The position numbers and the translations under genes are program-made. The notes beneath the pieces were generated by a model that saw nothing but the letters and a program-made list of their open reading frames with translations, did not search any database and was not told where the DNA came from. From contig VKHL01000014.1 in the NCBI GenBank assembly GCA_015146655.1, forward strand, positions 62,001 through 126,000: a stretch of 64,000 bases of DNA, given 5' to 3'. Source of the DNA: Ochromonas danica. Taxonomy: Eukaryota; Sar; Chrysophyceae; Chromulinales; Chromulinaceae. Within the stretch, counting starts at the first letter, position 1. Every line of letters starts with the position of its first letter. Shown here one piece after another: positions 1 through 64,000 of this stretch.

Positions 1-1696
1 GCTGTAATTCAAGAGACATAGAATGCTTGTAGGGGGCCAGGAGTTCTTCGACATAGGGAATGATATTAGCCGAAAATCGCACAGTAAGCTTCATCAAGGC
101 ATTGAGAACCAGGGCCTTGGTGGAGATATCCGCACTGTGATGCTTCGCACATTTTTCCAATAAATTCACAACATCTTGTTCTGTCACTGCCGGGAAAGAT
201 TGCGTTCCTAAATCACCGTCAGACATAGTGCATTCACGCAGCAGATGATTTCCATACTCGCCTATGCACCAGATTGCAACTTGAAGGAGGCCAAGCTGAG
301 CTGCATCTTCTAGCAGGCAGCGATATAGTCTGTGAGTAGCATATCCTTGAAGTCCTTCTGCTTGAGATATGAAGATAATAGCTGAGCGAGGAACGGACTC
401 ATCAGCAATATTACCTGCAATCGACAGCATAGTAATGACAGTGTCCACTCGCCACTTCATTGTTGGGGAATATTTCTCAACAATCTGCATTACTCTAGAA
501 ACTAAATTGGCCTTTTGTTCCGCTTGGGCCACAACGAGATAGTTAAGTAACTCGGTGGTGAGGGCTGTTACGTTTTGTTCGTTGACGAGTTGATAAATGA
601 GCTCCAAAGCACGTTGGCGAATAGAAACATCAGGATCTTTTAAGCAATCCACAATAGTACTGCGATGACGTTGTACAGCAGCAATATCTTCTGTAATAAC
701 TTTCGACAGAGAATTGAGAGCAACATAACGAATGTTATTATCGCGGTTAAGTAAGAAGCGACCTAAGATATTAATTGCCAAAACTCTCAAGCTTGAGTCA
801 CTTTCAACCTCCATAATAGTTTGAACACATTCATAAAGAATTGCATTGCCAGCATTCTTCGTCGTTTCTGTATTCGTTGCAACCTGCGCCAAAACATCGT
901 TCATTAATTCGGAAGCTTCTTCGCTTCCTTTTCCCAGAATACGCAACAATCTCAGAATCTTCACTTGCATAAATGGGTCGGTGATCCCAGACACATCGTG
1001 CTCCGGAGAAAAACCCATGGATAAGAAATTGCGCAATAAGCGGGTGAGCGAGGGAACTAATTTGGCGTATTCATCCTTTGTTTCTGGCAAAATAGAGATA
1101 ACTTCGATAACCAACTGAATTCCAGTTATGAGCACTCCATGTGAACGATCCTTGAGAAGTGCAACAATCTTGTCGCCCATTCCATCAATCAGATCTGGTT
1201 CCTTTTTAAACAGGCGAATGATTGCTAAAGCAGCCTTCTTGCGCAAGTAAGAGTTGTTGGAGCGAAGCAACTTCTCCACATCAGAAACCAGATCACGTGC
1301 CATATCTTGGGTGGCAAGATTACCAATGGCTATAAGCGACAAAGCTTGGATATATTGATTGCTATTTATAAGATCTACCTTTAAGCAGTTAGTGCCCAAA
1401 GTGAGAATTTCAGTCTGCTCGTTCAGCAACAAAGTCAACCCTAAATATCCCACACGCTTATCAGAGAAGGATTGAGCAGAAATCAGCTTGAGACATTCCA
1501 TCTGTCCAAAATGTGTGGGGTAACCCAGCATATGGATGAAAAGAAGCTTTGCGACATTTCTTTGACGGAATTGCTCATCTTCCTCTTTGATTGCTGTTCT
1601 AATCAGGGCACATTCTTTCGAGATTACCGCTCTTTCTTCCGCCGCAGTCTTACAAGCTCTCACAGCACGAATCAAATCACGTAATTTGATGGACAT
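1..1696 (-). CDS. AP1G: AP-1 complex subunit gamma (gamma-adaptin), 5' part only
   Basis: Large subunit of the AP-1 clathrin adaptor, which sorts cargo between the trans-Golgi network and endosomes. The reading frame starts at the ATG at 1696 and stays open without an intron to the window edge, giving about 565 residues; the rest of the trunk, hinge and ear lie outside. The start MSIKLRDLIRAVRACKTAAE and the later segments HMLGYPTHFGQMECLKLI, GFSPEHDVSGITDPFMQVKI, LAQVATNTETTKNAGNAILY, ALNILGRFLL-like and VQRHRSTIVDCLKDPDVSIR are the classic gamma-adaptin helical-solenoid blocks, in the usual order from the first residue. Alpha- or delta-adaptin would not keep the DVSGI-DPF-Q and TNTE-KN-GNAILYE blocks this closely. 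It is divergently transcribed from the MFS gene, 258 bases apart. Very confident of family, sure of the start. Confidence 0.95.
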   Translation of the reverse strand, partial: MSIKLRDLIRAVRACKTAAEERAVISKECALIRTAIKEEDEQFRQRNVAKLLFIHMLGYPTHFGQMECLKLISAQSFSDKRVGYLGLTLLLNEQTEILTLGTNCLKVDLINSNQYIQALSLIAIGNLATQDMARDLVSDVEKLLRSNNSYLRKKAALAIIRLFKKEPDLIDGMGDKIVALLKDRSHGVLITGIQLVIEVISILPETKDEYAKLVPSLTRLLRNFLSMGFSPEHDVSGITDPFMQVKILRLLRILGKGSEEASELMNDVLAQVATNTETTKNAGNAILYECVQTIMEVESDSSLRVLAINILGRFLLNRDNNIRYVALNSLSKVITEDIAAVQRHRSTIVDCLKDPDVSIRQRALELIYQLVNEQNVTALTTELLNYLVVAQAEQKANLVSRVMQIVEKYSPTMKWRVDTVITMLSIAGNIADESVPRSAIIFISQAEGLQGYATHRLYRCLLEDAAQLGLLQVAIWCIGEYGNHLLRECTMSDGDLGTQSFPAVTEQDVVNLLEKCAKHHSADISTKALVLNALMKLTVRFSANIIPYVEELLAPYKHSMSLELQ

Positions 1697-1954
1697 TTTA
1701 GAGTATTATCCTGCTGTCTTTGATAACTTTCTCAACTTTGTTCAGGATCTTTGCGATGGTCGGCAGGGTGATTAGGAGAACCTGAGGCGAAAACTTCGCA
1801 CTTTCGGAATTTGGTGTTTCGTTTTCGTTTGCGAAATTCCCAAAATGGGATTTAGGTAGAGGCAGAGTTTGGCTATATCCTGGAACTTCTTGCATTTTCA
1901 GCTTGAACTAATCCATTCCTCGCTCAGTCCAGGACCATATCTTATTGCATAAGC
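1697..1954. promoter_or_regulatory. Divergent promoter region, AP1G / MFS carrier A
   Basis: A 258-base gap between two divergent start codons that must hold both promoters and 5' UTRs. I see no TATA box at a convincing place and no recognised motif. A short minus-strand ORF lies here but has no protein-like features. Confidence 0.4.
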
Positions 1955-4127
1955 ATGTTGAGAAGAGTAACGAAAATCACCGTGCCTAAATTCAAGTTGG
2001 CCAATAGTCTGGTGGCTTCCAGACTCGAACCGTGGTCGACTTTGACTCCTTCCTTCGAGAGTCAAGGGAAGCACTTTTCAACTGCTTCAAAAGAAGCCGC
2101 TGCGACTTCAAGCAGCGCGAAGAAAGGGTTTCTGGAGAGATTAATTGGCGTGGAGTCGAATGTGGCTTCAGAGAACTTCAAATCTCGTTGGCTCATGCTC
2201 TTGCCGGCAGTGGCTTGTCACTTGTCAATCGGTTCTCCCTATGCTTGGTCGGTAGTGGCTGATATTTTGACTCGGGAGGTGGGTTTTGTGTTACCAGCGG
2301 CAGCAGACTGGAGCTTAATGGAAGCTGCCTTCCCATTATCGCTTGTTTTTATGTCATTGGGTCTGTCAGGAGCCTTGTTCGGCAATTGGCAGCTCAAAGT
2401 CGGTCCAAGAAAAGCCATGACAGCCGCTGCATGTGCCTTCGGTGGAGGCCTGTTGATCGGGTCTCTCGGAATACACCTACATTCCTTGCCTCTCGTTTAT
2501 GGAGGTTACGGAATACTTGCTGGAACTGGGCTTGGACTAGGATACACACCTCCTCTTCAGACAGTCATGCAGTGGTTTCCGGATAAGAAAGGTGTTGCTT
2601 CTGGCATTTGCATTGCTGGCTTCGGTTCTGGTGCCTTGTTGTTTGCACCATGTGTGCAGTATCTCACGAAGATGTTTGCGAAGATGCCCACCTACCTTGG
2701 CCCAGCCAGAGATTTCGTGACTCAGACGATTGATGGAAAGCTGTTCGCCACAGTGGACGGCAGCTTGGTGGAAGTGGTGAATGCCACATCAGCTGAGCTT
2801 AGCAAGATTGTCTACAGCTTGCCAGAAGGTTTGTATGTGGTGGGTTCTGGATCCAGTGGAGCTGCTGAGGCCTTGGCGGTGATGGGTTTGGCCTACTTCA
2901 CCACCATGATGGCGGGAGCGCTTACAATTCGCAAGCCCCATCCTTCCTTTACAGTGGAAGGAAGCGCACCTGCTGCAAACAGTGCGAATGCTGTGGCTGC
3001 GCCACCTGCTGTTCCGGATGTGCCTGTGGAACAAGCCATGCGCAGTCCCCAGTTCTATTTGTTGGGTGCCACGTTTTGGTGTGTAGCCTGTGGAGGTCTA
3101 GGTCTTTTCAGCGTGGCTAAACCAATGATGAGCGAGATTTTCTCCTCTGCTTTGCCTGCTGTGGTCACTTCCGCATTTGCTTCATCCTTTGTGTTGATGT
3201 TGTCATCTGGCAATCTAGGTGAGTGGCATTCTGTGATTTTTTAGAGTTCTTCTGTGATTCTCTTTTACTTCAATGACTTTGTGCTTCTTGTAGGAGGTCG
3301 TTTGGGTTGGGCCTACATCTCTGATAAGATTGGTCGTCGCAAGACATTCCAGCTGATTACGCTTGGCTCGATCCCTCTGTACTTGTCTATTCCCACATTG
3401 GTTGATTCGGTGATCACTTCTGGCTCTGCCGCACCTCTATATGCCTTTTGTGCGGTGACCACCACAGCCATTTGTGGTATGGGAGGTGTTTACGCAGTGC
3501 TGCCAGCCTATGAAGCTGACATCTTCGGCACGAAGTTTGTGGGGGCTATCCATGGTCGCATGTTGTTGTTTTCTTCCTTGGCTTCGATTGCTGGTAAGAA
3601 TATCTTCACAGTGTGCATCACATCTCATTAATGTGTCTGCAATGGATTGATCAGGCCCTTTCATGCTCATGAAGCTGCGCTCCATTTCTGAGAAGGCGGC
3701 GATTGATGATCTCTTGACAAAGGTGAGTGATTTTGTTAATGTGCTTTATTATAGCGATGATTGACGCGGTGAGTTGATGATTGATCTGTTAATATGTTCT
3801 CCACTTTGGATGTAGGTCGATCCCCAGCAATTCATCTCCACTTTTGGTGCTCCAATGGAGAAGGCAGCGGATTTGATGGCCACTAAGACTTTGACGATCA
3901 GCAAGCTGTTGGCTCTCACTCCTCCAGGCACTCTGGATCCTACTCCCCATCTATATGATTCCACGATGTATGCTTTGACTGGATTGATGGCCACTTCGGT
4001 GTTGATTCACAGCCTGGTACGTCGAAGCCCAGCTGCACCAGCCACAATCACTGTGCAAGCGAAGGAGAGCAAAGTGATTGAAGTTCCACAGAAAGAGGAA
4101 CCTGCTGGTGATAGACGTATTCGTTAG
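1955..4127 (+). CDS. MFS carrier, oxalate/formate antiporter (OFA)-type, tandem copy A
   Basis: Predicted 647-residue major-facilitator carrier for a small monocarboxylate or dicarboxylate; the substrate is unknown. Exons 1955-3218, 3294-3593, 3655-3722 and 3816-4127 are joined by GT-AG introns of 75, 61 and 93 bases with frame preserved. After a basic, Ser/Thr-rich N-terminus of about 75 residues come hydrophobic segments beginning MLLPAVACHLSIGSPYAWSV, the OFA-type PPLQT-MQWFPDKKGVASGI block, a Pro/Ala-rich central loop (about residues 335-365), and the second-half MFS signature GGRLGWAYISDKIGRRK. The N-terminus (MLRRVTKITVPKFKLANSLV, then KHFSTAS) lacks a signal peptide and looks like a mitochondrial presequence. 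Copy B follows 230 bases downstream, with long identical stretches including introns. OFA membership is by motif; mitochondrial location is inferred. Confidence 0.85.
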
Positions 4128-4358
4128 CAATGCGTTGCAATTATTCTTATTGAAAGTTAATAACTTTTCTTGTTGAGTTTTCTATTTTCTTGATATGGTT
4201 CTGATTCTGTTCTATTATGAAGTTGGAGATGTGACGTGAAGGTTGTTACTGCGAGGGAAAGTTTGTCACTGTCACACCAACTACACTGAAGAGGTGGAAC
4301 TTTGCACCAAATCCACCTGGTCTTCCTTGTTGACCTCGAGAAGAAGTCATTGAAAACC

Positions 4359-6531
4359 ATGTTGAGAAGAGTAACGAAAATCACCGTGCCTAAATTCAAG
4401 TTGGCCAATAGTCTGGTGGCTTCCAGACTCGAACCATGGTCGACTTTGGCTCCTTCGTTCGAGAGTCAAGGGAAACACTTTTCAACTGCTTCAAAAGAAA
4501 CTCCTGCGACTTCAAGCAGCGCGAAGAAAGGGTTTCTGGAGAGATTAATTGGTGTGGAGTCGAATGTGGCTTCAGAGAACTTCAAATCTCGTTGGCTCAT
4601 GCTCTTGCCAGCCATAGCTTGTCATTTGTCGATCGGTTCTCCCTATGCTTGGTCGGTAGTGGCTGATATTTTGACTCGGGAGGTGGGTTTTGTGTTACCA
4701 GCGGCAGCAGACTGGAGCCTAATGGAAGCTGCTTTACCACTTTCTATCGTTTTTGTTGGTCAAGGTGTCACAGGAGCCTTGTTCGGCAATTGGCAGCTCA
4801 AGGTCGGTCCAAGAAAAGCCATGACAGCCGCTGCATGTGCCTTCGGTGGAGGTCTGTTGGTAGGATCTCTTGGTGTATATTTGCACTCGCTGCCACTGCT
4901 CTATACTGGATACGGCGCCTTAGCGGGAATGGGAGTAGGGCTCGCTTACACACCTCCTCTGCAAACACTCATGCAGTGGTTTCCGGATAAGAAAGGTGTT
5001 GCTTCTGGCATTTGCATTGCTGGCTTCGGTTCTGGTGCCTTGTTGTTTGCACCATGTGTGCAGTATCTCACGAAGATGTTTGCGAAGATGCCCACCTACC
5101 TTGGCCCAGCCAGAGATTTCGTGACTCAGACGATTGATGGAAAGCTGTTCGCCACAGTGGACGGCAGCTTGGTGGAAGTGGTGAATGCCACATCAGCTGA
5201 GCTTAGCAAGATTGTCTACAGCTTGCCAGAAGGTTTGTATGTGGTGGGTTCTGGATCCAGTGGAGCTGCTGAGGCCTTGGCGGTGATGGGTTTGGCCTAC
5301 TTCACCACCATGATGGCGGGAGCGCTTACAATTCGCAAGCCCCATCCTTCCTTTACAGTGGAAGGAAGCGCACCTGCTGCAAACAGTGCGAATGCTGTGG
5401 CTGCGCCACCTGCTGTTCCGGATGTGCCTGTGGAACAAGCCATGCGCAGTCCCCAGTTCTATTTGTTGGGTGCCACGTTTTGGTGTGTAGCCTGTGGAGG
5501 TCTAGGTCTTTTCAGCGTGGCTAAACCAATGATGAGCGAGATTTTCTCCTCTGCTTTGCCTGCTGTGGTCACTTCCGCATTTGCTTCATCCTTTGTGTTG
5601 ATGTTGTCATCTGGCAATCTAGGTGAGTGGCATTCTGTGATTTTTTAGAGTTCTTCTGTGATTCTCTTTTACTTCAATGACTTTGTGCTTCTTGTAGGAG
5701 GTCGTTTGGGTTGGGCCTACATCTCTGATAAGATTGGTCGTCGCAAGACATTCCAGCTGATTACGCTTGGCTCGATCCCTCTGTACTTGTCTATTCCCAC
5801 ATTGGTTGATTCGGTGATCACTTCTGGCTCTGCCGCACCTCTATATGCCTTTTGTGCGGTGACCACCACAGCCATTTGTGGTATGGGAGGTGTTTACGCA
5901 GTGCTGCCAGCCTATGAAGCTGACATCTTCGGCACGAAGTTTGTGGGGGCTATCCATGGTCGCATGTTGTTGTTTTCTTCCTTGGCTTCGATTGCTGGTA
6001 AGAATATCTTCACAGTGTGCATCACATCTCATTAATGTGTCTGCAATGGATTGATCAGGCCCTTTCATGCTCATGAAGCTGCGCTCCATTTCTGAGAAGG
6101 CGGCGATTGATGATCTCTTGACAAAGGTGAGTGATTTTGTTAATGTGCTTTATTATAGCGATGATTGACGCGGTGAGTTGATGATTGATCTGTTAATATG
6201 TTCTCCACTTTGGATGTAGGTCGATCCCCAGCAATTCATCTCCACTTTTGGTGCTCCAATGGAGAAGGCAGCGGATTTGATGGCCACTAAGACTTTGACG
6301 ATCAGCAAGCTGTTGGCTCTCACTCCTCCAGGCACTCTGGATCCTACTCCCCATCTATATGATTCCACGATGTATGCTTTGACTGGATTGATGGCCACTT
6401 CGGTGTTGATTCACAGCCTGGTACGTCGAAGCCCAGCTGCACCAGCCACAATCACTGTGCAAGCGAAGGAGAGCAAAGTGATTGAAGTTCCACAGAAAGA
6501 GGAACCTGCTGGTGATAGGCGAGTCAATTAA
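4359..6531 (+). CDS. MFS carrier, oxalate/formate antiporter (OFA)-type, tandem copy B
   Basis: Second copy of the carrier, also 647 residues. Exons 4359-5622, 5698-5997, 6059-6126 and 6220-6531 match copy A at an exact offset of 2404 bases. From the WFPDKKG block to a few codons before the stop the two genes, introns included, are identical as far as I can read. Differences cluster in two blocks covering hydrophobic segments 2 to 4 (for example ALPLSIVFVGQGVTGAL here against AFPLSLVFMSLGLSGAL) and in the last residues (RRVN against RRIR). I chose the ATG at 4359 because homology with copy A begins exactly there; an in-frame ATG at 4302 would add 19 residues (MHQIHLVFLVDLEKKSLKT) in front of the presequence. 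The block differences may alter substrate choice. Confidence 0.85.
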
Positions 6532-7015
6532 GTGTTGACGTTGTTTTCGACCTGATTTTTGTCTTTCTACTTTTTAGCGGTTACTGTGTTACTGTTTTGA
6601 ACTTGAGGTAAACATCTGGAACATGTAGATAACTGGAATACGTTACTGTGTTTGGTGATAACCATAAAGTAGGATTTTGGGTTTGGTATGCGAAACGTTA
6701 TTCTTCAATTCTGCGGACTATAGATCTGGGCCCATGGTCTTGGGACGGCAATGTAGTCGCTCCTCTATTCTGATACACCCGTGGAGCGTGGCGCGACATG
6801 ATGCAGTCTGCAGATTAGCGCCACCATATACAAGTACTCATTGTTATTTTATTGTATTGCACTTCGCAATATTTCCTCTTAACTTAAGAAGAAGGGTTCA
6901 ATTAACTTAAGAAGAGGTCAAGCGCTGCAGTGCTGGAGGTGCAGCTTTGTAGTCATATCCTCGATATCTTTTCATCGTTTTCCCTTTCTTTTCCATAATT
7001 GGTTTATGATTGCTA
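6532..7015. promoter_or_regulatory. Intergenic region with duplicated TTAACTTAAGAAGA motif upstream of NOX
   Basis: A 484-base gap without a convincing gene. The middle (about 6725-6830) is more GC-rich than its surroundings. Two exact copies of the 14-mer TTAACTTAAGAAGA lie at 6879-6892 and 6902-6915, spaced 23 bases, about 100-137 bases before the NOX start codon. Related words occur before other genes of this window, so this is a candidate promoter element for the oxidase gene. A 77-codon ORF at 6677-6910 has no protein-like character. Confidence 0.45.
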
Positions 7016-10000
7016 ATGGAGGAAGAAGATAACTTCATGGTGAGTTTTTTATCAGTTTCTTTATGATATTTTCTCCTTATTTTATTATATTTTCTTTTAG
7101 AAAGGAAATCCCATGAGAGGTGATGTCTCTCCCATTGGTCGTCACCCAACTGCTCCCAAACCAAAGAGACCCACTCCAGGAGATAAAAATAAGGCTGCGT
7201 TAAATCTACATGATTTGGAAAATTCTATTCCAAAGCCCAGGTCTCCATTACGTTCTCATCAAGGATATATTCGCGGACCAACAGCTGACAGCGAAGAAAA
7301 CAGTCCACAGGACAGTTTGAACACTATTCATCTTTCTGGTGATATTGAGCTTGGCCCAACCATTGAGGAAGAAAAGAGGTCTCCCTTAGCAAAGCATTCC
7401 AGCAAGAAGACTCTCAGTCGACCTGGTGAAAAGCTGAATCGTGCTACCAGTTCCACAGTAAGAACTGCCTCTGTTGAAAAGAGTGGCAAAGGATCATCAT
7501 CTCGCTTTAAAGGGAAATTCCCTATTCAATATGGCCTTTATGCACACTATCTTTCCTATGGTGCTGGCTTGCTATGTCTTGCGGTCGGAGTATTTTCGAT
7601 GGTTTGGACTGATGCTGAGACTTACGGCTGCAAGATAGACGATAAGTGGGTTTCTTCTATTTATCTCCTCAATGATCAAGGCACTTGTAATGCAACATAT
7701 GTGCGAAATGATAAGGTTCAGTACATTTGCTGCGACCCAAACTCGAAAACCACACTGAAGGGCTACCTTGGTATTGGAGTGGTTTACACACTGTACAGTA
7801 TCTTCGCGCTTCTATTTGAGAACACGGACTGGGGATATGGATTGTATTTTCCTAATGATACTTTCTTTTACAAGAATCGCATTTCGGTCATTGGCTTCAC
7901 GCATTCGGTTATTGCTATTGCTGGGCTGTATAACTATGTTACATGTTTGGGTGGTGCGTGCCTTCTCACTGCTGGCGTAGTTTATCAAATTGCTGCATTG
8001 CGTTTTGAAGCTGGTGATGGAGGAAGAGAAGCGAGACGTGTGGCATCTCAAAAGGTCCAGGAAAAGCGTGCAAAGCGCTCCTGGGGAAAGTTTTGTTCTG
8101 AAACGTGCTCGTGGCTGCTCAGCTTCAACCCTGCCACCTTTTGTCGGCGCATTTTCAATGAAGATAAGTTTTCTTCGTACTTCTGGGTTGGCCTCTTTGC
8201 AATTGGCAACATCATTCTCTTTGCTTGGGCATTGGATCTTTGGTATGATAAAGTCGAAGCTTGGGAGCATGATCTGTTAAATGGCACGATGAATGTCAGC
8301 TGCAAGACGCGTTTGTGTCACTACAATCGCAAAGCGGTTCGATATGGGCCTATCTCTCGTTTTGCTCCTTGGGCAAAAGGCTTTGGCACCTGTCTAAATC
8401 TGCAATGCACACTGCTACTCCTGCCCGTCGTGAAGCATCTCATCCGCAAAATCAGTGATTGGGGTGTGTCCTTTCATTCTGCACAACAAAAGAATGATTG
8501 GTTTGGAAGACTATTAGCCCATCCTTTGACACGCTATGTACCCTTGCAGAAGAACATCGAATTTCACAAGCTGTGTGCCTGGACTGTGTTTGTCTTTTCA
8601 TGGGGTCATCTTTTCTTCCATCTCATGAATCTTTTCTATGCCAATAACTCTACGATGGCTTACTTTCGAGTGTGGCGTTGGGAAGGTACCTATCTCTTCT
8701 CCGGGGCTCTAGTTACATGGGCCATGCTTGTTCTTTATGCCGCGGCCTTTGATGATGTCAGACAGTCCAAATTCGAGATTTTCTTCCAAACTCATCGATG
8801 GATGTTTGTGCTGTTTTTCTTGGCAATGTTCCAGCATGGCCCTAATTTCTTCTATTGGTCAATTGGGCCTGTATTGTTATACATTTATGAGAAGTATCTG
8901 CAGGCAACGCGTGGTCGCCAGCCATGGGTAGTACTCAAAGTTGAGTTCATTGCGCCTGTTATGGCCGTGTATTGCCGCCCAGTGTTCAAAGAGCGTTTCT
9001 CCTTTAAAGAGGGACAGTATCTGTATATCAATTGCCCTTCTGTCTCTGAGAGCGAATGGCATCCAATGACTATTTCCTCGGCTGCAGATGATCTTAACAA
9101 CCCTGTGCGAATTCATTTGGAAACAGGAGAGGAAGTTGTTGAGATACCTCGTCCTAAGAATCTTCCGTCAAATGCTAAGTGGAATAAATACTGTTTGGCT
9201 TCGCAAGATTGGCAAACCATGGATCCGAATGATTATTTGGATAAGTCGGATACTGGTTTCTTTGACTATCTTACTGTTCATATTAAGGTGTTGGGATTAA
9301 ATGAACCTGTACCTCGTACTTGGACACGCAAAGTGAAGGAGTTCTTTGATAGCATGGGTGGAGGTGGAAAAGCTATTCATTATTTCTATCGTCGTGATGC
9401 TCGCGGAGAAATTCAAATGGGTCGTCAGTATGGGCCAGATAACAAGTTGCCTATTATTCGTATTGATGGCCCTCACTCTGCCCCTACAGAGCATTATATT
9501 CACTACGGCACGGTAATGCTGGTTGGCGCTGGAATTGGTCTGACCCCAACCGTCGCTATTCTTACTGCCCTTACCAAGTATCGTTGGAAGAAGAATTTCA
9601 ATCCTGAGCTTCTTCATTGCTATTGTATCCTCCGTCAGAGTGAAGTGGAAAGTTTTCAGTGGTTCATTCAAGCTTTAGCAGATATTTCTTTTGAATTAAA
9701 GAAAAGTCGTGCTGCTAATCAGATTGAACGCAGATATTATTGTGAGATTAACATTTATATCACGGCTGTTGAAGACCAACTGGAAGTACGTCCTCTGAGT
9801 CGATCCCCAAAGAAGCGCTTTATCAGTGCTGGTGGGGTACAGCCAACTTTCACTGCTGAAGATCTCTATGCCAAAATGTTAAATCCCTCTGTTGACTCTC
9901 GAGGACAGATACGCAAGATGAAAGAAGCTGTGATGGACAATCGCTTACAAGATGTCTGGGTTTGGAAAGGGCGTCCTCAATGGGATGAGATCTTCTCAGA

Positions 10001-10145
10001 AATGAAGGAACAGCGCCAACACAGTGACATTGGTGTTTGCTTCTGTGGACCTCATGGCATTGGTTGTGATTTGAGAGAGATGTGCGAAAAGTACAGTGAC
10101 ATTGGAGAGCAATGCCTTTTCTCGTTGCATAAAGAGAACTTTTAA
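7016..10145 (+). CDS. NADPH oxidase (NOX / ferric reductase superfamily) with extra N-terminal membrane domain
   Basis: Transfers electrons from NADPH through FAD and two haems across a membrane to make superoxide, or possibly to reduce metal. I join a tiny first exon (7016-7039, MEEEDNFM) across a 61-base intron to 7101-10145; the frame is open and the protein has 1022 residues. After about 145 charged, Ser/Pro-rich residues come four extra hydrophobic segments with a Cys-containing loop (about 150-310), then the haem core with His pairs near 497/511 (HKLCAWTVFVFSWGH) and 571/585 (HRWMFVLFFLAMFQH), the FAD motif HPMTISSA near 660, the nucleotide-binding GAGIGLTP near 815, and a C-terminal CFCGPHGIG near 988. 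No EF-hand is seen. If the micro-exon is wrong, translation would start at 7113. Oxidase rather than ferric reductase is favoured by the His spacing and HPMTISSA. Confidence 0.88.
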
Positions 10146-10448
10146 AATACTTGTTGTGAGAACCAATCGATATGATTAGTAATCAGCTTGGTATTGAAAT
10201 TAGTTGTCGTGATCGTGTTTTTGTGACTTTCAAGTGCAGCCGTGGTCTGCATGTTTTCAAGTGTATTCTTAATCTCTTTGTTGTGATTGACCTTTTTGTC
10301 GATTCAACAAAAAGAGAATTTCCTCACTTTGTAACTTAATTTAATTATTGATCGATAAAACAGAACAAACGCAAAGATGCAACAAAATAGAAAGACAAAT
10401 ATACAATCCAATAATAAAAACATCTTCTAAACTACTCTAATCATTATA
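10146..10448. other. Convergent intergenic region between NOX and the potassium channel
   Basis: A 303-base AT-rich gap where two genes end towards each other. An imperfect inverted repeat (TCTCTTTGTTG near 10273 against CAACAAAAAGAGA near 10305) could fold in the NOX 3' UTR. I see no gene. Confidence 0.4.
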
Positions 10449-13400
10449 TCATTTTCGTTTCAATGCGTTGGCCACGCTAATAAGTGATGGATTGGTGGAA
10501 GTAGAAGAATGGATAACAGCAACAGGTGCTGGAGAAATCTCTCCAACCGCTGCATTATTAGAATTTTCACGAACATCTGTCATGCTTGAAGAAGGATAAA
10601 TTCTACTCTGGCCTCGTCGATTGCTAGCTCGTGTGGATAAGGCAGCTTGTGACTGCGATGAAAATCGCTTGGTCTGTTCCATCAAGGAAGCAATATTACT
10701 GAGCATGAGGTTGAGATCTTCTTGGCCATCTCTCCTCGCAACCTTAGAGGAAGCCGAAAACCTTGTTCCTTTCCTGTCTGGAACAGAGCTTAGGTGTCTT
10801 TGATTCTGAAAAGGTACAGGTTTGCCATATGGTTGCTGAATGTTAACGGGCCCATCCTGTTGATTCATTCATCCATCATGATTGATTTGTAAGTGCACAG
10901 TGAGGGAATTGACTCCAAAGTCTAGTTGCTTACCTGAATTCCATGAGGCTTATCGAATCCTACTGGTTTAATGGAAAGCACAAAGACACGATCGCATGAA
11001 GCAAGAATAGTATCTTTGGGAGGATTGGTGAAAACAAATGAGGATTCACTTGCTGAAGGTTGGAAGCTGTCTCCTTTCTCTTTTGTCCCTCGTAACAGTC
11101 CTAAAGGAATCATTCCCTGTACGGAAAGATGTTGATACAATGCTCCATAAGTATTGCCACCTAGATTATCTGGTATAGCAATTTGATACAGACAGCTTCC
11201 TTTGATCGAATTCACTCGACTTGTGTATTGTGCACGAATGTCAGAAATGTGATCCATTGCTTTTGAAGAGATACCAGATATAGAACTTGCATGAGGAGCA
11301 TTGTTTTCTCCGTCAGAAACTTTCAGCTGATTGGTCATAATATTGGCTGCTTCAATGGCCAATTCCGCCTGTTCAGACTGATCGATTCCACTGATAAGTT
11401 CATTCACTACTCTTACTATCAATGGACTATAATAGCTCTATCAAAATCAACATTTTATTGTAAACGAATACAAAACAATTTAACACATTCATGCAATAAT
11501 TATAGAGTTTACCTGACAAATCAAAGAATCCAAAAATGAAGTTGTAAAGAGGTTTCCAGCTGCAAAAGAAAACGCAAAGCGTGGATTATCACAACAATCA
11601 TCACTATTCAATGGGATTTCAGCTTCAAGAGAATTGTCTTGAATATAGACGATATTGGACTGATTAACAACTTCCACCAGAATTTGTGCCTTCTGATTCA
11701 TTCGCTTTACCATTTGAAATGCAAATATGGCATCACAGTCGATTACAGATGCTTCTATATCTGATCGCCTGGTCTTTGTTCCGTCCGCCATAACAACTAC
11801 TTGTGCAGCACGGAAAATACCAGCGCGATATAAAGAACTCTCTTCCAAAAGAGATCCCTGCACTACCAATAACCCTTCAAAGATTGAGATTCTCTGCCAG
11901 ATATGATGAGGAATTGCATCAGGACAGATTATGACAATATAGCGGAAAGTTAGATGTTTGGCTCGTAAAGGACGGATGAAATCAAAAAGGTTACTAAGAC
12001 CTTTACCCAAAACTATCAAATGGTCGCGAAGATGAGGTACCAGATCAAATACAGAATGCTTTACAGTAACTTGTTCCAGAAGAACAGCTTGTTCAGGAGA
12101 AATATAATGATTCTTGTTAAAATGATTATCTCTTAATTGAGTTAGGATTTCTTCATAATTCTTGGAGCGAACACGATATTCTTGTACAGTTGTTCGCTTT
12201 AATAAATCCCATTTACTCATAGTATGTTTTCCAGATGCAGAAAAACTAGTCAAGAGAGCATTAGTAGAACTCTCATCACAACCACTTCGACTACTAAGGT
12301 TACTTCCAAAATGCAAAATACCTAACGTTGGTTGAGAATAGGAAGCTCGTAATAACGATCCTCTTCCATCAATAAGATTGCCAAATTTTCGACCAATCTG
12401 TCGAATATGAGAGAAATCGAATATCGTGAAATTGGAATCATCTCCAAACGATAAATCGGACGAAGCTTGATTTTTAGCAATAACAAATGCTTTAATTGAG
12501 AACTCTGTTCTTGAAGGGATCAGAAAGTCAGCAGGATTGAGAACTAAACGAGAATGTTTACTGCTACCATCTTGTAAATCTGTAATTTCTAATGCAAACA
12601 AAACTACACCAACTCGATTGTATAATTCATAGGAGAGATCACAGAAGGGAACACCTTCAAAAGATTCTGCTAGAGTGGTAGTGTAAATCTCCCAACCACA
12701 GCCATGTTCATACTCCCTATGGAAAGCATTTTACTAATGTGAGAACAACTAATGGAAGGATTGACAACGACAACTCTACAATAGAGTGCAAGCTAACCTG
12801 ATCCATTCACCATGACTGAACCTTTGTTGACTATCCTCTTCAAGACAATGTTGCTGGCGCTCAGAAAAAGAGGTAACCAAGTTCATTATTAATGTATTGG
12901 CTCCAGGGCAGACCAAAGCTCTTGCCATGACCCCCATCTTAATTTCGTTGAAGCAAACGATCACATCGTTTTCTTCGACAACTTTGGTATTACTCTTTGA
13001 TAAATGACGACGATTTTCTGGTCGAATCAATTGTGTACAGAATAGCATATCCTCTCTTTGTTGACCACTTAAGTATTTCTTAATACTTAGATTCAGTAAT
13101 ATGGACTTGGCATCCTCCTCATCTGCATTGACTGCAAATTGGTCAGTTAAGATGAAACATGCCTGCGCCTTTTCAACCTGCGCGCGCTTTAGATCTCCCT
13201 CAATCAAGGCAGATCCTTGTAAATAAATCGATACTGCAACATAGCGAGGTTGACACATCAATAAGATGGTATCTGCCGCAGGAGGTGAGGGAAAGAGAAG
13301 AACAGCACACAGATCACCATTCTCATGATCTTCATGGAAGAGCTCTTCAAACAATTGTTGCAAAGAGACAGAGGAAAAATCACCACAAATAACAATATGT

Positions 13401-14362
13401 TTGCTATTCTTTCCTTTTGGTGTGTAGGCCGCACGCATGTAAACAGTCTGTAAGTTCATTTTCTCAACAAGTTCATTCGTTACTTTGGGCACGGAAATGA
13501 TGGCAAACCCAATCATCACCATCGCAACGAATCTCCCTGGTATTGTATGCGGATAGATATCTCCATATCCAACAGTTGATATGGTAACCCATACATAATA
13601 TGTCCAATTGTGAAAGGCGAAAGGTGAGATCTCCTTCTCCAGAAATTGAACCAGAGCAGAGAAAAAGAGAATGAAAACAATGACATTCAGAAAGATCTCC
13701 GCCAAGTAACGAGTGACATTATCTTCAATATAGGCAAATAGAGCCTCAAGCTGTAATGCCCGTAAGATACGTACATTGCTGCAGGCATAGATGAGATAGA
13801 CGACATTGTCACGCACAGAGCTGGAGAGGCTCACGACAGCAGATTGGTCATGACTAAGTGTCATCAATGTGGTGACGATAATAAGAATGTCTAACAGAGA
13901 GAAGAATGATAGACAATAGTTAATCTTTCGATCAGCTAAAAACAACTTTACGATCCAATCGAAGATAAAGAAGATTGCAAAGGATAGTTCCAAGATAGAC
14001 ATCGTGTCTATAGTCTCTGAGCCTCGCAGATACGTGCACACAATGAACTCAATCGAGCTAATGACGCTAATAAAGGTGTTTAATATCGTATAAGAGATAC
14101 CCAGCCAAGAAGTTTCCAACCATTTCTTGCTGGATAAACGAAATCGTTCCCATTGCTCTAACCTACCTTCTGGCTCTTCTTTCCAGTCTTCGAATAAAGA
14201 TCGATAATGATGAAAGCTAGAATATTCTCTTAAGATGCCAAAGATAGAGGAGCCATTCTTGAAGAAAGATGGTGTCGTAGTAACTGAGGAGGAAGGCTTC
14301 TTTCTTGGAGTTTGTCGAGGTGAAGGCGGTAGAAGTGACTTCCTTGATGTGGATAGATCCAT
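10449..14362 (-). CDS. Calcium-activated (BK/Slo-type) potassium channel
   Basis: Voltage- and ligand-gated potassium channel of about 1226 residues. Exons in transcript order are 14362-12798, 12716-11513, 11437-10934 and 10856-10449, with introns of 81, 75 and 77 bases that keep frame. Six hydrophobic segments (about residues 60-300) include an S4-like helix with few arginines (NVRILRAL) and the selectivity filter TISTVGYGDIYP near residue 263. The cytoplasmic part starts with an RCK domain (KHIVICGDFSS) and a second RCK-like unit (RYIVIICPDAIPHHIWQRIS ... GLLVVQGSLLEESSLYRAG). SFLDSLICQ joined to SYYSPLIVRV across intron 2 matches the Slo tail block DSL-x-TYF-P. I find no clear acidic calcium bowl. 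The C-terminal 135 residues are low-complexity. Slo family is well supported; the activating ligand is not. Confidence 0.88.
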
Positions 14363-14539
14363 AATATTTATCCAAATCTATCACTGTATTCCACAGTCAC
14401 AGTCTATTTGATACTCTGATTCTGATTCCTTTGATAACAACAGGAGGTTTTCCGTTTCGAAAATAAGGTAATTGTATAACATTTGTGTAATACCTTAACA
14501 GTAACTGATGGTGTAATAATGAAATAAAATCACCATCCA
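14363..14539. promoter_or_regulatory. Short divergent promoter, potassium channel / DUF707-like gene
   Basis: A 177-base AT-rich gap between divergent starts; no recognised motif. A pyrimidine-rich stretch ending in TATAG just inside the plus-strand gene (14565-14582) could be a 3' splice site, so an upstream mini-exon here is possible. Confidence 0.3.
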
Positions 14540-15532
14540 ATGTATGTTGTATATTTTTGTATTATTTTCTGTCTCTTTATAGAATTGAAAGGTAGATCGA
14601 TAGTTGTATCATCATCTCCTCAAGTGTTTCAGGATAGAAATGAATTCTATCGAGGATTAATTGTTGTTCCAGGATTAGGACGAACTGATCGTTTGTTGAC
14701 AATCCTGCATAATGTGGAAATGCTTGGCTTACAACCTCTTGCTGATCGTCGATATAATCATAGCAATCAATGGGATTGTATAGTCTATATCTATGCAAAT
14801 CGAAGTAATACAGAGTTTTGGAGTAATCGCGCGGCACTTTCTCGTCTAGCGCGTTATTGTGATCTCATGGAACATCCTGACCGTAAAGTCACTGAAAACT
14901 TGAGACTCTTACAACCGGCATTAATACGGTCCTTATATCAATATGTCTTTCTCTTATTGGATGACTGTAGAATCCTGCCTCGTCGACCTTTTGTCCTCCA
15001 CGAAGCAGTGCGACTCTTGCGGTGTAATAACCTCACCGTTCTTTCCCCTCTTATCACTGGAGCCAATCGTGGAGGTGGTCAAAAGTTTCGAAATATCATG
15101 CAAATCTCCGCTCCGCTTGATACAGCTGGCTATGTCTCCAGTTTTGTGGAAATCTTCGCATGGCTAATGACAATGCCTGCCTACTCGGCCCTTTGGGACT
15201 TGCTATGTCCATGGATCAATCCCTATGCATGGGGTTATGACTTTTGGTATAATGGCTATGCTTCTGATCATGTTAAGGGACACAAGATGGGCATTATTAA
15301 TACGTACTCACTTCTACATGATCAAGATGGAGAAGCGACAGCGGCCAAGAACAGAGGCCTCGGTCGCACTGACGACACAAAAATAGAAGTGAAATGGAAT
15401 GCTGTGCTTGCTCAAGAGCGATATTACCGCCAGTATTTGAATACACCTCTTCATCTTTATCGCAAGCATTTTGATATTGCCAACGTCTCTTGGAATGGTG
15501 CGGTGAAGGGATATTTGAAGCATTGCAGTTGA
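14540..15532 (+). CDS. DUF707-like secretory-pathway protein, possible glycosyltransferase
   Basis: 330-residue single-exon protein of unproven function. It begins with a hydrophobic signal or anchor (VVYFCIIFCLFIEL) and a lumenal-type globular domain. The segment LIVVPGLGRTDRLLTILHNV near the start, the acidic FLLLDDCRILP near residue 138 and the C-terminal NPYAWGYDFWYNGYA followed by GIINTYSLLHDQDGEA resemble the arrangement of the DUF707 family (AWGLD-F block plus a late histidine), which is thought to be of glycosyltransferase fold. This is a motif impression, not a search. The ATG at 14540 gives the signal segment; if the CTCTTTATAG at 14572-14582 is a splice acceptor the N-terminus would change. 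It ends 91 bases from the convergent EMAP II-like gene. Confidence 0.55.
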   Translation: MYVVYFCIIFCLFIELKGRSIVVSSSPQVFQDRNEFYRGLIVVPGLGRTDRLLTILHNVEMLGLQPLADRRYNHSNQWDCIVYIYANRSNTEFWSNRAALSRLARYCDLMEHPDRKVTENLRLLQPALIRSLYQYVFLLLDDCRILPRRPFVLHEAVRLLRCNNLTVLSPLITGANRGGGQKFRNIMQISAPLDTAGYVSSFVEIFAWLMTMPAYSALWDLLCPWINPYAWGYDFWYNGYASDHVKGHKMGIINTYSLLHDQDGEATAAKNRGLGRTDDTKIEVKWNAVLAQERYYRQYLNTPLHLYRKHFDIANVSWNGAVKGYLKHCS

Positions 15533-15623
15533 GACATGTCTTATGGGTGCATCTATGCTATACACTGAATAGCAACTAGTCTGAAATCAAAATGAAGTTA
15601 TTGTTTGGGACTATTCTATTCGA

Positions 15624-16427
15624 TTAGGAGATTTTTCCTTTGAGGGAAGCCTTCACCTGACCGACTGAGGTCGTAAAGGGAGTTCCCTTGTAGGTTGCCA
15701 CTCCCTCATCATTTACAAAGAAGTCGTCTGCAATCTTGCTGTAGGCCTTGCTCGCCTTATTGCCAGGCTCCACTGGAGCGGCAGGATGACCTTCAAAGCT
15801 GATGAGCTCTCCCACAGCAGCTCCTTCGGGAGGATCGAGAGGAACCACCTAAATGAATAAGAAAATAAAGTGATTTTCTTTGACTTACCAGGATTTGCAT
15901 TCAAGGGTTACCTGAGTGTGATCACCATTGCTAGCACACAAGAGCATGCCATGAGAGGTGATGCCTTTCAAGGCACGTGGCTTTAAGTTGCAAAGCACGA
16001 TCACTTTTCGATTTAACAAATCTTCAGATTTGCAGAAAGCGACAAGGCCACTGACAATGGTACGTGGCCCAGTAGATTCCCCAACATCCACCTGTTCTAC
16101 GTACAGCGACTCCGCTTCAGGATGTTTGGCTATCTCAACAATCTTTCCTACTCTAATTTCCATCAGAGAAAGCTCAGATAATTTGGCTGGAGCGGCGGGG
16201 ACAGGTTTGGGGGTCTCCGTGCTTTCAACAGTAGACTGAAACAAGGCGGATCTCCAATAATTGCGAACCTGCATCGAATGTCCACTAACTGTCATACGAC
16301 TTGCTACGGAGGCTTTTAAAGCTACACCTCTCAAAGGAGCTTGCAAATAAGCAAACATGGTGGAGAATCCGAAAAGGTTCAGAAAGAACAGCACTGCAAG
16401 TCCTCTCATCTTCACAAAATTGCCCAA
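15624..16427 (-). CDS. EMAP II / Arc1p-like tRNA-binding protein with plastid bipartite presequence
   Basis: About 246-residue protein carrying the tRNA-binding OB fold and C-terminal extension known from EMAP II (AIMP1), Arc1p and the tails of some aminoacyl-tRNA synthetases. Exons are 16427-15912 and 15848-15624, with a 63-base intron. The domain begins near residue 93 ([20 protein letters not shown]), continues with [38 protein letters not shown] and [10 protein letters not shown], and ends with [13 protein letters not shown], which is EMAP II-specific rather than bacterial Trbp111-like. There is no synthetase catalytic domain. The N-terminus has a hydrophobic signal ([17 protein letters not shown]) followed by YLQAPLRG and a Ser/basic stretch, so import into a complex plastid is inferred. 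A TTAACTTAAGAAGGAG word lies 14-29 bases upstream of the ATG. Confidence 0.88.
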
Positions 16428-16440
16428 CCATCACGCTCAT

Positions 16441-16456
16441 CTCCTTCTTAAGTTAA
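16441..16456 (-). promoter_or_regulatory. TTAACTTAAGAAGGAG motif before the EMAP II-like gene
   Basis: On the minus strand this 16-mer lies directly upstream of the ATG at 16427. Its core TTAACTTAAGARG matches the duplicated motif before the NOX gene and the one at 60849-60862. It sits in a 154-base divergent promoter shared with cytochrome b5 reductase. Confidence 0.4.
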
Positions 16457-16581
16457 TACAAGAAACGCGTTTTGCCAGCGCTGCTTTCTCTTCTGTGGTG
16501 GGTGACGAAGATATCGACATCCTTGTGTGGTTCTACCCCATAGTTTGTCTGCTTGTAAAGGAAATCATTTGAAAAGGAGGA

Positions 16582-17542
16582 ATGGAACCTGTTGTGACTG
16601 CTATTGTAGGCTTTGTAATTGCCTTTATTGTTTGGTTTTTCTTTAATCAAAACAAGAAAGCCAAGCGACCTGTGGCCTTAGATCCCAACAACTGGCAGCC
16701 TTTCACTTTGACTGAAGTAGAGACCATTAGTCATGATGTGAAGAAGTTTCGCTTTAGTCTTCCATCAAAGGAGCATGTCCTTGGTTTGCCCATTGGTCAG
16801 CACATTAGCTTCAAGTATACTGACGAGAACGATCGTGAGGTCATTCGCTCTTACACACCAGCCTCTTCTGATGAGGATATTGGTTATGTTGACTTTGTTG
16901 TGAAGATCTACTTCAAAAATGTGCATCCTAAGTTCCCTGAAGGTAACATAATGGACTGATCGCTCCCACTACTCGTGGTGCATGATAAGTAATTGTCATT
17001 GTCGATTGTTTCTGTTTTCAGGTGGAAAGATGAGTCAGTATCTCAATAATTTGAAGATCGGAGATACATTATTAATGAGAGGACCTAAGGGACATCTTAC
17101 GTACAATGGCCAAGGAAAGTTCACTATCAAGAGAAAGACGGACTTTGTCAACTACAAGAAGCGTAAGATTGGAATGGTTGCTGGAGGCACTGGTATCACT
17201 CCTATGCTGCAAGTTATCAACGCTGTCATGCGAGATCCTAATGATCGCACCGAAATGTGGTTGATCTTTGCAAATCAGACGGAAGAGGATATTCTTCTTC
17301 GCAAGGAATTGGAGTCGATAGACAAGAGTCGTCTCCATGTATATTATACCTTGGATCGCCCTCCTGCCAACTGGCAGTATGGAAGTGGCTTTGTCAATGC
17401 TGCTATGTTTAGAGAGCATCTTCCTGCCCCAGGCCCCGATTCTATGTTCTTCGTTTGTGGTCCTCCTCCCATGATCAAGTTCGCCTGTGAGCCCGCTTTC
17501 AAAGAAGTGGGTATCCAGGAAGATGATTGGTTTGCCTTCTAG
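16582..17542 (+). CDS. NADH-cytochrome b5 reductase
   Basis: FAD enzyme that passes electrons from NADH to cytochrome b5 for lipid desaturation and related reactions, anchored on the cytosolic face of a membrane. Exons 16582-16942 and 17022-17542 (79-base intron) give 293 residues, the normal length. An N-terminal hydrophobic anchor (TAIVGFVIAFIVWFFF) precedes the FAD-binding motif RSYTPAS (near residue 91), GGKMSQYLNNL and GPKGHLTYNG, the NADH-binding GGTGITPMLQVI, the CGPPPM motif and a C-terminal Phe (DDWFAF), all in family order. Skipping the intron would truncate the protein before the lipid-facing GGKMSQ block, so the splice is well supported. It lies head to head with the EMAP II-like gene. 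Confidence 0.95.
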
Positions 17543-17742
17543 ATAGTATTAAATAGATCAATGAGTATTTCAACTCGTCTTGAGGGTGCTTTTAACACTC
17601 TAGGTAATGATTAAATACAAAGGATAATGGAAGTTCTACTTCTTTGGTCAGGGCAATGGGTATTAGATTGCAATGCTTAAACATTCCAATTTACCTTCTT
17701 GTCCTACCTCAAAACAATGAACCACCATAGATAATAAATCTG

Positions 17743-19666
<1,924 letters not shown>

Positions 19667-19895
19667 TTTTCTAATTTTTTTCTCTCTGAGAGATGTAAAT
19701 TTGAAAGAGGCTGTTCTCTCGGAATTCAAATGAAAGCAATAGCAGCTGATCAAGCCTATTAGTAAAGAAACACAAAGAATACTTACTACCTAACTATTAG
19801 AATAGAATGGTCTACTAGGCTAATGGACCTTGCTTGACCTTATCCAAGAGATAAAGAAACTCCAGAATATCAAAACTGATTTTGTTTGTTCATGC

Positions 19896-19929
<34 letters not shown>

Positions 19930-20166
19930 CGAGCAACAGACAAAAGACAGACTCTAGAGAGAAAAACGACTATTTCCACGCATCGTAATAACAATTCCTG
20001 CTCTTGCTTTTGCGCGGTTTTTTAGGATAGTTAACTTAACAAGACGTGTGTGTGAAAAGGACGAAACTGTTTGTTTTGTTTTGTTTTGTTGGTCTATGAT
20101 GACATTTATCGAAGTGATGGGTTTAGTTTAGATTCATTCCTTGATTATCTATTAGAATATGGAATA
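19667..20166. promoter_or_regulatory. Divergent promoter, DYRK kinase / giant repeat protein
   Basis: A 500-base gap holding both promoters. It contains an (CAA)11 tract at 19895-19927, a TTTTG-rich stretch near 20069-20091 and TTAACTTAAC at 20031-20040, which resembles the motif seen before other genes here. No stable protein ORF is seen on either strand. Confidence 0.4.
19895..19927 (+). repeat. (CAA)11 microsatellite
   Basis: Eleven perfect CAA units followed by one CAC, in the DYRK/giant-gene divergent promoter. Outside the coding exons as drawn. Confidence 0.95.
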
Positions 20167-23100
20167 ATGATAAAAGGGATGATAAAGTGGTTTCTTGTTC
20201 GCCTATTTCATGTTTTGGTCATTCTGGTATTACAACAGGGTTATGTTGTGACTAGCTTGCAGGTATCACCTGCTTTGATCGATGCTGCCTATAATGCCAG
20301 CGATGGCAACCTTCTCCTATCTTTTAGCAGTTTAATCAATGCTGAGACCTTAAATATCACTGGGATATCTCTTCAAAGTACACAAAACCTAACAACCAAC
20401 TCAACAGGAACTGCTGTAGTTCTGCAGGGAGCCTTTAATAGTTTGAAAGCTCAAGGAAATACGACTACTCTATTAATTATCCTCAAGTCACTAGATTATG
20501 CAAGAGTTTGCTTATCAAAGAGTCTTTGTAGAAGTTTGAATACCACCTTTGTTTCCATAGAGGCTGGCTGTGTGCTCTCTGATTTGGGTGTACCCAATAT
20601 AGGGACGTCCAGACAAAATGCAACCACGGCATCCTCCTTCTTTCCTGACAACATTCCACCGTTCTTTGCTTATTACAGCTTTAATATGGATATTGGATTA
20701 TTAAATCTCACGTTTTCGGAGCCAATCGAAGAATCAACTTTCCAATTGCATGGTCTGACTTTTCAACGTGAGGCCAATATGAAAGTCGCCCCGCAACATC
20801 GAAAGCAACAATGTAATTTGGAAAATAGTGGATCAATGGTTCAGCAGCTCTCTAACTACAATCGAACCATCGTTGCTAGTCTAGGTTACGAGAATTTGAA
20901 TTGTATCAAAGCACAGATGGGGCTTTGCATCTCGCCAGAATCATGTTTTCTTTCCGCATATGCATCGATCGTGAATGATACAAATGGTAACCCATTCAGC
21001 ACGATTGGATTCGACTATTATCGTGGAGTGCAACCAATGAAATATGTGCCTGACTGGAACAGTCCCTACTTACTTTCTTGGAACTTCGATCAGAGAAATG
21101 GAATGATCAGCTTGGTCTTCTCAGAAACAGTTGATGTTGCTTTCTTGAATTATTCCTCGATTATATTGACAAATGGAATCAATGGTACTACCATGCGAGT
21201 GGTGAATCCGGAACTTCTTACCTTTGCTCCCTCCAATGTGGTCCAGTTTATTCTGACTCCACAGCAATTTTATCTCATGCAGTATCACCCTAGCTTCTTC
21301 AAGACTCCAAATACCTCTTACATTATTCTTGAGCAAGGAATGGTAGTTGATACATCTGCTTATCAGCATAAATATTCATCAACCTCAGCAACATTCGAAG
21401 ATCCTATGCGAGTGACTTTCTTCCGAGTGGACGATGTTCCTCCCGAGCTTAAAAGTTTTGAGCTATATTCAGCAAATGGAACGATATATTTCTATTTTTC
21501 TGAGACCGTAAATATTTCTTCGTTTCGTGTGCGATTCATGACCTTGCAGTCAACACAAAATGCTCAGCTTGGGACTGAAATCGTTAACTTCAATTCAAAC
21601 GATGTTTCATCGGTAACTAGCTCCCCAACAGGTTATGAAGTGCAACTTGTGTTGTCAAGTTCTGGAAGGGCAAAGATACAATCATGCATTTATTTAGGGA
21701 GAAGTGCTCAATATACTTTTGTGTCCATTTTGCGACGCTTTGTCTCGGACACTGCTGCAATTCCTAATGCAATAGTTGAGATCAGTAGCTCGAATGCATT
21801 GGAAGCTGCTTTGGTTGTAACAGATGCCACAGCACCTCATTTGGAGTATTGGGCTATCAATATGACCGACAGTGTCTTGACATTGAGATTTTCGAAGCCT
21901 TTAGACTTGACATCTTTCCAGGCTTCAGTTATTACCCTTTCTTCCGATGCTACGATCCCCGTGCTTAGTACTACAAGGACTTATCCTTTGGAAGGCAGCT
22001 TAATCTTAGACAGCGTTGATTCATCGTTGACTGTGCATATCCAACTTTCCAGTTCTGGACAGATTTACTTGAAGAGTTTTACTGATTTCTGTTCATCCAC
22101 AGAGAATTGCTTTATCTCATTTCCGAGCACTTTGGCTGTGAGTGCAGAGTTACACAATATCGAAGGGATTAATGCTGAGCCTGTCAAGGATGAAAGTTTG
22201 GTGAAATGCAATGCTGTTTATGCGGACGATATCTCCCCAGAGCTGTTGTCCTTTGCCATAAATATGAACTCACCTTCACTTTCTATGAACTTTTCCAAGC
22301 CCATTCAATCATTAACGTCTAATTTGACGGCAATTGAGCTTCTGTCAAGCAGTCTAACTTCGAATAACTATTCCTCGGTTGTGCTTTCTGCATATTCCGA
22401 TGTTGACCAAGGAATTGTCAATCAACTTCAAGTTCGACTTAGTGGGCAAGATTATTCAAGAATTATTGATGCTGCACCGCTTTGCACGGCGCTTTCAAAT
22501 TGCAAGTTACGACTTTATTCTAACTTTGCATCGGACATCTTTGGTAATGTTGTGAGAACTGTCACGATTCCTTTGAATGCAAGCAGTTTTATCCCAGATC
22601 AAACCTCCCCGCATCTAATCTCAGTTTACTTGGATCCTTTAAAACAAGTAAATCTGACTTTCATTTTCTCCGAGCCTGTCAATATTTCCTCTGTCAATGG
22701 CTCTTGCCTGGCTTTGGCTTCAACATCAGGAGCCACGTTCCCACTCGATCAAGCTTCGATTCTCACGTTGGATAACATGCCAACCACTCAACTTACCCTA
22801 TCTTTGTCGGCATTGAAGTCGAGATTGACTTTGAGAAATGTAGCAACACAACAATCAAATACTTTTGGCTATGTAGCCATTGGCGGTTGTTTTCGAGATG
22901 CTTCTCCCCAGAAGAACGTTATGGCCAGCATGTCACGTCTTCAAGCTTTAAGAGATGGTTTGCGTTTACTGTCCTTTCGTTTGGACCTCATGAATGGATT
23001 TTTGGATTTGGTATTGACCATACCTATTTCTGTTTCGACAGTTCGCCCGACTTCAATCTCAGTGAAGGCTCCATTCGCTAAGTACTCTCTCACAAGTATA

Positions 23101-26100
23101 ACGTCCTATAGTAGTTTGTCAGGAAAAGAGTTGTTGCGTCTTTATCTGTCGCAGAAGGATATTATTCAATTAAAGCGAATCTCTATCAGCAGTAGAAAAT
23201 CTGTTAGACTGTCTGTTGGAGCAAATGCATTGACCGATATCAATGGTAAAATACTTTCTTCAGACCAAACTGTTTCTTGCTCTCAGCTTGTGTTGGATTA
23301 TAATCCGCCTCAGGTGGTTGCATTCAGCTTGGATCTTGCTGTTGGTGATCTCACTTTAACATTTGATCGTGACATTGTTTTGTCGACATTTGCATCCACT
23401 TCCTCTGTATCGCTCTCTACAACTAATGTTTCTTCGAATCTTAGTAAAGTTATTGAGCTAAAACATCTTACTCTTCCCTCTGGCCAGGCTGAAGTAACGT
23501 CCACCGTTAGGCTGGAACTAAACAGTAATTCCCCCTTAACAGATCGAGAGCTTGTTTTGATTGCTTATCCTTTAGGATCTTCTGTTCATGATACATATCT
23601 ATATATTGAAAAAGGGTTCTTTTATGGAAATTCGATTCCTGCTCAACCTTCTGCTGAAGTTGATTACCTACAGGCTGCTACAGTAACTGCAGATTACATC
23701 CCCCCTCAGCTGACTGGTTTCAGTGTTGACCTTGCGAATCGTCTCCTATTTCTCAATTTTTCAGAAGCGGTCAACACGTCTAGCTTTGATATGTCCTATT
23801 TTACAGTTCTTGCAGATCCTGATGATTCCTTATCGGCCCATGTGAGCTTATCAACGGATTCAATTGTACTCAACGCTTCATCTTATGGACCGGAAGCCAC
23901 AGTTCTGTTAGGTGATGTTGATGTGAATGCAATGATGTCATTGGCTCCAAACTTGTCAACTGCAGCTGTAAATTGTTATTTGGCATGTAAAATTGGCGCA
24001 TTTTATGATTTAGGTCATCCCGCCAATCCGAATGTAGAGATTGCGTATCGATACGGTTTGCAGGTCAAGAAGTTCTATAACGATACTACCCCACCCCAAT
24101 TAGTTGGATATAATATTTCTATTCCTGATCAAACTCTGGACTTGATTTTCAATGAGATTGTCAGCTGTAAGACCTTAGATACTCAGCAGATTCTATTTCA
24201 GCCGACTCGTTTCTTGGGATTGTATACTGACCGTCAATACATACGATTGAGCAATTCATCTTATTGCGCCAATACTATTAATTACAGCCTGCGTTTACAT
24301 GTGCGGATTAGCTATGGTGACATTCTTCGCATAAAGAGCACAGTTGGTGTTCTCAAATCCATGAACACAACGTATCTCCGGCTTTTAGCTGGGGCAGTGA
24401 AAGATGCTTTTGGTAATGCCAATGAAGAAGTTATGGACGGCTACACATTAGCACCCACCGCATATATTCCAGATACAACTTCACCCATATTGCTTGCCTA
24501 CTCTGTCACTACCACACCATCTTTAGTCCTCTTTTTCAATGAACCAATGGATGCATCAAGTCTTCAAATAACGAGAATACACTTTCAAAATGCACAAAGC
24601 AATCCAACCCGCCAATATCCTCTGATTGAAAGCAGATTATTTCGTCATGATCGTTTGTTGATGAGATTGGAGATCTACTTCAACAGAGACTATTATCGCA
24701 TTACTGCTGATTCAGCGGTGCTCGGTAATGCTACATTTACATATCTGGCTTGGTTTCAAGACACTATTAAAGATATGGCAGGAAATGATATATTGCCCAT
24801 GGTAAATGGTCGTCTTCCAATGCGTGTGGGACCATCCTTGTGGGCTTGGGATCTTGACTTGGAAGCAGGTTGTATTTTTCTGGAGTTTACGGAGAGTGTT
24901 CAATCTGACTTCTCTCCAAAGGGTATTGCTATTCAAACCCAAGAGAATATTACTTCATCTTCTCATTATGATCGTAGAGTATTGTCCACAACTACTTCTC
25001 CTATTACTCTCTCCAGTACTCCTGGTGGTAGTGCTTTGGTTAAGTTGGTGTTAAATTCTGTGGATCTCTATATTTTAAAAGAGATGGCAGGGAATTCATC
25101 GGCATTATTTATGACCATGGCAGAGGGAACTATTATGGCGAATAGTCCTTACAATCTCATGACCAATCTGACAAACAATGCTATCGAAGATTCCTCTGCA
25201 CTGATCATACGCTATCTTTACGAGGATTATTCTCCTCCAACTTGCTTATCGTTTACATTGGATCTGAATCAGGGGCAGTTAATTCTACTTTTAGACGAAC
25301 CTGTTGTTTTGAATAGTGTCGATCTCTCCAAATTTACGCTCTTTTCAAGCTTTAATGGTAGTTTCATCACTTTATCAGCGGGCGACAGTAAAGCCATCAC
25401 GCTAACAAATTACACAAGTCTAGTAATAACGTTAGCTACAGAGGCGTTAAACGAAGTTAAGGTGGCAGTCTGGAGAGGAGGATTGTTGAATAGATTGACC
25501 TTATTAAAAGGGGCGATGAAGGACATTGCTGGTAACCTTTTGGTTGAATATGATGCAGAAAATCCTGTGTCCATAGGTACTTTCATCATGGATTCATCTT
25601 CACCAAAAATCACTTCGTTTGAAGTTGACTTGTCCACTTATCAATTGACTGTAATCTTTGATGAAGTAGTAGATATGAGGAGTTTATCGGCCACTTCATT
25701 TATATTGCTTAATAATGCCTCAGTGAGCACTTCATCAGAACAATTACAACTTACGAACTATACTCTTCTTGAGGCGGTGAATAATGAAATCAATGCTATA
25801 ACCTTGGACTTGGGATTCCTTCGTGTTGATCAGTTCGCGTTGGAGGCATTGGATAATTCATTCAATGCATTGAATGACTCCTTTGTGAAGGTGATCAATG
25901 TGAGCGATATTTTTGGTAATGCTCTTGTCAATGGTTCGCAAATAGCACAAGCCACTAGTTATGTTGGAAAACAAACATTGGTGAATTTAGAAGGATTTGA
26001 TCTCATATCAGTCTCTGCCAATGTGTTAGAAGCAGTGTTATACTTCAGCAATCTCATGACACCTTCTAATTTCCATTGCTCAGATTGGATTCTACGCTCT

Positions 26101-29100
26101 CAACCACTTGCTTCTGGTTCGGTGGATGTGGTGACATTTAGTGATAGTGATTGCACTTTACAAACAACTGTTTCTAGTAGAAGTATAGCATTTCGATTTA
26201 CAGCAACAAAGATTGCAGGTACTACCATCAATCAACAGCAAAGCACTACTTATATTAATACTGTATCATCCACTCAGAGTGAAGATGTTTATGGTAATAC
26301 GGTAGCCTCTATTACAGCAACAAAATCTATTCAAGTTGGCCCTCGAGCATTGAGAGCTTCTTTGGATATGCAATCAGGTATTCTATTGATCATGTTCTCC
26401 AAGGAAATTGATATTTCCAGTCTCAGTAGTGTTTCTGCTCTTGGCATCTATTCCTCAAGTGGTAATGGCTTGTATTATTATTTAACCAATGGAGTTATGG
26501 TTGCTGGTTATGGAAGTAGTACTGTTTATCAAGATAGTGTTGCTTGGATTGTGTTAGATCAAACCAATTTGAATAATATCAAATTATTGGATGTTGGAGT
26601 GGGGAAGAGTTATGTATTGATCACAACAAATTCTATTCAAGATAGCAATGGCTTGACTGTCCAATCTCAAACAACAAGTAATCCATTGTATATACAAAGA
26701 TTTATTGTTGATCAAGTTAAACCATTAATAAGGAATGTAACTTTAAATATGGGCCAGGAGAAGTTATATATTGAGGTGAGAACTCGTTTGTCATGTTTGA
26801 CTTGTTCTGTTGAAATTATTACAAGGTGCTTCTTTTTTAATGTTAATAGTTTAATGAGCCTGTGCGGACAAGTACTTTCAATGCTGATCATATTACTTTC
26901 CAGTCTTCTCCAAATATCACTGCCTCTGGTGTTCTATCCTATCAATTAACAGGAGGCCAAGTATCCTTATCCCTGACTTTGTTGACACTTACTTTGGAAC
27001 AGACCGATGCTGCTGTCTTGAAAATGACTTATGGACTCTTGGATGGGAAAAGTACTTCCTACTTTAGTCTGATCTATGGTGCTGTGGCGGATTACGCGGG
27101 TAACTATCTGTCGGCCATTTCCTCTACAGCAGCTCGGCAAGTCGATCAATATGTAAGAGATGAAGTCTCTCCTCAATTGGAGCTCTTTACTCTTGATCTA
27201 AGCCAACCAACAGCTCGGATTCGTTTACAATTTTCTGAACCAATCAATATAACTGCTGTTAATCTAACCTCTATTGTGATACAAAGTCGTTATACAAGTA
27301 CAGATGGTGTATTCCATCGTCTTCGAGGAGGAACTACTCGTCATCCTTCTTCCACTAAGTTAGGTGATGTAATCATGGAGATTGATATCCTGGAGGAGGA
27401 TTTTCTTGCTATGAAGCTTATCCCTGGATTAATTCGTAATAAGCAAAGCAGTTATCTAGTCTATGGAGATGATTTAGCAAAAGATATGAATGGTAATGCT
27501 GTTGTTGACTATCCTGATGGAGCTGCCAAGAGTTGTGATGTCTATATTGCTGATTTGACCTCTCCTCAAGTTCTGCAAGTTTCTTTTAATGCCAATAATG
27601 ATGAAATTGCCATTGTGTTAGACGAACCTGTTGTACTTGACTCTGTGGATGTCACAGGACTCAATATTATTCCATTTCGTTATCCAAATAATTCCTTTGT
27701 CTCACAGAATCAAATTGTTCTAACTTCTTCATCCAAAGTCCTAGCACAGGGAAATAGTGAATTATCAACAACTATGACTATTCAAATGAGTGAATATGAT
27801 ACTAGTCGAATGAAATCATTAACAAATCTGTTTGCACTGGAAGCAAAGATCTATTTTGCTTTTAAATCTTCATTTGCAACAGATTTCTCAGGGAATTATT
27901 TACAACGTGTTCCATCTACTGATGCCTTGCTTTGTAGCTCTTACACAGCTGATACAACTTCACCATATGTAACATCTTATTCTCTGAATATGAATAGTGG
28001 AATCATTCAGTTGACATTATCTGAAGCAGTCAATATGAATGCATTGAATTTAAGTGAGATTGATATGCAAAATCTACCAATGAAGAGATTTGGTCAATAT
28101 GTTCTGTTATCTGATGTTGTTGTTTATCTGGATTACACAGTCAATCAGACCATATTGTCTTTCAATATTTCGGAAGAGACGATACTTGAGATGAAAGTTA
28201 ATAGCATTGGAACAACCTTGACAACAAGTTATCTTTCTTGGACAGCTAATTTTGCTGTAGATACCGCTGGGAATCCCTTGGTTCCGGCTTATGATGCCAG
28301 TGTGCGAGGTGGGTAGCGTACATCATCGTCTCTTCTTGACAGAATTGTTTGTTTAATCTGTTGTTGTTTTAGGTGGTTACCCTAGAGCACCCGATATCTT
28401 CCAGAGAGACACAATCTCGCCAGTTCTATCCCGATGGTTCATTGATCGTGATTTGATTGTGCTTCATCTGTTCTTTTCCGAACCTGTTATAGTCAAGAAT
28501 ATGTCCGCTATTCTCCTTCACGGAGAAACAACTCTTGGTGATCGCTATACCTATCTTGTTTATCCCTCTCAAAGTAATACGATAGCCAACTATTCTATTT
28601 ACGATACCAAAGTCTCCATTAACTTTGCCAACAATTGTCCCATGACACCTTATTACTATGACATTGACCCTCAGCCGAGCTGTCAAAGCAATGCTCCCTC
28701 TATTTATACATTGCTTCTGGATAACTCTACTTCGTGGGCATTATCCTTCTCTGATGGCGGAAACTCAGTTGTTGACTATGCTAACCCTGCCAACTCTCTT
28801 GTCTTAACAAAACAAATGATGGAGGGAGCTCCAGGTGAGTCTTAAGCCCTTACAAATGGAGTGTATTTGAGTACGTACTAAAACCCTTATATCATGTTAT
28901 TGAGTAGATTGCTCCAATTGTTCCATGGGTCAGTATGTCATCCAAGCTTGTTCCTCTTCCAGTGATCGAGTTTGCTCTCCGTGCTCAACTTGCTCCACTT
29001 ATAACCACTTCGAGCTGTCTCCTTGTTCTACTCAACAAGATACTGTTTGTGCAGGTATGATTTTCATAAAAATCGCTTCTATGAGAATTTTACTAATAAT

Positions 29101-29530
29101 AATATTCATCTACCTTGTTTTAGCATGCAAACATTGTCCTTTTGGGACTTTCATCCAGAAAAGTTGTCAACAAGATCAAGACACGCAGTGTGCGCCTTGT
29201 TCTTCTTGCAACGCCATGGAGTATATTTCAAAGCCTTGCGCTTTAGGCAAAGATACAATGTGTGAATCGTGTCAGAGATGCGACTTCGATGATGACCATT
29301 TTGCCCGCGAACAATGCGTTCCACAGCCCGAGTATTTCCGCTGGGCAGACATTAACTGTTGCTGGAAGAACAACAAAAGGGTGAGGAATCATCTGATCGA
29401 ATGTTATAAGCTTGACAACTTACTTTCGTGTTTATTTGCTGTATAGGTTCTTTGTGAGAATTTGCTCAACTTCGCCAATCCAGCTCTCATTCGGACAATT
29501 GATATTGCGGGCACTGACTCGAAGAACTGA
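20167..29530 (+). CDS. Giant secreted adhesin-like protein: about 22 beta-repeat domains plus TNFR-like cysteine repeats
   Basis: About 3005 residues in six exons: 20167-26775, 26850-28308, 28373-28834, 28908-29054, 29124-29380, 29447-29530, with introns of 64-74 bases (frame kept at each junction). A signal peptide (FLVRLFHVLVILVLQQGYV) is followed by about 22 diverged units of 110-130 residues. The consensus is D-x-T-x-P at the unit start, then LDxxxGxLxLxFSEPVNxSSF, a middle LxSS or LQS strand, a DxxxIK block, and a closing D-x-x-GN. This pattern resembles SwmB-like and bacterial Ig-like surface repeats. Three to four cysteine-rich units follow (DCSNCSMGQYV, CAACKHCPFGTF, CAPCSSC, CESCQRC) of TNF-receptor type. 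Many N-glycosylation sequons are visible. I see no C-terminal membrane helix or anchor. Likely cell-surface or scale/mastigoneme material; that role is inference. The first ATG after the in-frame region is 20167; 20182 is an alternative. Confidence 0.85.
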
Positions 29531-29721
29531 GCGTGAATCTCATTCTATTTGCTCCAACGTTGTGTGTATACTTATGGACGATTTCTCGTTCGAACACAAT
29601 ATGTAAATAATGATTATAAAATGCTTAAGCTTTACTAATATGCTGTTCAAACAACATCCATTATGCTTTTCAAACCACTACTTTACAGGCGCATTGACTC
29701 GTTTATGGTTCAGTTCCTGAA
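29531..29721. other. Convergent 3' region, giant protein / SPEF2-like gene
   Basis: A 191-base AT-rich gap between two stop codons. It must contain both polyadenylation sites; no clear AATAAA signal or hairpin is evident. Confidence 0.3.
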
Positions 29722-32700
29722 TTACGAATGAGTAGTGGGGCGACGATGTGCAGATGTTGCACGAATGCTTGAACGAGGACGTGTACGTTGTAAAATAGGC
29801 TTCCATTGTGCTTCGAGATCTGCAAGTTGGTGTTGTTCTTCGAGTAAGAGCTCATTGAAAGCTGCCAACTTAGCAGCCGATGGAGACATGCCTAAATGGC
29901 GGAACTCCAACTCTCGAGCTTCTCTGCGTTGCAACAATTTTTCTTCCAAAGCTTGCCTTTGTTGCGAATAACGCTCTTGCTCTCGAGCTAAGACATCAAT
30001 TTCACCGGAAGGTGGACGGCTTGAAGTTGGTGAGCCGGAGTTGATCGTGGGACTGCGTAATCGTTGAATATGGGCTTCCGTACTACCTCTTCGTGCAGAA
30101 TGCAGCTTCTGGCTACCAGGAGATCCACGCCGCATGGCAGCAGAGCTACTTGATGGTCTACGACTGGGTGGTGCCGACCCCTTCCCAGCCGATTTGATAT
30201 TTCTAGGAACTGACTTTCCACTGTTCAATTTGTGTGGTGCAGTACGATTGTTGCGACTGCTTTGTTGAGGGGCTTGGCTTATTTCATCATCATCTTCTTC
30301 ATCATCATCGTCATCCGCACCACCTGGTCCTGAAGCTAATGCTGCCAACGCCGCAAGTTTCTCAGCATTCATCTCTGCAGCTGCTGAGGAAATCTCACCC
30401 TTGTGCAGATTGATTAGCTTGCGGAATTTCTTCTTTAATCCTTTCTCATATTGTTTCAGCCAAATGAAAGGTACCAAATAGCGCCATTTCTTCCAGAAAC
30501 TGCCCGGAACAACTGGCGTGCTGGCATCAGGGCTGACCAACCACACCATATCTAATGGCTCGGCGTTAGCAATGCAAGCTTCTATCAAGTCAATTACTTT
30601 CTCGCCCGCCACCAACTCTTTAACGTAGCGATCATGACTTAAAGCTTGTAGAAGTCGCATAAAGTCTGCTTCACACTGCTCTAACCAAGAAACTTGCTGC
30701 GTCACACGATCTCGAACCATTTGGACCGCCTGCTCCATCCTTTCCGCTTCATACTATAAAGCCAATAACAACATTAGCATGCATTACTATCTGAGATAAT
30801 CTGACAAACACAACTTACCCAAACAGCTGATTCCACAGCTTGGCACAATTGCTCATCTTGGTCATGAAGTTCTCGATTTAATACAAAGCCATTAGCTTTC
30901 TTCCATTTTGTCAAGTCATTCAACAATTGTCCTATCAAGATATCCAACGGAGTCTGATTTGGGTCATCAACTACTCCTTTCTTATCTTTTCCTTTGCTTT
31001 TTGCCTTTCCTTCATTCCCTTCGGCCTCGTTGGCACGAGTGCTAGGAATCTGTTGAATCATCACATCCCCAGGCACAAACCAAGGTGGCAACAGCTCTCT
31101 ATAAGGAGCAAAAGGTGGTGGGGCATCTTTGGCAGGTTTCTTTTCTTTGTTCTTTGCATCCTTTCCTGTAGGCGCCATAGAAGGTTTTACAGGAGGAATG
31201 GGAGCTTTATATCCCTCCAATGTGATGGGTAGGCAAGGTTCAAGTTCATTACGAACGCGTTCATGAATTTCAAAACCTTGTGTAGCTTTTGCAAAATCCA
31301 TAATTATCTGTAAGATCGTATAGAAACGACTATACTCACTCTGTAGAAAGAAAGCTGCTTCACAATAGCAACGATGCTGTAAGACTTTGACATTATTGTC
31401 CTTTTGGATGACTTCAATAGCTTCTTCCATTTCCTTCTTTCGTTGATCACATAGTTTGGTAAGATCATTACGTAGTTGCAATGTACGCAAATGAAGTTCT
31501 GCGATACAATCAGGGTCATAACGCATCTCCTCTTCGATAGCATTAAAACCATTGCGAAAGTTATTGAAAAGCTCTTGACGATCATCCAATCGAATCATAC
31601 AGCAATTCACTGTGTCAATAGCCATACGACGACGTTGAATCATTTGGAAGCGTACATCTCTAAGAGCTTGAAAGAAGGTTTGCCCATTCTGTAGGGACTG
31701 ATCTTCTGCTTCACGCCAAAGACCATGCAATGCTGCAGCGAGCTTTGGCAGGATAGCATTGACCATGAAGAAAGGTGGTGGTTGAGGTCGTGGCAGTGCA
31801 GGCTCTTCAACAGGTGGATTGCTTGGCGCGGAAACAGCGGGAGGAGCAGGAGTTTGACCAGGTGCAGAGACAGTTCCATCCTGTGGAGGAAGAGCTGCAG
31901 CAGTTTCTTCAGCAAGTGCTTCTCCAGCAATGGTAGCTGACTCCTCGCCTATGGCCTGTTGAAGGAGTTCTTCGCAAACTACTTCCTGTTGAGTCTCTGA
32001 TTCCGCCGCAGCTTTTGCAAGTTCTTCAGCTTTCTTTGCTGCTTGTTTAGCGGCTGCAACTTCTTCATCATGTTTGATCCAAAACTGTTCAGTGAGGCGC
32101 TCCTCAGGCAAGAAGCGTCTGGCTAAGCTGCTTGCTGCCTCTGACAGTGCCTGGCTTTCACCAACAGCCTCCAGTATACCGTTCGTCATTCCAAAGGCAC
32201 GAATTTGCTCGGAATGCTTCTCTGCCGCTGTTGCTTCCAAGCCCAAAGCATGAAATGGATGCGAAGGATCGTAAACTTTCTTCAAGTAGCGAACTGAGTG
32301 ATGAACTTCTTCATCTAGAAACATAGTCTCTCCTTTCACCAGATCTTCGCGCATTGTTAAACGCTTTTGCATAGCTGAAAGAGCACTATTTTCAAGTGGA
32401 TCTAAATAGAAGAGAAGATCTAATCCACAATGAGACATGTCATATGCTTCTTTGTGGATGAGTAGAGGGGCAAAGGGAGAAAGACGATCTGCAGCTTGAG
32501 GTTTATGATGATCAAAGCGAATTCCAGAGAAAGCTTCCATTAATAACAGAAGTTGTTCCAAAGTATTTGGATAGTCGACCAACAAAAAGCCATTGTTCTC
32601 TAATGGCATGGCTCGAATGCGTCGAAGAATGAGGTTGAGATAGAGTTGATCTGGTACCGCTTGTCCACAGGCCAAACAATTACAAAGAGAACGTGCTAGA

Positions 32701-34076
32701 ACCTCCTCTTCCTCATCTAAAGTCTTTTCGTTTGATTGATTTGAGGCAGAGAACGAGTTTATTAAATGGCGTACCATGGCCTCCACTGAGATAATCTCCA
32801 AACGTGGAATGGCTTGGCGAAAAGCTTCAACAGCTTCTTTACGCCGTAACTCAGAAACACCAAACAGAGCAACTTTAAAAGGTATATGCTGTGTAGGCAC
32901 CTGAGGAGACGGCAAAGGAGGGATAGGCTCTAGTGTACAGCGCAATTGGACGATAATGTCTCCCAGCAAGTGACAGGGACGCTGACGGATTAACCACGAG
33001 GGAGTCACAAGTGCATCCTTCTCCCCTCGTACTTTTCCACTATACTCAATAACTAACTCATCCTTAGATCGCCATGCAAGATCTGGATCAATGTTAGGAC
33101 GTCGGGAAGAGTCTAAAGCTGATCCAGCCTCAGACAAACTCTGCAGATAATTCAGCATATCTTGCTTCGAGAGGTATTCTGCATAATACTGTTCGGAGGA
33201 GCGATTGGTCATTTCCTTCGTGTCATCACCATAAATAAATTTCCCTGTGAAGAGTTGTTTCAGAAGCCAATCTTTCTCCGCCATCTTCGGTCTCTCGGAG
33301 ATATTAAAAGGTACGAGGGCTGAGCTCACCAGCATGGGCTTCAGATTGGGTAGTGGAGGAGGAAATGGAAGAGGAGATGTTAATATCTCTTTAAGATCTT
33401 GCAAGATAGCAGTGGGGATGACATCCGCAGTGGAAGTGACAGCATTCTGATGCTGCAATTGTATGGACATGTCCACTCCGCCTTCCACGACTTTGTCAGA
33501 GGGAGCAAAATCAAAAGATCCAATTTCTCGACATGTTATCATCCAAATCACACTATCTATGACTTCTTCCAGGAAACTACTGACAAAGTTAGTTGCTTCA
33601 CTGCGATTCGCCAATTTGTTGGCATCCAGCAAACGATTTCTTCTCGAGGTTTGAGAAGTTGTGTCCAAATAGATGACCCATCGAAACTCTCGATTAGCTT
33701 CAGTTCGTCTCCAAGAACCTTCAAAATTCTGATCCATCTCTTCCAACAGGACAATCTGTTGTTCTCGTTGTCTGCGATTTGTGGGAATCAACTTTTTATA
33801 TCCCAAGACAATCTTCTCTTCTTCGTCAGTTTTCTTTTCAGATTGTGACTTTTGTAACAATTGTCCAACAACTTCTAAGTTGAAATATTCTTGTGCTTGT
33901 TTTTCTTGGAGTGTATCTTGTTGACGGATGAATTTTCGTCGTCGTTGTTCATGACGATGACTTCGTGCTTCATTTTCTTCTTTGTTTTCCCTTCTTTTCA
34001 ATTTTGAATAAGTTAGACCTTCTTGAAGAGATTTTGGATCTAAATATAATAACTCTACTGGCCCTATCTCATCCAT
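29722..34076 (-). CDS. SPEF2/CPC1-like ciliary central-apparatus protein with degenerate adenylate-kinase domain
   Basis: Large protein of 1429 residues, exons 34076-30819 and 30753-29722 with a 65-base intron. The N-terminal 150 residues are highly charged, starting MDEIGPVELLYLDPKSLQEG and continuing with a basic coiled coil. A central region near residues 420-560 (PFKVALFGVSELRRKEAVEA, then LPLENNGFLLVDYPNTLEQL) has the layout of an adenylate-kinase-type fold: beta strand, helix and the LVDYP-x-T lid-side motif. However, the P-loop GxPGxGKGT is absent. Long Glu/Lys-rich coiled coils, a Pro-rich linker (about 730-770) and a basic Ser/Arg-rich tail follow. SPEF2 and CPC1 have this mix of coiled coil and nucleotide-kinase-like modules in the projection of the central-pair microtubules. 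The CH domain typical at the SPEF2 N-terminus is missing, so CPC1 identity is a suggestion. I chose the ATG at 34076. Confidence 0.6.
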
Positions 34077-34503
34077 TTCTCTTTTGCTGTTTATGTTTGT
34101 CCACTTTCTTGATTCACACCAAAGAATCAAGTGACCGTTTCATCTGTTATGACCAGAGCCAGACCCAATTTCTGGAAATCTGGTGTTCTTTGGGGTTGGG
34201 CTGTCCAGCGCACACCTCACACGTGCTGACTCAGCACTGTGTTCTTCCCGGTTCCGGGTCTGCCTTCTGGTCTTGTGGTGTGTGCCTGTGGGCCGCAGTC
34301 TGAGTGATGTGTTCGACGACGGTCTCATCTTTGCCGCCACTGCCACTTCAAGCTGATCAGATTCCATTGCTTCCTTGCTTCTACTGGTAGCAGATTGGTG
34401 TCTATTTTATTTTATCAAAAGAAAGAATCTAATTTGCTTCGCTTGTGAAGTCATTGTTTGAGTTTTTTTTTATTTGAGTGAAGCAAGCAATTTGCATATT
34501 AAA
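34077..34503. promoter_or_regulatory. Divergent promoter, SPEF2-like gene / ChlH
   Basis: A 427-base gap. The central part (about 34150-34345) is clearly more GC-rich than its surroundings and holds a G-box fused to a palindromic bZIP site and a second inverted repeat (CCCGG-TT-CCGGG near 34248). The ends are AT-rich, with a T8 run before the ChlH start. ORFs crossing it are not protein-like. Confidence 0.45.
34220..34237. promoter_or_regulatory. G-box overlapping a palindromic MARE/bZIP site
   Basis: CACGTG (34220-34225) overlaps GTGCTGACTCAGCAC (34223-34237), a perfect odd-centred inverted repeat that contains the Maf-type element TGCTGACTCAGCA and the AP-1 core TGACTCA. It lies about 270 bases before the ChlH start. 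Both element types are bound by bZIP or bHLH factors; binding here is inferred. Confidence 0.45.
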
Positions 34504-37500
34504 ATGATGCAAATTTTATTGTTGTTTACTACTGTGTCCTTGATTTCGGTGCATATTGGGGATGGATTTGGTGCTCAATCTTTGCGCCATATTGCACAAA
34601 CAATCCGAACAAAAGATCAATCAGCAGTTAAAAAACTATTAATGCCTTCAATGCTGAGAATGGTTGCAACTGAGAAGCAAGACCTTTCTGTGGGCGGTAT
34701 GTTTACCAACTCCTCTCCTGAGACTAAGAGAGTGGTCCCAACCAATATGGAAGGAAAGACAAAGTTCAAGATTGTCTACGTGGTTCTTGAATCGCAGTAT
34801 CAATCCGCGTTGACCAAGGCTTGTAATTCGATCAACTCCGGCAAGGAAGGGGTTGCCGTCGAAGCTGTTGGCTACTTGCTTGAAGAACTTCGCAATCCAT
34901 TGGTTTTTGAGCAATTCAAGCAGGACGTTGGCGATGCCAATATTTTTATTGGATCTCTTATCTTTGTCCAAGAACTCGCCGACAAGGTAATGTTTTATGA
35001 TGGATGCACTACTATTTCATGTTATTGACGATGGTGCGTTGCAGGTGGTTGAAGTTCTTACCCCTAACAGAGACCGCCTCGATGCTGTTCTTATTTTCCC
35101 CTCCATGCCCGAAGTCATGAGGTTGAATAAAGTTGGATCCTTCACCATGGCTAATCTGGGTCAAAGCAAGTCCGTTATCGGTGAGTTCATGAAGAAAAAG
35201 AAGAAGGAAAGCGGATCTTCCTTTGAAGAGGGTATGTTAAAGCTTCTTCGTACGCTCCCCAAGGTTTTAAAATACTTGCCAAGCGATAAGGCCCGTGACG
35301 CGCGCTCTTTCATGATGTCTTTCCAATACTGGTTGGGAGGATCTCCAGATAACCTTCGCAGTATGTTGCTGATGCTTGCAAAAGAGTTCGTTGGCGGATC
35401 TTCAATCTCCGAAGGTGCTATCTCAGAACCTGTGTTAATTCCCGATAAGGGAATATGGCACCCTCTAGCCGAGCGAGTGTTCGAGAAGGTGGAAGACTAC
35501 AATGAATGGTATAATACTGTGCATGCGCCAGCGGCCGGTATTGACACCAAGAATGCTGTTACCGTTGGAATTATTTTACAAAAATCTCATATCAACACTA
35601 AAGATGAAGCTCACTATGTCGCTATGATTTCTGAGTTAGAGGCCCGCGGTGCTCGCGTTGTCTGCATCTATTCTGGAGGATTGGATTTCTCTGGTCCTGT
35701 GGATGAATATTTCTACACAGATGGAGCTGCTGTTGTAGATTCTGTTATCAATTTGACGGGATTTGCTTTGGTCGGTGGCCCTGCTTCACAGGATCATCCT
35801 AAGGCCGTTGAAACCTTGAAGCGCCTTGACAGACCCTATATCTGCGCCGTTCCTCTTGTATTCCAATCATTTGAGGAGTGGCAAAACAGCGAGCTTGGTT
35901 TACATCCAATCCAAGTTGCCCTTCAAGTCTCTCTCCCAGAAATTGATGGTGCCATAGAGCCAATTATCTATGCTGGCCGCGAAGGAGCTACTGGACGTTC
36001 TGTTCCTTTATCAGATCGCATTGAACTTCTAGCTAACAGAGCTCTCAAATGGGCGACATTGAGCAAGAAGAAGAATGCCGATAAGAAGCTCTCGATCACC
36101 GTATTCAGTTTCCCTCCCGATAAGGGTAATGTTGGAACTGCAGCATATCTGGATGTTTTCAATTCCATCTTTGCTGTCATGCAAGAAATGAAGAAGCAGG
36201 GATACGATGTTGGCGAGTTGCCCAGCACTTCCGAAGATTTGATGAAGAGTATCCTCAACGATGTTAATGCGCAATTGTCGTCGCCAGATTTGAATGTTGC
36301 CCACCGAATGAGTGTTTCCGAGTACGAAACTCTCTGTCCATATGTAAAGGATTTGGAACCAAACTGGGGACCAGCTCCTGGTCACTTGAACTCTGACGGT
36401 AAAGATCTGTTGGTTTATGGTAAGGTCTTCGGCAATGTCTTCATTGGCGTGCAGCCTTCTTTTGGATACGAAGGCGACCCGATGCGTTTGCTGTTCTCCA
36501 AGTCCGCTTCTCCTCATCATGGATTTGCTGCGTATTACACTTATGTGGAAAAGGTCTTCAAAGCAGACGCTGTGCTTCACTTCGGTACTCATGGGTCCTT
36601 AGAATTCATGCCTGGAAAGCAGGTGGGCATGTCCGGTACTTGTTATCCTGATCGATTGATATCGCAGGTTCCAAACATTTACTACTACGCTGCTAATAAT
36701 CCTTCGGAAGCTACTATAGCAAAGCGCCGATCTTATGCTGCTACTATTTCTTACCTCACACCTCCGGCCGAGAATGCTGGATTGTACAAGGGGTTGAAGG
36801 ATTTGGCAGAGCTTGTTAAATCATATCAGGGATTACGTGATAACTCTCAGCGTGGGTCGGCTATTGTTAACTCTATTGTGTCTTCTGCCAGAACTTGCAA
36901 TCTTGATAAGGATATTGCTGACCTCCCCTCTGAGACTGATGATGCCAAGAACCTCACTCAAGATCAACGAGATACAGTTGTCGGTAAAGTTTACCAGCGA
37001 TTAATGGAAATTGAGTCTCGTCTATTACCTTGTGGTCTGCATACTATTGGTGTTCCTCCTTCTGCTGAAGAAGCGATCGCTACATTGGTGAATATTGCTG
37101 GTATCGACCGTCCGGAGGATAATATTAAAGCACTTCCTAGAGTAATTGCTGACTCTCTTGGTCGTAATATTGAAGATTTGTACCGATCTGCCAATGCTGG
37201 CAATCTTGATGATGTAGCTTTGTTGCAGAGGATCACTGAAGCCAGCCGTGCTGCTGTGCGTGGAATGGTTATGCGCTGCACTGATAGCAATGGCAGAGTG
37301 ACTGAAGTCTCTCCATTGATGAAGACTGGAGCAAATTTCTTTAACGCATTCACTGGAGGTTCTCCTCAGAAGAAGGCTCTGGCTGATGCTGGCTTTGATA
37401 AAGTGCAAGACGACGACTTGCGTCCTCTTTTCGATTATCTGGAGTCTTGTCTAAAACAGATTGTTGCAGACAACGAAGTTGGCAGCTTGATTAGTGCGCT

Positions 37501-38749
37501 AAATGGTCATTTCATTACTCCTGGTCCTGGCGGTGATCCTATTCGTAACCCTGATGTTTTGCCCACGGGCAAGAATATGCATGGTTTGGATCCTCAATCT
37601 ATCCCAACCACTGCTGCCGTGGATGTTGCAAGGGTTGTTGCTGATCGTCTTCTAGAGCGTATGAAGCTGGATACTGGCTCTTATCCTGAAACCATTGCCT
37701 TCACGCTCTGGGGTACTGACAATATCAAGACCTATGGTGAATCGTTGGCTCAGGTGCTCATGCTTGTTGGAGTTCGTCCTGTACCTGATTCGTTGGGTCG
37801 GGTCAACAAGCTTGAACTCATTCCTCTTGAGGAACTTGGACGTCCTCGCGTAGATGTTGTTGTTACATGCTCTGGTGTATTCAGAGATTTATTCATCAAT
37901 CAGATGAACCTGCTTGACAGAGCCGTCAAAATGGCAGCCGAGGCCGATGAACCCGAAAATATGAACTTTGTTCGCAAGCATGCTATTCAACAGGCAAAGG
38001 AATTCAGCATCTCGCTCAGAGATGCTGCCACTAGAGTGTTCTCGAATGCTGCAGGTTCTTACTCTGCTAACGTCGGCTTGACTCTTGAAAATGGCGGCTG
38101 GGAGAACGAGAAGCAGCTGCAAGATCAGTTCATCAACCGCAAAGGTTATGCATTTAACGCTGATAAGCCAGGCCAAATGGACTTGCAAACCGACATCTTC
38201 AAGTCCTCCTTGAAGAAGGTGGATCTCACTTTCCAGAACTTGGATTCCTCGGAGATCTCTCTGACTGATGTCAGTCATTACTTTGATTCGGATCCTACAA
38301 AGGTAGTCAGCTCTCTTCGTGACGACAAAAAGAAGCCCAAGGCCTTCATTGCTGATACTACCACCGCTAATGCCCAAGTGCGTAGTCTCTCCGAAACTCT
38401 TCGTCTTGATGCCCGCACCAAGCTCCTTAACCCAAAGTTCTATGAGGGAATGCTCAACTCTGGTTATGAAGGAGCTCGCGAGATCACTAAACGCCTAAAG
38501 AACACTATGGGTTGGTCAGCTACTTCTGGGGAAGTTGACAACTTTATCTATGAAGACGCTAATGATACATTTATCAAAGACGAGGCCATGCGCAACCGAA
38601 TGCTTGAGACGAATCCTAATGCCTTTAGAGACATGGTGACCACTTTCCTCGAGGCCAATGGTCGCGGCTACTGGGACACTTCTGATGAAAATCTTGAACT
38701 CCTTCAAGAGCTTTACCAAGAGGTCGAAGATCGTATCGAAGGAGTTTAA
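34504..38749 (+). CDS. chlH: Magnesium-protoporphyrin IX chelatase subunit H
   Basis: Porphyrin-binding catalytic subunit of magnesium chelatase, which inserts magnesium into protoporphyrin IX with ChlI and ChlD in the plastid; the committing step of chlorophyll synthesis. Exons 34504-34986 and 35045-38749 (58-base intron) encode 1395 residues, the usual length. Family blocks are in order: [118 protein letters not shown] and the late [18 protein letters not shown]. CobN is excluded by these blocks. The N-terminus [21 protein letters not shown] is a signal peptide followed by FGAQS and a Ser/Thr/basic stretch, so it resembles the ASAFAP-type import signal of secondary plastids. The intron joins ELADK to VVEVL. 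Confidence 0.97.
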
Positions 38750-38950
38750 GGGATAGGGTCCCATGTCAGACTGACTACAGTTTTGGAATATAGGTGGTTG
38801 TATTTTAAAGTCTGCTAGCTTGTAGGTAACGCATACCCTCAAAGTGGCTTGATGACAATGTAAATTTATATGAAGTTGACCACAAAAGCAATGTAATTTG
38901 ATGGGTAAACGGCTAAACTCATTTGGTATTGTTGTATTGCGTGGCGCATA

Positions 38951-40234
38951 ATGTCTCGTTTGAGGGATGCAGACAGGAGGTGCAATGGCAGCAGTCATCA
39001 GAAGATTGGGAGGAAATTAGTATTGACTAGGCTGACTATTTTATTCTCTTTTCCACTCATTTCCACTTGGTTTATCGATTGCTTTGATATGATATTCAAT
39101 GTATCTCCGAGCTGGGAGGTTCTTCTCTATACTGTCTTGCTCCTGGCGCTGTGGATGCTTGTACGTGTTATCGCAGAGAGTTTGACTACCATATGGAAGT
39201 TTTTCGGTGATAAAGCTGAAGAAGATATCATCAAGGTCAATCCTTTCCTAAATGGAGTTAAATACGCGGTTTCTTATTGGACTGAACGAGGTGGGAGACC
39301 ATATCAGGAGGATCGATTCCATACACTTAAAGGTCAGATGGGACCAATCGAGGCTTCTCTCTATGGTGTATTTGATGGACATGGAGGTGATAAAGCAGCG
39401 GAATATTGCAAGCAGAATTTGTTGCAAGCGATTATAAATGATCCCTATTTTGAGAGTAACACTTCCAGAGCTGCCACAAATGCTTTCTTCAGGTAGCTCA
39501 CTCATCAACCTGTCCTCATGTCAATCGGCCAATCAACTCTGAAATATGTCAAATCGATGTTTATTGTTTTTAAAGAGTGGATGCAGATTTCTCTTCTAAG
39601 GCTAAACCCCAGGGCTTGACGGATGGAAGTACAGCGGTTGTCGCCATTATCGCGCGTAGCCATCTCTATGTTGCAAATGGTGAGTGTTTCAGTGACTGCT
39701 CTTTTTAGTGAGGTCCGTGCTTCATATAATGTGCTTTATTGTGCCAGCTGGCGATTCTAGAGCTGTTATAGTACAGAAAGGAGGCAAGACGCGTTCCATG
39801 TCCTTAGATCATCGACCTGAACGGTGAGATTCACTATTTCTCTTCGTTCTGCTTGTGCCGTTATCAATGTTTTCTGATCTAATAGGAAAGATGAAGAAAG
39901 TCGTATCCGCAAATTGGGTGGCACTTTGCAACACTGGGGTCGATGGCGTGTGCAAGGGGTATTGGCTGTTTCCCGAGCCATTGGAGACGTCTCTCTTCAA
40001 CCCTACATCACTTGTGAGCCGGAGCTCATGGACAAGCTTCTTGATATTGAAGATGAATATCTAGTTTTGGCCACTGATGGCCTTTGGGATGTGCTAGAAA
40101 ATGAGGACGTGGCCAAGTTGGTCTTATCCTCTTCGCGGGAGAATTTTGTCGATGTGGCCAAGAAACTCTGCATGGAAGCTGCCATTATGGGCTCCAACGA
40201 CAATGTTACTGCACTTGTCATAGATCTCAAGTAA
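38951..40234 (+). CDS. PP2C-family (PPM) protein phosphatase with N-terminal membrane segment
   Basis: Metal-dependent Ser/Thr phosphatase of 356 residues in four exons (38951-39492, 39576-39679, 39748-39823, 39886-40234) with introns of 83, 68 and 62 bases. Motifs in order are RPYQEDRF with the metal-binding Asp, YGVFDGHGGDKAAEYC, ANAGDSRAVIVQKGG, SLDHRPERKDEE, VLAVSRAIGD, LVLATDGLWDVLENEDV and the closing SNDNVTALVIDL; all metal and phosphate-binding acidic residues are present. About 70 residues before the catalytic domain is a hydrophobic helix (EVLLYTVLLLALWMLVRVIA), so the enzyme is likely membrane-tethered with a cytosolic catalytic domain. Splice junctions restore AN-AGDSRA and HRPER-KDEE exactly. 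The upstream 30 residues (Arg/Lys-rich) are weakly supported; a later Met near residue 50 could also start the protein. Confidence 0.92.
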
Positions 40235-40404
40235 GTAAAAGATAGCTTTTATATAGATCATGAGTGGTTGTGACTGATGTAATGTCTGTGGGATTTAGAG
40301 GGAGATATTTGCCCAAACAATCGACACCAACAAAGGGATAATCATAAATGTCTGTCTGTATTGTTATAAATAGCTCGTTTGACGTTATTATATATTTACA
40401 GCTT

Positions 40405-40973
40405 TTAGCGCACCAACCATTTAGATGCATCATCACCCTTATTTCCAGAGAGTTTTTGTAACTCATTTTTTTGTTTGAGATAGTCCGACAGCTCGCCCTT
40501 CTCGAGTTGGTGTTCCTCCTCACTCGCTTTCTTGGCATTGAAACGCTTGACTGCCAACTCCTTTTGCTTCTGAGCAACCGCAGCATCAATTTTAGCTTGA
40601 AAATCTATCGTGCTATTTTAACATGTTTTGTGAGCATTGTGAATAAGGTCTTGGCAGTAAAGTGCACTTACTAGGCTTCGTTCTTCGCTGCCTCATCGTC
40701 TTGGGTACTAGCCGTCGCAACTGTTGAGAGCGCAACAGTATTCATGGGCCTCGATTGAGCTACTTCAATGGAAGGATGTCGAACGACTGGATCACCACTG
40801 CCTGCAGCTGTATTTGCCTGCAGCTCATTGGTGGCTCCTGGCGGCTTTAGATTCGGAGCTTCATGGACAACAGAATCTGACGGAGCTGTCCATACAGACC
40901 GATTTTGTGAAGCGTTATAATAGAAGGCCTTCCCATCGGCCGTCAGGTGCTTGGTCCACATTCCTTTACTCAT
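40405..40973 (-). CDS. Small WW-domain protein
   Basis: 169-residue protein in two exons, 40973-40672 and 40612-40405. An N-terminal WW domain, MWTKHLTADGKAFYYNASQN then RSVWTAP, has both signature tryptophans, the Tyr-Tyr pair and the final Pro, of the type that binds proline-rich ligands (PRP40/FBP11-like). A low-complexity linker and a Lys/Glu/Gln-rich helix follow. The acceptor TAAAATAG before 40612 keeps the frame; the nearer acceptor CGATAG would create a stop codon at once. Function unknown beyond Pro-ligand binding. Convergent with the PP2C gene 170 bases away. Confidence 0.72.
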
Positions 40974-41131
40974 TTTAGACTACGTTTGAGTAAACAAAAG
41001 AGGTTTTGTTTGGAAGAGAAAGTGTATTATTATTGTGATGCGCAGGGAGTTTGGATGTGTTTTAGTGCAAACAAAAGTGTTTTTGTAAGTCTTATAAACA
41101 AACAAACAAAGGAGATATAGATGGACTACAA

Positions 41132-42232
41132 TTATTTTCTTTGACTTTCGGCTGTGCCTATCGGACTAAGTGCCACGTTTCTCAACAAGAAAGAAGCTAT
41201 GTCCAAGACATCCTCCACAGACAAATCATGTGTCTCCTTTTCTTGTAGTTGGGATACGATATCTTCGATGTCTCTCGGATCAATGATGAATCGAGCTTCA
41301 CTCAGAACTTTTGGCAAATCATGGACAGAGATATGATGCATTTTGGCAAATGATTCAAAGCTTTCTTTCAGACGTTCTTTCGTCTCATCATCAAGCTCTA
41401 ACTGCCAAGCTTCGCTGTCCCGATTACTGGCTGCCTCGCTGCGAACAGCTACAACAGCCGATGAAAGAACGGATTGAGGATCAGCCAAAGCGAGACCAGG
41501 CATTTGAAAGTCATTGAAAAAGAGTCCTTTGGGCAACGGTCGGACGAAGCGGATCTCTTCCGATTGGCTAGGTGACCGAAACTCTCCACAACGAGGTTGA
41601 TCGTCATGCCACTCTCCTTCATAGATCTTACGAGTCGATGCATAATAGAAAAGACCAGGTCCTTCTTTCTTATTATCAACCCAGGTTCCCTCAAAGACGT
41701 TTCCATTTGTGTAATTCATGGTTCCAAAACCATTTCTCATGTCAAATCTCCAATCTCCTGTATACTCATCTCCATTAAGATACTCATGCTTGCCTTTACC
41801 ATTTCGCTGTCCCTGCTCCCACTCGCCTTTGTAGACTTCGCCATTTTCATAATAGCGAATGCCTTCTCCCTCCATTGAACCGTCGATCCAATTTCCGACA
41901 TAGACACGAACAAAATTCTTTCCTTTCTTAACCCAAAGCGTTCCTCGACCATTGTACATGTTATTATTCCACTCGCCTTCATATTTAGTATTGTCAGGAT
42001 TGATCTGAACACCGAAGCCACACTTCTTATCACCAGCCCATTCTCCCTTGTATTGTGAACCACCGATGAAAGGAAATACAGGCTTCGTTTTGTCTCGAAT
42101 AACATCTTTGTTTTTTAATTCAGGATCTCTTCTAACTTCATACACTGTAGCATGATGACCTGTGCGAAGCGATTGTTGCATTTTACTTTCACTCATTAGC
42201 GCTTTCTCTCTGAAAGACCCCGCAGTTTTCAT
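41132..42232 (-). CDS. MORN-repeat protein
   Basis: Intronless 366-residue protein with seven consecutive MORN repeats (about residues 65-225), each of the form Y-x-G-x-W-x(6)-G-x-G, for example YKGEWAGDKKCGFG, YEGEWNNNMYNGRG, YTGDWRFDMRNGFG and YEGEWHDDQPRCGE. A linker and a C-terminal acidic helical part (residues 280-360: ETKERLKESFESFA, then LPKVLSEARFIIDPRDIEDI) resemble an EF-hand-like or docking fold without canonical calcium loops. MORN arrays scaffold membranes, radial spokes or ciliary bases; MORN3-like proteins act in axonemes. The exact subfamily cannot be told. It shares a divergent promoter with the kinase gene. Confidence 0.8.
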   Translation of the reverse strand: MKTAGSFREKALMSESKMQQSLRTGHHATVYEVRRDPELKNKDVIRDKTKPVFPFIGGSQYKGEWAGDKKCGFGVQINPDNTKYEGEWNNNMYNGRGTLWVKKGKNFVRVYVGNWIDGSMEGEGIRYYENGEVYKGEWEQGQRNGKGKHEYLNGDEYTGDWRFDMRNGFGTMNYTNGNVFEGTWVDNKKEGPGLFYYASTRKIYEGEWHDDQPRCGEFRSPSQSEEIRFVRPLPKGLFFNDFQMPGLALADPQSVLSSAVVAVRSEAASNRDSEAWQLELDDETKERLKESFESFAKMHHISVHDLPKVLSEARFIIDPRDIEDIVSQLQEKETHDLSVEDVLDIASFLLRNVALSPIGTAESQRK

Positions 42233-42709
42233 TTCTTATCTTGAAACCTAGGATAATTGTCACTACAAATAGATAGAACTGGGCAAATTTGGACTTGATG
42301 CCAAGGTCTCTCTGTCAGAGGGGCTGGATGTGTAACGGTCAAGCACAGCAAGTAGTGTTGCTGTATGACTCCTGTGGATGGTGCGGGGTGGTGCTGCTGC
42401 CCGGCGCGGTTCTCGCTGTGCATCTTCTCGCAGTCGGCAGTGGAGACTAACGAGGTGAGGAATGCCAATGGGGAATCTTTGAATCACAAGCGCATTGCAT
42501 TACAAGATAATAGATCGTAGGAAGATATTTCTGTAAATTAGAGGAAAATATCTTCTTCTTATATTCTTTTGTCATAGTGTTCAGTCAAACTTTCTGTGTC
42601 TGAACTAATTCTTTCGTGAGACGGTAGAAAGAGTGTAGTAGTGTTTATTTCATCAATAGGTTTCATTTCGTCCATATTTTGTCAAAAGTACTTTATTGTT
42701 AATGTTAAT
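42233..42709. promoter_or_regulatory. Divergent promoter, MORN protein / protein kinase
   Basis: A 477-base gap. The part 42290-42480 is GC-rich and holds an inverted repeat (CAGCAA, six-base loop, TTGCTG at 42346-42363). The kinase-proximal part is AT-rich. No gene seen. Confidence 0.35.
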
Positions 42710-44579
42710 ATGTCTGATTATATAATAAGAGGCAAGTTAACTGTTGAAGAGCTCGCAGATGCTCTGAAGAAGGCTTTTCCTACTCGAAACATTCGAGTGG
42801 AAGGACAGAGCAAGGGTGGGGAGGGTGACGCTATCGATATTTCCCCCGTATCAGATCAGGCGACTGCACAGTTAATGAAGAAGTTGTCTGAGAAAGAAAA
42901 TGATGTAAAAGCTGCTGAAGATACCGCCAAGAAAGCTCTGCTCACCATTCAAACTCTTCACAAGCAACAGCAAGATTTGTATGAAGAGTTTGCGCTGCTT
43001 CGTCAACGATATGACGAGCAAAAGGCGGCCACCGTTAGTATCCTTTGGAATCATTGTGCAAGGTATCATCCAGACTTGAGGCAAATTCCTTCAATGCAGG
43101 ATGTTAATACCTTCGTGGAGAATGAGGAAAGAGTGGGCAACCTATTGGTTGGTGATTTTCTTGGTGAAGGACAATTTGCCGTTGTAAAGAATTGTTCTTA
43201 TGAAGGGAGAGATCATGAATTTGCTTTGAAAATTATTAGGAAAGATCGTATAACTTCGTTTACTGCATTAATGAGGGTTTCGAATGAAATTGACAATCTT
43301 CGCATTCTCAAAAGCCCTCATATTGTCACTGTGGAGCAAGTTATCCACACTCAAGACACCCTATATATTGTAACGGAGAAAGGTGGAAAGGATTTATTTG
43401 AGTTCTTTGATGAACATCCGGATGGTGTTCCCGAGAACTGGGTCCGTGAGATTATCAGTTGCGTGATGAAAGGCGTGCTTTACTGTCATGAACAAGGCGT
43501 TTGTCATCGAGGTTAGTAATTACTCTTGCTCTTTTGTATGGATTTCGTAGTTCTGATGTGTTCTGTGTGTTGAAATAGATCTAAAGCCTGAGAATATATT
43601 GATCACCTTCGACGCGGAAGGTGCATGTTGCAAAGACTTAAAGCTTTGTGATTTTGGTCTCAGTACAAAATTCAAACCAAAGCAGTTGCTGACTGATTTT
43701 TGTGGCTCTCCAGGGTTTTTCTGTCCTGAAATGATTATTCATGGATCATACTTTGGAGACAAAGCAGATGTTTGGAGTGTTGGGTGTATTCTGTTAGAGC
43801 TTGTGCTGGGCCACGAACGTTTCTGTGAGCTTTGGATGACTGCCTATGACTATGAGGTACTACATGATAAAGCTCTGTTCACTCAAACTATTGCGGAGAC
43901 TGTTGGATCCCTTCCAGATCATCTTACTTTCTCTGAAGAGTTGAATGATTTTATTTTGCGCTTTGTGGAGCTGCGTTCATCTCGACGATCGAATATGAAA
44001 GCGTTAGCCTCTCATGGTTGGCTTCAGGGACGTCTTCTAGAGGATATTATGGCCGGTGCAAATGGGGTTCGCACATCCAAGATCCTTGCGGATGGAACCA
44101 CATTTACTCCGCCCACGCTCAGTCCCTCACCTTCATTTTATGCAAGCACTCCAGTTAGTCAGGAAGCTATCAATGCGGCCTATAGTAATGTGAGTGATCG
44201 CGAACGAAAAGTGTTGGAGGAAATTATCTCCGCACATCAACAGGAGGATGGTGAACAGCTTATGCACTTGCCTCCAATCACCCCAGCCACACCTAACATT
44301 GGTGCGGCAAAGAAGATCTTACGCAAAGGCAATGAACTTGCCAACAGCGTTAGTCATTTATCCTTTAGCGACTCGGGAGCTGATAGTCCCTTGCCACACA
44401 AGGGGTATATACGAAGTCGTCTTCCCAGTTTAATTGAATCCCAGGAAGACGGTGACGCTGCTAGATTGAGTGAGGAAAACCGAGCTCACAGTGCGCCTAA
44501 AGATAAGCTCACTGTCGATAAGCCCTCTCTCTATGCTAGCAATTCTGACGGTACTTTGCGTCCCGGTGTAGGCAAGTAG
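42710..44579 (+). CDS. Ser/Thr protein kinase with N-terminal coiled coil
   Basis: 600-residue kinase in two exons, 42710-43511 and 43579-44579, with a 67-base intron that splits HR|DLKPEN. The N-terminal 110 residues hold a helical, Lys/Glu-rich coiled coil. The catalytic domain (about 140-460) has FLGEGQFAVVKNC (Gly loop), ALKIIRKDR, HRDLKPENIL, KLCDFGLSTKF, and a variant P+1/APE loop CGSPGFFCPEMI, then DVWSVGCILLELVLG. The layout is CAMK/ULK-like, but no subfamily signature such as a calmodulin-binding tail or UBA domain is evident. The remaining 140 residues are Ser/Pro-rich, with several potential proline-directed phosphosites. The start ATG at 42710 is the first in frame. Confidence 0.85.
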
Positions 44580-44830
44580 CAAATGGTTTAGGACATAATA
44601 TGATGGATGTTTTACTTATTTTTGCTTCGTCGTGGCATTTTTTCATACATGTCACTTAGTTCATCAATGCTGAGTATGTGTGAGTATGGTAGGAAGTGTG
44701 ATCAGATGGAAAGTATGGGGTGGTTTGTGTAGGATTTTGTTTTATAAAGCAAAATTATATCGAGTGGTTTTGCAATAATTTAACTTTGTGCTCTGAGACC
44801 CTGCACATCATATATGTTTGGACACATTGT
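44580..44830. other. Convergent 3' region, kinase / VKOR
   Basis: A 251-base T-rich gap between two stop codons; nothing beyond presumed 3' UTRs. Confidence 0.3.
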
Positions 44831-45343
44831 TCATTCCATCCTTTCCTTATTCGGTCGCTCACTGCCTGCTGACTCCGTATTCACTGTGAGTGAGGGGAAA
44901 TAGGCTATGGAGAAGCAGATGAAGATCAAGGTATTCACTAAATATGTAGCATAACAGACAAGGCATATGGTATGTAAGATCTCACACAGTATATAGGATA
45001 GATAGGCACATATGGTCATGGTGAGAGCAGACATCCATAACAGTGAGAGTTGTCCCCATCGGCTTTTCCGCCACAGCAGATAGACAAATCCCTCCAAAAT
45101 ATAAAACAATAGTCCATAGACAGCATTGGACTGATCCAAAACAGAGTTCTTGGGTACAATACCCAAAAAGCTAATCATTCGACTATAGTCTGACTCGAGC
45201 ACTTTGGTACAAGAGATTTCTTGAGAAATATCACACAGTGCTTCGTAATCACTCTCTGAACTAGTCTCTACTTCAATATAGATAGCATAGGCTGCTACCA
45301 CTATTCCTACAAGGATCAGTACACCACTTGCTTCTTCTATCAT
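44831..45343 (-). CDS. Vitamin K epoxide reductase (VKOR)-family protein, stand-alone
   Basis: 170-residue integral membrane oxidoreductase that makes or transfers disulfides using a quinone. Four or five hydrophobic segments are visible. All four conserved cysteines are present: the loop pair C37 and C45 in ALCDISQEISCTKVL and the active-site CLVC (C127, C130). VLDQSNAVYGLLFYILE matches the metazoan VKORC1 block ILNQSN-x-FG-x-FY. Cyanobacterial and plant homologues carry a fused thioredoxin domain; this one ends 40 residues after CLVC, so it is the animal-like single-domain form. Location in the ER is likely as no plastid presequence is seen. Single exon, ATG at 45343. Confidence 0.92.
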   Translation of the reverse strand: MIEEASGVLILVGIVVAAYAIYIEVETSSESDYEALCDISQEISCTKVLESDYSRMISFLGIVPKNSVLDQSNAVYGLLFYILEGFVYLLWRKSRWGQLSLLWMSALTMTICAYLSYILCEILHTICLVCYATYLVNTLIFICFSIAYFPSLTVNTESAGSERPNKERME

Positions 45344-45722
45344 GTTCTATAAGTAGTGTGTGTTCTTTGTTTTTCGTTCATTTCCAACATGTTTTTCGGG
45401 GCGTTTCCAAAATTGAAAGCGCGTTTCTGGATGAGGCACCCCTGGTTTTGACAACCCTGCTGTGGCAAATACCCTGTCTCTCAGTATCTATGGGTATGGC
45501 ATACTCCTTCTTAAGCTTCGCAGACCTTTAAAACAGACTTCGTTCAAATGATTTATTCAATAGGATTCATGTGGATTTGTGTAGAGGGAGAATCATTACA
45601 TTGTACATTGTATCGCATTTTCGCTAATTTCGAGAAGTTTAACATGTTATGTTAATAAGGTTAACTTCCCTTGATTTGCTTGTTTCTTGTCCATGAGAAC
45701 AGTGAGACTTCTCTATTAAACC
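45344..45722. promoter_or_regulatory. Divergent promoter, VKOR / SMP-30-like lactonase
   Basis: A 379-base gap. GCTTAAGAAGGAG (minus strand, near 45504-45516) and TTAACTTCCC at 45661-45670 are partial matches to the TTAACTTAAGARG word found before other genes. No gene is seen. Confidence 0.35.
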
Positions 45723-46910
45723 ATGTCGTTAGTGCAAGAGGTTCTTGGGTTTATCCGTTCCTTAAGATTGCAAGATAAGCTTTCTCCACGTCGCAATCCT
45801 GAAATAATCTGGGCATATCTCTTCTTCCCAGCATTCATTGCCTACCTTGTACTATTGACGGGATATATCAATGAGAAGCCTTCACTGGGTGAAATAGTTG
45901 TTCTTGATGCTTCTCTAAATACAATCATCTATCCTTCCAGCAAGATAGAAATCATTTCTTCTGGTTTCAACTGGACAGAAGGCCCTCTTTGGATCCAAGA
46001 TGACGCTTCCTCTTCCTCCCACCTCGTCTTCTCCGATACCGTTCAGAATGCTATTTATAAATGGGAAGAAGGGAAAGGCATGTTCACTGTTGGTAAAACA
46101 TTATATGTGCAATATAGTGGATGCAGAAATGTCAGTGGACACTGTGCCACACTGTATGAACCAGGCACGAATGGTCTCGTGCGCAGATCTGACAGTAGCC
46201 TTGATCTTCTAGCCTGTTCTCATGGAGAGCGTAGCATTGTTTTCCTTCGTGAGAATGGTACACGAAGTGCTGTTGTGAATCAATACAAAGGGAAAAGATT
46301 GAATTCTCCCAATGATTTGGTCTGGTCACCAGATGGACATCTTTATTTCACCGATCCAGACTTTGGATTACAAGATCTAGATAAGAATATACAAAATAAA
46401 GATCTTGAGCATAATGGAGTCTACATGGTCAAGGCAGACTTCTTGAACTTAGCACTCGAGATGGGTGAGCCAACAGCTTATGTGCGTTTGGTAGAAGGTC
46501 GGCTCTCCATGCCTAATGGCCTGGCGTTCTCTCCAGACTTTGCCAAACTCTACGTAGCGAACTCTGATCGTGATTCACCAATCGTTAATGTCTATGATGT
46601 TGAAGATGATGGATCACTTAAGAATGGTCGTGTCTTCTTTGACTTTGCTTCTGATATCCAGAAAGGTTCGAAAGGATTGCCTGATGGAGTGAAGGTAGAT
46701 ATTAATGGAAATGTTTACGTAGCTGGTCCTGGTGGCGTTCATATCATTTCCCCCAACGGACTACGCCTGGGCATTATTAGTGTTCCTGACAAGCTGGTTT
46801 CCAATTTGGCCTTCGGCGGTGATGGAAAACTCTACATAACAGCTACGGATTCGGTTCTCCGTGTGGCCATTAGATCCAAGCCAGCAAGAATTCTGAAGAA
46901 GCTTCGGTAA
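45723..46910 (+). CDS. SMP-30/gluconolactonase-like beta-propeller protein, membrane-anchored
   Basis: 395-residue single-exon protein. After a short N-terminus a hydrophobic anchor (YLFFPAFIAYLVLLTGYI, about residues 33-50) precedes a six-bladed propeller. Family marks include GFNWTEGPLWI with the metal-binding Glu, LVFSDTVQNAIYKW, HGERSIVFLRENG, LNSPNDLVWSPDGHLYFTDP with the Asn and Asp ligands, MPNGLAFSPDFAKLYVANSD, and LPDGVKVDINGNVYVAGPGG with the catalytic Asp. A C-terminal LAFGGDGKLYITATDSVLRV completes the fold. This set is that of gluconolactonase/regucalcin and not strictosidine synthase. Reaction is presumably hydrolysis of a sugar lactone or related ester; actual substrate unknown. 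Located in the secretory pathway by inference. Confidence 0.88.
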   Translation: MSLVQEVLGFIRSLRLQDKLSPRRNPEIIWAYLFFPAFIAYLVLLTGYINEKPSLGEIVVLDASLNTIIYPSSKIEIISSGFNWTEGPLWIQDDASSSSHLVFSDTVQNAIYKWEEGKGMFTVGKTLYVQYSGCRNVSGHCATLYEPGTNGLVRRSDSSLDLLACSHGERSIVFLRENGTRSAVVNQYKGKRLNSPNDLVWSPDGHLYFTDPDFGLQDLDKNIQNKDLEHNGVYMVKADFLNLALEMGEPTAYVRLVEGRLSMPNGLAFSPDFAKLYVANSDRDSPIVNVYDVEDDGSLKNGRVFFDFASDIQKGSKGLPDGVKVDINGNVYVAGPGGVHIISPNGLRLGIISVPDKLVSNLAFGGDGKLYITATDSVLRVAIRSKPARILKKLR

Positions 46911-46967
46911 ACGGACGGGATGTATTAAGTTAGCTCAGATGCAGTCTCTAGCATTAAAACGCTAAGT

Positions 46968-47722
46968 TTAAGGAAGCTGAGAAGCAGCGAACTCCCAGTT
47001 AACCAAATGATCAAGGAAGGTCTTCACGTAGTCAGGTCGGAGATTCTGATAATCCAGGTAGTAAGCATGTTCCCACACATCAACAGTTAAGAGAGGCTTG
47101 ACATGAGGATCAGTCAGAGGGGTTTCAGCGTTGGAAGTCTTGACAATCTTCAAAGCATTGTCATTGATGGACCAAACCAACCAAGCCCATCCAGAGCCAA
47201 AGGCAGTGTTAGCGGCGTTCTCCAGCTCGGTGCGGAAGTGAGCATAGCTACCGAAAGATTGTTCGATGAGCTCAAGCAGTCTGCCAGTGGGCAGACCACC
47301 TCCATTAGGCTTCATGCTTTCCCAATAGAAAGTGTGGTTCCACACCTGAGCAGCATTGTTGAAAAGGCCTTGGTTACCATTGGCCTTGGCAGCTAAAGCA
47401 CGATGATAATAACCAATCAGTTGAAGAAGATCGTGAAGGAGAACAGTGTGCACAACTCACTTTTGATGACATTCACCAAGTCCTCAGTGTCAAGCTCAGT
47501 TCCAGCAACTAGAGATAGTTAAGTCAAGCGAACAAGCGAAGATCTCGTCACAAACTGAAAAGATATATAGAGAGAATCTATGGCGAAGAACTTACGCAAC
47601 TTGTTGGCGTTCTCCACGTACTTAGCATGATGCTTTCCGTAATGGAACTCAAGAGTTTTCTTGGAGATATAAGGCTCCAAGGCAGTGTTGTCGTAAGGCA
47701 GAGGAGGCTGACTGATGGGCAT
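46968..47722 (-). CDS. Iron superoxide dismutase
   Basis: Fe-type SOD of 199 residues in three exons, 47722-47596, 47508-47461 and 47392-46968 (introns 87 and 68 bases). It converts superoxide to oxygen and hydrogen peroxide. Ligand and signature residues are all there: [31 protein letters not shown] with the Fe-type Gln, [15 protein letters not shown], and the ligands in [11 protein letters not shown]. The spliced order [35 protein letters not shown] matches the family without a gap. There is no signal or transit peptide before [11 protein letters not shown], so a cytosolic enzyme is likely. Its presence 37 kb from the NADPH oxidase may be coincidental. Confidence 0.96.
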
Positions 47723-47885
47723 GGTCGTGGAGGATCAAGTTCTTTGATTGATTGTGGAAGAATGCAGAAGGCGCACCAGGAGGAAGCTGCAAAGAAGATG
47801 GTAGAATTCTGCCCGAAAACACGAAAATACAAAAACAGAAATCCGAAAACGAAATTGACGAGAAACTGTTTATCTGTTTATTTAC

Positions 47886-49707
47886 TTATTTATGAGGAGT
47901 AGGATGGTCTTTGCTGGTGGAACTCTTAGATTGTTGGTGGTTTGAGATCTGATGATATTCCTCTTCAATATCTTCATTTTTCATTTCACGTGATATTATC
48001 TCTTCAACATATCCACACCATCCATTCTTGCGCAATGCTAGTTCTAGACGATGAGCTTGATAACAGACAATTTGATCAGCACTGTGTTTATATCGTACTT
48101 TCTCCAAAAATTCATCAGGATCTCCTATACAAAGAAGAACAATCTCTTGGCCACTTTCACATCGATAGCAAAGGTTATACAGTAGTTGTAATCCATTCAT
48201 GACCACATAGCTTTCATCTTCACAAATATTGAATGCGAATAAGACGGGACGCAAAATAATCAAAGCGAGTTGTTCTCGAATTTCTTGTTCTTGAGCCAAC
48301 AAGCAGAGACACTAAAACTCAAAGAAGTCTGTCAGTTACTAAGCCCATGTGTAAGTTACTCCTAGTCGGTAGTGTTTACCTTGAAGACACACTCCACCAT
48401 TTCGATTGCGCTGGCTAGAGGCCTTACGACAGGGTTGGGAACATCACTTCCACGCTCATATACCATAACAGTTTCATTTGGAATTGTAGACAAGAACTTA
48501 TTAAAAATACTCAATTTATTTCTTAAATAGGCTTCCATGGCAACTTGTCGATGCTCTCCCTGTTCGACAACAGAGTCTGTGCTGAGAAAGTCCAATCGAC
48601 CAGCACGCACACTGAAGATGCTGTGTAGAGCATTCATAGCTGCCTTTTTAAGCATTAAAGGCTGATTTCCTTTACGATCTTGGATAACATCAACACATTT
48701 CTCAATGGCCCGATGCGCATCCTTTGTAGTGCATAGTGATAATAGTACATGAAGTAGGAGAAGCAAACTCAAAAGAATTGATGCAAACAGAAAACTATTA
48801 CCTGATCAATCTGTAAAGGAGATTCAAGAGGGACATCTGTTTTAGCAAATCCTAAGAAGCCAAAGAGCTGAACTAGCGTGTTGTCAGGGAAGGCTGTCAT
48901 ATAATGCAACAGACTGTGCCAATCGCCGCCCTCCACAGCGGTGCGCATGAAATGATATTCATTCAAATTTATACTGGTTAGCTTAGCTCCATCCATCCAT
49001 AAGACTAGATCATGGAAGTTGAATTGTTCGAGATCAATATCTGAATATCGTCGACAAGCAATCGTTCTCAATTCGTTCTTGACGATGAAGACCTCAATGT
49101 CTGCACGATCCTGCTCCACTTTGCTCAAGCCTGCTACCTTAATGAGTGGTCCTACTTTGAAATCCTGTTTAGAAAACCGTTGACCTTTCATGTAATCGTC
49201 AGGATCTTCCACAGCCAATGGCTGGATGTCGTCAGCAAAGGCTAGCCTGGGTTTGTACCATCGCGTCTCAGCGTCCAAGTTCTCTCTATCCACATAATAC
49301 AAATACCCAGAGAAAGGATCTGCCATGGTATAGAATCGACTGCGATAGTAATATCGTAGCTTCAGTCTGACTAAGAACCCTCTGGCCACAGCCTGGATGA
49401 CAATTGCTGCTCGGTCAGAGGAGACGAAGGGAGCGAACTTACGTCTTCCCCATTGTTTGGACATGTAGAACTCAGGATGAAGTTGAATAAATCGAGCTGA
49501 ATTTGTGGGATACTTCTCTGCCTTGGCCCACATTGACTTCTGCCTGTTTAGCACTTGCAGATTGGTGCTGAAGATTGTCTCTCCGGTCCAAGGGTTAAAC
49601 AGGTAATACGCACCATTGCTTGTGTCCCACCGATACTCAAAGTAGTCATAACGACGTTTGATCTCTGAGTAAGGGGTTTTCCTAGGTCTACGCTTTGGAG
49701 GTCCCAT
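47886..49707 (-). CDS. WW/IQ-motif protein of unknown function
   Basis: 557-residue protein in three exons (49707-48802, 48721-48380, 48311-47886; introns 80 and 68 bases). The N-terminal 50 residues (YDYFEYRWDTSNGAYYLFNP then WTGET) are WW-like, an IQ motif (AAIVIQAVARGFLVRLKLRY) lies near residue 105, and a second WW-like stretch (MADPFSGYLYYVDREN then LDAETRWYKP) follows. From residue 250 onwards it is helical, with leucine-rich segments suggesting an armadillo- or HEAT-type solenoid. A calmodulin-binding scaffold is plausible; I do not recognise the family. The divergent partner is the FN3-CaaX gene, 134 bases away. Confidence 0.62.
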
Positions 49708-49841
49708 CAAATAACTGCAAGAGTAACGAATTCATGCACAGTTTCACTGCCAGACTGGGCCAAATCTCCAAATAGCCAAAGCTTCTCTTCTAGACTCCCT
49801 AAGCTCTCCAAGCAAATCCCATACGAAATCTGCAGAATACA

Positions 49842-50207
49842 ATGGCTGCTGCATCAACCGGAGGATCAATCACCTTACCCAAACCAGCCTTCACTGACTG
49901 TGATGAGACCAGTCTGAAGCTTCACTGGGATCCTCTTTCGTCAGCCTTGGCTCAATACAAGATTACTCTACAGTACAAGCAAGTCTTCTTACCTTGGGAA
50001 CAGGCTAAGGAGCGCGACATTATTGACGCATCCCATATTCTTCTCAAGGAGGCAGATGTAGTAGACCTCGAGCCTGGCACCCCCTATTCTGTCCGCCTCG
50101 TTGCAGTCAATGAACAGAACGGAAGCAAAGTGATTGGACCAGAATCCGTCTTTGACACAAAACCTGTTGATTGCGGGCCAAAGCGGAAGAAGTGTACAAT
50201 CTGCTGA
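49842..50207 (+). CDS. Single FN3-domain protein with C-terminal CaaX prenylation box
   Basis: 121-residue intronless protein. Residues 15-110 form one fibronectin type III domain: KPAFTDCDETSLKLHWDPLS near the start, YKITLQYKQ, VDLEPGTPYSVRLVAVNEQ and GPESVFDTKP, with the W and Y-x-V-R-V anchor residues of the fold. There is no signal peptide or membrane helix. The end is a basic patch and CaaX-type tetrapeptide, KRKKCTIC, so farnesylation and attachment to an intracellular membrane are predicted. Shares a divergent promoter with the WW/IQ gene. Function unknown; a lipid-anchored cytosolic FN3 adaptor is the simplest reading. Confidence 0.75.
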   Translation: MAAASTGGSITLPKPAFTDCDETSLKLHWDPLSSALAQYKITLQYKQVFLPWEQAKERDIIDASHILLKEADVVDLEPGTPYSVRLVAVNEQNGSKVIGPESVFDTKPVDCGPKRKKCTIC

Positions 50208-50587
50208 ATGATTCAATCCTCTGGCTAGTCTACATTTTCATCATGTTGTGTGACTAGGCCTGTGTGTGGTCTCATACAGCAGCAGTATGGTGTGACGACT
50301 TTCTCGAAAGAGGTCGGAATCGACTGTTTTCTCCTTATCGTAGCCAATTTCCAATCCTTTGGTACTGCTTTTTGTTTAAGTAATGATCAATTCAGTTGTT
50401 ATTTTTCAATTCACATTTTGATGGAGAATTGCTGTGTGATCTGTTCTTAACCAACACAGTAGTACTGTATTGTGATCGTAATTTAGCTTCCAGTCTCTCA
50501 GTAGAATGTTAACTATTACGCTTATGGACACCTTGCTGAGACACTTAACTGCGACACCTTGCTGGGTAGGTACTGCAGTATGTTATG

Positions 50588-50620
<33 letters not shown>

Positions 50621-50855
50621 CTGTATGTATCATGTTTTAGAAGAAGTGTGAGCCACAGTGTGAAGAAGTTAATACGTCGAAGCCAATCATACTAATAATA
50701 TAGAACTACAGAGGATTATACTTGATTACAACCTTCCTCACAAGTCTACACCTACCGCTGTACAGTCATAGTATTGCTACTCGCATCCCGCGCAAAAGTC
50801 CACACACAATCACTAATCCCTTCCCCTTCTCTTCCCACAATGCCTTCAGTCAAAG
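50208..50855. promoter_or_regulatory. Intergenic region before the RING-protein gene
   Basis: A 648-base gap. It holds a GTA microsatellite at 50588-50620, an imperfect direct repeat of ACACCTTGCTG (near 50528 and 50558) and a pyrimidine-rich stretch before the RING gene. An ATG at 50840 is out of frame with the RING ORF and runs only about 20 codons, so it could be a small upstream ORF. Confidence 0.35.
50588..50620 (+). repeat. (GTA)11 microsatellite
   Basis: Eleven GTA units without interruption in an intergenic region. Likely length-polymorphic. Confidence 0.95.
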
Positions 50856-52105
50856 ATGATGAGAGAGAGAAGAGATCTCCCGGTACGAGAGAACTACTAT
50901 GAGAAGGAAATGGAGAAGCAAAGTCTGCTTTGCAATTGTTGTTCTTCAGTACTGCAAGGAATTGCTTACCGAACAAGATGTGGACATCTCTTTTGTCCGT
51001 CTTGTGCACAATCATCTTTTCGAAAGCAAAATGCTTGTCCCACTTGCACACAACGATTAAAGATTGAAGATATCTTTGAGATTATTATAGGAGTACCTAG
51101 TGGTGATATTACAGAACAACTTTTCCAAGCTATCCTGAGTGGTGGCAGTCTTCAAGAGTGTGGCAAGACAATGAGTGAGATATTTCGTGGTCTACATGAA
51201 CTCACTCTATTCTTAGCAGTACAGCAAGATCTCCAAGCAAAACATGCATGGGAAATCATGCAAGTGAGTCAACAGGGATGGAAGCAAAAGGAGGAAGAAA
51301 TGGTGAGTGAGCTGTACAGAATGCTATCTCTGTCAAGGTAATGGTCGTATCTCACAATCTCAATCACTTTCAATAGATCGAATTGTTCAGCCGCGCAGAG
51401 GAAGAATCAAATAGTTTAAAAGCGGCAATATCCGGCTTGCAAGCAGAGTTAACCGACAAAAGCAAGGAAGTCTCTTCACTACAAGAAATGGTGAAGGAAG
51501 GCGCACGAAAATGCCAAGCTTGGGAGAAAGTGAGAAGAACTTCAATTATACAGTATTTTCAATTAACAAGTACTTTTAATTATACTGCTTTAGGCCTACG
51601 ATAATATTCGATCACAGCTAGTCGCGAAGCAATCTGCTCAATCTAATTTCAATTCCAACAAGCACATCGAAGGTGAGTTGAGGAGTTGCAGTGATTTTCT
51701 CTTGACGTATTGCTAATTCTTACGTTGTTAAGGCATCGCACCTTTCGTAAATCCGCCATACCCCACTACAACTGCAATCATACAAGAAAGCACATACAAG
51801 AGGTAAGGATAGCTTACGATTCAATATTCTGATCTAACAAAACTAAATGCACTCAAAGTGGGCTTGATTACACTTCGATCCCCGCAAACAAAATGCAGAT
51901 GTCAACAAGCCCCAATGTTGATGGAAATTTCCAACTATTCAACATTCTTGGACAGAAACGTCCTGCAGCTCCTGAGTACAATAGTGGAGAAAGAAGGTTG
52001 CAGCTAGCACGTTTGATGACTGCACATACCAACAATGCTGACTACTCAAAGCCTAAGGAACTCTTTCAAGGCAAGATTTCAGGAACTTTCTTCACACACA
52101 GATAG
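50856..52105 (+). CDS. RING-finger protein resembling HEI10/CCNB1IP1
   Basis: 331-residue protein in five exons (50856-51302, 51377-51529, 51594-51672, 51733-51802, 51859-52105; introns 56-74 bases). It begins with a RING finger at about residues 26-66 (CNCC, CGHLFCPSC, CPTC). This is followed by IIIGVPSGDITEQLFQAILS and a long coiled coil (about residues 90-225), then a Pro/Ser-rich tail ending GTFFTHR. An N-terminal RING, one coiled coil and a disordered tail at about 300-330 residues is the layout of the meiotic crossover factors HEI10 (CCNB1IP1), ZIP3 and RNF212, which act as SUMO/ubiquitin ligases on meiotic chromosomes. Other coiled-coil RING ligases share this architecture, so the assignment is moderate. 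Confidence 0.6.
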
Positions 52106-52181
52106 CGCAATATCATTAAGTTCGACTGAGTTTAGTCAATGAGTTTGGTCAATCACCTGATAGTAGACCTTAGTTTGATCA
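52106..52181. other. Short convergent gap, RING gene / IQ-ankyrin gene
   Basis: Only 76 bases separate the two stop codons, so the 3' UTRs must be very short or overlap. Confidence 0.6.
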
Positions 52182-55100
52182 TCAGCCTTCATACCATGTG
52201 ATGTAAAATGGATCTGGAGAAGTGTTAAAATATCTCTCATCATCGTCTCCATATCTTCCTGTTTGTGTATTCCTTTCTTTCTTTTCATACTTTCGGGCAA
52301 AGGCCAGAGCCCAAGCACTATATTTACCTCTCAAGCTGTCGCGAGCACTCACACGCAATTCAAAAAGGCGACGTGCTACAAAGAAATTTCCAGCCTTCAC
52401 TGCAATCATTGCTGCTGTTTCGCCAATCGGATTTGTCTGTTCGTAGCGAATTCTCTTGTCATTGACGACCAAATCCACCATCTCAACAACTCCATAAGCA
52501 GCAATGCAATGCAACGAAGAGTTGCCTGTGATATCCACAGGTAACGTGGGATCATAACCCTTTTTTAGGAAATGCGTCAACGCCTTGATGTTATGCATTC
52601 GAATAATCCAAGCTACTGCATTTAGATCAAGAAACAAAACATCATTTAAGCGGACAATTTGATATGTATCCGCAGCTGATGCGCTCTGAGAGCGAACAGC
52701 AGCTGCTGAAGCCGATGATCGCAAACGAATCTTATGACTTTGAGATACAGTTGCACTCTCAGTATTTTTGGCGAAAGTAGCTGCAGCAGAGGCAACGAAC
52801 TGCTCATCCGTTAAATCACCTTCTGGAGCAATCACTTCAAGAATACCACAACGTAGAAGGTGTAGCATCATCTTGAGAGATCCATCATCAAAGCGAATAC
52901 TGCTAACAACTAAAACAAATTAAGCACAACAATTAGCAAAGAATTAGCAAGCAAATAACAGTGACCGCATTGAGCATCAGTACTTACAAAGTCTCCAAGC
53001 ATCTAAAGGAGAAATAATAGCCGGAATAATACTCTTGAAAAGTGTCATAGCACATTCTTGAAGGGCTACATCGCCTGGTTCACTGGAAGGATCCGAAGAA
53101 ATCTGAGGAGAGCCTGTGGCGGGATTGGGAAGTCTCAACATTTCCTCTGGTGTGCGTCCATACTCTGTATAGAGTGTACAACCAGCTTTGAGCAAAGCAA
53201 CAACAACTGCACATTCCTGAGCCAATCTAACAACTTCTTCATCTTTATCCTTTCGAGCAGCAGGAGACGCCAGACCATTTATTGACATATACTCGCTACA
53301 TAATGGCCTCCTAGTGGATAAGATGGTCTGTTTAGGATGGAATATATGCCACAAACAACTGCGCTCTGATTCATCGATAATCAGTGCATCAGCGCCCAAT
53401 CGCAGGTATGATAAAATAAGCTTCTCGTGGTAATTACTACATGCCAATGAAAGAGGTGTCATTCCTTGTTTGTTTTGAATGTTCAAAACCTCCGGGAAAA
53501 TCTCTGCAGCCAATAAATCAACATTGATTTCTGTGCCATCTTTGGCTGCGAGATGGAAAGGTGTATCACCCTCACTGTCTGCCGCAATGAGTAATGCTTT
53601 CGTGACACGACAAGAACCTGCTGTTGGATGGGATAATAGATGAGCTATAAACTCGGAGGCATTTTGTCCATGCAGCGCAGCATAGTGCATGCAATTTCGT
53701 CCTCGGCTATCGACCAAAGAAAAGTCAGCTCCTCTTTGCAAGAGCATATTAGCTACATCAATGTCACCGCGCGAACTAGCCGCCAAAGCCGTCGTCAAGC
53801 CATCTTCTTCCTGCTGCCAATCCAGCTCGAAGCCAGACTCTAACACTCGATGAAGGCAGAAAATATTCCCAGACAACACAAGCTGCATAGTTTTACTGAT
53901 GTCCTGAGGCGACCAACTAATTTCTTCGCTTTCATTCTCCGCATTGTGGCCGTCTAAACGAGATTGACGTTTCGATAAACCACTAGACCCAGCAGCGCTG
54001 ACAATACCGTCCATCAATTCCAAAATTTCTGACTGACCTGATAATGCCGCTAATAAGAGACAATCTTTTCCATCTCCATCAGGTGCTTGAATAGAAGAGA
54101 GACGGGTTTGTTCAGACATATACGTGTGGAATTCGGGATCCAAGCCCAGAATCCATTGCACGATCTGCAAGGAGGACGATGAAGCCTTGTGGAGGGGACT
54201 TTGACCAAGTTCATCCACTCCTTCAATTTTAGCTTTAAATTTAGCCGTAAGGAGCTTAAACCCTTCGACATGACCTATCTCGCAGATAGCATGCACTGCT
54301 GTCATTCCAGCTTGACTAGGGGTATTAACATCAAACCCTTGCAATAGTAGCGCTTGCAACATGGTGAGATCAGCTATCGCTGCATTAGCAGCGGCTGTTA
54401 CGAGCAAGAATCCAATATCTTCCTGTTCCAACAATAATATTGGTCCATCGACTGTAGATGATTCTGTTTTCTTATTGACATCCACTGCGGCAGGAGGAGG
54501 TAAGGCTTCTCCCTCAACAACGCTTTCAGTGTTTTCACTGGTAAGCGGAGCATTGCCCTCTTCTTCTGCTTTACTTGTATCCGTTTGTAGAGCTGTATCA
54601 ACAGGTTCAGGAGTCGCCACTTCGCTGGCTTTGTAAAATGAGAGAAGGTATTGAAAGGCAGGTAAATGATTGGCCTTGGCAGCGACCATTATTGCAGTCA
54701 ATCCTTCATTATTACGATGATTAATATCAAAACCCCATAGAATGCATTTGCGCAACAGATCAACGTTGCCGTAAGCAGCAGCAATCGTCAACAGGGTATC
54801 TCCATCAGCATTGGTATCTGTGACTTGTAGCGACTCGCCACCCATTAAGCCTTTGAAAATATCCTCAACACCAACCGTATTGCCCTCTCGAGCTTGTAAA
54901 TAAATATCGGCGCTATCAAGTAGAGCTCGATTTTCAGCCTGCATTTGTGCTGCCAATTTAGCCTTTTCGTTCTCTTCTTGTAAACGCTTCTCTTCTGCCA
55001 GACGATCTCGAACAATTCGGCGTCTCTTGCCCGTGTTGACTCTAGCCAAGAACTTTCGAATTAAACATTGTATGCACGTAACCCAAGTGAATATCAGTAC

Positions 55101-56257
55101 ATGCAACCGACGCAAGCGGATACGAGCAACTCTTCGAATAGACAAGAAGCGTCGAACCGCCTTTTGCATCATCAATGCTCCACGATTTGTTTTGCGAAGC
55201 TGCATAATGTGTTTAATATGATTTGCCATCCTGTGCGAATACTTGGCACGATACCAACTTTGGATAATACGAGCAGCAAGAACGTACAGTCGATATCTTC
55301 TACGCCAAACTTTTCGTCGACCAAACATGCCTCGAAGCGCAGCTTGAATTTTGATGACTGACAGTCGATATAAAATGATTCGCCGTTTTTCAATTAGCGC
55401 CTTAACACGACCTCGAGCAGATATTCCTCTTGCACGTGCTTGGATTACCACCGCGGCCTGGACTCGTTTTAATTGCTTGCGATCATATTTGAGACGACGT
55501 AAGCATTTTCGACTCAAAAGGCACCGGAAAGCAGTTTGGATGAGCGTTGCACAAAACTTCCGTAATGCTTGTCTTTCTTTTGTGTACTGAGCTAAACCCA
55601 TTGTCGCATAACCACGATGATTGAGGAAAGAACGAATATTTGCCCGTATCATGGAATTCGTCGCTAAATAATGCCTGATTTCTCCAAAATTCTTTCTAAC
55701 ATAGTAGCCTCGGTATATAGCTTGAATCTTAGTGGTAGCATCAAGCTCAAGTTTTGAGCGGACGAACCGTGTGACATTGAGCTTGGCCATGAACTCCTTC
55801 TTCTCTTCATGAAGCATTTGATTCATCTTCTTAGTTTTCTTCACTACATCTACTGACAAACCAATGTCATAAGGACTATTCCCTAATAAATCCTTTTGTG
55901 CCAGTTTAATACTTGGTGGTTTTAATCTAGATGGATAAACAGATGAGAAAGACAAAAGGATAACCCAAACAAAGAATATAGCATGACCTACCTTTTCACC
56001 TCTAGAGGCTGGATATGAATATCTCTCATCTTTCCTTCTTTAGTTATCGTACTTGTAGTAATGACAGATATGACATCACAGTTAGTTGTTCGATAAGTCC
56101 ATACTAATGCCTCAGATGTGCGTGTGGCACATTGAGCAAAGTTGACAATATGGTTTTGTTGTTCAATTGCCTTTTGCCTAAAATATTCATTTCTATCTGT
56201 AATTAAATTATGTGTGAAGTCATATTCAGGAGAAACTATAGTATCCATTGTATCCAT
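52182..56257 (-). CDS. Large IQ-motif and ankyrin-repeat protein
   Basis: About 1310 residues in three exons: 56257-55992, 55926-52988 and 52909-52182 (introns 65 and 78 bases). At least six IQ-type helices (about residues 130-330; for example TKIQAIYRGYYVRKNFGE, TLIQTAFRCLLSRKCLRRL, VVIQARARGISARGRVKAL, KIQAALRGMFGRRKVWRRR) are followed by a Glu/Lys helix and about nine ankyrin repeats (about residues 410-980; e.g. DTLLTIAAAYGNVDLLRKCI, GLTAIMVAAKANHLPAFQYL, NCMHYAALHGQN, DTPFHLAAKDG), with two more near the end (NSSLHCIAAYGVVEMVDLVV, GETAAMIAVKAGNFFVARRL). Calmodulin binding by the IQ part and protein binding by the ankyrin part are inferred; such proteins are common in cilia. An in-frame ATG at 56377 would add 40 residues. 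Confidence 0.82.
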
Positions 56258-56487
56258 AGTCTGTCTGTTCTTCTGTTGGTTTTGTTGTTTGATGGGCCAA
56301 ACAATAAACAAACAGAGTGAACGTGACCGTTTCAACGTTTCAACGCTGTTTGTGTTGCTGCTGTGCAACCATTGCATTACAACTCATAGACTATAAGACT
56401 GTCTCCGGATCTTGGTCTTAGCTTCTTTTACAACAAGAAGTAGACTATTAAGAGTCTTTATTAGACTATCATTGACATTGAAGAAGT

Positions 56488-57843
56488 ATGTCAGAAGAGT
56501 ATGTCTTTGTTGTTGATGTAGGATCATCCTCTGTGAAAGCAGGATATTCTGGTGAAGATTCTCCATCTTTTGTCTTTCCATCCACAATGTCAAAAGCTCC
56601 TCGTACTGTTGAGGTATCTACTATCATATTTTCTTTTTTAACTTTGTTGTGAGGTCTTAGTTTAGTTTTCTTTTCATACTCATCATAGTCATTAGAAGAG
56701 ACAGTTTTTGATCACAGTCAGACCATGACGAGTTCGAGCCATCCTGTCAGTAGAGGAGTTGTGAACAGTGATTGGAATTTGATGGAAAAGCTGTGGGACA
56801 ACATTGCAGAAACTACCAATTTGACTGATGTTGAGAATACCTCTGTATTGGTGATAGAGTCTGTCTTGTCAACTCCCACAGATAATGCTGGATGGGCTGA
56901 GTTGCTGTTTGAAACAGTCAAAGCGCCGTCTATTTGTCTTTCAGTCAGTTCTCCACTTACAGTTTATGCTTCTGGTCGAACATGTGGGCTTGCTGTGGAG
57001 TGTGGTGCTGGATTAACATCAGTTGTTCCCGTATTTGAGGGATTTCCTCTCAAACATGCACAGATCACGGCAAAGCTCGGTGGCCAGGACATTTCAGCAG
57101 CTCTGAAGAGGTTGTTCAACGAAAAGAATGTTCAAATTGATCTTAATTCTGCCAAGATTGTTAAGGAGAAGCTATCTTATGTTAGAGGATACCAAAACAG
57201 AGACATGCCGCAAACAATGAACGACACGATGACTTTCTGTTTGCCAGGTTTGTGCCTGTTTCACCTGTTTGTTGCTCCATCTCTTTTTTCATGCCTCGTA
57301 TTGTTGTATAGATGGAAATGACGTCACTGTCGAAACTAAGATTCTTCGTGACTGTAATGAAGTTTTGTTTCAACCTGGAAAAACAGCTGGAATTGCTACC
57401 AACTCAGATTCAACGGATCTCTTATCTTACATGAGTGAATCATTATGCTTGTGTGATGACTCAGTTCGTAAGGATTTGGCTCAAAATATAATAATCTCGG
57501 GGGGAACGTCTCTGCTGCCAGGTTTTGGTGATCGCCTACAAAGAGAACTTCCTGGGCGTTTAAGCGCATCCGCAGATCCAAAGATTCAAAGCATCGCATC
57601 GCTTGTTAGAGTTGTTCCCAGTAGTTCATATCGGTAAGTGCGAATTCACTCATACCATTCGCCAATAAAGTCTCAATATAATATCTACACAGAGAGCCAG
57701 GCTACACTCTTCAGCGAAAACATGCTGCTTGGATAGGAGGCAGCTTGTTGGGGTCTTTTGAAACCTATCACACCAATCTGAAAATTACTCGTCAGGAATG
57801 GGAGGAAAATCCAGATGTTGTACTAAGTATTAAGAGTATTTGA
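56488..57843 (+). CDS. Actin-related protein of uncertain subfamily
   Basis: 385-residue protein with the actin fold, four exons (56488-56613, 56689-57247, 57312-57633, 57693-57843; introns 75, 64, 59 bases). Signs are the phosphate-1 loop VFVVDVGSSSVKAGYSGEDS, RGVVNSDWNLMEKLWDNI, the phosphate-2 loop LAVECGAGLTSVVPVFEG, the adenosine-binding NIIISGGTSLLPGFGDRLQ, and the C-terminal AAWIGGSLLGSFETYHTNLK then ITRQEWEE. The loop around the actin DNase-binding region is shortened, with ATP-site residues only partly kept. It is neither conventional actin nor clearly ARP1-3; nuclear (ARP4-9) or dynactin ARP10/11-type are possible. Frame continuity across all junctions supports the model. Confidence 0.85.
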
Positions 57844-58047
57844 GACAGAGAAGTAGCCCATGTATAATTGTGGCACATGCATAAATGGACAGCAACAAAG
57901 CAAGGAAGCTGCACAGAGAAGGATGCGTCGATTTTTTCTAGTACCTCCCCATGGCCATTATACAAATGCAGTAGTTTGAAATGGCGTTGTCAACTTTTCA
58001 TGGGAAATACAGATAAATTAGAGCTCCATGAACGTCAAATCTATTAC

Positions 58048-59545
58048 CTAATCACTTTGCGTCAAATCAGAAGCGACTTGATAACTTCTTTGTCTGGGCG
58101 GTTTGGGTGGAGGGACAGGACTTCGTGGAGGTAGCTCAGGGGCGGCAATCCCCATGGCATCTAAGCTCGATGGTTTTCCTGACTCGTCACTGGAAGCTAA
58201 GGCTCTCGCGCTATCAATTTCGTCCGATTTAGATCGCAAATTGTCGCTTTCGCACTCACTGTCAATACCAATACCACCAGAATTCGCCGCTAGCACAGGT
58301 TCATTTTCTTCGTTCCCACTCACAGCGGCGAGATCGACTGGGGTGGAAGAAATCGCAGCATTATAGCGGCGACTCGTCCTTGAAGGAGTTATTGGGACTT
58401 CTGGGGTGACAAATGACGTGGAAGAAATATCATTATCCGACTCAATAAAACCAGATTCCTCCTCTTTAATACATAAATCCTTTGCTAATTCGTGACATGA
58501 CGCCAGTTGACCATAACCACCATAGGTCCCACCTGCACACGCGGGACGAGATAAGAGAGGTTCAACTCGTTTAATATTCTCACGAGGAACCATGTAGCCA
58601 TCAGGTATTTTGGTTGTTCTCATGGAGTAACGATTGCGCACAGGGCGAAGTGTCATATCCATCGCAGTAACAGAGATCGAATTAATAGTTGAAGCAGCCT
58701 GCGGAATACATGGAAGAACTGAAGAGGAAGACGAATGAAGAAAGGAGGCAAAACTGTGAAAACATCCTATAAAGGAAGCCAGTTCCGGGCCAAGAGTAAC
58801 AGGTCGAGCAAGTTCGAACTCATCGAGATTAGTACAAATCTCGCCATGGACCATGTTCAATTTCGCCGTCAACTCATCAAATTTCTCCATTTTCTTTGAA
58901 AATGCATCCGACCCACCAGAATTGGTCACCGCCTTCTTCTGCATTTTGGCTTTCAAAGTATCATAATCAGACAACAAGTTCTTTCGAAGCAACAATCGTT
59001 CATTAATTGGAGGTACTAAAGATAAAATAGAGATCACAGGATGTAGACAACGTGTTGTAAAGGACTCTTTAACCGCTGGTTGAACAACCATTTGGATATT
59101 GGTGAAGATTCGGTCCATTTCAGCGGCAACCTCTCGAAATGGGGAAGGAGACATTGAAGTCGAGATGTAAGGGGAACAAAAATAAAAATTCTTCCACTGC
59201 TCTGACAATAAATGAGAACTGACACAAAAGGCATCGAATGTTTCGACCCATAGCTCCATAAGTTGCTTCATTCGCTGTAATTCAGCCACATGAGAGGAGA
59301 ATGCTCTGCGTTGCCAAACAATTGGATGATAAGAGACAATAGGACAGAGGATAGAGAAAATGATCTCATCTTACTTCAACTTGGCATCAAATTCGATATC
59401 TTCAGCAGCTGAGCGAGCCCCCATGGCCTGCATAAATCCTGAATGTCAAGAACAAATCAAATCAAACCATTCTCACAATTCATCATCAAATAAGGTGTTT
59501 TTCTCTCTCACCTTCCTTTGCTCTACGTAACCAATTCTTACTCAT
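58048..59545 (-). CDS. BAR-domain protein with proline-rich SH3-ligand tail
   Basis: 451 residues; exons 59545-59512, 59438-59375 and 59305-58048 (introns 73 and 69 bases). The tiny first exons give MSKNWLRRAKEGFMQAMGAR, an amphipathic start as in N-BAR proteins, and EFDAKLKAFSSHVAELQRM leads into a long helical BAR region to about residue 225 with basic patches (FDELTAKLNMVHGEICTNLD). The tail is Ser/Glu-rich and closes with PELPPRSPVPPPKPPRQRSY, a dense PxxP array that can bind SH3 domains. A role in membrane curvature, endocytosis or actin coupling is likely. BAR assignment rests on helix pattern and starts, not on a strict motif. Confidence 0.68.
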
Positions 59546-59748
59546 GGTTATTTAAAATCTTCACTACTGGAAAGAAGTCACTAGTGTTCTGATAGAAAGG
59601 AATACCATCTGCGGGATCTTCTTGTTGCCCTCCGCTGCATACAGCAGAGCAGAGAGCACTCCCCTCCTCCCCTCGCATCGTAATAACTCCCAGTCAGTAG
59701 AAACACCCCAAACACTACGTAACTAACTACAGTATGATATTATTTACT
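59546..59748. promoter_or_regulatory. Region upstream of the BAR-domain gene
   Basis: A 203-base gap; 59626-59690 is GC/pyrimidine-rich, with a CTGCATACAGCAG inverted repeat near 59634. No gene. Confidence 0.3.
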
Positions 59749-60714
59749 TCAATAACAATCATAGATAAACCATATTAATATCCTCCACTCATCCGAGTAA
59801 TTGTTACTCACACTATGCAATGTACGTGAGTCAAATACTAAAGGTGTCGCAGGCTCATATACATATTGAACTAAGTTAGCTTCAAGCTCCTCCTTCCTTT
59901 GTTTAAGAATCTCCTATCAAAGAATTAATCGAAATGCAGTAAATATAAGCAATATGATCGGATGAAGAAGACAAACGATACCTCTGTGTGTCCGATTCCC
60001 TCAACATAGTCCATATGTGAGCCAGGCATGATTCGCACCGGTCCCATACTTTCTTTTATGCCAGTGAAGGTAATAAGCATGGTTACTTCTCCCAGAGCAC
60101 CATCACTATGCCACTCCATACCTCCATGATAAAGCTCTCTGCAAACCAACGAGTTATACAAAGAACACCATCGATCGATAATATCACACCTACCTTTCAT
60201 CTTCAGTTACAGCTTCCTTCTCCTCTAAGACTTCTGGAACCATGGGTCGAGTCATGGTGAAACCTGTTTCTCTCAGTGAGAACTGCTTGCCCAAGTAGTT
60301 CGTGAGCAGATCGAGAATGCCGCCCTCCTTGACCATTGTTGCCAAAGCTTCATGTTGGGGAGAAAATTGAGGATCAAAGTGAATGTTATGCTTTCCACGG
60401 CCTATACGAGGCATTCTAGTGATGCACAACTCGTCTTGATCGATATCGACAAACTCGTCCGCCACACTGTCATAAGATGCGATGAGGTGACGGCTGAGCT
60501 TTGAAACCACAGACCAAGTAGAACGAAGTCTCTCAGGAGTGAACAAGTCCTTGAAAACACAAAATCCATGTTTTTGAAAGCTGCGTTTGCTCTCCAAAAG
60601 GAGATTCTTGCTCAATGGTCCTTGCAACTGATAAGACAGAGCACTCCGATGCTGAGTCTCATCACCTTCAAGGTCATAGACAGAGAATTCTTTGGTGGGC
60701 TTAAGAACCAGCAT
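59749..60714 (-). CDS. Phytanoyl-CoA dioxygenase (PhyH)-type 2-oxoglutarate/Fe(II) oxygenase
   Basis: 280 residues in three exons (60714-60194, 60138-59982, 59913-59749; introns 55 and 68 bases). The metal triad is complete: H184 and D186 in MEWHSDGALGEV, and the distal H259 in RTLHSVSNNYSDEWR, with R270 placed eleven residues on as the 2-oxoglutarate anchor. GPVRIMPGSHMDY is the typical PhyH turn before the distal strand. The first half (KHGFCVFKDLFTPERLRSTW) has the usual N-terminal helix-strand. Hydroxylation of an unknown small substrate is expected. No peroxisomal or plastid signal is obvious. The start is the ATG at 60714, facing the next gene. Confidence 0.85.
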
Positions 60715-60848
60715 GGACAGGCCAGGTCGAAGTGATCGAGGAATTACTGGAATTGGTCTTCTTGTGGTGGTGGACAGGTTTCAGAGGAGAGCAGCAAGAG
60801 AAAAAACACCTTCTAGGTCGACAGAAAACTGTTTCTTTGCCCTCTTAG

Positions 60849-60862
60849 TTAACTTAAGAGGA
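60849..60862 (+). promoter_or_regulatory. TTAACTTAAGAGGA motif upstream of the HEAT-like gene
   Basis: Lies in the 190-base divergent promoter, 43 bases before the ATG at 60905. It is embedded in a near-palindrome (CTCTTAGTTAACTTAAGAG at 60842-60860). Matches the NOX and EMAP II-like promoter words. Confidence 0.4.
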
Positions 60863-60904
60863 AAGTAAACCTGCTGTCTGTAAATCCATAAACAGAGTGA
60901 ATTG

Positions 60905-63900
60905 ATGAACTGGAGAAGCATTCTCTTCACGATCCCTGCAATAACAAGTAATGCTATTCTTAAAGCATGTGGAGAATCTATTATTGAAACTCTTCCTGTA
61001 GGTGAAGCACCTGACTTATTTCATGAAGTCATTACTCTGCATCTCTTGGCTAGCAATCCCACGACGAGAAGGAATGCCGCTTTTCTATTGGAGATACTTT
61101 GTGAACTATTGAGTGATTTGTTAGTAGGATTGTTGTTGAAGAGTAAATGTGATGGAGAACTTCATCCCTTCGTTCAAATGAGCTGCACAGAGCTTTTGGC
61201 CATTCCCTCCCAGGCACACCTGCTCTGTGGCAAGGACACTTCTTCCACACCTCTAGAAGCTGACAATCTGGACCAAATGATTTATAAGAAGAGTTGGTTG
61301 ACAAAGCAGCGTAAGGCTTTTCGAAAGCTCTTGAAGAGCTCAGTGGATTCCAGTGAAGCCTCCCTAGCACTTGATTTGCCTGAAGAGTCCTCCTCTTTCT
61401 CTAACAAGGAGTTAGACCTCAAAAGCTTAGTTGATGGACCTACCATGCTAGATAGGGAGACGTGTAGCGAAAGAGATCATGTAGATGTCAAGGAGTTTGT
61501 TTTGTCGAAGTTGCACGAAGAACAGGTGACCTCAGAGACATGGTTTGCTCGCCTGATGCGATTTCTGATCATTGAATTAGTCAATAGTCAGTATGAGCGT
61601 AGAGAAGGAGCTGCATTAGGTTTGCATGCTATTATTGTTGGCTTGAGAAAGAAGATTTTCTCCGCCAGCAATGGAGAATATTCCGAACTGTTGCCAGTGT
61701 TTTTGCTGAATGACATGGCTAGTGTGGGGAGTATAGCGTTAGTTCTTGATCAAGTGATAGAATTTGAAGAGTTGAATATGAAAGTGAGTTTGGAGGAAGA
61801 AGAATTGGAGTTCATGCCAGTAAAGGCAGTGTTATCGAAGCTAGTGAGTCGCGCAGTCACAGCCTTGGGCAATGAAGCAACTGCACAGCTCTTGACTATT
61901 TCACTTGCATATATGAACTACGAAGAAAACTGGATAACGATTTGTAGTGGTTTGCTCCAGCTGAGAGAATTGATAAAGGTGTCTTTGCCACTCGTGGAGA
62001 ATCAGCTCGCAGAAATGCTGCAAAGGATACAAAGGGTCTTGAGATCAGATCTTCTTCCACCTGAATTGAAAACTCTCTGCGTATCTATATTGCGACTGCT
62101 AAGACCCTTAAAGGCTGTTCACTATAGAAAACACTTCCGATCATTAGCGGAGTGTGTGTCTGAATTATGTTTCGATAACGAGGATGTTGATGGCAGTATC
62201 ATGCGATCTAACTTATCCCTATGTATGCTTTCCATGGAGTTTGCAGCGGTTAATCCCTTAGAAGTTAGCTTATTGAACAAATTGCTGTACATGGCAAGCA
62301 ATGCAGTTGTCTGCTTGGTCAGACGAGAAATCTGCCTTCCCCAGTTCAAGCTCTTGGTTCAGGATGTTTTATTTTTCTTGGAAAACTGGATGATTGTTGA
62401 TCAAGGTGGTATGGATGAGTTAAGCACAAACTTTCTTCACTTTGTATCAGCTTTATTTTTGATGAGCGGTGTCTCTGAAAAAAGAGAATTCATCACCACT
62501 GATTCCCATGCTCCGCTGGAAGAGACTTCCACAGTCAACTCCTTTGAAATGAAAAGCAATCAAGCTTTGAATATAATGAAAGCAATAGCAGCGCAGGATC
62601 AGCTCTGGGAGAATCTATTTCATAAGTTGATTGACTGTACACTTAAGGTCCAATTGAGTGCTGCTGTTATAGGAAGGAGTTTGATATCAATCCTCTCAGA
62701 GAGCCCTGTTGAAAATGAATTGAAATGCAAGCTTATCTTAGGACATCGAGGTTTGTCTTGTTGGCAATACTTTATATCGCAAACATCCAGTGAGACGACT
62801 GTTCTCATAGAATTTCTGCGTGCTCTCGAGTTGCAAGCAGACCAAGCCCAGCAGAGTTTGGAGGGTATCTTTAATAGCTTTCAATCAACTGAACAACCTG
62901 GGAAAAAGAAGATTCGTATACTTGTAGGTAATGGAAACAGTAGCACAGGTAGAGCCATTGCTGCTGGGTATTCTGTTGGCTTTGCACAGCTGAAAGAATT
63001 TCAGACAGTTGCCACTGTGCTGGCTAATGTCTTGTTGTTATGGCTAGCCGCGGAGAGCTGTAGCTGCACTAACAAATGTACTCTGTCGAATGAAGCTGTG
63101 CTGGGTAAGATTCGTCATTGCATGTCATTGATTGGAGAGACGCTGAAGAAAGTTGAAGGAAAGATTGAAGCTCATCTTTATTCTTCTTTGAAAGCTATAT
63201 GCTTCTGTGCCACACAGAGCCAGCTTCCTTTGGAAGAGAGAGTTCGCAATATGATCACATGTCGTAATGGTTCTTCTAGCTCTGATTGGTGCGATATGGG
63301 GCGATTCTTGATTATGTTGAGACCAGTATCGTGCGATGGAGAGTATTGGTCCATCGAAACTTGCTTAACTCTGTTCATGAAGACCAAAGACTTGCTCAGG
63401 TAGTTTTGAATTTAAATGGTTTGTTGAGTTCAATGATGAATCCGATGTGTTTTTCTGTGCTAGTCAATCCCTTTACCAGGAAGACTGTGTTAAGCTCTGG
63501 ATGTCTTTTCTTCTCTTTGGAAAGGTATGATATGAATGTACACACTCAATGTTTTGAGAATAACAGCATTAACTTTCTTTTATCTCTAATCAGAATGTTT
63601 GTTATCGCAAAACTTGTCTCGCGCGAGTGTGGCTTTATCATGAGATTTCCTCCTCAGCTGAATGGAATGATTATGTTTCCCTGCTATTCATCGTTAACAT
63701 TGCCTTTCACTGCGAAGAGACGAACGATCTCAACGTATCCTACGCTGAAAGTGACCTGTCTCGATTGCAATTCCTTCTCCTTCATTGCCTTTCAAAAGCA
63801 AGCCAATCAACATCAGATTACGATGATGACATTCTGGTTGTTGCAATTATCGGAATAATCTCAGTGTTAGGATCTGTTGATGAAGTTGGAAAGAAGCCCT

Positions 63901-64000
63901 TGTTGATTACTGTTGGTGAATGGATGTACCAACTGCTCTTCTCCAGTTCATCTCCCATTGCGAATCAAATGCGCGCACGGCGACTTTCGGCTCGAATTTG
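60905..64000 (+). CDS. Large helical-repeat protein, possibly Mot1/BTAF1 N-terminal part (continues past the window)
   Basis: Exons 60905-63399, 63464-63524 and 63594 to the window end (open), with introns of 64 and 69 bases; about 985 residues are visible. The protein is almost wholly alpha-helical with HEAT-like pairs. NSQYERREGAALGLHAIIVG near residue 225 and the preceding linker (MIYKKSWLTKQRKAFRKLL) resemble the TBP-binding HEAT section of Mot1/BTAF1, where a W-E-x-R-x-G-A-x-x-GLR-type block recurs. GNSSTGRAIAAGYSVGFAQL near residue 675 would lie in the Mot1 middle region. The SWI2/SNF2 ATPase that would prove this is not in the window. Otherwise an unassigned HEAT protein. The first in-frame ATG is 60905. 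Confidence 0.6.

Follow-up and report, generated by a model that had tools for sequence, protein, structure and literature searches.

The locus at positions 20167-29530 of the window, i.e. of the whole stretch of 64,000 nucleotides that was analysed, raises the question of whether a single giant secreted repeat protein is encoded there and, if so, what such a protein could be used for. The window lies on contig C14 of an assembly of 31.19 Mb (337 contigs). A gene with six exons and five GT-AG introns of 64-74 nt was modelled on the forward strand, with a spliced product of 3005 residues (Table 1). Its first frame runs from stop to stop over 20056-26949, with 20167 as the first ATG, and the TGA stop codon ends at 29530; the extent given to the gene by an earlier, sequence-only reading is borne out by this ATG, this TGA and the spliced frame. 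The same reading had described a 6.6 kb first exon without an intron and a clustering of the later introns in the last quarter. Indeed, exon 1 is intronless over 6609 bp and five out of five introns fall within the last 27% of the coding sequence. A division of the locus into several genes was considered and rejected on these sequence features, since the frame, the splice sites and the register of the repeat units continue unbroken through the exon joins, which argues for one gene.

Table 1. Predicted features of the gene, with positions in the window
Feature	Position	Strand	Basis
Signal peptide, residues 1-30	20167..20256	+	hydropathy maximum at residues 4-22; putative cleavage site placed by eye
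Exon 1 after the signal peptide: Ig-like units u01-u17 and start of u18, no intron	20257..26775	+	frame and unit borders; u16 unsupported in leave-one-out
Intron 1, 74 nt, GT-AG, phase 0, inside u18	26776..26849	+	
Exon 2: remainder of u18, u19, u20 and most of u21	26850..28308	+	u19 and u20-u21 modelled
Intron 2, 64 nt, phase 1, 11 residues ahead of u22	28309..28372	+	
Exon 3, phase 1-1: end of u21 and complete u22	28373..28834	+	u22 14.5 bits in leave-one-out
Intron 3, 73 nt, phase 1, at the border of u22 and the cysteine block	28835..28907	+	
Exon 4, phase 1-1: TNFR-like cysteine modules 1-2	28908..29054	+	TNFR_c6, cysteine spacing, both genome-search matches
Intron 4, 69 nt, phase 1, separating cysteine modules	29055..29123	+	
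Exon 5: further TNFR-like cysteine modules and start of the tail	29124..29380	+	Pfam on the spliced part, cysteine spacing
Intron 5, 66 nt, phase 0	29381..29446	+	
Exon 6: C-terminal tail lacking any strongly hydrophobic stretch, and stop codon	29447..29530	+	hydropathy

Most of the product consists of 22 in-register units of 114-142 residues each, which follow one another without gaps over residues 31-2842 when the borders are set by eye on the D-x-x-x-P motif. The number of about 22 proposed earlier is thus correct, and the units are slightly longer than the 110-130 residues then stated. The most constant positions are the D (17/22 units) and the P (20/22) of the start, the F of FSEP (18/22) and the D-x-x-G-N end (D 17/22, G 17/22, N 18/22). 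Each unit and 200 shuffles of it were scored against a profile of the other 21 units (leave-one-out). Twenty of the 22 units score 26.6-71.9 bits, above all of their own 200 shuffles, and u22 reaches 14.5 bits against 9.3 for its best shuffle; u16 scores 5.5 bits, below its best shuffle (11.9), and is accepted by position and length only. Pairwise identity averages 18.5% over the 231 pairs and is 27.5% in the best pair. A recent duplication of units was also considered and rejected, since neighbouring units resemble each other no more than expected by chance: 402 of 2000 random orders attain the observed mean.

Basic residues at the N-terminus are followed by a hydrophobic stretch, which resembles a signal peptide. 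The signal peptide and the anchor were judged by Kyte-Doolittle hydropathy alone: of the 12 top-ranking windows of 19 residues, 11 begin within residues 1-16 (best value 2.07), the remaining one (1.55, residues 941-959) lies within u08, and none of these 12 indicates a hydrophobic stretch near the C-terminus. This agrees with the signal peptide and the lack of a visible membrane anchor in the sequence-only reading, and its proposal of one secreted giant repeat protein is likewise upheld, as a prediction, by the 3005-residue frame, the signal peptide and the 22 units. A missed anchor exon or an alternative 3' end is possible; the next downstream open frame, on the opposite strand, extends to 29722, which leaves little room for such an exon.

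The fold of the units was predicted with AlphaFold2. For u19, the alignment comprised 20 units, i.e. all except u18, which is cut by intron 1, and u22, which lies in exon 3; in the unit alignments A2 and A4, rows starting at GTG or TTG begin with M instead of V or L, and u21 ends at the exon end. The model is an Ig-like beta sandwich composed of strands and one short helix (pLDDT 90.7, pTM 0.84), in keeping with the fold that had been anticipated for the unit. Its nearest solved fold is that of the bacterial S-layer protein SbsC, which takes ranks 1, 2 and 5 in a Foldseek search of the PDB with probability 1.00 and TM 0.51-0.54 (2ra1, E 3.2e-3; 4uic, E 1.1e-2; 4uj6, E 2.7e-2), none of the 1193 matches reaching E 1e-3. 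Non-surface proteins, namely the TssM deubiquitinase, an esterase and alpha-2-macroglobulin, have TM values (0.46-0.51) similar to those of SbsC, and the best 50 of the 1193 matches are mostly antibody domains (TM 0.2-0.35). In a viral fold library, u19 is matched best by a protein of a Synechococcus phage (E 4.8e-3, none at 1e-3), followed lower down by Ig-like and SbsA-Ig phage proteins (E 0.075 and 0.15). Furthermore, in a model of u20-u21 built from nine alignment rows (pLDDT 81.9, pTM 0.74), the order of strands and helix occurs twice. Nearly all of its best 50 Foldseek matches are antibody chains (E at least 2e-6, TM 0.18-0.27, rmsd at least 11), SbsC being absent among these 50; they loosely support a tandem Ig-like topology.

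The closest Pfam family is Big_5 (PF13205), whose best match, to the first 40 residues of u12, reaches 22.6 bits against a curated cut-off of 23.6 and is therefore below threshold. Exon 2 scores 15.4 bits with Big_5, 2 of 20 units match it at E ≤ 1, and a whole-genome search gave 0 matches. By predicted fold and by this near miss, the units may be described as Big_5-like Ig domains, without being members by the curated rule. A resemblance of the repeat unit to SwmB-type repeats had been proposed in the sequence-only reading. Membership of an SwmB-type family is not supported, given the Big_5 score and an NCBIfam search of the repeat that returned 0 families at E ≤ 10 from a library that may lack an SwmB model. 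PHROGs gave 0 matches. Several other hits were taken as chance: two viral spike chains (E 0.46 and 0.50) in a PDB profile search whose alignment had one unit out of phase, FlgD_tudor in Pfam (E 0.031), and single-unit matches to Nepo_coat and Enas.

Relatives were searched for within and outside the genome. Exon 1 has three genome matches at E ≤ 0.01 and exon 2 eight at E ≤ 10, all of them in their own gene. Outside homologues were sought with exon 2 in three collections: genome_contigs gave 30 pattern hits of which 0 were confirmed, in a scan that finds close relatives only, viral_contigs gave five pattern hits (0 confirmed) and phages 0 matches at E ≤ 1. As no homologue was found in these searches outside the gene itself, conservation cannot be used as evidence. 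The genome contains other giant frames, which were compared with the repeat: no repeat-unit match at E ≤ 10 is seen in the frame of 7562 aa on contig C226, nor in the 3111 aa compared out of a 3671-aa frame on contig C43, and over all frames of the five stretches examined the best unit score is 8.0 bits, in a short frame. The C226 frame has one Ephrin_rec_like match, and segments towards its end look hydrophobic by eye; the C43 frame (C43:129214-140841) has two Ephrin_rec_like matches, and another two lie in a second frame some 10 kb further along.

The intron phases bear on the origin of this architecture. Phase 1 applies to introns 2, 3 and 4, each close to or exactly at a module border, and phase 0 to introns 1 and 5, so that exons 3 and 4 are symmetrical 1-1 exons holding whole modules, a known exon-shuffling pattern in animals. 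Phase-1 introns at module borders suggest exon shuffling here as well, and the structure fits an intronless array amplified in tandem, to which 3' modules would have been added by shuffling; this is read from one gene with no orthologues. Alternatively, the Ig array could come from bacteria and have been joined later to eukaryotic TNFR exons, an origin compatible with each of the functional readings below. Acquisition from bacteria would explain the long intronless exon, and it agrees with the bacterial nature of the nearest fold (SbsC) and of the near-threshold Big_5 matches, as well as with introns that are all in the 3' part, including the three phase-1 introns just described. This origin is nevertheless unlikely: the genome_contigs scan with exon 2, sensitive to close relatives only, confirmed no bacterial homologue, and intronless long frames occur elsewhere in the genome, as on C226 and C43.

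The array is followed by a C-terminal tail with 22 cysteines. In the spliced C-terminal part, TNFR_c6 (PF00020) matches four stretches with 52.7 bits against a cut-off of 29.4 (E 5.5e-14), and the TNFR-like nature assigned earlier to this block is therefore genuine. The first 17 cysteines are spaced 3-10-8-3-3-11-8-3-3-10-8-3-3-10-8-3-3, and the pattern is lost thereafter. A TNFR_c6 genome search yielded 18 candidates, of which two pass E ≤ 0.01; these two lie in exon 4 of the gene itself. Exon 5 was missed by this search, so single modules escape it and the family may also occur elsewhere in the genome.

Metazoan receptors of the TNFR superfamily, other than secreted decoys, have a transmembrane segment and, in the cytosol, a death or TRAF-binding part. 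Neither feature was found: the product has no hydrophobic stretch near its C-terminus among its top hydropathy windows, and no death or TRAF-binding domain in Pfam at E ≤ 1. The block could still bind a ligand, the protein being a soluble TNFR-like trap or receptor, as the nearest PDB sequence to it is decoy receptor 3 (TNFRSF6B/DcR3, two distinct sequences), the sole molecule at E ≤ 1e-3. Such a role is very improbable, however, because this match is short (29 residues, E 8.7e-4), neither a death or TRAF-binding domain nor an anchor is present, and an Ig stalk of 2800 residues would be unnecessary for it.

The signal peptide, 57 NxS/T sequons in the 3005 residues, the Ig-like array and the cysteine block point to a predicted extracellular location. 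On this basis, the protein is probably a secreted structural component of the cell surface or of an extracellular coat, possibly adhesive also, in which an Ig rod would be combined with a cysteine block for docking or pairing. The signal peptide would direct entry into the ER. As an Ig-like module is about 4 nm long, the 22 sandwiches would form a long rod of roughly 80-90 nm. By analogy with the Chlamydomonas mastigoneme protein MST1, the TNFR-type block could be a disulfide ladder that binds a partner or joins rods pairwise into a filament or coat. The best guess, with no claim of homology, is a division of labour as in MST1, the cysteine block making the contacts and the Ig domains lying outside. 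A rod of this kind would suit many coats and matrices. An overlapping explanation is an adhesin or recognition protein, in which the Ig array would project a distal N-terminal binding unit and the cysteine block would hold the array in the coat. The bacterial giant adhesin SiiE, with 53 BIg domains, is likewise built as a long Ig-like array (PMC5466336); no lectin or other binding domain was detected in Pfam at E ≤ 1, and we regard this explanation as unlikely.

The genomic context was also considered. A magnesium chelatase subunit H is encoded in the window in one frame (34991-38749, forward strand), matching residues 109-1350 of the 1351-residue ChlH, and such a neighbour indicates a phototroph's nucleus. 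There are 47 light-harvesting complex (LHC) matches in the genome, and one LHC examined starts with a signal-peptide-like leader, which would be as in secondary plastids. These features and the cilium genes given below suggest a ciliated, photosynthetic eukaryote, probably an ochrophyte, as the host. Four LHC matches of equal score are arranged in tandem, 2407 bases apart, at C224:8673-16382. Two distinct rbcL genes, 488 and 491 long with 430 identical residues, are carried by the AT-rich, plastid-like contigs C193 and C289, whose initial 9 kb have a GC content of 25.7% and 30.8%, and both are apparently of the red type (form ID). As the two genes differ, plastids of two algae may be present in the assembly, and conclusions from plastid sequences call for caution. 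Elsewhere in the window, two adjacent frames on the reverse strand (11489-14377) encode a BK/Slo-type calcium-activated potassium channel (Slo-like_RCK, BK_channel_a, Ion_trans_2), and a large reverse-strand frame (52977-56039) encodes ankyrin repeats and an IQ motif; an ankyrin frame at 52182-52919 may belong to the same gene.

The sequence-only reading had proposed a eukaryotic surface or mastigoneme protein. Its first part, a secreted surface protein, is favoured here; the second, a mastigoneme role, is possible and unsupported, no EGF match having been found. As a flagellar-hair subunit, the protein would be a counterpart of MST1, with the Ig array outside and the cysteine block in the filament core. 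Its parts come in the order seen in MST1, and a cilium is indicated by genome matches to IFT46 and, twice, to Radial_spoke_3. PKD_channel was also matched weakly, by four of seven candidates at 23.6-29.9 bits (cut-off, 22.4 bits); this would agree with a hair role, and these candidates may be other ion channels. A signal peptide without a transmembrane domain, here by hydropathy only, is shared with the Phytophthora mastigoneme proteins, i.e. PnMas1 and two others. However, there is no proline-rich tail and no proline run after the cysteine block, exons 1 and 2 have no PDB sequence match at E ≤ 1 in a copy from which MST1 may be missing, and no EGF domain was found in Pfam at E ≤ 1, in contrast with the EGF-like domains of Phytophthora hair proteins. 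Sig proteins contain EGF-like domains too. In PMC3879662 the Sig proteins are assigned to mastigonemes, with Sig1 named as the Ectocarpus hair protein. Furthermore, according to PMC11015965, the Ig-like domains of MST1 hardly contribute to the filament, and among MST-like proteins such domains are reported only in C. reinhardtii and C. incerta, which makes them a weaker mark of mastigonemes. Many other surface roles fit equally, and a hair subunit is thus a rather improbable assignment. An equally speculative proposal is a polymerising surface filament of a red-plastid alga, in which the plan of MST1 would have been reached independently, an S-layer-type Ig array being combined with TNFR modules via phase-1 shuffling; the odds are well against it.

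In summary, the best reading is a secreted surface or matrix rod whose plan is nearest to that of MST1, by analogy and not by homology. Each part is known in kind, and it is the combination that is unusual. No description of Ig-like repeats joined to TNFR-like modules was found in the literature searched, part of which was little informative; the sequence-only reading had likewise been unable to assign the combination to a named family. TNFR-type cysteine modules have been studied mainly in animals. A clear TNFR_c6 block with S-layer-like Ig modules in a photosynthetic microbe would be an independent domain combination outside animals. In plants, looser TNFR-type modules occur in CRINKLY4 kinases, of which the algal relatives keep 0 or 2 of seven cysteines (PMC4617170).

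Among known systems, the bacterial SbsC and the SbsA-type Ig domains of Big_5 resemble the units as Ig-like sandwiches and best Foldseek matches, but the gene described here is eukaryotic, with introns, scores below the Big_5 cut-off and has no wall-binding Pfam domain at E ≤ 1. SwmB of marine Synechococcus, a giant surface protein (PMC3342319), is comparable in being giant and at the surface, the latter by prediction in the present case. Metazoan TNFRSF6B shares TNFR_c6 modules without a membrane anchor, and differs from the present protein, which has an Ig array, no known ligand and only the short match given above. The three Phytophthora mastigoneme proteins have a signal peptide, no transmembrane domain and 3-4 EGF-like domains, PnMas1 being of 64 kDa (PMC12223298), whereas the protein described here has no EGF match. 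Finally, MST1 is described in PMC11015965 as having nine tandem Ig-like domains, a hydroxyproline helix and, after the Ig-like domains, a growth-factor-receptor cysteine-rich domain of 678 residues and 26 disulfides. This last domain makes the dimer and most filament contacts, and the Ig-like domains decorate the exterior. The likeness is one of architecture only: both have N-terminal tandem Ig-like domains, then a cysteine-rich domain, and are extracellular (here by prediction). Unlike this green-algal protein, the present one has 22 Ig units, and no sequence match between them was found; their common plan raises the question of whether unrelated algae use the same Ig-plus-cysteine arrangement for surface filaments.
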